Of a stretch of DNA of 26,460 nucleotides, positions 1 through 26,460 are shown piece after piece. The DNA lies in IMG/VR virus record IMGVR_UViG_3300034198_000718, positions 1-26,460 of that record; one strand, given 5' to 3'. How positions within the stretch are numbered: position 1 is the stretch's first letter; each line of letters opens with the position of its first letter. The stretch is from a virus. A program made the position numbers and the translations under genes. The notes beneath the pieces were generated by a model. It was given only the letters and a program-made list of their open reading frames with translations. It was not told the DNA's origin and searched no databases.

Positions 1-54
1 GGAGGATGTATGAAAGACTCACTATGGCGTAAGCGCCGGAGGAGAAAGAAATGA
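1..54 (+). CDS. 3' end of an upstream gene, or a 14-residue basic peptide
   Basis: Frame 1 is open from the window edge to a TGA at 52-54. The stop overlaps the next start as ATGA, which is how most genes in this arm are joined. An ATG at 10 has a GGAGG four bases upstream and would give a 14-residue peptide made largely of Arg and Lys. The frame may equally be the tail of a gene that begins before the window. I do not recognise it. The coupled stop/start makes translation of this frame plausible, but the true start cannot be decided here. Confidence 0.35.
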   Translation, partial: GGCMKDSLWRKRRRRKK

Positions 55-158
55 TTGAAACAATCTTGATAGTAGTGCTTATGGGTGCTGGTGCCATCTG
101 CATCAATGCTGTTATAATGTGTGCCCTGTTTAAATGGTGGAGCCTTTATGAATCATGA
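51..158 (+). CDS. Small single-span membrane peptide (35 aa)
   Basis: The start is set by a very strong Shine-Dalgarno, GGAGGAG at 38-44, six bases before the ATG. The product is a short acidic N-terminus followed by a hydrophobic helix of about 23 residues (roughly residues 4-27) and a Lys-Trp-Trp edge, so it should be a single-pass inner-membrane peptide. It overlaps the next gene by 11 bases. I recognise no family. Tiny early membrane proteins in phages often act on the host envelope or exclude other phages, but here that is only inference. Confidence 0.55.
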   Translation: MIETILIVVLMGAGAICINAVIMCALFKWWSLYES

Positions 159-252
159 TGTTGGTGTACTTGTGATGATGTTAATTATCGGAATGCCCTT
201 TGTCATCTTTGGCATTGGGGTTGTTGTGTCAGTTTTTAGGGGGAAAAAATGA
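148..252 (+). CDS. Small single-span membrane peptide (34 aa)
   Basis: GGAG at 139-142 lies five bases before the ATG. Almost the whole product (about residues 5-29) is hydrophobic, with Val, Ile, Met and Gly, followed by a basic C-terminus (Arg-Gly-Lys-Lys). This fits a one-helix membrane peptide with its C-terminus in the cytoplasm. The stop TGA overlaps the ATG of the next gene. No family is recognised. It is the second membrane peptide in a row, so the pair may act together. Confidence 0.5.
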   Translation: MNHDVGVLVMMLIIGMPFVIFGIGVVVSVFRGKK

Positions 253-401
253 GTCGTGAAGAAATTGAAATTATTATTCTTGATGAGCTTAACTTTTTGA
301 TTTCATTTGAGAAACAAACGGAACAGCCAGATGAAGCGTTGATTGCCGCACTTGAGTTGGTGCGTAAAGAATATCTGCCCATTAAATTGGATAATGTATG
401 A
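249..401 (+). CDS. Small soluble acidic protein (50 aa)
   Basis: The ATG at 249 follows AGGGGG at 238-243, a good ribosome-binding site, and overlaps the previous stop by four bases. The product is helical and acidic with no membrane segment. It starts Met-Ser-Arg-Glu-Glu and contains amphipathic Leu/Ile/Glu stretches. It ends in an ATGA overlap with the next gene. Function is unknown and no motif is recognised. The coupled arrangement and the ribosome-binding site are the main support for a real gene. Confidence 0.55.
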   Translation: MSREEIEIIILDELNFLISFEKQTEQPDEALIAALELVRKEYLPIKLDNV

Positions 402-544
402 GTGCAAACGCTATAGCACTTATAGGGCTGGTCTACACTTATGTAGCTGGCGATCTTCTTTGGAAAGGCAACACAGGAATGGGCATTGCGTTCCTTGGGT
501 ATGCCATTGGTAATATAGGTTTATATATGGAGGCTTTGAAATGA
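398..544 (+). CDS. Small membrane protein (48 aa)
   Basis: The ATG is coupled to the previous stop as ATGA, and its own Shine-Dalgarno is weak. The product has two hydrophobic stretches, about residues 4-20 and 28-44, joined by a short polar turn with Trp-Lys-Gly-Asn. It is likely a small hairpin membrane protein. It overlaps the following ATG at 541. Family unknown. It belongs to the same run of small coupled genes that leads into the primase-helicase. Confidence 0.5.
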   Translation: MSANAIALIGLVYTYVAGDLLWKGNTGMGIAFLGYAIGNIGLYMEALK

Positions 545-753
545 ATCGATTTGACTTAGAACAACTCATCTTGAGAGCATGGAGTACATCGGAAGACCTC
601 GACCTTGTGTCGTGGAAGATGATGGACTGCGAAGAAAAACCAAGCGAGGACGAAATTGCCAACATGTTACTTGCTCTAAAGACAATACATGAGCTGAGAA
701 TGAACAAGCTTTGGCAATGCTTTGAAAAACTTATTCAAAATAAAAAGTTGTAA
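541..753 (+). CDS. Hypothetical helical protein (70 aa)
   Basis: A GGAGG at 529-533, seven bases upstream, fixes the start. The product is predicted to be soluble and helical, acidic in the middle (about residues 17-40) and basic at the C-terminus. Its TAA stop shares a base with the ATG of the primase-helicase (TAATG), so the two genes should be translationally coupled. I recognise no family. Its place directly ahead of the helicase suggests an early or replication-linked role, by inference only. Confidence 0.65.
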   Translation: MNRFDLEQLILRAWSTSEDLDLVSWKMMDCEEKPSEDEIANMLLALKTIHELRMNKLWQCFEKLIQNKKL

Positions 754-2372
754 TGGCCTTTATAAAACTTCACATTCCCTGTCCAGCATGCGGCAGCAGT
801 GATGGTGCTTCGATGAATGAAGATCGAAGTCTGTTCTGCTTCGTATGTAATACACTAACCCCTTCCGATATGGAAGAAACCTTTGAGGAAACAAACGTGA
901 TAGACGTAGACAATGATGTGAAAGATAGCAGCTTTTTAAAGCACTATCGCAATGGTATCATTGAAGCGAGGACAGAGCGCCGTATCCACGTTGCAACGAT
1001 GGAGAAATATGGCGTTGTTCGTGAGAAGGACAACCTCTACTTCCCCTACTACGACAAAGACTCACAGCTGGTGGCAGCTAAGGTGAGAGGTGTCAAAGAC
1101 AAGAGCTTCAACACTGCGGGTAGCTGGAGCAAGGGCACATTGTTTGGACAGAACCTGTTCCCGTCAGGTGGTAAGTATTTAACCATCACCGAAGGTGAGT
1201 TCGATGCGCTGGCTGCTTTCCAAATGACAGGAAGTAAATGGCCTGTAGTGTCCATCCGCACTGGTGCGGCATCTGCATTGAAAGATTGCAAAGCCAACTA
1301 CGAATATATCAACAGCTTTGAAAACATTGTGCTTTGCATGGATGGTGATGCGCCGGGTCAGAAGGCCGCAAAAGAAATTGCAGAACTGTTTGGTAGCAAG
1401 TGCAAACTATTCAAGCCTATGTCTGAATATAAAGATGCTTGTGATTGGCTGCTTGACAAGAAAGAAGCACAGTTTGTTGATCGTTGGTGGAGAGCTGAGC
1501 CGTTCGTACCCGATGGCATTGTCTCTGGCTCTAGCTTGTGGGACTTGGTGTCTGCACCGCTTGCACCAGCAGACTGCACCTACCCTTGGAAGAGCTTGAA
1601 CGAACTAACCTATGGCTTGCGCTTGGGTGAATTAGTCACTGTAACAGCTGGTTCGGGACTAGGTAAGTCTCAGGTGCTACGTGAGATTGTGTGGCATTTG
1701 CTTTGCAACACACAAGACAACATCGGCTTGTTGTTCTTGGAAGAGAGTGTTAAGAAGACAGCACTGTCTATGATGAGCTTGGCAGCTAACGCACCGCTGC
1801 ATCTGCCTGATACATTTGTCACTGATGCTGAGCGCCGTGATGCGTTTGATCATACACTTGGCACTGGTCGTTTGTACTTGCTTGATCACTTCGGCAGTAC
1901 ATCGGTTGAGAACATCATCAATCGTGTACGCTACATGGCTAAGGCGGTTGGTTGCAAGTATGTGTTTGTTGATCACATCTCAATTATTGTTTCAGCACAA
2001 GAGAGCGGTGACGAACGTAAAGCGATTGACGAAATCATGACCAAGCTGCGTATGCTTGTACAGGAAACCAACATCTCTTTGATTATTGTTTCACACCTCA
2101 AGCGCCCAAGCGACAAAGGTCACGAGGAAGGTGCGGCTACATCACTGGCTCAGCTTCGTGGCTCTGGTTCAATTGCTCAGTTGTCAGATATGGTGATTGG
2201 TCTTGAGCGTAATGGTCAGCATGAAGACCCCGTCATCCGCAACACTACCCGTGTGCGTGTGTTGAAGAATCGTTTCGCTGGTATCACTGGACCCGCTGGC
2301 AATCTTCTTTATAATAAAGAGACAGGCCGTATGTTTGAGATCGAAGATGAACCCGAAGGAGATTTGTTATGA
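753..2372 (+). CDS. Bifunctional DNA primase-helicase, T7 gp4-like
   Basis: This enzyme should unwind the replication fork and prime lagging-strand synthesis. The N-terminal zinc-binding domain shows Cys10, Cys13, Cys29 and Cys32. A TOPRIM domain follows, with its Glu motif (EGEFD, residues 147-151) and the DGD motif at 197-199. The C-terminal half is a RecA/DnaB-type helicase with a Walker A AGSGLGKS at 299-306, very like SGSGMGKS in T7 gp4. Further on it has a hydrophobic strand ending in VDH (Walker B region) and the VSHLKRP motif. Its 539 residues are close to T7 gp4 (566). It is coupled at both ends, to the 70-residue gene before it and to the next gene by ATGA, and it lies upstream of the polymerase, SSB and exonuclease. 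Family and function are secure. Confidence 0.95.
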   Translation: MAFIKLHIPCPACGSSDGASMNEDRSLFCFVCNTLTPSDMEETFEETNVIDVDNDVKDSSFLKHYRNGIIEARTERRIHVATMEKYGVVREKDNLYFPYYDKDSQLVAAKVRGVKDKSFNTAGSWSKGTLFGQNLFPSGGKYLTITEGEFDALAAFQMTGSKWPVVSIRTGAASALKDCKANYEYINSFENIVLCMDGDAPGQKAAKEIAELFGSKCKLFKPMSEYKDACDWLLDKKEAQFVDRWWRAEPFVPDGIVSGSSLWDLVSAPLAPADCTYPWKSLNELTYGLRLGELVTVTAGSGLGKSQVLREIVWHLLCNTQDNIGLLFLEESVKKTALSMMSLAANAPLHLPDTFVTDAERRDAFDHTLGTGRLYLLDHFGSTSVENIINRVRYMAKAVGCKYVFVDHISIIVSAQESGDERKAIDEIMTKLRMLVQETNISLIIVSHLKRPSDKGHEEGAATSLAQLRGSGSIAQLSDMVIGLERNGQHEDPVIRNTTRVRVLKNRFAGITGPAGNLLYNKETGRMFEIEDEPEGDLL

Positions 2373-2623
2373 ACTATCAGAAGTTTGAAAAGTATTATCA
2401 CTTACGCTACGAACAGTTTGAGGCGTTAGCTGATGCCAAAGATTGGTTTGACGAAGGTGAAGAACAAGAAATGTGGAATGAATTATTTTGGTATGCCAGC
2501 GCATGTTACGAAGCTAAGAAACTCTTTGACAGCTTCGATGACGAAGACATAGAAGTGTTGTTAGGTGGTCGTGTGCCGTTGTTTATTATGGAGGTTACAG
2601 ATGATGACATTGAGACTTCTTAA
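2369..2623 (+). CDS. Hypothetical acidic protein (84 aa)
   Basis: The ATG overlaps the helicase stop (ATGA). The product is strongly acidic, with many Asp and Glu, and rich in Tyr, Phe and Trp in the first 55 residues. It has no signal peptide or membrane helix. Such small acidic proteins between helicase and polymerase are common in phage replication operons and sometimes mimic DNA or bind host proteins. No motif here shows that, and the family is not recognised. The end overlaps the next small gene by 23 bases. Confidence 0.65.
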   Translation: MNYQKFEKYYHLRYEQFEALADAKDWFDEGEEQEMWNELFWYASACYEAKKLFDSFDDEDIEVLLGGRVPLFIMEVTDDDIETS

Positions 2624-2726
2624 AGAACGTGAGCGTCTTGCCTACATCACAGGCAATGTTGAACTAGCCAAGCTGTTAGGTCAATTGATTGACAACTTTA
2701 ACCGTAGGGAATATGACGATGAGTGA
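2601..2726 (+). CDS. Hypothetical small protein (41 aa)
   Basis: The start ATG-ATG at 2601 has a GGAGG at 2590-2594 with good spacing, inside the end of the previous gene. The product is a probable amphipathic helix, basic at the N-terminus and ending in Glu-Tyr-Asp-Asp-Glu. The stop lies inside the next gene, in a different frame. Function is unknown. The ribosome-binding site and the fit into an otherwise empty gap between two genes are the support. Confidence 0.5.
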   Translation: MMTLRLLKERERLAYITGNVELAKLLGQLIDNFNRREYDDE

Positions 2727-2862
2727 CGGCGGTAAAGGAAGCACACACCGTCCACGCAGCATTGCCGATGTTGAATGGGCCAACCGTTGGAACTCCATCT
2801 TTGGCAGAGACAACGTAGACATCTATAAACAAGAAAGAAACAAGAATGGATTGGATATATGA
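2713..2862 (+). CDS. Small conserved phage protein with GKGS-RP motif (49 aa)
   Basis: The N-terminal part reads GGKGSTHRPRSIADVE, followed by a Trp-containing stretch ending in RWNSIFG. From memory this combination (GKGS, then Arg-Pro, an acidic stretch, and RW..IFG) recurs in short proteins of many phages, usually near replication genes and without assigned function. There is no membrane segment. The start could be either of two Met codons, at 2713 or 2719. The last 17 bases overlap the start of the DNA polymerase in another frame, so translation of the two is probably coupled. Confidence 0.6.
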   Translation: MTMSDGGKGSTHRPRSIADVEWANRWNSIFGRDNVDIYKQERNKNGLDI

Positions 2863-4915
2863 CCTTGAAACTTACAAGAACATATTCACATTCACAGCGA
2901 TAGACGTTGACGGTAACAACCCTGTTACCTTTGAGATGTCCACTCGCAAGAATGAAGCTGCTCAGATGTTTGCGTTTCTTGACACATGTAAGAAGAAGAA
3001 GAGCCACCTCATCGGCTTCAACAACTTAGGCTTTGACTACCCCATCGTTCATGACTTGTTATCTGTGCGTGAAAAGGCGTTGACGGTATCGGGCAAGGCT
3101 GTTGCCGTTCGTGCTTACAAGAAGGCACAGGCCATCATCACCAACCAAGACAAGTTTGTTGATGTAGTCTATGACCGTGAGCAGTATGTAAAACAGATTG
3201 ACTTGTATAAGATACATCACTTCGACAACAAGGCACGAGCTACGTCATTGAAGATGATTGAATTTAATATGAAGTCTGACACCATCGAAGATCTTCCCTT
3301 CCCTGTTGGCACTGATCTAACAGAAGATCAAATGGATGTGCTCATTAACTACAACATGCATGATGTGGTGAAGACGCTCGACTTCTACAAAGAGTCTCTG
3401 CATCTAATCAACTTCCGTGCTGAGTTGTCTAAGAAGTACAAGCGCAACTTCCTCAACCACAACGACACCAAGATTGGCAAAGACTACTTCATCATGCAGC
3501 TTGAAGAGAACATGCCGGGTTGTTGCTACAAGGTTGGTAACAAGGGTGAGCGTAAGATAAATCAAACAAAGCGTGATGTCATTCACATCAAAGATTGTTT
3601 GTTCAACTACTACGACTTCCAACACCCTGCGTTTCAGGCTGTGCTTGATTGGTTCAAACAACAAAGCATCACCGAAACCAAAGGTGTATTCTCTGCCATC
3701 CCTGAGGACAAGCTAGGCAAGGTTGCGATGTTTGCCAACATGATAACGCTGCGTAAGAAGTTTGTCGGTGTTCCAACTGACGAAGACATTGCAGAGTTCA
3801 AAGCTGAGTATCCGCTTGGGTGGGTGGAGCAGGTGGAGTTGAAGGCTAAGAAGAAAGGTGTTGCACAGTACAGTCATTGGAAACATTGGAACGAAGCATC
3901 AACCTTGAACGTGAACATCAACGGTTTCCAATTCGACTTTGGCACTGGTGGCATTCATGGATCTGTCGAGAGTAAGATCATAACGTCTGATGATGATTAC
4001 ATGATTATTGATGCTGATGTGGCTTCTATGTATCCCAACATTGCAATTGCCAATCGTGTCTACCCTAAGCATTTGGGTGAGAAGTTTTGTGACATCTACC
4101 AAGATGTTTACAACCAACGTAAGAGCTACCCCAAGGGCAGTGCTGAGAACGCCATGCTGAAGCTTGCGTTGAACGGGGTATACGGAGATAGCAACAACCA
4201 GTTTAGCCCCTTCTATGACCCGCAATACACCATGTCCATCACCATCAACGGACAGCTTAGCCTGTGCCTGTTGGCTGAGAAGCTGCTGCACATAGACAAT
4301 CTGTCGATTGTTCAAGTGAACACCGATGGTATTACGGTGAAGCTGCCTCGTGATAAGCTTGTCGAATATGAAACCATCTGTGCCGCATGGCAGAAGCAGG
4401 TAGGTCTTGAGCTGGAGTATGCCTATTACAGCAAGATGATTATCCGTGATGTGAATAATTACATTGCGCTTTACGCTAACGGTAAGGTGAAGCGTAAGGG
4501 TGCGTATCAGTACGAAGACTTAGGCTGGCATCAGGACCAAGGTGGGTTAGTGATTCCCAAGGCGGCTGAATCTTATATGCTGCATGGAATTGACATCGAT
4601 ACCTACATCAAGGGTCATCAAAACAACTATGACTTCTTGTTGCGTACTAAAGTACCACGTAGCAGTAGGTTGGTAATGGTGATGAGTGACGGTAGGGAAG
4701 TGCTACAGCAAAACATCTGTCGCTATTACGCATCAACAGCTGGTGCAGATCTGATAAAGATTATGCCTCCGCTGGTTGTTGATGGTGAAGAGCGTAGGAT
4801 GGATGTAGAATCTGGCTGGAAGACTTGGGCGTGTAACAACATCGAAGACTTTAGCCGTGATGATTTAGATTATTCTTTCTATACGGCTGCGGCAAAGAAA
4901 CTTGTTGTAGAATAA
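2846..4915 (+). CDS. Family B DNA polymerase with 3'-5' exonuclease domain
   Basis: This is the replicative polymerase (689 aa). The proofreading domain shows Exo I (DLET, Asp6 and Glu8), Exo II (FNNLGFD, residues 58-64) and Exo III (YNMHD, Tyr169 and Asp173). The polymerase domain shows family B motif A DVASMYP (Asp391), motif B KLALNGVYG (Lys439, Asn443, Tyr446, Gly447) and a motif C read as VNTDGI (Asp494). A GTGGIHGS stretch at 366-373 sits where family B enzymes have the YxGG-like link between exonuclease and polymerase. Motif C is unusual: the common DTDS is NTDG here, keeping one Asp. It shares an operon with the T7-like helicase and SSB, although T7 itself uses a family A enzyme. No TPR insertion or terminal-protein gene is evident, so protein priming is not indicated. 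Confidence 0.9.
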   Translation: MDWIYDLETYKNIFTFTAIDVDGNNPVTFEMSTRKNEAAQMFAFLDTCKKKKSHLIGFNNLGFDYPIVHDLLSVREKALTVSGKAVAVRAYKKAQAIITNQDKFVDVVYDREQYVKQIDLYKIHHFDNKARATSLKMIEFNMKSDTIEDLPFPVGTDLTEDQMDVLINYNMHDVVKTLDFYKESLHLINFRAELSKKYKRNFLNHNDTKIGKDYFIMQLEENMPGCCYKVGNKGERKINQTKRDVIHIKDCLFNYYDFQHPAFQAVLDWFKQQSITETKGVFSAIPEDKLGKVAMFANMITLRKKFVGVPTDEDIAEFKAEYPLGWVEQVELKAKKKGVAQYSHWKHWNEASTLNVNINGFQFDFGTGGIHGSVESKIITSDDDYMIIDADVASMYPNIAIANRVYPKHLGEKFCDIYQDVYNQRKSYPKGSAENAMLKLALNGVYGDSNNQFSPFYDPQYTMSITINGQLSLCLLAEKLLHIDNLSIVQVNTDGITVKLPRDKLVEYETICAAWQKQVGLELEYAYYSKMIIRDVNNYIALYANGKVKRKGAYQYEDLGWHQDQGGLVIPKAAESYMLHGIDIDTYIKGHQNNYDFLLRTKVPRSSRLVMVMSDGREVLQQNICRYYASTAGADLIKIMPPLVVDGEERRMDVESGWKTWACNNIEDFSRDDLDYSFYTAAAKKLVVE

Positions 4916-4928
4916 TTGAATGTAGGAA

Positions 4929-4953
4929 GCTGGCCCCTATTGAATTGGTCAGC
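4929..4953 (+). promoter_or_regulatory. Intergenic hairpin between polymerase and SSB
   Basis: GCTGGCC at 4929-4935 can pair with GGTCAGC at 4947-4953, giving seven base pairs with one G-U and an 11-base loop. It lies just after the polymerase stop and 22 bases before the SSB start. No T-run follows, so a classic terminator is unlikely. A processing or mRNA-stabilising element that raises SSB expression is possible but unproven. Confidence 0.3.
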
Positions 4954-4975
4954 ATTTAAATCAAAGGAAACTCAA

Positions 4976-5392
4976 ATGAGTGACGAAAAGAAACGTGTCA
5001 AAGTTAAAGCATCCATCTACTGGTGCTTCCACAACAAAGTGAACGAGATGTCTGGTGACTACCAGATCAACTTGTGCAACTTGTCCGAAGCAGCTGTCGA
5101 AGCTTTCGAAGAGATGGGTATTCCTGTGCAGACAGGCGAAGGCAAGAAAGAAGAGATGGGCAAGTACATCACTTGCAAATCCAAGAAGCCTATCAAGGTA
5201 TTCGATGCTGAAGGTGACGAGATCACCGAGTCCATCGGCAACGGTAGCAAAGGCAAAGCCATTGTTGGTTCATATGACTGGACCTTCAAGAATAAGAAAG
5301 GCACAAGTGCTTCTCTTGGTAAGTTGGTCATCACCGACCTAGTTGAATATGCCGCTGGCGGTAGCTTTGGCGATGATGAAGATGTTCTGTAA
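4976..5392 (+). CDS. Single-stranded DNA-binding protein, T7 gp2.5-like
   Basis: The start at 4976 (Met-Ser-Asp-Glu) has an AAAGGA nine to ten bases upstream. A longer reading back to 4916 would need TTG and adds unconvincing residues. The 138-residue product has the layout of phage gp2.5-like SSBs. A basic N-terminus comes first, then a stretch resembling GDYQINLCNLSE, an ITCKSKKPI strand, WTFKNKKGTS and a closing ITDLVEY strand. An acidic tail ends FGDDEDVL. In this family the acidic C-terminal tail recruits polymerase and helicase. Being placed between polymerase and exonuclease fits that role. The assignment rests on remembered family patterns and layout rather than on a strict catalytic motif. 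Confidence 0.75.
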   Translation: MSDEKKRVKVKASIYWCFHNKVNEMSGDYQINLCNLSEAAVEAFEEMGIPVQTGEGKKEEMGKYITCKSKKPIKVFDAEGDEITESIGNGSKGKAIVGSYDWTFKNKKGTSASLGKLVITDLVEYAAGGSFGDDEDVL

Positions 5393-5424
5393 AAGAATAC
5401 AATCGTTTTTTAATAGGAAACAGA

Positions 5425-5589
5425 ATGCAAATTAAACTCGACCTTCATATTGATTTGGTTAATGTAGTGATGACTGCTCTTGGCAAACTGCCCTATGAGC
5501 AGGTTGCTCAGGTCATTAACATCATTCAGCAGCAAGCTGCCCCACAAGTTGAAGCTGCTCAGGCTGATGCTCAGATTCCTAAAGAGTAA
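5425..5589 (+). CDS. Hypothetical small protein with Gln/Ala-rich tail (54 aa)
   Basis: TAGGAAA at 5414-5420 precedes the ATG, and the TAA stop overlaps the exonuclease start (TAATG). The first 36 residues look like one or two amphipathic helices (MQIKLDLHID, then a helix ending in INIIQQQ). The rest is low complexity (Ala, Gln, Val, Glu). There is no known family. A small helical partner in the replication operon is plausible. The coupled stop/start supports translation. Confidence 0.6.
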   Translation: MQIKLDLHIDLVNVVMTALGKLPYEQVAQVINIIQQQAAPQVEAAQADAQIPKE

Positions 5590-6290
5590 TGATCGCTCTT
5601 CTGGACAGCGACTTGATCGCTTACAGAATCTCCTTCGCTTGCAAGGATGAGTCAGAGACACATGCTAAGTATTCGCTTAACAACTACGTCAATGACATCC
5701 TTGTAAGGGGAGTTGATAAAGCATACACCGATTGCTTTGTTGATCAATGGAAACTCTACCTTACAGGTAGTAATAACTTCCGTCTCAACATAGCAAAGAC
5801 GGTGGTGTATAAAGGCAATCGCATCGCCCCTAAGCCTCAACATCTGCCAGCATTACGCAAGCATTTAGTTGATGAATGGGGCGCTGTCATTGTTGAAGGC
5901 ATTGAAGCTGATGATGCTGTAGCTACAGATGCTACATGGCTTGGGTATAACAACTCAGTCATTGCATCAGTAGATAAAGATCTTGATCAGATACCGGGCT
6001 GGCACTACAACTTTGTTAAAGACATTGCCTACCACATCACACCAGAAGAAGGCACGTATAGGTTCTACAAACAGATCCTTACTGGCGACTCTGCAGATAA
6101 CATCATTGGTTTGAAAGGTATTGGTCCTGTCAAAGCCGATAAGATATTAGATGAGTGTGACACTGAGGTAAAGCTTTACAACGCATGTGTGCAAGCATAT
6201 GAGGGTAATGAAGAACGAGTGCTTGAAAATGCTAGACTATTATGGCTTCGTAGATACGAAGGTCAAATGTGGGAACCACCAAAGGAATGA
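5589..6290 (+). CDS. 5'-3' exonuclease, FEN/PIN type
   Basis: This nuclease (233 aa) should remove RNA primers and degrade DNA from 5' ends, as T7 gp6 does. Acidic residues that bind the metals are visible at LLDSD (Asp6, Asp8), EADD (106-109) and VDKDLD (129-133). The helix-three-turn-helix DNA-binding motif is clear at GDSADNIIGLKGIGPVKA (166-183). Length is usual for small phage FEN proteins. It follows the 54-residue gene with a TAATG overlap, and the next start is two bases after its stop. The family assignment is firm. The exact polarity and substrate are inferred from the family. Confidence 0.9.
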   Translation: MIALLDSDLIAYRISFACKDESETHAKYSLNNYVNDILVRGVDKAYTDCFVDQWKLYLTGSNNFRLNIAKTVVYKGNRIAPKPQHLPALRKHLVDEWGAVIVEGIEADDAVATDATWLGYNNSVIASVDKDLDQIPGWHYNFVKDIAYHITPEEGTYRFYKQILTGDSADNIIGLKGIGPVKADKILDECDTEVKLYNACVQAYEGNEERVLENARLLWLRRYEGQMWEPPKE

Positions 6291-6291
6291 C

Positions 6292-6642
6292 ATGACTAAA
6301 GAACTTCACAAAGAACTACAGCCAAACGATGTGGCTGTCATTCTTCGACCACTAATTGGTGAAGATGGTAAATGGGTGGGGGAGTACGAGGTGCTGGTAA
6401 CGGGCTTTGGTCCTGTCACCATGACCCGTGATCAGATGGATGACCTGATTGGAATGGGTGTGCTGCTTGCATCAGTGGTTCCTCTGATGGGGAAAGACGA
6501 GAAGGTTGCTGAAATGATTATGGATCATTGCAATGAGTTCTATGGTGACATTGGCACATTCACATATGATACAGACTTCAATAGTTTTGAAGACTCTGAT
6601 GTATTAAGTGTCAACACAAAGGTTGTTGGAGGAATGCAATGA
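6292..6642 (+). CDS. Hypothetical protein (116 aa)
   Basis: The start at 6292 follows an AAGGAATGA that serves as ribosome-binding site and exonuclease stop. A longer in-frame start at 6187 would lie deep inside the exonuclease and is rejected. The product begins with charged helix, then has beta-like segments (VAVILRPLIG, GEYEVLVTGFG), a helical middle and an acidic C-terminus. There is no signal peptide; a mildly hydrophobic stretch at about residues 55-67 is too weak to call a membrane segment. Its layout resembles small phage proteins of unknown function found beside nucleotide-metabolism genes. It overlaps the next gene by four bases. Confidence 0.7.
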   Translation: MTKELHKELQPNDVAVILRPLIGEDGKWVGEYEVLVTGFGPVTMTRDQMDDLIGMGVLLASVVPLMGKDEKVAEMIMDHCNEFYGDIGTFTYDTDFNSFEDSDVLSVNTKVVGGMQ

Positions 6643-7061
6643 AAATTCCTAAAGTTTGTACCACCTGTTTTTATGGTGAGATTGAAACAACTAATAAGCC
6701 CTGCATCGCTTGCAATGGCTTTAATAAATGGGTAGGTGTTGACGCTTTCAAAGAACAGGAAAAAACAAAAGTTGTTGAAGGTGTGAAGTTTGATCAAGGT
6801 AAATCTCAGTGGAGCCTGATGCCTTGGAAAGCTTTGTCACAGGTGGTAGATGTGCTAACCTATGGTGCTAAGAAGTATTCTCCAGACAACTGGAAGAGGG
6901 TTCCTAATGCCCGTCAACGTTACATTGATGCTGGCTTTCGACACATAACAGCGTATGCTGCTGGTGAGAAGAACGATGCTGAGACGGGAAAGAATCATTT
7001 GGCTCATGCAATTTGTTGCTTCTTATACTTAATCGCTTTTGACTTGGAGGAAAAGCAATGA
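6639..7061 (+). CDS. dATP/dGTP diphosphohydrolase-like protein (DUF5664/MazZ type) with zinc ribbon
   Basis: The C-terminal 95 residues match the DUF5664 pattern. They read GVKFDQGKSQWSLMPW, then LTYGAKKYSPDNW, then FRHITAYAAGE, and an acidic run ETGKNHLAHA followed by a hydrophobic helix. This is an all-alpha, MazG-related fold that in MazZ converts dGTP (and dATP) to the monophosphate. The N-terminal 30 residues add a zinc ribbon: Cys7, Cys10, Cys22 and Cys25. The gene is coupled to both neighbours by four-base overlaps. MazZ is known from phages with aminoadenine DNA, but no purZ or datZ is seen here, so general dNTP-pool control is the safer reading. The family call is good, while the precise substrate is unknown. 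Confidence 0.75.
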   Translation: MKIPKVCTTCFYGEIETTNKPCIACNGFNKWVGVDAFKEQEKTKVVEGVKFDQGKSQWSLMPWKALSQVVDVLTYGAKKYSPDNWKRVPNARQRYIDAGFRHITAYAAGEKNDAETGKNHLAHAICCFLYLIAFDLEEKQ

Positions 7062-7240
7062 CCCCTGTAACTCTTAACCTATCAATCACAGCCTACTTTG
7101 ATGCCGATGAAATACCTGCCATTTATTCCAACGAAGATTTCTTTACCGATGCCGTTAAGGAACATATTGGTTACGCTATGGATCGTCTTGACGCTAGAGA
7201 CGTTGTGTTTAATAGCATTGATGTGGACGGTCTGACATGA
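7058..7240 (+). CDS. Hypothetical small acidic protein (60 aa)
   Basis: A GGAGG at 7046-7050 precedes an ATG that overlaps the previous stop. The product is acidic. It has a beta-like start (TPVTLNLSITAYFDAD), a helix and a final strand ending in VFNSIDVDGLT. It contains no Cys and no membrane helix. No family is recognised. The TGA stop overlaps the next ATG. The ribosome-binding site and coupling make it a likely real gene. Confidence 0.6.
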   Translation: MTPVTLNLSITAYFDADEIPAIYSNEDFFTDAVKEHIGYAMDRLDARDVVFNSIDVDGLT

Positions 7241-7443
7241 GCTTAGAATTATCTGTGTCTCTTCGACCAGCATCTAACGGTTTTGTCATTCACTATTGCG
7301 AGGTGGTGAATGGCTTAGAAGTTAATGCCGAGTTCGTTGCTCTAGATCTTGAAGAAGCTCTAGACATTATTCGTGATTGCTATGATCAACCAGAAGGTCA
7401 CGACATGTCCAACATCCTAGATGAAACAATCCCCAAAGGTTAG
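7237..7443 (+). CDS. Hypothetical protein (68 aa)
   Basis: The ATG overlaps the previous stop as ATGA. The product has a beta-like N-terminal half (SLELSVSLRPASNGFVIHY, then VNAEFVALD) and an acidic helix (EEALDIIRDCYD). It is a small alpha/beta protein without recognisable motifs. Its last 23 bases overlap the HNH gene in a different frame. Function unknown. Confidence 0.6.
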   Translation: MSLELSVSLRPASNGFVIHYCEVVNGLEVNAEFVALDLEEALDIIRDCYDQPEGHDMSNILDETIPKG

Positions 7444-7807
7444 AAATGGTGGTGAGTGGACAGATGCACGATTCAGAAGCTTTGTAACTTCTGCTCTTCG
7501 TGCAGCGTCTAGGCGTTGGCCCCCTAAGTACACAGCTCTAAAGGCTGCGTTCGTGGGCAAGAAGGTGAATGTAAAGAGTGGCAAGATGGCAATGCATTAC
7601 AAGTGCGCTAGCTGCAAGAAACACTTCGTTGCTGCTGACGTACAGGTCGATCATATTGAACCCGTTGTAGACCCTGTGAAGGGCTTCCAAACATGGGACA
7701 TATTCATAGACCGCATCTTCTGCGAGATAGAGAATTTGCAGGTGATGTGTAAGGCATGTCACAAAATCAAAACAGATCAAGAGAAAGAAGAAAGGAAAAA
7801 GAAATGA
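7421..7807 (+). CDS. HNH endonuclease
   Basis: The product (128 aa) has a zinc-supported HNH fold. Cys62 and Cys65 form the first pair, VDHIEP (Asp77, His78) is the first catalytic part, and ENLQVMCKACHKIKTDQE (104-121) supplies Asn, Cys110, Cys113 and His114. A basic N-terminus (EWTDARFRSFVTSALRAASRR) probably contacts DNA. It is not inserted into another gene and overlaps neighbours at both ends, so it looks like a regular operon member. Free-standing HNH enzymes of this kind occur in many phages, acting in DNA processing or as homing endonucleases. The start has no clear Shine-Dalgarno and is the first ATG in frame. Confidence 0.85.
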   Translation: MKQSPKVRNGGEWTDARFRSFVTSALRAASRRWPPKYTALKAAFVGKKVNVKSGKMAMHYKCASCKKHFVAADVQVDHIEPVVDPVKGFQTWDIFIDRIFCEIENLQVMCKACHKIKTDQEKEERKKK

Positions 7808-8697
7808 GCTTCATTAAATATCAACACGTTGAACGCTTTGGTACATCTGAAGTCGAAGGCATTGAAGTTGGTACATGTTATATCTTTCCTAAGTTAGATG
7901 GTACTAACGGTAGTGTCTGGTGGGAAGCTGGCATTGGGCTGCGTTGTGGTAGTCGCAATCGTGAACTAGAGTTGGACAATGACAACGCTGGCTTCATGAA
8001 TGCAATGACTAAAGACGAGGCAGTTATGTTATTCATGCACAGCAATCAAGACTTAATACTGTATGGTGAATGGCTTATACCTCACAGCCTTAAGACATAT
8101 GCTGATGACGCATGGCGCAAGTTCTATGTGTTTGACGTATACGACACCGCCAAAGAACGACTGCTGAGCTTTGATGAATATGCCAAACCACTTGAAGCTG
8201 CTGGTATTAACTACCTCGTACCCATTGCCATGATTAAGAATGGCAACATCGACTACTTCACAGAATGCTTGAACAAGAATGTGTTCTTAATTAAGGATGG
8301 TGAAGGTGTTGGTGAAGGCATCGTCATCAAGAACTACGACTACAAGAACAAATATGGTCGCCAGACTTGGGCAAAGATGGTGACGAATGAATTCAAAGAA
8401 AAGCATCACAAAGAAATGGGAGCACCATTGATTGGATGTGAGATTGTTGAAGAGAAGATTGTTTCTAAGTTTGTGACACAGGCTATGGTGGATAAGGTGG
8501 TTGCAAAGATTGTGTTGACCAATGATGGTTGGCACAGCAAGTGTATTCCTCAACTCATCAACACTGTGTTCTATGACCTGATCAAAGAAGAAAGTTGGGA
8601 GTTTGTGAAAGCATTCAAGAACCCAACCATTAATTACAAAACCCTGTCGCACTATTGCACAGCCAAAGTTAAAGAACTACGAAAGGAATTGTTCTAA
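7804..8697 (+). CDS. RNA ligase (Rnl2-like nucleotidyltransferase)
   Basis: The start at 7804 follows AAAGGAAAAAG. An in-frame extension to 7756 is only a basic readthrough of the HNH frame and is rejected. The 297-residue product shows the ligase motifs in order. Motif I is KLDG (Lys30 is the adenylated lysine), followed by an early Arg-Cys-Gly-Ser-Arg stretch, YGEW (87-90), FYVFDVYD (107-114), EGIVIKN (171-177, motif IV) and WAKMV (189-193, motif V with Lys191). The helical C-terminal domain after residue 200 would bind RNA. It seals 3'-OH and 5'-phosphate ends and may repair tRNAs cut by host anticodon nucleases. No polynucleotide kinase partner is visible in this window. Motifs make the family call strong. 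Confidence 0.88.
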   Translation: MSFIKYQHVERFGTSEVEGIEVGTCYIFPKLDGTNGSVWWEAGIGLRCGSRNRELELDNDNAGFMNAMTKDEAVMLFMHSNQDLILYGEWLIPHSLKTYADDAWRKFYVFDVYDTAKERLLSFDEYAKPLEAAGINYLVPIAMIKNGNIDYFTECLNKNVFLIKDGEGVGEGIVIKNYDYKNKYGRQTWAKMVTNEFKEKHHKEMGAPLIGCEIVEEKIVSKFVTQAMVDKVVAKIVLTNDGWHSKCIPQLINTVFYDLIKEESWEFVKAFKNPTINYKTLSHYCTAKVKELRKELF

Positions 8698-9050
8698 TGA
8701 TTACGATTGCCAGCTTTGAAGAGAACGAAGACGGTAGCGCCAACTGCACCATGATAATGAGTGATGAAGATCGCACTGCCTTGCTCAACTATGCCATTCT
8801 TCACATGCTTAAGGATGCTGTGCAGGAAGGGACTGATGCTAAACCTGATGCTGCTGCTCCTAATTCAGATAGCATTGTTATCAGCAGTGTTAAAGAACAA
8901 CTTGTGCTCAGCTACCTACACTCCGAAGATCAATACGAAGAAAACTATCTTCCTAATCTTCGACAAGCCTATAAGACTGTGCTGAGACACTACATGGCTT
9001 CGACAGAAGCTGATAAATATATTAAACAAGTTGAGGCTATACATGAGTAA
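8697..9050 (+). CDS. Hypothetical protein (117 aa)
   Basis: The ATG shares a base with the ligase stop (TAATG). The product starts with a short beta hairpin (MITIASFEENEDGSANCTMIMSDE style), then a helix rich in Leu, an acidic low-complexity linker (about residues 43-58) and a helical C-terminal half. I recall similar starts in small phage proteins without a function. It has no zinc or membrane motif. Its end overlaps the thymidylate synthase gene by eight bases. Confidence 0.7.
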   Translation: MITIASFEENEDGSANCTMIMSDEDRTALLNYAILHMLKDAVQEGTDAKPDAAAPNSDSIVISSVKEQLVLSYLHSEDQYEENYLPNLRQAYKTVLRHYMASTEADKYIKQVEAIHE

Positions 9051-9663
9051 AGTTAAATGTATCTGGTCAACACCCAATGGAGAAGAACTCATTGCTTACA
9101 TGGCACGAGTATCGAATCCAGAGAATCAAGACAACAAAGAGACAGCCCCTAAGCTTCTTAAGTATTTGATAAGCAATCAACATTGGAGTCCTTTTGAAAT
9201 GGTGAACGTGTGCATGGAGATTGAAACCACACGAGACATTGCCCGTCAAATATTACGACACCGAAGCTTTAGCTTTCAAGAATTGAGCCAGCGTTATGCT
9301 GTTGTTCACGACTATGACTTCTCTGAAGTACGCTTGCAAGACAATAAGAACCGTCAAAACTCTATTGAGGTGCAAGACCGTGAGCTACAGCGATTCTGGC
9401 AGGAGTCACAAGCCACTGTCATTTGCACTGCTATCGGTCACTATGAGGCTGCACTGGCTAATGGCATTGCCAAAGAGGTGGCACGTAAGCTGTTGCCTGA
9501 GGGCATGATGATGTCACGCATGTACATGAACGGTACGTTGCGTAGCTGGCTGCACTACCTGTCTGTTCGCCGTGATGTTGCTACACAAAAAGAACATCGT
9601 GATGTTGCAGATCAGTGTGGAGTTGTGATAGAGTCGCTCTTCCCCTCACTCTTTAAGGAATGA
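9043..9663 (+). CDS. thyX: Flavin-dependent thymidylate synthase
   Basis: This enzyme methylates dUMP to dTMP using methylenetetrahydrofolate, FAD and NADPH. The hallmark motif RHRSFSFQELSQRY is present at residues 72-85. The C-terminal helices carry the expected ARKLLPEGM and LRSWLHYL stretches that build the active site in the tetramer. The length (206 aa) is usual. The start at 9043 is preferred, since a 9031 start would be TTG. It overlaps the gene before by eight bases and is followed after one base by a MazG-like gene. That neighbour could dispose of unwanted nucleotides while ThyX makes dTMP. Assignment is firm. Confidence 0.95.
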   Translation: MSKVKCIWSTPNGEELIAYMARVSNPENQDNKETAPKLLKYLISNQHWSPFEMVNVCMEIETTRDIARQILRHRSFSFQELSQRYAVVHDYDFSEVRLQDNKNRQNSIEVQDRELQRFWQESQATVICTAIGHYEAALANGIAKEVARKLLPEGMMMSRMYMNGTLRSWLHYLSVRRDVATQKEHRDVADQCGVVIESLFPSLFKE

Positions 9664-9664
9664 A

Positions 9665-9979
9665 ATGCAAGTAGACTTTTATCAATCCCGTGCAATGACC
9701 TATCGATTAGAAACAGCCAATGAGATTTATGCCTTGCTAAATCTTGGTGGTGAAATTGGTGAGGTGCTAAGCAACGTTGCCAAGTTTATTCGTGATGGTG
9801 GTAGTATTAAGGACTACAACGAACGCATGAAGAAGGAACTAGGTGATGTGATGTGGATGGTGGCAGCTGTTGCCAAAGACCATAATATGTCTTTGTCAGA
9901 AATTTGTACTCATAATCTAGACAAACTTGAGAGTCGTAAGATTAGGGATGTTATTCAGGGGTCAGGCGACAATCGATAA
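9665..9979 (+). CDS. MazG-type nucleotide pyrophosphohydrolase
   Basis: The product (104 aa) has the four-acid metal site of the MazG/dUTPase-like all-alpha fold: Glu30 and Glu33 (GGEIGE) plus Glu58 and Asp61 (KELGDVMW). It should hydrolyse NTPs or dNTPs to monophosphates and pyrophosphate. Length fits single-domain phage MazG proteins. It ends the first transcription unit, 29 bases before a strong terminator. In phages such enzymes may clean the dNTP pool or lower ppGpp; which of these applies here cannot be read from the sequence. Confidence 0.85.
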   Translation: MQVDFYQSRAMTYRLETANEIYALLNLGGEIGEVLSNVAKFIRDGGSIKDYNERMKKELGDVMWMVAAVAKDHNMSLSEICTHNLDKLESRKIRDVIQGSGDNR

Positions 9980-10008
9980 AACATGTATAACTGCCCTTCC
10001 CAATTTAT

Positions 10009-10032
10009 GGAGAGCTTCGGCTCTCCTTTTTT
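10009..10032 (+). terminator. Rho-independent terminator after the nucleotide module
   Basis: GGAGAGC at 10009-10015, a TTCG tetraloop and GCTCTCC at 10020-10026 form a perfect seven-base-pair stem, followed by six T. The UUCG loop closed by C-G is exceptionally stable. It separates the replication operon from the ribonucleotide reductase gene, which begins 19 bases later. Confidence 0.9.
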
Positions 10033-10050
10033 ATCTAAGAAAGAAAATAA

Positions 10051-11970
10051 ATGAGCAATGAATTTGCAACCCCTTGGTCTAGTGTAGGCTATTTGACTTA
10101 TAAAAGAACTTATGCACGGCGCTTGAACGAAGATGACATCAACAGTCCAACAGAAGAATTCACAGACACTGTAGAACGAGTCATCAAAGCCTGCGAAGAA
10201 CAGCTTAAATGCGGCTTTACAGACGTTGAAAACGAACGCCTAAGGGGTTACCTGCTTGGTCTAAAAGGAAGCGTTGCAGGACGTTTCTGGTGGCAATTGG
10301 GGACAGATACAGTGGACAACCTCGGCATGGCATCGCTTCAAAACTGTGCGTTCCGTGTAGTGGATAAGCCTGTTGAGCCTTTCACATGGGCAATGGACAT
10401 GTTGATGCTTGGTTCTGGTGTAGGTTACAACATTCAGAAAGAGAACGTCAACAAGTTGCCTCCTGTCAATCAGAATTTCAAATGTCCTACCCGTGTTAGC
10501 GATAGTGGAGCAGACTTCATTGTTCCCGACAGCCGTGAAGGATGGGTTGCCTTGCTTGGTAAAACATTGAAGGCTGCTTTCTTGGCGCATAGTTCTGGCA
10601 AACAGACGTTTACCTATTCGACACAGCTGATTCGTTCTAAGGGTGCGCCCATCAAAGGCTTTGGTGGCACTGCATCTGGTCCAGAAGATTTGGTGTGGGG
10701 AATTGAACAGATCTCTAAGGTGTTGGAGAAGAGGGCAGGCAAGCAGATGCGCCCTATCGATTGCCTTGATGTGTTGAACATCATTGGTGCTGTTGTTGTT
10801 GCTGGTAACGTGCGCCGTTCCGCACAAATTGCTATTGGAGATGCAGACGATGTTGAATATTTACTTGCTAAACGATGGGACTTGGGAAATATCCCAAGCT
10901 GGAGAGCCATGTCCAACAACAGCGTGGTGTGCCATGACATTGGAGATTTGCACGACTTCTTTTGGGATGGTTACGAAGGGAAAGGTGAACCATACGGCCT
11001 CATCAATCTTAGACTTTCTAGAAAAATTGGACGCCTCGGAGAAACCCAATACCCTGACCCAAAAGTTCAGGGATATAATCCTTGCGCTGAACAAAGCTTA
11101 GCCGATGGTGAAACCTGCTGCTTGGCTGAAGTGTTCCTGCCCAACATCACAAGCAAAGAAGAACTGCTGGATGTTGCAACCTTGCTCTATCGCATCAACA
11201 AGCATTCTTTGGCCTTGCCTTGCCATCAGAAAGTAACCGAAGCCATTGTGCATGAGAACATGCGTATGGGTATTGGCATCACTGGTGTATTGCAATGTAC
11301 TGAGGAACAGAAGTCTTGGTTGAACGAAACCTACGGTAAGCTTCGTGAGTACGACAATGAGTACAGCACCGCTCATGGTTTCAATCGTTCGATTAAACTT
11401 ACAACAATCAAGCCTTCCGGTACGCTGTCGTTGCTGCCCGGTGTAACGCCCGGATGCCACCCTGCGTATGCCCGGTTCATGATTAGACGTATCCGTATTA
11501 GTTCCAACCATGCGCTGGTGCAGGTCTGTAAAGATCACGGCTACCCTGTGGAATACCAACTAAACTTCGACGGCACTGAGGACCATAGCACTGTGGTGGT
11601 AAGCTTTCCTTTCCGTCATCCAGAGCATGCTGTGCTGGCTAAGGACATGACTGCCTTGTCTCAATTGGAAACTGTGAAATGGTTGCAGGAAGTGTGGAGT
11701 GACAACAGCGTTAGCTGCACTGTCTACTACCGCAAAGAGGAGTTGCCAGAGATCAAGAAGTATTTGAAGAAGCACTACAAGAACAACCACAAGAGCTTGT
11801 CGTTCCTGTTGCATAGCGATCATGGGTTTAAGCAAGCACCACTTGAAGAAATCACTGAAGAGCAATATAAAGATATGGTTGTTAGCACTCGCATCATCAC
11901 TGCAGTTGCTGACGGAAACATCGGATTGGATGACAGCGAATGTGCAAGTGGCGCTTGCCCAATTCGGTAA
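10051..11970 (+). CDS. Adenosylcobalamin-dependent class II ribonucleotide reductase
   Basis: The enzyme (639 aa) reduces ribonucleotides to deoxyribonucleotides with a cobalamin radical and needs no oxygen. It matches the monomeric RtpR-like group. The catalytic loop NPCAEQSL gives Cys345 (radical) and Glu347. Cys356, 11 residues after Cys345, pairs with Cys99 (LQNC) as the redox couple, the same spacing as Cys408 and Cys419 in the Lactobacillus leichmannii enzyme. The C-terminal ECASGACP supplies the swinging pair Cys631 and Cys636. It is about 100 residues shorter than the Lactobacillus protein. The start lacks a strong Shine-Dalgarno. It sits alone behind a terminator, so read-through or a promoter in the 70-base gap must drive it. 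It depends on host vitamin B12. Confidence 0.93.
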   Translation: MSNEFATPWSSVGYLTYKRTYARRLNEDDINSPTEEFTDTVERVIKACEEQLKCGFTDVENERLRGYLLGLKGSVAGRFWWQLGTDTVDNLGMASLQNCAFRVVDKPVEPFTWAMDMLMLGSGVGYNIQKENVNKLPPVNQNFKCPTRVSDSGADFIVPDSREGWVALLGKTLKAAFLAHSSGKQTFTYSTQLIRSKGAPIKGFGGTASGPEDLVWGIEQISKVLEKRAGKQMRPIDCLDVLNIIGAVVVAGNVRRSAQIAIGDADDVEYLLAKRWDLGNIPSWRAMSNNSVVCHDIGDLHDFFWDGYEGKGEPYGLINLRLSRKIGRLGETQYPDPKVQGYNPCAEQSLADGETCCLAEVFLPNITSKEELLDVATLLYRINKHSLALPCHQKVTEAIVHENMRMGIGITGVLQCTEEQKSWLNETYGKLREYDNEYSTAHGFNRSIKLTTIKPSGTLSLLPGVTPGCHPAYARFMIRRIRISSNHALVQVCKDHGYPVEYQLNFDGTEDHSTVVVSFPFRHPEHAVLAKDMTALSQLETVKWLQEVWSDNSVSCTVYYRKEELPEIKKYLKKHYKNNHKSLSFLLHSDHGFKQAPLEEITEEQYKDMVVSTRIITAVADGNIGLDDSECASGACPIR

Positions 11971-11990
11971 TCCATTGGATTATGCGTGTT

Positions 11991-12014
11991 GTGGAAATGG
12001 TGACCTGTTTCCAC
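11991..12014 (+). promoter_or_regulatory. Hairpin after the reductase gene
   Basis: GTGGAAA at 11991-11997 can pair with TTTCCAC at 12008-12014, with a 10-base loop. No T-run follows. It lies 20 bases after the reductase stop in a 118-base gap that holds no other gene I can support. A role in RNA processing or 3'-end stability is possible. Confidence 0.3.
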
Positions 12015-12088
12015 ATCATTGCTAACACATGGCGACACTGGTAAGTTATGCTATAGTGCAACTTGTAAGTATCTTTAATGGAGATGAT

Positions 12089-12286
12089 ATGGAACCTATG
12101 AGAAAACCAGAACGAAGCGCACCCTTGCGTATTCAATATGATCAAGGGTACTATGCGTTTACTAGAGGGTGGTTGAGTAATCAACATCATCCCGAAAGCG
12201 TAGCAGGTAAGGAGTGGCAACGTGGTTTCAATCGTGGCTATTTTGACAACCTAGATAAGCTCAATGGCAACCAAGCGGTTCGATAA
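12089..12286 (+). CDS. Small protein, possibly RMF-like (65 aa)
   Basis: The start at 12089 has GGAG at 12080-12083; an in-frame extension to 12029 has no ribosome-binding site. The product is basic and compact. Its middle reads GYYAFTRGW, then a His-Pro-Glu loop, then EWQRGFNRGYFD. The two Gly-aromatic helices separated by a Pro-containing loop recall ribosome modulation factor and related small phage proteins, but the match is loose. It overlaps the next gene by 23 bases. A ribosome- or RNA-binding role is speculative. Confidence 0.65.
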   Translation: MEPMRKPERSAPLRIQYDQGYYAFTRGWLSNQHHPESVAGKEWQRGFNRGYFDNLDKLNGNQAVR

Positions 12287-12710
12287 AGAACTGCACGACA
12301 TATACGACAAAATGGGAAGGGACATCGTCAAAGACTTTGTCTCTTCTTTTTGGAATATTGAAGCTCGATGCAACCCTAAAGTCCGTGGCATAGACCTACT
12401 CTTGTATACCCGTGAAGGTGCGCTAGCAGGATATGCTGAAGTTGAAGTGAGGTTGTCTTGGAAAACTCTAGAGTTTCCCTATGCTGACTTGAATGTTCCT
12501 GAGCGAAAGCGTAAGCTTCTCAATCAAGACCTCCCAACATTCTTCTTCTCAATCAACAAAGATGGTACAGCAATGTTCTACTGTGAAAGTGATGTTGTGT
12601 TGGAGTCTAAGGTTGAAGAAGTTAGAAACAAATATGTGTTCAGAGATGAGCAGTTCTTCAAAGTACCACTGGATAAATTAAACTATGTCATCTTACAACC
12701 GACTGCATAA
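12264..12710 (+). CDS. Hypothetical protein with nuclease-like signature (148 aa)
   Basis: The protein has a helical N-terminus, then RGIDLLLYTREG followed by AGYAEVEVR, a Trp-Lys segment, an arginine/lysine-rich stretch (PERKRKLL), and beta strands in FFFSINKDGTAMFY. An Asp in a GIDLL strand followed by an acidic strand resembles the core of PD-(D/E)XK nucleases, but the last Lys is replaced (EVEV). Activity is therefore doubtful. The start has no clear Shine-Dalgarno and overlaps the previous gene by 23 bases; a Met at 12312 is an alternative. The next gene overlaps its end by 26 bases. Confidence 0.65.
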   Translation: MATKRFDKELHDIYDKMGRDIVKDFVSSFWNIEARCNPKVRGIDLLLYTREGALAGYAEVEVRLSWKTLEFPYADLNVPERKRKLLNQDLPTFFFSINKDGTAMFYCESDVVLESKVEEVRNKYVFRDEQFFKVPLDKLNYVILQPTA

Positions 12711-13068
12711 CGTTAACAATCCCAATCAAGGGCATTCTAAGAAGGTTCTATGCGTCTGTTCTGCAGGGCTACTGCGTAGTCCTACAATTGCTTGGGTGCT
12801 GTCTAACTCTCCTTACAATTTCAATACTCGTGCTGCAGGTGCTGTTGAAGAATACGCACTTGTACCAGTTGATGAAGTGTTGTTGCAATGGGCAGACGTT
12901 GTGGTGTTTGCAGACAAAGACCATAAGCGCATGTTGTCATATGAACATAAAGAGTTGATTGATAATATGGAAACATATGTGCTGGACATTCCAGATATTC
13001 ATAAGTTTAGATCACCAAAGCTTGTCGAACTTATTGAAGAGAAGGTTAAAGAAATCTTCCCAACCTGA
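12685..13068 (+). CDS. Low-molecular-weight protein-tyrosine-phosphatase-like protein
   Basis: The CX5R loop with following serine is present: CSAGLLRS, Cys25 to Arg31, preceded by a hydrophobic strand (KVLCV) as in the LMW-PTP/arsenate reductase fold. The general acid Asp may be that of DIPDIHKF near residue 105. At 127 residues it is shorter than cellular LMW-PTPs (about 150), and the P-loop lacks the usual Asn-x-Cys (CxGNxCRSP), having Ala-Gly-Leu-Leu instead. Substrate may be phosphotyrosine on a host protein or something else. No other Met lies before the P-loop, which fixes the start. It is the last + strand protein gene, just before tRNA-Trp. Confidence 0.75.
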   Translation: MSSYNRLHNVNNPNQGHSKKVLCVCSAGLLRSPTIAWVLSNSPYNFNTRAAGAVEEYALVPVDEVLLQWADVVVFADKDHKRMLSYEHKELIDNMETYVLDIPDIHKFRSPKLVELIEEKVKEIFPT

Positions 13069-13073
13069 CTAAC

Positions 13074-13147
13074 CTCTCACTCGTCTAATGGTAAGACGAC
13101 AGTCTCCAAAACTGTAGATTGCGGTTCGATTCCGTAGTGGGAGGCCA
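13074..13147 (+). tRNA. tRNA-Trp (anticodon CCA)
   Basis: The 74 bases fold as a full cloverleaf. The acceptor stem CTCTCAC/GTGGGAG has one G-U. T is at position 8, the D stem is GTCT/AGAC with GG in the loop, and the anticodon stem is ACAGT/ACTGT. The anticodon loop is CTCCAAA, so the anticodon is CCA and reads UGG. The variable loop has four bases, and the T arm has loop TTCGATT with stem TGCGG/CCGTA. The discriminator is G at 13144, as expected for bacterial tRNA-Trp, and the 3' CCA is encoded at 13145-13147. It ends the + strand arm. Confidence 0.95.
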
Positions 13148-13152
13148 AACAA

Positions 13153-13178
13153 AAAAGCCAGCTTAGTTGCTGGCTTTT
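13153..13178. terminator. Bidirectional terminator between convergent arms
   Basis: AAAAGCCAGC at 13153-13162 pairs perfectly with GCTGGCTTTT at 13169-13178 around a six-base loop. A T-rich tract follows on the + strand, and the A-run before it becomes a U-run for - strand transcripts. It therefore ends the tRNA transcript from the left and the long structural transcript from the right. Confidence 0.88.
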
Positions 13179-13182
13179 CTTT

Positions 13183-16100
13183 TTAGCGTCTAGAAGCTAG
13201 GCCACCTGATGCAAACTTCTCAGAAAACTTTCTTATTTCTTCTGTTGGCTTAGTCGGATTAGTAAACTGTTCTTTGCGTAGGTCATCCAGCTTTGACATG
13301 AGTTGCTTAATTGTGTCAGCTTTTTGTGTAGCACCAGCCTGCTCTAATGCTGTGTGTACATTAGTTAAAAAAGAATTGGTATTCAACGTTTGTCCAAATG
13401 GTCCACCAATAACAATGTTGTTTGCAAACTCTTCCAAAAACTTTTGATAGCGTTGACCAATACCTGTCTTCGTAGACGTGGTAGATCCACGTTCAGCAGC
13501 ATTGTTAAGAATCTGTCGAATGCCATCATACGCTTTATATGCAAGCCGCTTATTGATTGATGGGTTTTCCGACAAAGGAACAGACTTTAAACTGTTTCCA
13601 ATATCAAACAACTGTTTCTTCAATTCTTCTTCTTTAGTCACTCGCTTAGAAATATTTTCATACTTAGCACCAACTTCTTTTTCAGCAGAATAGATTTTAA
13701 GTTTGTCAGCTTCTGTGAAAACATCCTCTGTTTCTTTAAACGTACCAGTACGTGGCAATGACACTGGTCGAACAATTGTTGATGATCCGTTTAATGACCG
13801 AGCAGCAACATTTAAATTCTTTTGATCATATGCAAGAGGTGTCATATTAATTCTACTGAACAAATAATTTGCGTAGGGAAGCTCTGTATAAACAAACTTG
13901 TTTACATTCTTTCCACCAAAGCTACCTGTTTCATAGTTCATGTTTACGTCTTTGGTAAATGATACCCCGCCATATTCAAGTTCCATGTGGAATCTCCTAT
14001 GTGTTTGCGGGTCTTGAAAACCATTAGCCTTTAAAAGCTTAACGTTTTCTTCTGGTGAATCAGAGCCATGAAAGAGTTTGATTGGTGGAACATCACTATA
14101 TTTCAAACGCAAAGCATCAAGTTTGGCCTGATAGTCTTGTGCCATAGTTGTAAACTCAGCAACGTCCTTCTTCTTTCTTGGATCAAACTCACGTCCGGTT
14201 TTAATTCGGAAGTCTCCCTGTGCTACAGCAGCAACCTGTTCGGCATCTGGCAGGGCAGCAATGTCCTTGTTGGCTAGGATGTCGGGAAACACATCTGTAC
14301 GATGTTGGCGAATTGCAGCCAGTGCTTTCTTCCTGTCGCCAAGATCATTTAATACTTTAACATCCAAATCACCAGCCAACACCTTTGCATCAGAAAGTCG
14401 AGGTTCAACCAAGGGCTTAGCAACAGGAGCGTTGGGATCGATGGGGTTGCCATCAATGTCATACTCAACTTCCTTCACCACCAATTCATCTTCGGGTGCG
14501 GCCTTAGGTGTTGTAGATTTTGTAGTTGTTGGAGTAGGAGCAGCCTCTGCTGTTGGTTCAATATCAGCAGCCAACTTGTTAAGACTGTTTTGATAGTCTT
14601 CTGGATAAGCTTTCTTATACACATCAAGTTGATACTGACTACCCATCTTACTCTTCAAAACCTTCTCAGCTTCTTGAAGTTGATAGGTTGAAAAAGCAGC
14701 AGGCGTTTTCGTCACAGCACTTGCCACCTCTTTATTACCGGAAACAGCAGGTGCAGGTTCTGTGAACAAGTCAAACTTAGAAGGCTCTACAACCCTTGTT
14801 TCACCTTCGATGGGGCCAAGGTATGGCTCGTTAGATTTAACCACCTTGCTGGTCATTCTAGGGGCTTCTGTGGGGGATAGCACAGGAGTTGGTGTAGGAG
14901 TTGGCAAAGCCTTGGTTGTTTGTTCAGCAACAGGTAATGCTTTCTTAGCAATAACTTGTTCCATTTCTTGCAACAATTCACTGGCACTTTTTGTGGCAGC
15001 TTTACCAACCACACGACCAGCAATGTCAGACAACAAACCACCACCTGCAAATCCGGGTTGCTTGCGGATCACAGCAGCATATGCCAAAGCTGCTTGATAT
15101 TCTTTAGTATCTTCTAGGTTTTTACCAGTTTGCTGTTGATACATTTCGGCTGTTGCACGTTTAACTTCAGGAGCAAGTGCTGAATATTTAACAGCAAAGA
15201 TACGAGCACCTTCGCCTTTGTTAAATGCTTCAACCATAGAATTGTTAGTTGCAATTTCTTTAGCATTCGTTTGTGCAAACGCCAAAGTATTTTGCAAAGC
15301 AATCTTTTTAACATCCTGTGAAGAAGATTTATACCAATCAGTATTTTTTACAGTGTCGTATATTTGTAGTAATAACGGGGCCATCACATTACGTGCAGCA
15401 GCATCAACAACTTTGTCGCCTGTGGAAGTAAACACTTTGTTGGAGGGAATGTGCAGCGTTACCAGTTCTTGTTCAAGTTCTGTAGGTGCTCCCTTAACTG
15501 TGATACCTGTAAACATCTTCAAAGGACCAGCATCGTTGAATGCGGCAGTCTCTCGTGTAGCAGGTTGGTACACTGGCAAGCCTTGCTTTGCAACAGGGAT
15601 ACGCTTTTGCAATTGATTTGCAGCAGACGATGTAAACCCTTCCTGACCAGCAGGGATTTGATAGGCATCACGAGGCAGGGTTTCATCACGGTCAATAGCA
15701 CCAACGATGTCAGAGATTTGCTGCACTGGAACCAAGGCTCTACCTAAGTATTCACCCATCCATTCACCAAAGAATGTAGAGATCTTTTGATCAGCACTAC
15801 CTTCACCAGTTTGCATGTTCGATTGTGCTTCGGCAAACTTATCACCTAACCACGAGTACGTACCAGCAGGGGCTTTAAAGCCTGTCATGGCTTCTAAGAA
15901 TTCCTTAGTCTTGAACTCGTCTGTACGACCCTTGTTAAACTTGACAAGATAGTCACCCATTGCTAGGAATGGAGCGACAGGAAACAAAGCTCTACCGTCA
16001 ACCAAGCTACCATCAGGATTCTTAATGTCATACCAATTGGTGTCTTGATGTTCTTCACGGTATTTGTAAGCAGCATAAATTGCAGCTGTACCAACCATAC

Positions 16101-18381
16101 CCTTAGACACATTCTCCAACCCCTGCATTGTCTGACCAACGCCTGTGGCATCACCCTTAATCTGCTTGGCTGCACCAGCAGCAATATCTACAGATCCAGA
16201 GAACACACCCATCGGGCTATGTTTGTACGTCCACGTCATAGCATTAGCCATGAATCGTGGGAATGGAATGACAGTTGAGCCAATTGGACCAAGCTCTTCC
16301 ACAAACTTTACAGCGTGAAACATTGGACCTTTGGTCGGCATCTTACTGAATGTAGCAGTGAGTGCTTCGTCTGTAGCATTCTTCAACACATCAAATGGTA
16401 CAGTCTTGTTTTGAGCCAGCACGTCATACATGTTGATACCAACACGACTAAGTTGTTTCTCAACAGAAGCTGTGAAGATGGCTTTACGAAAGAAAGAATC
16501 CTGTGCCACGTTAAACGTGTTAGCCATCTGTGCAACCTTAGACAAGTCACCCGGTCCAGCTTCACCAGCAGTACGCAAGATGAGGTTGTGCAGGGATGGA
16601 CTATCCATCAACAAACGCTCAGCAACATCTGAGGACAACCCGGTCTGACCCATATAAAAAGCTGTACGAACAGCATCGTCATACACACCTTTTAAACCAC
16701 CAATAAAACTACCAGTGACAGGCTTGCCACTAATCAGTTCAGAACCAGTTTTACCTACACGATATAGGGCAGATTCAATGGCTTCTGATGCTGTTCCAAA
16801 GGTAACAACAGCAGCACCGGAAAATCCGTTACGAATGGTGGTGGCAAGTTGTGACACCATCAAAGCTTTCAACTCACGATCAAGGCGCATGCCGAAATCT
16901 CTGACGCCAGTAAACGCTGACGTTATAGCATTACGATTGCCATACATTGCATCAACTTCTTTGGCAGCAGCCGAGTCAATGCTTTTGAGTTTGTTTTGAA
17001 TACGGGCCAACACTGAGTAGGCTTGCAGAGTGCGACCAGCATCGCCAACAGTGGTGCGATTCATACGTGCAAAGTCTTCGGCAGTGACACCAGCCTTTGC
17101 CAAACTGTCAGCTAGCACAGCATCATCAATGTTCTCAATGTTCATGAAGACATTTTTCACAGCATCACTAATCTTTTGATCAGCAGCAGGTGCAAGTTCT
17201 GGAACACGCTTCCAAATTTCACCAGCAATCTCCGTAGCCTTCTTGTTCACATCATTGCGAACCTGCATCTCTGCAACAGCTGTAGGATCGCCTTGTGCAT
17301 TGAGAAGTTTACGACCTTCAAAGATGTCATAGGCGTCTTCTAAAGCTTTCTCTGTAGGATCTGTAGCTTTAATTTCAATTTTTGGAAGATTGGTTTCAGT
17401 ATTAATAACACGTTGTTTAAGAATGTCATCCAGCTCAGTGGACGCACCACCCTTGCCAATCTTCTTAGCAGCACCAACAAGACCCGCTGTCTCCAAAGTA
17501 CCACCAATAGCACCCAATGCACCAGCCACTGCCGCTCGTTGACCACTAACACCAGCATCCACCTTGGCCTGCAAAGCATCAATCTCAGGTTTAAACTGTG
17601 CTTGTTGTTCCGTTGTCATCTTAGGCAGCAACTCTTTCATTTGATCAAGTTGTGCCTTGGTTGTGTTTAGTTCAATCTTCTGTGATGTTACGTCAGATAT
17701 GGCAGCACCTGAGCCTTCAACAGTGGGTACAGCAGCAAGAGTTCCTATCCGAGACTTGATAGCAGCTTGCAATCCTTTTTCAGAGGCAGTCTTCATGAAT
17801 GATGAAGTGGCAATCTTGCCTGCACCTAAAGAGATGGCAGTGGTTGGATCGGAAACAATTGCACCCAATACATCAAGCACAGGTTTAACACCGCCTTGAC
17901 CACCCTCTGGACTTAGATAACCAGCGGTGTTATCCCACAAGTCATAGGCTTGTTTAGCTTTCAATATGTCTTCACGTTTAGCATTGTTCAAATATTGAAG
18001 TTCAGATGTGCCTGATAAAAGGTTCATGTTAGCCATACGCATATGGCTAGCCCAACGAGCAATGTAGTCTTCTCGTGTCTCACCATCACGCATGTCACCT
18101 TCTTTACCAAAACGTGAATTGGCATAGTCGTAGATTGCTTTGAACTTGTTATCGTCTTGATACAAGTCTTTGAAGGGTGTTTGTTTAGCTTCTTCAGCTT
18201 TCACTTCCACTGCCCTAGCTTCTAACGCTTTGGCTGGTTGCTTACGCATCAAGAAGGAAGGCTTCGTCAGGTCTTCTTCACCTGCGCCAACAAACGAAGA
18301 AGACCTGTCAGGCTGTACAGGTGCAGAAGGAACAGAAGCTCCCGCAGGAGCCTCCGAAAAAAGGTCGAAATTAGAGGCCAT
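13183..18381 (-). CDS. Giant internal virion protein with possible ART-like C-terminal domain
   Basis: At 1732 residues this is the largest gene, the last of the late operon. GGGAA seven bases upstream fixes the start. Size, position and Ala/Gly-rich helical stretches (about 150-180, 280-310 and 740-790) resemble the large ejected core proteins of podoviruses such as T7 gp16, but no transglycosylase motif is seen. The middle (about 500-850) has the helical look of large phage polyvalent proteins. GFAGGG occurs at 1110-1115 and a similar FASGG at the C-terminus. Pro/Thr linkers flank residues 1150-1290. FDLFSE near the N-terminus recurs as FDLFTE at 1203-1208. LFHGSDS (His1438), GGVSFTKDVNMNY (Tyr1483) and YTELP (Glu1500) resemble the H-Y-E core of ADP-ribosyltransferases. 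The virion role is inferred; the ART call is tentative. Confidence 0.75.
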   Translation of the reverse strand: MASNFDLFSEAPAGASVPSAPVQPDRSSSFVGAGEEDLTKPSFLMRKQPAKALEARAVEVKAEEAKQTPFKDLYQDDNKFKAIYDYANSRFGKEGDMRDGETREDYIARWASHMRMANMNLLSGTSELQYLNNAKREDILKAKQAYDLWDNTAGYLSPEGGQGGVKPVLDVLGAIVSDPTTAISLGAGKIATSSFMKTASEKGLQAAIKSRIGTLAAVPTVEGSGAAISDVTSQKIELNTTKAQLDQMKELLPKMTTEQQAQFKPEIDALQAKVDAGVSGQRAAVAGALGAIGGTLETAGLVGAAKKIGKGGASTELDDILKQRVINTETNLPKIEIKATDPTEKALEDAYDIFEGRKLLNAQGDPTAVAEMQVRNDVNKKATEIAGEIWKRVPELAPAADQKISDAVKNVFMNIENIDDAVLADSLAKAGVTAEDFARMNRTTVGDAGRTLQAYSVLARIQNKLKSIDSAAAKEVDAMYGNRNAITSAFTGVRDFGMRLDRELKALMVSQLATTIRNGFSGAAVVTFGTASEAIESALYRVGKTGSELISGKPVTGSFIGGLKGVYDDAVRTAFYMGQTGLSSDVAERLLMDSPSLHNLILRTAGEAGPGDLSKVAQMANTFNVAQDSFFRKAIFTASVEKQLSRVGINMYDVLAQNKTVPFDVLKNATDEALTATFSKMPTKGPMFHAVKFVEELGPIGSTVIPFPRFMANAMTWTYKHSPMGVFSGSVDIAAGAAKQIKGDATGVGQTMQGLENVSKGMVGTAAIYAAYKYREEHQDTNWYDIKNPDGSLVDGRALFPVAPFLAMGDYLVKFNKGRTDEFKTKEFLEAMTGFKAPAGTYSWLGDKFAEAQSNMQTGEGSADQKISTFFGEWMGEYLGRALVPVQQISDIVGAIDRDETLPRDAYQIPAGQEGFTSSAANQLQKRIPVAKQGLPVYQPATRETAAFNDAGPLKMFTGITVKGAPTELEQELVTLHIPSNKVFTSTGDKVVDAAARNVMAPLLLQIYDTVKNTDWYKSSSQDVKKIALQNTLAFAQTNAKEIATNNSMVEAFNKGEGARIFAVKYSALAPEVKRATAEMYQQQTGKNLEDTKEYQAALAYAAVIRKQPGFAGGGLLSDIAGRVVGKAATKSASELLQEMEQVIAKKALPVAEQTTKALPTPTPTPVLSPTEAPRMTSKVVKSNEPYLGPIEGETRVVEPSKFDLFTEPAPAVSGNKEVASAVTKTPAAFSTYQLQEAEKVLKSKMGSQYQLDVYKKAYPEDYQNSLNKLAADIEPTAEAAPTPTTTKSTTPKAAPEDELVVKEVEYDIDGNPIDPNAPVAKPLVEPRLSDAKVLAGDLDVKVLNDLGDRKKALAAIRQHRTDVFPDILANKDIAALPDAEQVAAVAQGDFRIKTGREFDPRKKKDVAEFTTMAQDYQAKLDALRLKYSDVPPIKLFHGSDSPEENVKLLKANGFQDPQTHRRFHMELEYGGVSFTKDVNMNYETGSFGGKNVNKFVYTELPYANYLFSRINMTPLAYDQKNLNVAARSLNGSSTIVRPVSLPRTGTFKETEDVFTEADKLKIYSAEKEVGAKYENISKRVTKEEELKKQLFDIGNSLKSVPLSENPSINKRLAYKAYDGIRQILNNAAERGSTTSTKTGIGQRYQKFLEEFANNIVIGGPFGQTLNTNSFLTNVHTALEQAGATQKADTIKQLMSKLDDLRKEQFTNPTKPTEEIRKFSEKFASGGLASRR

Positions 18382-18384
18382 TAA

Positions 18385-19752
18385 TTATTCCCAAGTAATA
18401 CCATTCCATTTTTTAGTCATACCATTGTCAATGTATGACTGCCCTTTAATCAACTTACCCTTATCGGGTTTACCATCGGCGGTAAACGGAAGAGGCAATG
18501 CTGCTGCTCCGGCAACGGCAGGTTTGGCAGGCGTTGTTGGTACGGGCGCTACAGTAGCTGCTGCCGGGGGCGGTACAGTTGGTTCTGCAGGCTCCTTGCC
18601 GGGTTTAGCAATGTTTCCTTGCGAATCAAACTTAACGCCAATTTCCAACAATGCACCAGCATGTAAGCTAGACTTCGGCTTACCTGTTTCACTATCTGTA
18701 TATACAGCAATGATGCCCTTACGAGCAGCTGCCGCTGCAGAAGACCATTGTTCAGGAGTAATGGTGGCAGATGGAATAACCTTATCTTCACCAGTAACTG
18801 GATCAGTAATAATAGAGAACATGCCTTTACCAAGACGTTCTTTAAGAGCTTCATTGTAAGCACCACGGGCAATGCGTGAGTAGTCGGTGGACTTAAGCTT
18901 TTCAACTCCTTCACCGGGAGCCTTCTCAAGTTCTTGACGTTTACGCAATTGTTGCTCAGCAGACAACTTCTTATTCTCTGGCTTGTCCATAATTTGATTG
19001 ATCAACAAAGCCTTCTTATCTTTTTGTATTGACAACAACTCTTCGGCAGCAGAGAACGCTGCAGCATCTGATGTAGCTTTGTCCAATGCTGCTGCGTCAT
19101 TGTTTTTCTTAGCATCGACAAATCGATTAACGATTTCTGCCTTCTGTTCATCCTGAGTCTTAGGCTTGGCAAAGGGTGACAAGTTGAACGTACCTTGTGA
19201 CGTAATGGTGGGAGTTGAATATCCCTGTACCGCTTTGATTTGATCAACAGATACTCCAGTTGATGCAGCCAACTGAGCCATTTGACGATCCAATACTTCT
19301 TGTCGTTTATTACCAAAGAACCCACGATCAATCTTTGGTGCAGCTTCACCAGCAGGAGTTGTCGGAAGCTTATAAGTATCTTTTACAAAATCAATAGCGC
19401 TTCTTCCACCAAGATCTCTAGTGGTGGTAACAAGCTTATTAACATCAAGGCTTGAAAAATCAGTGCGGCCTTCTGCAATTTGCTTCTCAATAGTTGCTAC
19501 AACAAGAGGGTTGGTTGCAATTTCAACAAGCTGTGCTTGTGTAGCATTGGGCAACACGCCGCTAATAGATGAGATTTTTGTGCTGTAAGAATTGGCTTGA
19601 TCTTCAGAAGCTTTCTTTAAAGACTTCAGATTTTCAAGACCTTTAGTAACAAACGTTGCGGCGTCTGTCCTTGCTTTTTCTTCATCGTCTTCAAGTCTTT
19701 TGGTTACACCAGTGGCAATGCCACCAGCCAAACTTCCTAATAGAAAATTCAT
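18385..19752 (-). CDS. Internal virion protein-like (455 aa)
   Basis: The product begins with a hydrophobic, Gly-rich segment (LLGSLAGGIATGV). A long region predicted as coiled coil, rich in Lys, Glu, Ala and Gln, follows. After residue 390 comes a Pro/Ala-rich linker and then a small C-terminal tail ending WNGITWE. Such N-terminal membrane-active helices plus coiled coil are typical of podovirus internal core proteins (T7 gp15 position), but I see no direct sequence match. It is coupled to the gene before by TAATG and is followed after three bases by the 1732-residue gene, so the two are likely made and ejected together. Confidence 0.65.
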   Translation of the reverse strand: MNFLLGSLAGGIATGVTKRLEDDEEKARTDAATFVTKGLENLKSLKKASEDQANSYSTKISSISGVLPNATQAQLVEIATNPLVVATIEKQIAEGRTDFSSLDVNKLVTTTRDLGGRSAIDFVKDTYKLPTTPAGEAAPKIDRGFFGNKRQEVLDRQMAQLAASTGVSVDQIKAVQGYSTPTITSQGTFNLSPFAKPKTQDEQKAEIVNRFVDAKKNNDAAALDKATSDAAAFSAAEELLSIQKDKKALLINQIMDKPENKKLSAEQQLRKRQELEKAPGEGVEKLKSTDYSRIARGAYNEALKERLGKGMFSIITDPVTGEDKVIPSATITPEQWSSAAAAARKGIIAVYTDSETGKPKSSLHAGALLEIGVKFDSQGNIAKPGKEPAEPTVPPPAAATVAPVPTTPAKPAVAGAAALPLPFTADGKPDKGKLIKGQSYIDNGMTKKWNGITWE

Positions 19753-20246
19753 TACACTACCTCTTTTTGTTTCTTAGACATTAAACCAGTTTTGACTTCT
19801 TGTTTTACAGGCTGTTCTTGTAAAGGTTGCATAGCTTTCTTCACTGCCATTGCTGCAACTCGTGGCGATATAGTAGTCATCTTCGTAATGTCATCGGGAT
19901 ACATAACTGTACGAATGTTGTTGACAATAGCAAGAGTTGCTAGCATCTCCATAATGACAGGCATTACAAGCATTCCCGCATCCATACTGTGAACACCTTC
20001 AGACACACCATGTAACATGAATGTTTGAGCAATTGACGCTATGGGAGCACGGCTTTCTAGCGCTGTTAAAATTGAGTCAGCAGCATCTGGCGAAGACAAC
20101 TGTTGAATATATAACATTGCAAGATCGTTGATGTCTACAACCTTAGGTGGATTTTGCCAAGGTCTACCCTTTTCAGGTGCTGTCCATGAAACACCCGGTG
20201 GTACGGGTTGCATCATGCCTGTATAGTCTACGTTATTGTTTTCCAT
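19752..20246 (-). CDS. Conserved phage structural protein (164 aa)
   Basis: The N-terminus reads QPVPPGVSWTAPEKGRPW, followed by QNPPKVVD and an acidic helix. A similar start (Pro-x-Pro-Gly-x-Ser, then a short gap and Pro-Trp-x-x-Pro-Pro) recurs from memory in structural proteins of marine tailed phages. The middle is helical with many Met residues (VMPVIMEMLATLAIV), and the end is GLMSKK plus a basic tail. No enzymatic motif is present. It overlaps the 78-residue gene upstream by 14 bases and shares a base with the next start. A virion role is likely from context, but the precise function is unknown. Confidence 0.65.
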   Translation of the reverse strand: MENNNVDYTGMMQPVPPGVSWTAPEKGRPWQNPPKVVDINDLAMLYIQQLSSPDAADSILTALESRAPIASIAQTFMLHGVSEGVHSMDAGMLVMPVIMEMLATLAIVNNIRTVMYPDDITKMTTISPRVAAMAVKKAMQPLQEQPVKQEVKTGLMSKKQKEVV

Positions 20247-20469
20247 GATTCAACATCCCCGCTCTAGCTTCACGAATACCTTGCACATATCCCGCAATGA
20301 TTTTCAATTCTTTATTATTAGAAGATGTGTCAGGCTGTTGTGTTGTATCCTTTGGTGCAGCAAAGCCAGCGCTTTTATCGCTAGTCTTCTTTTTCTTTTT
20401 ACTACTTGCAATGGAGTTATATTTAACAAGCATGTTAATCTTGTTCATATAGTCTTTAATGTGTTGCAT
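20233..20469 (-). CDS. Small basic virion-operon protein (78 aa)
   Basis: GGAAA close before the ATG at 20469 decides the start; the frame is open to 20502, but that extension has no ribosome-binding site. A basic amphipathic helix (MQHIKDYMNKINMLVKYN) is followed by a run of five Lys, an SAGFAAP stretch and a second helix at the C-terminus. It overlaps the end of the 809-residue gene by 14 bases and the start of the 164-residue gene by 14. I do not recognise it. Its GFA motif recalls the GFAxGG motif in its larger neighbours. Confidence 0.55.
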   Translation of the reverse strand: MQHIKDYMNKINMLVKYNSIASSKKKKKTSDKSAGFAAPKDTTQQPDTSSNNKELKIIAGYVQGIREARAGMLNHGKQ

Positions 20470-22885
20470 AATTTTCCTGTACACTATTATTTGCCCAATC
20501 AATCATATCATTATACAGAGTGTGAGCAAGTTCATAATTACCCTGCTCAACAGCATCAACTGTCGGTGTAATGAATTTATCTCTTAAAGTATTGTAGATG
20601 TTTACTGCGTCAGGATGCTTGTTAATTTGCTGAACAAGCAACGGAGCAGTTTCATAATAGTCATGAACCTGTGCAATACGCATTGGATCAAGCGTCATAT
20701 ACTCATCTCTAAATTTACGCATCAACATTAGTTCACGACAATTATCAGGCTTGCCGCTTTGTTGAATAACCGCTGTTGTAATGTAACATCCACCATCAAA
20801 AAAATCTGTTACATCACTGACAATATCTCCAACATCAGGAAGAGCATCCGCTATCCCACCAATTGTTTTAGTAACAGCACCGCCTGTAAGTTTATCTGCA
20901 ACAGTGGATAAGCCCCCAGTTACATCACTCAATGCTACTGTTATCCCTTTAGTTAGTAACTTGTCTTCGTCACTCAAACCACCCCCTGATGCTAAGCGAT
21001 CTTGAGCAATACTATCCAATACTGCTTGTTCGTCTTTGCTTGGGCTACTTGTATTGATCCCTAAGAAGCCAGCAATTTCTTTCAGACTAGCCGTACTGCC
21101 CGACCAAGTCTTCACTGCTGCCTGACCAACCGCCGAAATAGATTCAGCCAACGCTTTCTTCTCAGCAGCTGCCACCGTAGCATTAGCTGTAATGGTGGTG
21201 GCAGCAATAGTGTTTGCTCTAGCAAGTTCGTTATCTCCTGTCTTCCATCCCATTTCAATCTGATCACGATAGGTTTGAGACTGTTGAGCATATTGAACAG
21301 AAGAAAGATCGGTAGCATTCTTTGCATTCACAGCATTGGCAGCATTAATTTCTCTAGTGTTAGCTGTAGAAATATCAGCTAGCAATTTAGCATTTGCCAT
21401 ATTAACTTGCGTTGCCATGTTAGCATTGAAGTCTGCACGGTCATTCGCTTCCTGTGCATTAAACTTCAACACATCAGCAGCAGTAGCCATGTTTGCAATG
21501 GCAGCTTTGTTGGCTTCAGCAGCATTAAATTGACTAGCAGTGAGCGCAAGCTGTGCATTCACCTTGCTAGCATCAAGTGAGTTAGTAGCATTGACAGCCC
21601 TAGCAGCGTTTTCAGCAGCTGTGTCTGTTAAAATGGATTGTGCAATTTCTTGAGCTTTAAAGATTGTTACCTGTTGCCTGTTGTTTAAGTTTGTCAAATC
21701 CATCTGCAAGAACGATTTAGCATTTTCAACAGCCACTTGCTGACGATTGTTTAAGTTGGTTGTCTCAAGATTTGCCATCTGTGCAGCCTTAGCCAACACA
21801 ACAGCATTACGTGCCGACAAGTTTGCAATGTCCATGTTGCTTGTAATACGAGCATTCTCAAGAGCAATGGTTGTAGAAGCATCAAAATTCTTATTGGCAA
21901 TATCAGAAACCTTAGCAGCATTCAACACACGGCTTTGAAAGTTCTGATCAAATTCCTGACCTAAAAATGTAGCACGTTGTTGTGCTGTCACAATTGCCAT
22001 TTGCTGACGATTGGAAAGGTTGGTCAAACCCATTTGCTCAAACACTTTAGCATCAGCTGCGGCAATGGGCGTAGCAGCCTCTAGAGCAGCCTGAATAACT
22101 GCTTGACCTGCTAGGCTACTAGCACCCAATCCACGAGCTGCTAGCTGTGCTGTAGCGGCTCTCATGGACGATGCTGCCCAAGGTGGTGGATTGCCTGCAT
22201 CAAAGTTGGTTAATATTTTATTAAGCTGACCCTGAGTGGTCATGTCTTCTGTAACAGTACCCTGTGCAGCTTGGTTCTGTGCAAGAGCTTCAGCAACTTT
22301 AGCTTGATCAACAGCTGTGCCAGAAACAACTTCACCAGCCTGTAGAGTGCGTTCAGCAGGAGCAACAACCTTCGTTGCTTGTCCTTGTGCCGCTTCAACA
22401 TTCTGAAGAGCTGTAGTTGTTGGCTCTTGTGTAGCAGCAGTGGCTAAGTCTTGAGAAGACAACACGCCTTGTTCTGCTTTTACATTTGCATTAGCTGCAG
22501 CCATAGCTGCCTGTGACGATGCTGCCGTAACTGTGGGGGCTACAACAGTGGTAGGAGCTGCCGTTGTCTGTGCTGTTACGGGAGTGGGAGCAGCAGCTTG
22601 CTGAGCCGTTGTAGGGGCTGTGACAGCCGCTGCCTGCATGTCTGGTGTAACATTGGTCGTAGTGGCGGTTACAACAGGTGCAGTGGGTGCAACAGGGATT
22701 TGAGCAACATCACCACCAGCGGCAAAGCCCGGAGCTTTCTCCCCAAGCTTTGTAACCACTGCTCCGTATTGGCTAGCAGCAGCTGGTGAAGACATTAAAA
22801 ACTCACCAAAGTTTTGCATAGGACCATCAAAGCCCATTTTACGAGCTACGATTTCTCGTTGCTGTTCTGTGAAATTGTCTTTCAT
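20456..22885 (-). CDS. Large helical-repeat virion protein with CFI-box-like C-terminal domain
   Basis: The 809-residue product has four parts. The first is an N-terminal helical segment (1-50). The second begins with GFAAGGD at 53-59 and is a Thr/Ala/Pro/Gln low-complexity region reaching about residue 170. The third is a very long Ala/Asn/Gln-rich helical region with repeats of TNLxNRQQ (about 285, 375 and 395). The last, from Cys700, reads CYITTAV, then a Cys-Arg-Glu-Leu stretch and FRDEYM; it resembles the CFI-box C-terminal domain. The repeats and position fit a fibrous, internal or tail-associated virion protein. No enzymatic motif is seen. It starts by ATGA overlap with the zincin gene. 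The virion role is inferred from context. Confidence 0.65.
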   Translation of the reverse strand: MKDNFTEQQREIVARKMGFDGPMQNFGEFLMSSPAAASQYGAVVTKLGEKAPGFAAGGDVAQIPVAPTAPVVTATTTNVTPDMQAAAVTAPTTAQQAAAPTPVTAQTTAAPTTVVAPTVTAASSQAAMAAANANVKAEQGVLSSQDLATAATQEPTTTALQNVEAAQGQATKVVAPAERTLQAGEVVSGTAVDQAKVAEALAQNQAAQGTVTEDMTTQGQLNKILTNFDAGNPPPWAASSMRAATAQLAARGLGASSLAGQAVIQAALEAATPIAAADAKVFEQMGLTNLSNRQQMAIVTAQQRATFLGQEFDQNFQSRVLNAAKVSDIANKNFDASTTIALENARITSNMDIANLSARNAVVLAKAAQMANLETTNLNNRQQVAVENAKSFLQMDLTNLNNRQQVTIFKAQEIAQSILTDTAAENAARAVNATNSLDASKVNAQLALTASQFNAAEANKAAIANMATAADVLKFNAQEANDRADFNANMATQVNMANAKLLADISTANTREINAANAVNAKNATDLSSVQYAQQSQTYRDQIEMGWKTGDNELARANTIAATTITANATVAAAEKKALAESISAVGQAAVKTWSGSTASLKEIAGFLGINTSSPSKDEQAVLDSIAQDRLASGGGLSDEDKLLTKGITVALSDVTGGLSTVADKLTGGAVTKTIGGIADALPDVGDIVSDVTDFFDGGCYITTAVIQQSGKPDNCRELMLMRKFRDEYMTLDPMRIAQVHDYYETAPLLVQQINKHPDAVNIYNTLRDKFITPTVDAVEQGNYELAHTLYNDMIDWANNSVQENYATH
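21626..22033 (-). repeat. TNLxNRQQ helical repeat region inside the 809-residue protein
   Basis: In residues 285-420 the sequence TNL(S/N)NRQQ recurs three times (about 288, 377 and 397). Each copy is followed by a hydrophobic/Ala-rich helix with a Lys or Gln near the middle. A degenerate copy (ANLSARNAVVL) lies between the first and second. The 110-residue gap between copies 1 and 2 compared with 20 between copies 2 and 3 shows that the array is irregular. Confidence 0.65.
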
Positions 22886-23181
22886 TCTTTGGTTGCCTTA
22901 TACAAATATTCTAAAAACTCTTGGTTGTCTTTTAACAATGCTATTAATCCTGTGGCTGTGCAATGAACTTGTCGCTCACTCATTTTAGTCTGCATAGCAT
23001 CGTCAATGGCATGCACAATTTCATGTAATAAAGTGTCAGCTTCCAACAATGGGTGCTGACCTTGCTTTATATCAATCCTCAACTTATCGTAGTCACATTG
23101 TCCCCACAAACCTGCGAGTTCATCTTTAACTACTATGTCATAAACCCTGCCAACTATTCTAACATGGGTTGGTAATGACAT
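22882..23181 (-). CDS. Small HExxH zinc metallopeptidase-like protein
   Basis: The 99-residue product carries LLHEIVHAID with His53, Glu54 and His57, the zincin catalytic signature. A following ER motif (Glu69 may be the third ligand) precedes the helix ATGLIALLKDN. An N-terminal beta half (VRIVGRVYDIVVKD, then LRIDIKQG) matches small phage or SprT/ImmA-type minimal zincins. It is far shorter than usual proteases, so it may be a minimal protease or an inactive fold. It lies between the endolysin and the repeat protein in the structural operon. The stop of the endolysin is one base upstream. The substrate is unknown. Confidence 0.75.
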   Translation of the reverse strand: MSLPTHVRIVGRVYDIVVKDELAGLWGQCDYDKLRIDIKQGQHPLLEADTLLHEIVHAIDDAMQTKMSERQVHCTATGLIALLKDNQEFLEYLYKATKE

Positions 23182-23182
23182 G

Positions 23183-23644
23183 CTACACCTTTGTTTTATA
23201 TTCTGCTTCGGTCAACAACCCAACAACATACTTGTTAGCTGGACGGAAGATAGTTAGCTTTTGACCACGCATTTCAGGAGCAAAGCTGATGTGTGTCCAA
23301 CGAGCATACTCATGAATCATTTGATCAAACTTAATGCCAGAAGCTTCAATGGCTTTGCAAACTGCCAAAGGATCGCCAAAGCCAGCACAGGTGAAGTCAA
23401 TGGCCCAACCATCCATGTGGCTGCTAATCTTGCTACCGCCCACTGCAACGTTTACTTCTGGCAAACGAAGCCATGAGTTTACGTTGATGCCCTTACCAAG
23501 CAGGGTACGAACCTTCTCCATGCCTACAGCAGCAGTCTTCATATTCTCCAACTGAGCTTCGCTTGGTTGATTATTAATACCCATGCGAATGGCTGTGTCA
23601 GAATGAGTTGCTTCTTCAAGTGTAAAGTGTTCACTGAGCTGCAT
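23183..23644 (-). CDS. Endolysin, M15 peptidase (D-Ala-D-Ala or L-Ala-D-Glu type)
   Basis: The 153-residue product has the M15A core. After SWLR and a VGG turn, SSHMDGWAIDF gives His76 and Asp83 (HxxxxxxD), and WTHISF gives His118, the third zinc ligand. The N-terminal segment LSEHFTLEEAT is the usual start of such enzymes. It should cleave peptide cross-bridges in peptidoglycan during lysis. There is no signal peptide, so it needs a holin for release. It overlaps the holin-like gene before it by 14 bases and is followed by the zincin after one base. The family call is firm; the exact bond cut is not known. Confidence 0.88.
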   Translation of the reverse strand: MQLSEHFTLEEATHSDTAIRMGINNQPSEAQLENMKTAAVGMEKVRTLLGKGINVNSWLRLPEVNVAVGGSKISSHMDGWAIDFTCAGFGDPLAVCKAIEASGIKFDQMIHEYARWTHISFAPEMRGQKLTIFRPANKYVVGLLTEAEYKTKV

Positions 23645-23894
23645 TTGATTCTCCTTCTTCTTCGGCTTTCATTGCATTGTTTAATTTAATTGCGGCAAGC
23701 CAACCAATAAATCCACCAATAATAGTGGAGAATGCTGGTGCAATAATTGGAAAAATGTCTTTGTTATCCACTACGCTATTGGGCATGAACAACCCGCCAA
23801 GCAAAGCTGCGGTCATAGCTACAACAACAAAGCACAATGTACTTGCCATTTGCTTAGCAATACTAAGAATGGTGGTTTGAATTTCAGTCATCAT
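23631..23894 (-). CDS. Holin-like two-span membrane protein
   Basis: The 87-residue product has two membrane helices, about residues 18-37 and 47-68, joined by an Asn/Asp-rich turn. A charged Glu-rich cytoplasmic tail follows. This is the layout of a class II holin, and it directly precedes the endolysin gene. I cannot assign a named family. It overlaps the 163-residue membrane gene by ATGA. It could be the holin, an antiholin or a partner of the other membrane proteins nearby. Confidence 0.65.
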   Translation of the reverse strand: MMTEIQTTILSIAKQMASTLCFVVVAMTAALLGGLFMPNSVVDNKDIFPIIAPAFSTIIGGFIGWLAAIKLNNAMKAEEEGESNAAQ

Positions 23895-24382
23895 TTACCT
23901 TTTAAAAGTTGAGTTTTATCTTGACTAGATTTGCTAGAGCCAAAGAAGAAGTTGAAGAATCCCGTAATGACAGTACCAATCAACACACCGAGAATGGTGT
24001 CAGCCATGCGAGTACCAGATTCAGGGACAGTGCCAAAAGTTACGCCAATAAAAAAGCACATGGCAAACAATGACCACGATGCTGTAAAAATGTATAAGAA
24101 GTTCTTTGCAAACCACGAGTCTTGTTGCAATGCGGCAACCTGCATCTGACGAGCAGAGTCTCTGTCTTTCACTTCAAGTTCAAATTGTTTAAGATCAATC
24201 TCAGTAAGCTTTGCAGTTGCTTCAGGGTTGGCTTCCAAATGTTTTGTGACAGCCTCAACAGAATCAGCAACGCCAAGCTTGTCTGCTATAGCTTTAATAG
24301 CCATTCCACCAAGAGGACCAGCAACAACAGTGGCTAGACCGGGGGCTACATTCTTTAAAAGACCAGCAAGTAAATCATTCAT
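23891..24382 (-). CDS. Three-span holin-like protein (GTA-type)
   Basis: The 163-residue product has a hydrophobic N-terminal segment (about 8-31), a charged helical middle (TEIDLKQFELEVKDRDSARQMQ) and two strong membrane helices, about 98-118 and 128-148. A basic Ser/Lys-rich end follows. The middle DRDSARQ and the spacing resemble the three-TM holin family of gene-transfer-agent phages. It overlaps both neighbours by ATGA. The role in lysis is likely, although whether it is the main holin is open. Confidence 0.65.
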   Translation of the reverse strand: MNDLLAGLLKNVAPGLATVVAGPLGGMAIKAIADKLGVADSVEAVTKHLEANPEATAKLTEIDLKQFELEVKDRDSARQMQVAALQQDSWFAKNFLYIFTASWSLFAMCFFIGVTFGTVPESGTRMADTILGVLIGTVITGFFNFFFGSSKSSQDKTQLLKGK

Positions 24383-24528
24383 TTATCTTTTTCCGTTTCA
24401 AGTTCTTTTTTAAGTTTCTTAAGCTGCTTAACTTCTTCATGCACCGAAGCTTTAATAGCTAGCACGTCTATGTAAACAATAACTGTCAGGGGTAGCAACA
24501 TTGCAAACACCACTAACATAATTAACAT
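24379..24528 (-). CDS. Small membrane protein, possible spanin-like or lysis protein
   Basis: The ATG at 24528 comes five bases after the stop of the 239-residue gene; the next Met at 24519 has AGGA at good spacing. The frame is open upstream to an ATG at 24669, inside the other gene, which would give 96 residues with a low-complexity Asn/Ser-rich start. I prefer a short form (46-49 aa). It has a membrane helix (about 20 residues), then a charged coiled-coil tail (VKQLKKLKKELETEK). This is like an i-spanin with a very short periplasmic part. Its position in the lysis cluster supports that role, but only by inference. Confidence 0.5.
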   Translation of the reverse strand: MLIMLVVFAMLLPLTVIVYIDVLAIKASVHEEVKQLKKLKKELETEKDK

Positions 24529-24533
24529 TCCTG

Positions 24534-25253
24534 TTAGAAATCTATTGGCATCTTCCTTTGCCAAAATATTGCTGTTAGAAATGCCCATATCCAAATTGTT
24601 AGAAGAATTCCTGAGGTTGCTACTATTGCCCGATCTATTCTGCTGTGATGAATTTGCTCTCGTTGCCATTTAGCATCTCTTTCATTCTTCAATTTAAGTT
24701 GTCTATCGAACTCCTGCTCTTCAAGTATTTGGTTGTACATCTTCAAGAAACGTGAATAAATATCCTTGAGCGCATCCGGGGCATACACCATTGCTTCACG
24801 AATTTGTTTAGTCAAACTCTCAAGTTGAAGTTCTATTTCAGCCCTATCAATTGCACTATCTTCAACAGTTTGTGTTGTCTTTGATGTTTCTTCCAACTCA
24901 CGGCAATATGCTACTAAGTTTCTTCTAGCCTCAAAGAATGTTTTAAGCTGTTCACATATCTGATGTATTTGTCTAGCTTCATATTCTTCATAGCTTAGTT
25001 CTTCTTGTTGAGCAACCTTCTTTTGAACAGGTTTCTCAGTTTCAATCTTGCTCTCAATAGAGATTGGCTTTGTTGTGAAAAACTTTTTAATCCACCCAAA
25101 GAATCCAGACAGTTCATTTGCAATTTCTTTAGCATCACCAACGGCCTTCTTAATCTTCTGTATTTCAGCTTTCCCTTCTGAAAGCATCTCACAGCCTTTG
25201 CGTATTGCATTAACTGCTGCTGATGCAGCCATGAGAAGGCTGATGGGGTCCAC
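24534..25253 (-). CDS. Coiled-coil protein with C-terminal membrane segment (239 aa)
   Basis: The N-terminus MDPISLLMAASAA, then a GCEMLSEGKAEI stretch, is familiar from memory in conserved phage proteins of unknown function encoded near structural or lysis genes. The middle (about 85-200) is highly charged and predicted as coiled coil. The last 35 residues contain a membrane helix (IVATSGILLTIWIWAFLTAI) with a short tail. It could sit at the inner membrane in lysis, or be a structural or assembly protein. It starts after the T7-type holin gene with a one-base gap. No catalytic motif is seen. Confidence 0.65.
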   Translation of the reverse strand: MDPISLLMAASAAVNAIRKGCEMLSEGKAEIQKIKKAVGDAKEIANELSGFFGWIKKFFTTKPISIESKIETEKPVQKKVAQQEELSYEEYEARQIHQICEQLKTFFEARRNLVAYCRELEETSKTTQTVEDSAIDRAEIELQLESLTKQIREAMVYAPDALKDIYSRFLKMYNQILEEQEFDRQLKLKNERDAKWQREQIHHSRIDRAIVATSGILLTIWIWAFLTAIFWQRKMPIDF

Positions 25254-25254
25254 A

Positions 25255-25440
25255 TTACTTCTTTACGTCTGAATAAATTTGATAGAGCTTATGACTAATC
25301 ATTAATATTGTATAAATAAGAGTGGCCCAAAGGACCAACTCAGACACTTGATAGCCAGCAACTGTGGCTAAAGATATGGTGATAGGCGGGCTAGCTTTGG
25401 TAACAAGAGCAGTAGCCGTTTCAGATCCGTGCTCTGTCAT
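25255..25440 (-). CDS. T7-type holin (gp17.5-like)
   Basis: The 61-residue product has a polar N-terminus and a single clear membrane helix (about residues 33-52: VSELVLWATLIYTILMIS) followed by a basic end (KLYQIYSDVKK). This matches the layout of T7 gp17.5, including the IAYTV-like motif (here LIYTI) and the basic C-terminus. It would form lesions in the inner membrane and release the endolysin. It overlaps the DUF5856-like gene by ATGA. The holin call is good, with membership of the T7 family inferred from pattern. Confidence 0.75.
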   Translation of the reverse strand: MTEHGSETATALVTKASPPITISLATVAGYQVSELVLWATLIYTILMISHKLYQIYSDVKK

Positions 25441-25859
25441 TTCAATGTCAACTGATAAAGCGTATCAAGGAAGAAGCCAACGATTTCATCAATGACGTTT
25501 TGAATGGCTGAATCAGATTGGTCAGCCACTTGATAGCGACAACCTTCCAAACAGTCTAAGATTTGTTTCAACACACTGGTGATGTCACCGGAATACTCAT
25601 CCTCACAAACACCCACTTCCAATCGCTGACCTGTACGACCTTGGTATTTCTGTGCAAGACTATCTGCCAACTCTACAATGCCGTTATAGAATTCTTCTAG
25701 AGTTTTATGTTCAGCAAAGCTTGTAGTTTTCAAATGTGCGTTATGTGCCAATGTCCGAGCAAGAAACAGTGTTTCAATAAACTCACCCATGTCAGCGCAC
25801 TCGCCTTCATTTTCCATAGGCATTGACATAGTACGTTGTTGTGGTCGAGGGATAAGCAT
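25437..25859 (-). CDS. DUF5856-like phage protein (140 aa)
   Basis: AAAGGAA before the ATG supports the start. After a polar N-terminus, the core reads LFLARTLAHNAHLKTTSFAEHKTLEEFYNGI and then a long helix (ELADSLAQKYQGRTG). This is the pattern of DUF5856, a predicted four-helix, Dps- or ferritin-like fold found in phages. The His/Glu residues here could bind metal but the full di-iron set is not evident. A second half with CEDEYSGD and a C-terminal helix completes the protein. Function unknown. It lies between the tail genes and the holin. Confidence 0.7.
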   Translation of the reverse strand: MLIPRPQQRTMSMPMENEGECADMGEFIETLFLARTLAHNAHLKTTSFAEHKTLEEFYNGIVELADSLAQKYQGRTGQRLEVGVCEDEYSGDITSVLKQILDCLEGCRYQVADQSDSAIQNVIDEIVGFFLDTLYQLTLK

Positions 25860-25891
25860 AATGGTTCCTTTATAATTTAATAGCGTTGATT

Positions 25892-26050
25892 TTATTCATC
25901 CGCAGGGGTTGGGGTATTGCCTTCTTCCAGCCACTTTAAAAAGGCTTGGTAGTCGGTGTTGTCGGGGTCGAATGGAATGAAGGCGTTGTCAGACAGACGC
26001 TGCACCATCTGTGGCATGTTTTCAAAATGCTGTTTGATTAATTTGTACAT
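25892..26050 (-). CDS. Small tail-associated protein (52 aa)
   Basis: The start at 26050 lies two bases after the stop of the tail gene and has GGAG nearby; an in-frame extension to 26077 is rejected for lack of a ribosome-binding site. The C-terminal part reads IPFDPDNTDYQAFLKWLEEGNTPTPAD. This pattern is common in short phage proteins encoded just downstream of tail-fibre genes, some grouped with XkdW- or YorD-like proteins. It may be a chaperone or small tail protein. The family is recognised, but the function is not known. Confidence 0.65.
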   Translation of the reverse strand: MYKLIKQHFENMPQMVQRLSDNAFIPFDPDNTDYQAFLKWLEEGNTPTPADE

Positions 26051-26052
26051 GA

Positions 26053-26460
26053 TTACAACTCCGCTGATACGGCCCAATTGCCGCTAGATATATACGCTCC
26101 GGTGCTGGTCAATGCGGAAACAGTCAAAGTAACGCCCAAAGCAGTATCAGTAGTTCCCGCAGAAGCCACATACCCAACCCATCCAACGGCGGGGTTGTAA
26201 AGTGACCATTGCCCAGCAGAAGCGCTAGTCGCGGAAGAGTTATACAAGGTCACGGTCGGCGCAGTGCGTTTTACGACTTCAAATCTGATTTGGTTAACTT
26301 CTGCAACAGTCGTCCCATAAACTGTAGCCACCCCCTGTCGACTGTCTGATAATGCTCCATTTGCTGGCGCAGTACCTTGTGGGTAACCTTTTTCATAATA
26401 CCGCTGACACAGCATCAACTCAGTACCATACGGACGGTAGTCAAAGCTCGTTGCTGTTGA
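26053..26460 (-). CDS. Tail fibre or receptor-binding protein, C-terminal part (5' end outside window)
   Basis: The frame is open to the window edge, so the start lies beyond 26460. The visible C-terminal part begins with SFDYRPYGTELMLCQRYYEKGY; the ELxLCQRYYEK element is a well-known mark of the C-terminal domain of many phage tail-fibre or surface proteins. The rest is beta-rich, with Thr/Ser/Gly-rich strands and VYGTT and WSLYNPAVGWVGYV segments, as in a receptor-binding head domain. The protein would bind the host surface. The small 52-residue gene follows two bases later, a usual neighbour. Partial gene, domain call good. Confidence 0.75.
   Translation of the reverse strand, partial: STATSFDYRPYGTELMLCQRYYEKGYPQGTAPANGALSDSRQGVATVYGTTVAEVNQIRFEVVKRTAPTVTLYNSSATSASAGQWSLYNPAVGWVGYVASAGTTDTALGVTLTVSALTSTGAYISSGNWAVSAEL

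Follow-up and report, generated by a model that had tools for sequence, protein, structure and literature searches.

MazZ of cyanophage S-2L (PDB 7ody) is a dNTP pyrophosphohydrolase with specificity for (d)GTP whose gene lies between datZ and purZ (available part of PMC8342488), and it belongs to PF04447. DUF5664 (PF18909) domains are also present in Z phages (available part of PMC12884076), and PF18909 was found in proteins of Acinetobacter phage SH-Ab 15497 and Arthrobacter phage Wayne. The dATP/dGTP diphosphohydrolase of SH-Ab 15497 (SHab15497_00040) has an N-terminal PF18909 domain to which PF04447 is fused, and its gene adjoins purZ and a PF12917 gene. The stand-alone protein of Wayne, a PurZ0 phage, has been assayed and cleaves dATP, dUTP and dGTP to the corresponding dNMPs, with the highest kcat on dATP (available part of PMC12884076). 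In Edwardsiella phage KF-1, a fusion protein contains PF18909 together with a dCMP deaminase domain and is encoded beside a thymidylate synthase of the ThyA type. A phage-encoded MazG pyrophosphohydrolase, that of a cyanophage, prefers dGTP and dCTP (available part of PMC6850273).

The locus described here is contained in a 26,460-nucleotide stretch of viral DNA (IMG/VR record IMGVR_UViG_3300034198_000718), hereafter the window. Its DUF5664 protein has PF18909, as do Wayne gp51 (ALY10775.1) and the SH-Ab 15497 protein, but not the PF04447 domain of S-2L MazZ or of the SH-Ab 15497 fusion, and its gene is not flanked by datZ or purZ. As in KF-1, PF18909 is found beside a thymidylate synthase, but this enzyme is ThyX, and a cysteine ribbon takes the place of the deaminase domain. 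The MazG of the window is of a compact type, recognized here by sequence, and the dGTP/dCTP preference belongs to the cyanophage enzyme.

Results

Profile scans with Pfam, PHROGs and NCBIfam took in ten proteins of the window and bore out the gene coordinates and families of the original prediction, namely DUF5664, ThyX, MazG and class II ribonucleotide reductase (RNR), all on the plus strand. The DUF5664 gene (6639 to 7061), with a GGAGG located six bases 5′ of its ATG, encodes a dNTP pyrophosphohydrolase-like protein of 140 aa. Residues 48 to 139 match PF18909 (dGTP_diPhyd_N; E 1.5e-31; 108.7 bits, cut-off 27), the only Pfam family matched. According to the ORF coordinates, abutting genes form one chain from DUF5664 through thyX (9043 to 9663; FAD-dependent thymidylate synthase, TIGR02170, 148.7 bits, cut-off 87.9) to mazG (9665 to 9979). 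The MazG protein, of 104 aa with the C-terminal end GSGDNR, scored 35.8 bits against PF03819 (cut-off 22), and its E30xxE33...E58xxD61 residues were invariant in an alignment of 11 sequences. An intrinsic terminator (10009 to 10026, plus strand) follows mazG, preceded by a TATAAC...CC box (box and terminator together, 9985 to 10026), and the RNR gene lies beyond it (10051 to 11970). The proposal of a single transcription unit fits the chain from DUF5664 to MazG, thyX included, but RNR is not plainly a part of this unit because the terminator separates it from MazG.

The RNR resembles the monomeric triphosphate reductase (RTPR), its best PDB match being triphosphate reductase 1l1l (E 2.5e-79). 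Its score of 327.7 bits was below the TIGR02505 (RTPR) equivalog cut-off of 340.05, a shortfall that appears narrow since relatives L002 and L021 pass this cut-off. In a sister locus (L012), the RNR scored best against the diphosphate-reductase model NrdJ_Z, below the cut-off of that model; hence, there is no fixed RNR pairing.

Seventeen more loci carry the box and the terminator ahead of RNR, the terminator with a changed yet still paired stem (L055 to L082 being excluded from this comparison and from that of the ribbon). In one locus (L025), the terminator comes after an extra ORF rather than after mazG. No Rfam family matched the element at gathering score. A scan of viral contigs for the box and terminator detected 28 stretches; four of these (L096, L099, L112 and L117) had RNR downstream by tblastn, and all four came from this phage group, so that a more widely distributed element was not indicated.

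Across 17 aligned DUF5664 proteins, including those of Wayne and SH-Ab 15497, residues G76, K79, Y80, W85, A98, R101, H102, D113 and H120 were invariant, although the invariance of KKYSPDNW is partly due to ascertainment, as the loci were collected with exact peptide seeds that included this peptide. A separate profile search returned 38 loci that duplicated records of the seed-based set. No solved relative of DUF5664 was found by sequence with phmmer or profile searches, and no significant match to the MazG fold was obtained with phmmer, profile searches, hhalign, Foldseek or VIA; comparison of the DUF5664 and MazG alignments also gave no profile match. S-2L MazZ (7ody) headed the Foldseek PDB list for a model of the DUF5664 core with a non-significant E of 3.6, which is only a hint of a likeness, and VIA aligned 65 residues of the two at Z 3.8 and an rmsd of 4.2. 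The name MazZ, under which the gene had been described, is misapplied, as S-2L MazZ is a PF04447 protein and S-2L lacks PF18909.

The N terminus of the window protein contains two CxxC knuckles, C7xxC10...PC22xxC25 (codons 7 to 25; 6657 to 6713, plus strand), which form a putative zinc-binding ribbon. All four cysteines are kept in the window and in L007, L008 and L009 and are absent from sisters L002, L010 to L013 and L016 on sequence comparison (the N termini of L017 and L050 are truncated at contig ends). In the sister comparison, the L023 sequence was incorrectly extracted, and identities for the gp6294 query, translated in a wrong frame, were disregarded. In the DUF5664 tree, only a single clade has the ribbon, and Wayne gp51 has a long branch; the surrounding group of ten rows had a support of only 82/91, with the bootstrap not settled and the L026, L036, L039 and L040 rows trimmed short. 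The original prediction regarded the ribbon as unusual, which is the case among the nearest relatives but not more widely, as N-terminal cysteine knuckles recur in distant DUF5664 proteins, the published phages in this comparison having been chosen partly because their matches extend into the N terminus. One of these, Wayne gp51, also has a cysteine-containing N terminus, but of a different form (HxxxC...PCSC). For the first 46 to 67 residues of four proteins, no Pfam match exceeded the cut-off (best, DUF2387, E 0.0047, in L007), and PHROGs contributed, among small E-values, only phrog_19852, a family of unknown function (E 1.4e-4, L005); the ribbon could not, therefore, be assigned to a known domain. 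Deaminase matches of the DUF5664 protein were weak (E 0.17; phrog_2369, E 3.4e-5). An origin of the ribbon as a decayed deaminase site is unproven: its PCxxC spacing is KF-1-like, yet other cysteine groups recur.

MazG was above the PF03819 cut-off in 13 of 37 DUF5664 records, 11 of which also had ThyX. The combination of DUF5664, MazG and ThyX is, therefore, neither due to chance nor rare. ThyX was present in 18 of the 37 records (17 over the cut-off), and no thymidylate synthase was found in another 18, some of which are fragments. In 12 of 17 loci holding ThyX, this gene was within 3 kb of DUF5664, against 8.2 expected from uniform placement; the associated p of ∼0.04 was computed on related, short loci and is weak as statistical proof.

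Discussion

Our reading of these data is that DUF5664 of the window may be a dNTP pyrophosphohydrolase linked to the supply of thymidylate, within a cluster that is an ordinary phage nucleotide-pool set, similar sets being present in many ordinary phages. We consider it slightly more likely than not that the cluster works as a dNTP-pool module in a phage whose DNA is canonical, with DUF5664 generating dNMPs and passing dUMP to ThyX. We infer the substrates and flow of this module as follows. DUF5664 would strip pyrophosphate from certain dNTPs, with dUTP and/or dATP the most likely substrates and dGTP a lesser one; thyX being part of the same chain of genes, the product of value would be dUMP, from which dTMP is made, and dUTP would be kept from DNA. 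MazG may trim other dNTPs, and RNR would refill the pool. Editing of the dNTP pool, as proposed in the original prediction, is plausible, and the activity of the single stand-alone homologue that has been assayed agrees with it (available part of PMC12884076).

Retention by the window protein of the residues shared by all 17 aligned proteins argues for such a pool role. In favour of dUMP as the product, DUF5664 and dCMP deaminase domains are fused in KF-1, Amaethon and PH1, in each of which the neighbouring genes include an annotated thymidylate synthase and a small one labelled pyrophosphohydrolase or hypothetical, and in L039 the dut, DUF5664 and thyX genes overlap, with DUF5664 in the middle. 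Neither a PF00692 dUTPase nor a PF00383 deaminase was found in the window or in a complete relative, MW202701. The dut gene of L039, however, weakens a dUTPase role for DUF5664, which is not simply a dUTPase substitute because this locus has both; MazG itself could do the job of a dUTPase, the search across records having been for PF00692. In the literature collection searched, one paper names DUF5664, and none joins dGTP pyrophosphohydrolase, phage and thymidylate synthase. A less likely, though still credible, explanation is that dATP, with some dGTP, is the main target of DUF5664, which would serve pool matching or relief of RNR feedback and have no special tie to ThyX. The kcat preference of the Wayne enzyme and the dUTPase already present in L039 are consistent with this explanation, as are three complete phages (W02, W04 and W05) that have DUF5664 and in which neither ThyX nor ThyA was found, whereas the deaminase fusions and the overlap in L039 point to dUMP. 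The supply of dUMP to ThyX remains our preferred reading. A more speculative extension, which we consider unlikely, is that DUF5664 is a widespread dUTP-to-dUMP enzyme of canonical phages that was later reused by Z phages, with the ribbon tethering it to ThyX or RNR and so channelling dUMP. That the ribbon confers a new role on DUF5664, for instance by letting it dock on nucleic acid, ThyX or RNR, is more doubtful again, and recruitment of a partner is a guess. The four cysteines are kept despite an N terminus that changes ∼3 times faster than the core (pN of 0.34 to 0.42 versus 0.12 in window pairs), and L005 and L006 have comparable knuckles; against this, the nearest sisters have a similar gene order and no ribbon, and the structure model is moderately confident in the ribbon (blocks of 69 to 79). 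In our preferred reading, the ribbon is a clade-specific N-terminal addition that changes fast and probably serves stability or docking rather than catalysis.

The original prediction also linked the gene set to a modified base, a link for which the PurZ, DatZ and family searches gave nothing in favour. Replacement of adenine by 2-aminoadenine or another modified base, with DUF5664 feeding that path, would accord with the occurrence of DUF5664 in Z phages, and about half of the genome is missing from the window, taking a 54.8-kb relative as the yardstick. As had been stated, purZ and datZ are missing from the window (PF00709 and PF12917 absent). PurZ/PurA was detected in none of the 37 DUF5664 records, which include one complete relative and the window as a genome fragment, and DatZ-like PF12917 in none of 17 non-Z records, compared with two of three Z-phage controls. 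In MW202701, 38 of the 75 features yielded 18 Pfam families, none of them a modification family (for PHROGs, 25 of 61 families were shown). The polymerase of the window (2846 to 4915, plus strand) is family B-like (phrog_1252, E 9.6e-190; matches to the family B-annotated KY981271 and MG592459) and not PolA/DpoZ, unlike the PolA type present in all known Z phages except S-2L (available part of PMC8342488). Among 50,697 phage records, DUF5664 relatives were present in 731, and a single query at E 1e-5 detected relatives of PurZ in 214; at least 517 of the 731 had no such relative. A modified base is, thus, highly improbable for this phage.

Because at least 517 DUF5664 records are without a PurZ relative, neither this domain nor the database name "dATP/dGTP diphosphohydrolase" should be taken as evidence of 2-aminoadenine DNA. 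If the role in dUMP supply is true, a common phage family without a solved relative by sequence would gain a job outside Z-DNA.

RESULTS

The window spans an entire IMG/VR record (26,460 bases), which is itself partial. Its left arm encodes a T7-like primase-helicase, a family B-like polymerase (2846-4915), a 5'-3' exonuclease (from 5589), DUF5664 (6639-7061), an HNH nuclease, an RNA ligase (7804-8697), ThyX, MazG (to 9979) and a class II RNR (10051-11970). The predicted set of DUF5664, ThyX, MazG and RNR was confirmed. Annotated records most similar to the polymerase included those of Limnohabitans and Curvibacter phages, a hint that the host is a freshwater member of the Burkholderiales. This polymerase has NTDG at the position of motif C, usually DTDS. 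The RNA ligase gene is also present in related loci L010 to L017 and was not detected in L007, L008 or L009.

Genes abut or overlap all along the stretch from the exonuclease to MazG, supporting a single unit as judged from gene layout. The RNR had been placed just downstream of this unit; it does lie there but behind a terminator. A TATAAC...CC box and an intrinsic terminator occupy 9985-10026, with a hairpin (GGAGAGC-TTCG-GCTCTCC, 10009-10026) followed by six T residues. A script run on 63 loci and the window detected this arrangement 5' of the RNR gene in the window and 17 loci (L002, L007 to L009, L011 to L017, L021, L023 to L026 and L035). Stems varied between loci with pairing retained, indicating that a conserved predicted terminator separates the RNR from the upstream genes. 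Box and terminator were also present where the RNR type differed or mazG was not found; in L025 the terminator follows an extra ORF, not mazG, and in L017 one ORF lies between terminator and RNR. This L017 ORF (~1880-2340) looks inserted and the L025 RNR gene (13249-15929) looks split, in both cases perhaps by a mobile element. RNR genes at this place differ among relatives: that of L021 has 77% identity to the window RNR and the RTPR-like gene of L008 only 28%.

The N-terminal ribbon of DUF5664 had been considered unusual. A motif scan found it ahead of DUF5664 in 3 of 44 loci (2 of the 44 being cut at the N terminus); five of ten matches were in DUF5664 proteins (window, L005 and L007 to L009), and shuffled sequence gave 0 to 2. 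In the core tree, the window and L007 to L009, all of which carry the ribbon, formed one clade (98/90) nested within ribbon-less relatives (82/91 for the wider group). Rarity was upheld within these loci, but among 15 published proteins similar ribbons occurred in L005 and L006 and other Cys groups in L003, L054, L089 and L091. At the protein level, the N terminus in window pairs diverged at approximately three times the rate of the core, with the four Cys residues kept. DNA identity to L009 was 58 to 83% per 100 bases across 6289-7288 (the ORF before DUF5664, DUF5664 and the small ORFs after it) and 80 to 98% in the flanks (5589-6288 and 7289-7788).

DISCUSSION

The best PDB match of the window RNR was the triphosphate reductase 1l1l, and its product would presumably, as in that family, be dUTP and not dUDP. 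If so, a dUTP pyrophosphohydrolase would be required to provide dUMP for ThyX. Searches of the window and of its complete relative MW202701 detected no PF00692 and no PF00383; the host or MazG may supply this enzyme. Pairing of DUF5664 with a triphosphate-type RNR is, on sequence grounds, not fixed, since the RNR of L012, a sister locus with a related DUF5664, scored highest, below the cut-off, with the diphosphate-reductase model NrdJ_Z. Phages KF-1, Amaethon and PH1 encode DUF5664 fused to dCMP deaminase, in each case next to a thymidylate synthase gene and a further small gene; at least 80% of the fusion was covered by 8 of 1112 matching records. In L039, dut, DUF5664 and thyX overlap. ThyX was detected in 18 of 37 records (17 above cut-off), MazG in 17 (13 above cut-off), PF00692 dUTPase in 3 and ThyA in 1; dCMP deaminase was found in 2 of 34. 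A placement test for ThyX and DUF5664 had a weak outcome. The dUTPase of L039 argues against DUF5664 being a plain dUTPase substitute. Editing of the dNTP pool by DUF5664, MazG, ThyX and RNR, as originally predicted, is likely.

The label MazZ, in its first-defined sense, was rejected for 6639-7061: MazZ of the Z phage S-2L matches PF04447, unlike the window protein (PF18909), and S-2L contained no PF18909. SH-Ab 15497 shares PF18909 with the window but fused to PF04447 in one protein, whose N-terminal region is what the PF18909 name denotes according to PMC10434257, whereas the Wayne protein, as in the window, has PF18909 alone. PMC12884076 describes conversion of dATP, dUTP and dGTP to dNMPs by Wayne DUF5664 (kcat of 0.48, 0.22 and 0.053 per second, respectively) and places Wayne-type proteins beside those of canonical Arthrobacter phages. 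A model of the DUF5664 core (mean pLDDT, 84.8) matched other PF18909 models in BFVD; nothing significant was found in the PDB, S-2L MazZ (7ody) coming first with an E of 3.6.

A link to a modified base, such as that of Z-DNA, is unsupported. PurZ/PurA was detected in none of 37 records, including MW202701 (54.8 kb) and one 54.6-kb relative; DatZ-like PF12917 was detected in none of 17 non-Z records in a search that recovered two of three controls (S-2L and SH-Ab, not Wayne); and no base-modification family was among 18 Pfam families from 38 scanned proteins of MW202701 (75 annotated features). With one query each at an E of 1e-5, DUF5664 relatives occurred in 731 of 50,697 phage records and PurZ relatives in 214, so that, at this sensitivity, at least 517 of the 731 lack a PurZ relative. 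The gene set is ordinary, but it offers a useful warning against relying on the names given to DUF5664.

What the first reader, a model, noticed from the sequence alone, without database searches (positions are those of the whole stretch)
13183..18381. Possible ADP-ribosyltransferase-like domain in the C-terminal part of a giant ejected virion protein
Residues about 1430-1510 contain LFHGSDS (His1438), GGVSFTKDVNMNY (Tyr1483) and YTELP (Glu1500), in the order and approximate spacing of the H-Y-E core of PARP/diphtheria-type ADP-ribosyltransferases. The domain lies behind Pro/Thr linkers at the end of a 1732-residue protein that by size and place is likely to be ejected into the host with the DNA. 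T4 ejects the ART Alt in a comparable way. If correct, this phage delivers an effector enzyme at the moment of infection. The signature is short and could be coincidental.
Basis: partly seen in the sequence, partly recalled or inferred. Interest (0 to 1): 0.65.

Follow-up and report, generated by a model that had tools for sequence, protein, structure and literature searches.

The report
ADP-ribosyltransferase module on phage ejection protein

Summary
In 101 distinct domain sequences (window plus 100 homologues) His1438 is invariant, Glu1500 is not (66 E, 14 K, rest S/T/D/V/Q/N), and Tyr1483 drifts (39 Y, 39 F, rest A/M/V/L/P). Two other glutamates, E1550 and E1552 (an ExE motif), are invariant, as is the S1474-F1475 strand. 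With 66 homologues AlphaFold2 gives a confident model (pLDDT 91, pTM 0.87). All 50 best PDB Foldseek matches are ADP-ribosyltransferase (ART) superfamily domains (probability up to 0.99, best E 0.006, TM about 0.4). The model puts H1438 on strand 1, SFT on strand 2 and E1552 at the start of a later strand; E1500 lies on a different strand. Pfam and PHROGs do not recognise the domain. Cultured HMO-2011-like relatives lack it. In 10 of 80 decidable homologues the ART part is its own gene (540-690 aa) directly behind an ejection-type protein of about 1,150 aa; in 70 it is fused. This is a new, divergent family of phage ART. Injection and host target are inferred, not shown.

The parts
13183..18381 (-). 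Giant 1732-aa protein: ejection-type module + linkers + ART domain + helical tail
   Evidence: homologues in >100 viral contigs
15052..18381 (-). Residues 1-1110: ejection-type module shared with cultured HMO-2011-like phages (1128-1218 aa proteins)
   Evidence: highest conservation at 401-900
15031..15051 (-). Residues 1111-1117 GFAGGGL: junction; the point where the ART part starts as a separate gene in other phages
14392..14931 (-). Residues 1151-1330: variable Pro/Thr-rich linkers
13687..14229 (-). Residues 1385-1565: ART-fold domain with its conserved N-terminal helices
14068..14070 (-). His1438 (strand 1), invariant in 101/101
13954..13962 (-). Ser1474-Phe1475-Thr1476 (strand 2); 101/101, 101/101 and 100/101; Ser sits where related ARTs have Tyr/Phe
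13882..13884 (-).
13726..13734 (-). Glu1550-Thr-Glu1552 (ExE), both Glu invariant 101/101; E1552 opens the strand 1552-1555; candidate catalytic acids
13186..13686 (-). Residues 1566-1732: variable helical tail ending in the conserved C-terminal motif GGLASRR
18385..19752 (-). 455-aa protein directly upstream, in the position of T7 gp15 (analogy only)
   Evidence: no homology to T7 gp15 tested for this ORF
19752..20246 (-). 164-aa protein, in the position of T7 gp14 (analogy only); HMO-2011 has a 164-aa counterpart

Best explanation
Residues 1385-1565 are a divergent ART-superfamily domain that most likely uses NAD+ through His1438 (strand 1), the Ser1474-Phe1475-Thr1476 strand, and Glu1552 and/or Glu1550 (ExE). 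It sits at the C-terminus of, or in some relatives is a separate protein encoded right behind, the large ejection-type virion protein of an uncultured clade of HMO-2011-like podoviruses. Most likely it is carried in the virion and enters the cell with the DNA. There it would ADP-ribosylate a host macromolecule at the start of infection, possibly RNA polymerase as T4 Alt does, because no phage RNA polymerase was found in these genomes. Shown by computation: fold class, invariant H and ExE, purifying selection, modularity. Inferred: catalysis, packaging, injection, target.
For: Conservation of H1438, S1474, F1475, E1550 and E1552 in 101/101 sequences. Confident AF2 model, pLDDT 91 and pTM 0.87, with H on strand 1, SFT on strand 2 and E1552 at a strand start. 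All 50 top PDB Foldseek hits are ART superfamily: exotoxin A domain III, tankyrase, diphtheria-toxin family, RES toxin; probability up to 0.99. The second BFVD hit is a phage NAD(+) ADP-ribosyltransferase and the fourth a viral PARP-like protein. hhalign against a six-sequence ART-PolyVal profile pairs H with H and SFT with FFT, E 1.3e-4, probability 54%; none of 300 column shuffles reaches that score. Best weak PDB sequence hits include two tRNA 2'-phosphotransferases, which are ART-fold, E 0.8-1.5. Purifying selection, median dN/dS 0.12. Separate-gene forms with Shine-Dalgarno-like sites and at least 4 changes between fused and separate on the tree. Single-subunit RNAP family PF00940 gives no hit over its cut-off in nine 52-60 kb contigs of the clade and HMO-2011.
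Against: Foldseek E-values are only moderate (best 6e-3) and TM-scores about 0.4. The domain carries extra N-terminal helices that no ART match explains. The usual strand-2 Tyr is replaced by Ser. Pfam and PHROGs give no hit and the ART-PolyVal HMM does not match. A first AF2 run with 14 sequences failed (pLDDT 48.5). Virion presence and ejection rest on gene order and size; no sequence link to T7 gp14/15/16 was found.
Confidence: 0.66

Rival explanations
1. The domain has the ART fold but is not delivered: it acts inside the producing cell or during virion assembly.
For: In 10 of 80 decidable homologues it is a separate gene of the late, structural cassette; no proteomic evidence of virion presence was found.
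Against: Repeated fusion to the ejection-type protein (70 of 80 homologues; at least 4 changes on the tree). Published surveys place about 44% of phage ARTs in contexts suggesting packaging into the head (PMC9503650).
Confidence: 0.17
2. ART-fold enzyme that uses NAD+ without modifying protein: an NADase/cyclase, or a KptA-like RNA 2'-phosphotransferase or RNA/DNA modifier.
For: The best weak profile matches in the PDB are KptA/Tpt1 proteins; RES NADase-type toxins are among the Foldseek hits; Ser in place of Tyr at strand 2 may change specificity.
Against: An invariant ExE is more typical of transferases acting on macromolecules (established knowledge of ARTs). The KptA matches are not significant and cover only the strand-1 histidine region.
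Confidence: 0.2
3. A degenerate or structural ART-like domain without catalysis, kept for binding inside the virion or to host factors.
For: Tyr lost at strand 2; extra helices; invariant structural residues (G, P, R) outnumber the candidate catalytic ones.
Against: H1438 and both ExE glutamates are invariant in sequences down to about 40% identity, which a dead enzyme would not need.
Confidence: 0.12
4. Coincidental motif in an unrelated fold.
Against: All 50 top structural hits are ARTs, with an independent profile-profile match that pairs the same motifs.
Confidence: 0.05

Closest known systems
ART-PolyVal (PF18760), as in the virion RNA polymerase of Roseovarius Plymouth podovirus 1
   Same: ART domain inside a giant phage protein believed to be injected; same LYHG(T/S) strand 1 and G-x-[YFS]-F-T strand 2; profile-profile E 1.3e-4
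   Different: Different carrier (HMO-2011-like ejection-type protein, no vRNAP or peptidase domain found); no GYDG motif, instead RP..LPR and ExE; PF18760 does not match
H-Y-E ARTs: PARP/tankyrase, diphtheria-toxin family, exotoxin A domain III
   Same: Nearest solved folds; His on strand 1, Glu at the start of a late strand
   Different: Ser instead of Tyr on strand 2; second invariant Glu two residues before; extra N-terminal helices; about 12% identity
T4 Alt (R-S-E ART injected with the DNA)
   Same: Proposed logic: a virion-carried ART acting at infection of a phage without its own RNA polymerase; Ser on strand 2 and an ExE motif
   Different: His, not Arg, on strand 1; no sequence match; injection not shown here
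T7 gp16 and HMO-2011 phage1322_22
   Same: Last and largest gene of a three-gene cassette (164/502/1128 aa in HMO-2011, 164/455/1732 here)
   Different: HMO-2011, CRP-345, CRP-603 and ctYwJ313 lack the ART part; no detectable homology to T7 gp16

Membership tests
ART superfamily (fold) | Split beta-sheet ART fold | tested here: met
   AF2 pLDDT 91; top 50 of 50 PDB hits ART, E 0.006-0.3, TM about 0.4
ART superfamily (fold) | Conserved strand-1 His or Arg | tested here: met
   H1438 101/101, on strand 1434-1439
ART superfamily (fold) | Conserved acidic residue on a late strand | tested here: met
   E1550 and E1552 101/101; strand 1552-1555
ART superfamily (fold) | NAD+ binding and ADP-ribose transfer | not testable with these tools
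   needs biochemistry
H-Y-[EDQ] ART clade | Tyr on strand 2 | tested here: not met
   Ser1474 in 101/101 at that position; Tyr1483 only 39/101
H-Y-[EDQ] ART clade | H on strand 1 and E/D/Q on the last core strand | tested here: met
ART-PolyVal (PF18760) | Pfam HMM match | tested here: not met
   no hit in the window protein or its relatives; positive control RPP1 hits at 1e-10
ART-PolyVal (PF18760) | catalytic Asp in GYDG on strand 5 | tested here: not met
   invariant Y-D-G in A5 has no counterpart in the family
R-S-E ART clade (T4 Alt/Mod) | Arg on strand 1 | tested here: not met
   H1438 101/101
R-S-E ART clade (T4 Alt/Mod) | ExE motif | tested here: met
   E1550-x-E1552 101/101
Polyvalent phage proteins (Iyer et al. 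2017) | Several effector domains in one giant protein | tested here: inconclusive
   Only the ART domain recognised; LPD38 no match in the window record; UniProt names a viral relative of the ART region 'Large polyvalent protein associated domain-containing'
T7-type ejection proteins | Sequence homology to gp14/gp15/gp16 | tested here: not met
   hhalign probability 0.3% or less against single T7 sequences
T7-type ejection proteins | Present in the virion and ejected | not testable with these tools
   no proteomics found

The most novel reading that the evidence does not exclude
The domain founds a separate ART clade (H / Ser-Phe-Thr / ExE) that mixes the signatures of the H-Y-E and R-S-E clades. 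The ART protein is an independent virion effector, sorted into the particle by a short C-terminal GGLA(S/T)RR tag. A similar GFAxGGL motif lies at the end of the ejection-type module, so fusion to the ejection protein would be a repeated shortcut.
Probability: 0.2. Interest if true: 0.7.

Novelty: new variant of a known kind. Interest (0 to 1): 0.52.

Why it matters
HMO-2011-type phages are reported among the most abundant phage groups in ocean viromes (PMC6918029). The clade with this module is known here only from metagenomes. If the reading is right, an ART family that current libraries miss is carried by more than 100 sequenced phage contigs, and podoviruses, reported to encode ARTs in only about 3% of cases (PMC9503650), use the strategy more often than sequence searches show. 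The mix of fused and separate forms offers a natural way to test how effector enzymes are loaded into virions.

Tried and rejected
Glu1500 and Tyr1483 as catalytic residues: rejected by conservation. First AF2 model from 14 sequences: too poor to use (pLDDT 48.5). Pfam, PHROGs and PF18760 searches: no family match. Relatives of the domain in genome contigs, phages and plasmids: none. LPD38 as a second domain: not in the window protein. Homology to T7 gp14/15/16: none. Programmed frameshift at the split junction (considered because the second ORF lies in another frame without an early ATG): dropped, because a TTG start with a GGGG Shine-Dalgarno-like site 7 nt upstream explains it. One of 200 shuffles gave an anomalous hhalign score of 132; a clean rerun of 300 shuffles gave a maximum of 23 against 32.6 for the real pair. 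A count of motif rarity by shuffling used a pattern written after seeing the family, so it is descriptive only.

Full report
Observation. The 1732-aa ORF is on the minus strand (18381 down to 13183) and carries the quoted strings at the quoted residues. A loose H-Y-E pattern is common in shuffles of the protein (128 of 3000), so the string alone would not be evidence.

Homologues. Four scans of viral contigs with the protein or its domain gave more than 100 relatives and 101 distinct domain sequences including the window. No relative of the domain was found in cultured phage, plasmid or bacterial-genome collections at the sensitivity used. Residues 1385-1565 are conserved (66% mean pairwise identity) between variable linkers and tail (43-45%), with median dN/dS 0.12.

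Catalytic residues. His1438, Gly1439, Ser1474, Phe1475, Glu1550 and Glu1552 are invariant in 101 of 101; Thr1476 in 100. The better acid is the ExE pair E1550/E1552; the data do not say which of the two is catalytic.

Fold. A first AlphaFold2 run with 14 sequences failed (pLDDT 48.5). With 66 sequences the model is confident (pLDDT 91.0, pTM 0.87, five models within 1.5 points). Strands map to 1434-1439 (H1438), 1473-1476 (SFT), 1496-1501 (contains E1500) and 1552-1555 (starts with E1552). Foldseek against the PDB lists ART-superfamily structures in all 50 top places: exotoxin A domain III, tankyrases, diphtheria-toxin family, RES toxin. Probability reaches 0.99, but E-values are moderate (best 6e-3) and TM-scores about 0.4, in line with a divergent core plus extra helices. 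In BFVD the first hit is a family member and the second a phage NAD(+) ADP-ribosyltransferase. Independent sequence support: hhalign to an ART-PolyVal profile gives E 1.3e-4 and pairs the same motifs, with 0 of 300 column shuffles scoring as high; the best weak PDB profile hits include two tRNA 2'-phosphotransferases, also ART-fold.

Architecture. The first ~1000 residues match the 1128-1218-aa proteins of HMO-2011, CRP-345, CRP-603 and ctYwJ313, which lack the ART part. The gene is the last of a cassette of a 164-aa, a 455-aa and the giant protein, like 164/502/1128 in HMO-2011. This resembles T7 genes 14-15-16 in order, but no homology to those was found. In 70 of 80 decidable homologues the ART part is fused; in 10 it is a separate gene of 540-690 aa directly behind a 1112-1181-aa ejection-type gene, with its own start: TTG after GGGG in six, ATG with an AGGA site in three, and ATG without a clear site in L063. 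The junction corresponds to window residue ~1111-1117. On the domain tree the state changes at least four times on well-supported branches. The split is seen in several unrelated contigs, which speaks against assembly error.

How it probably works. Published work proposes that giant phage proteins with ART domains, and T4 Alt, are packaged in the head and injected to modify host proteins (PMC5512222, PMC9503650). By analogy this module would enter with the ejection-type protein and ADP-ribosylate a host target early. No hit over the cut-off to the single-subunit RNA polymerase family PF00940 was found in nine 52-60 kb contigs of the clade or HMO-2011, so dependence on host RNA polymerase, and hence an Alt-like target, is a reasonable guess. 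Packaging, injection, activity and target are not shown.

Classification. It meets the fold, strand-1 His and late-strand acid criteria of the ART superfamily. It does not meet the Tyr criterion of the H-Y-[EDQ] clade, the Arg criterion of the R-S-E clade, or the HMM and GYDG criteria of ART-PolyVal. I file it as a new divergent ART family, a new variant of the known theme of virion-associated phage ARTs.

Noticed in passing
window 13186-13206 and 15031-15051 (-); 20456-22885 (-): Conserved C-terminal motif (K/R/S)GGLA(S/T)(R/K)(R/K) at the end of nearly all ART-bearing proteins, and a similar GFAxGGL at the junction where the ejection-type module ends; GFAAGGD also near the N-terminus of the 809-aa protein and KGGLATQ near the C-terminus of the ctYwJ313 protein. 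A shared sorting, docking or cleavage tag is possible.
   Followed up: partly
L031, L032, L033, L039, L052, L053, L063, L122, L129, L141: The ART part is a separate gene behind the ejection-type gene; six begin with TTG 7 nt after GGGG.
   Followed up: yes
window residues 5-8 and 1203-1206 of the giant protein (13183-18381, -): Short repeat FDLF(S/T)E at the N-terminus and again in the linker; the linker copy was seen only in the window protein and the N-terminal copy also in L001.
   Followed up: no
window 20456-22885 (-): Ala/Gln/Asn-rich 809-aa protein ending in a Cys-containing CYITTAV...LRxFRDxY-like module; no Pfam or PHROG match at useful significance.
   Followed up: no
window 22882-23181 (-): Small 99-aa ORF with a HExxH-like LLHEIVHAID motif (phrog_1233), next to a peptidase-type endolysin at 23183-23644.
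   Followed up: no
window 10051-11970 (+): B12-dependent ribonucleotide reductase, shared with HMO-2011-type phages.
   Followed up: no
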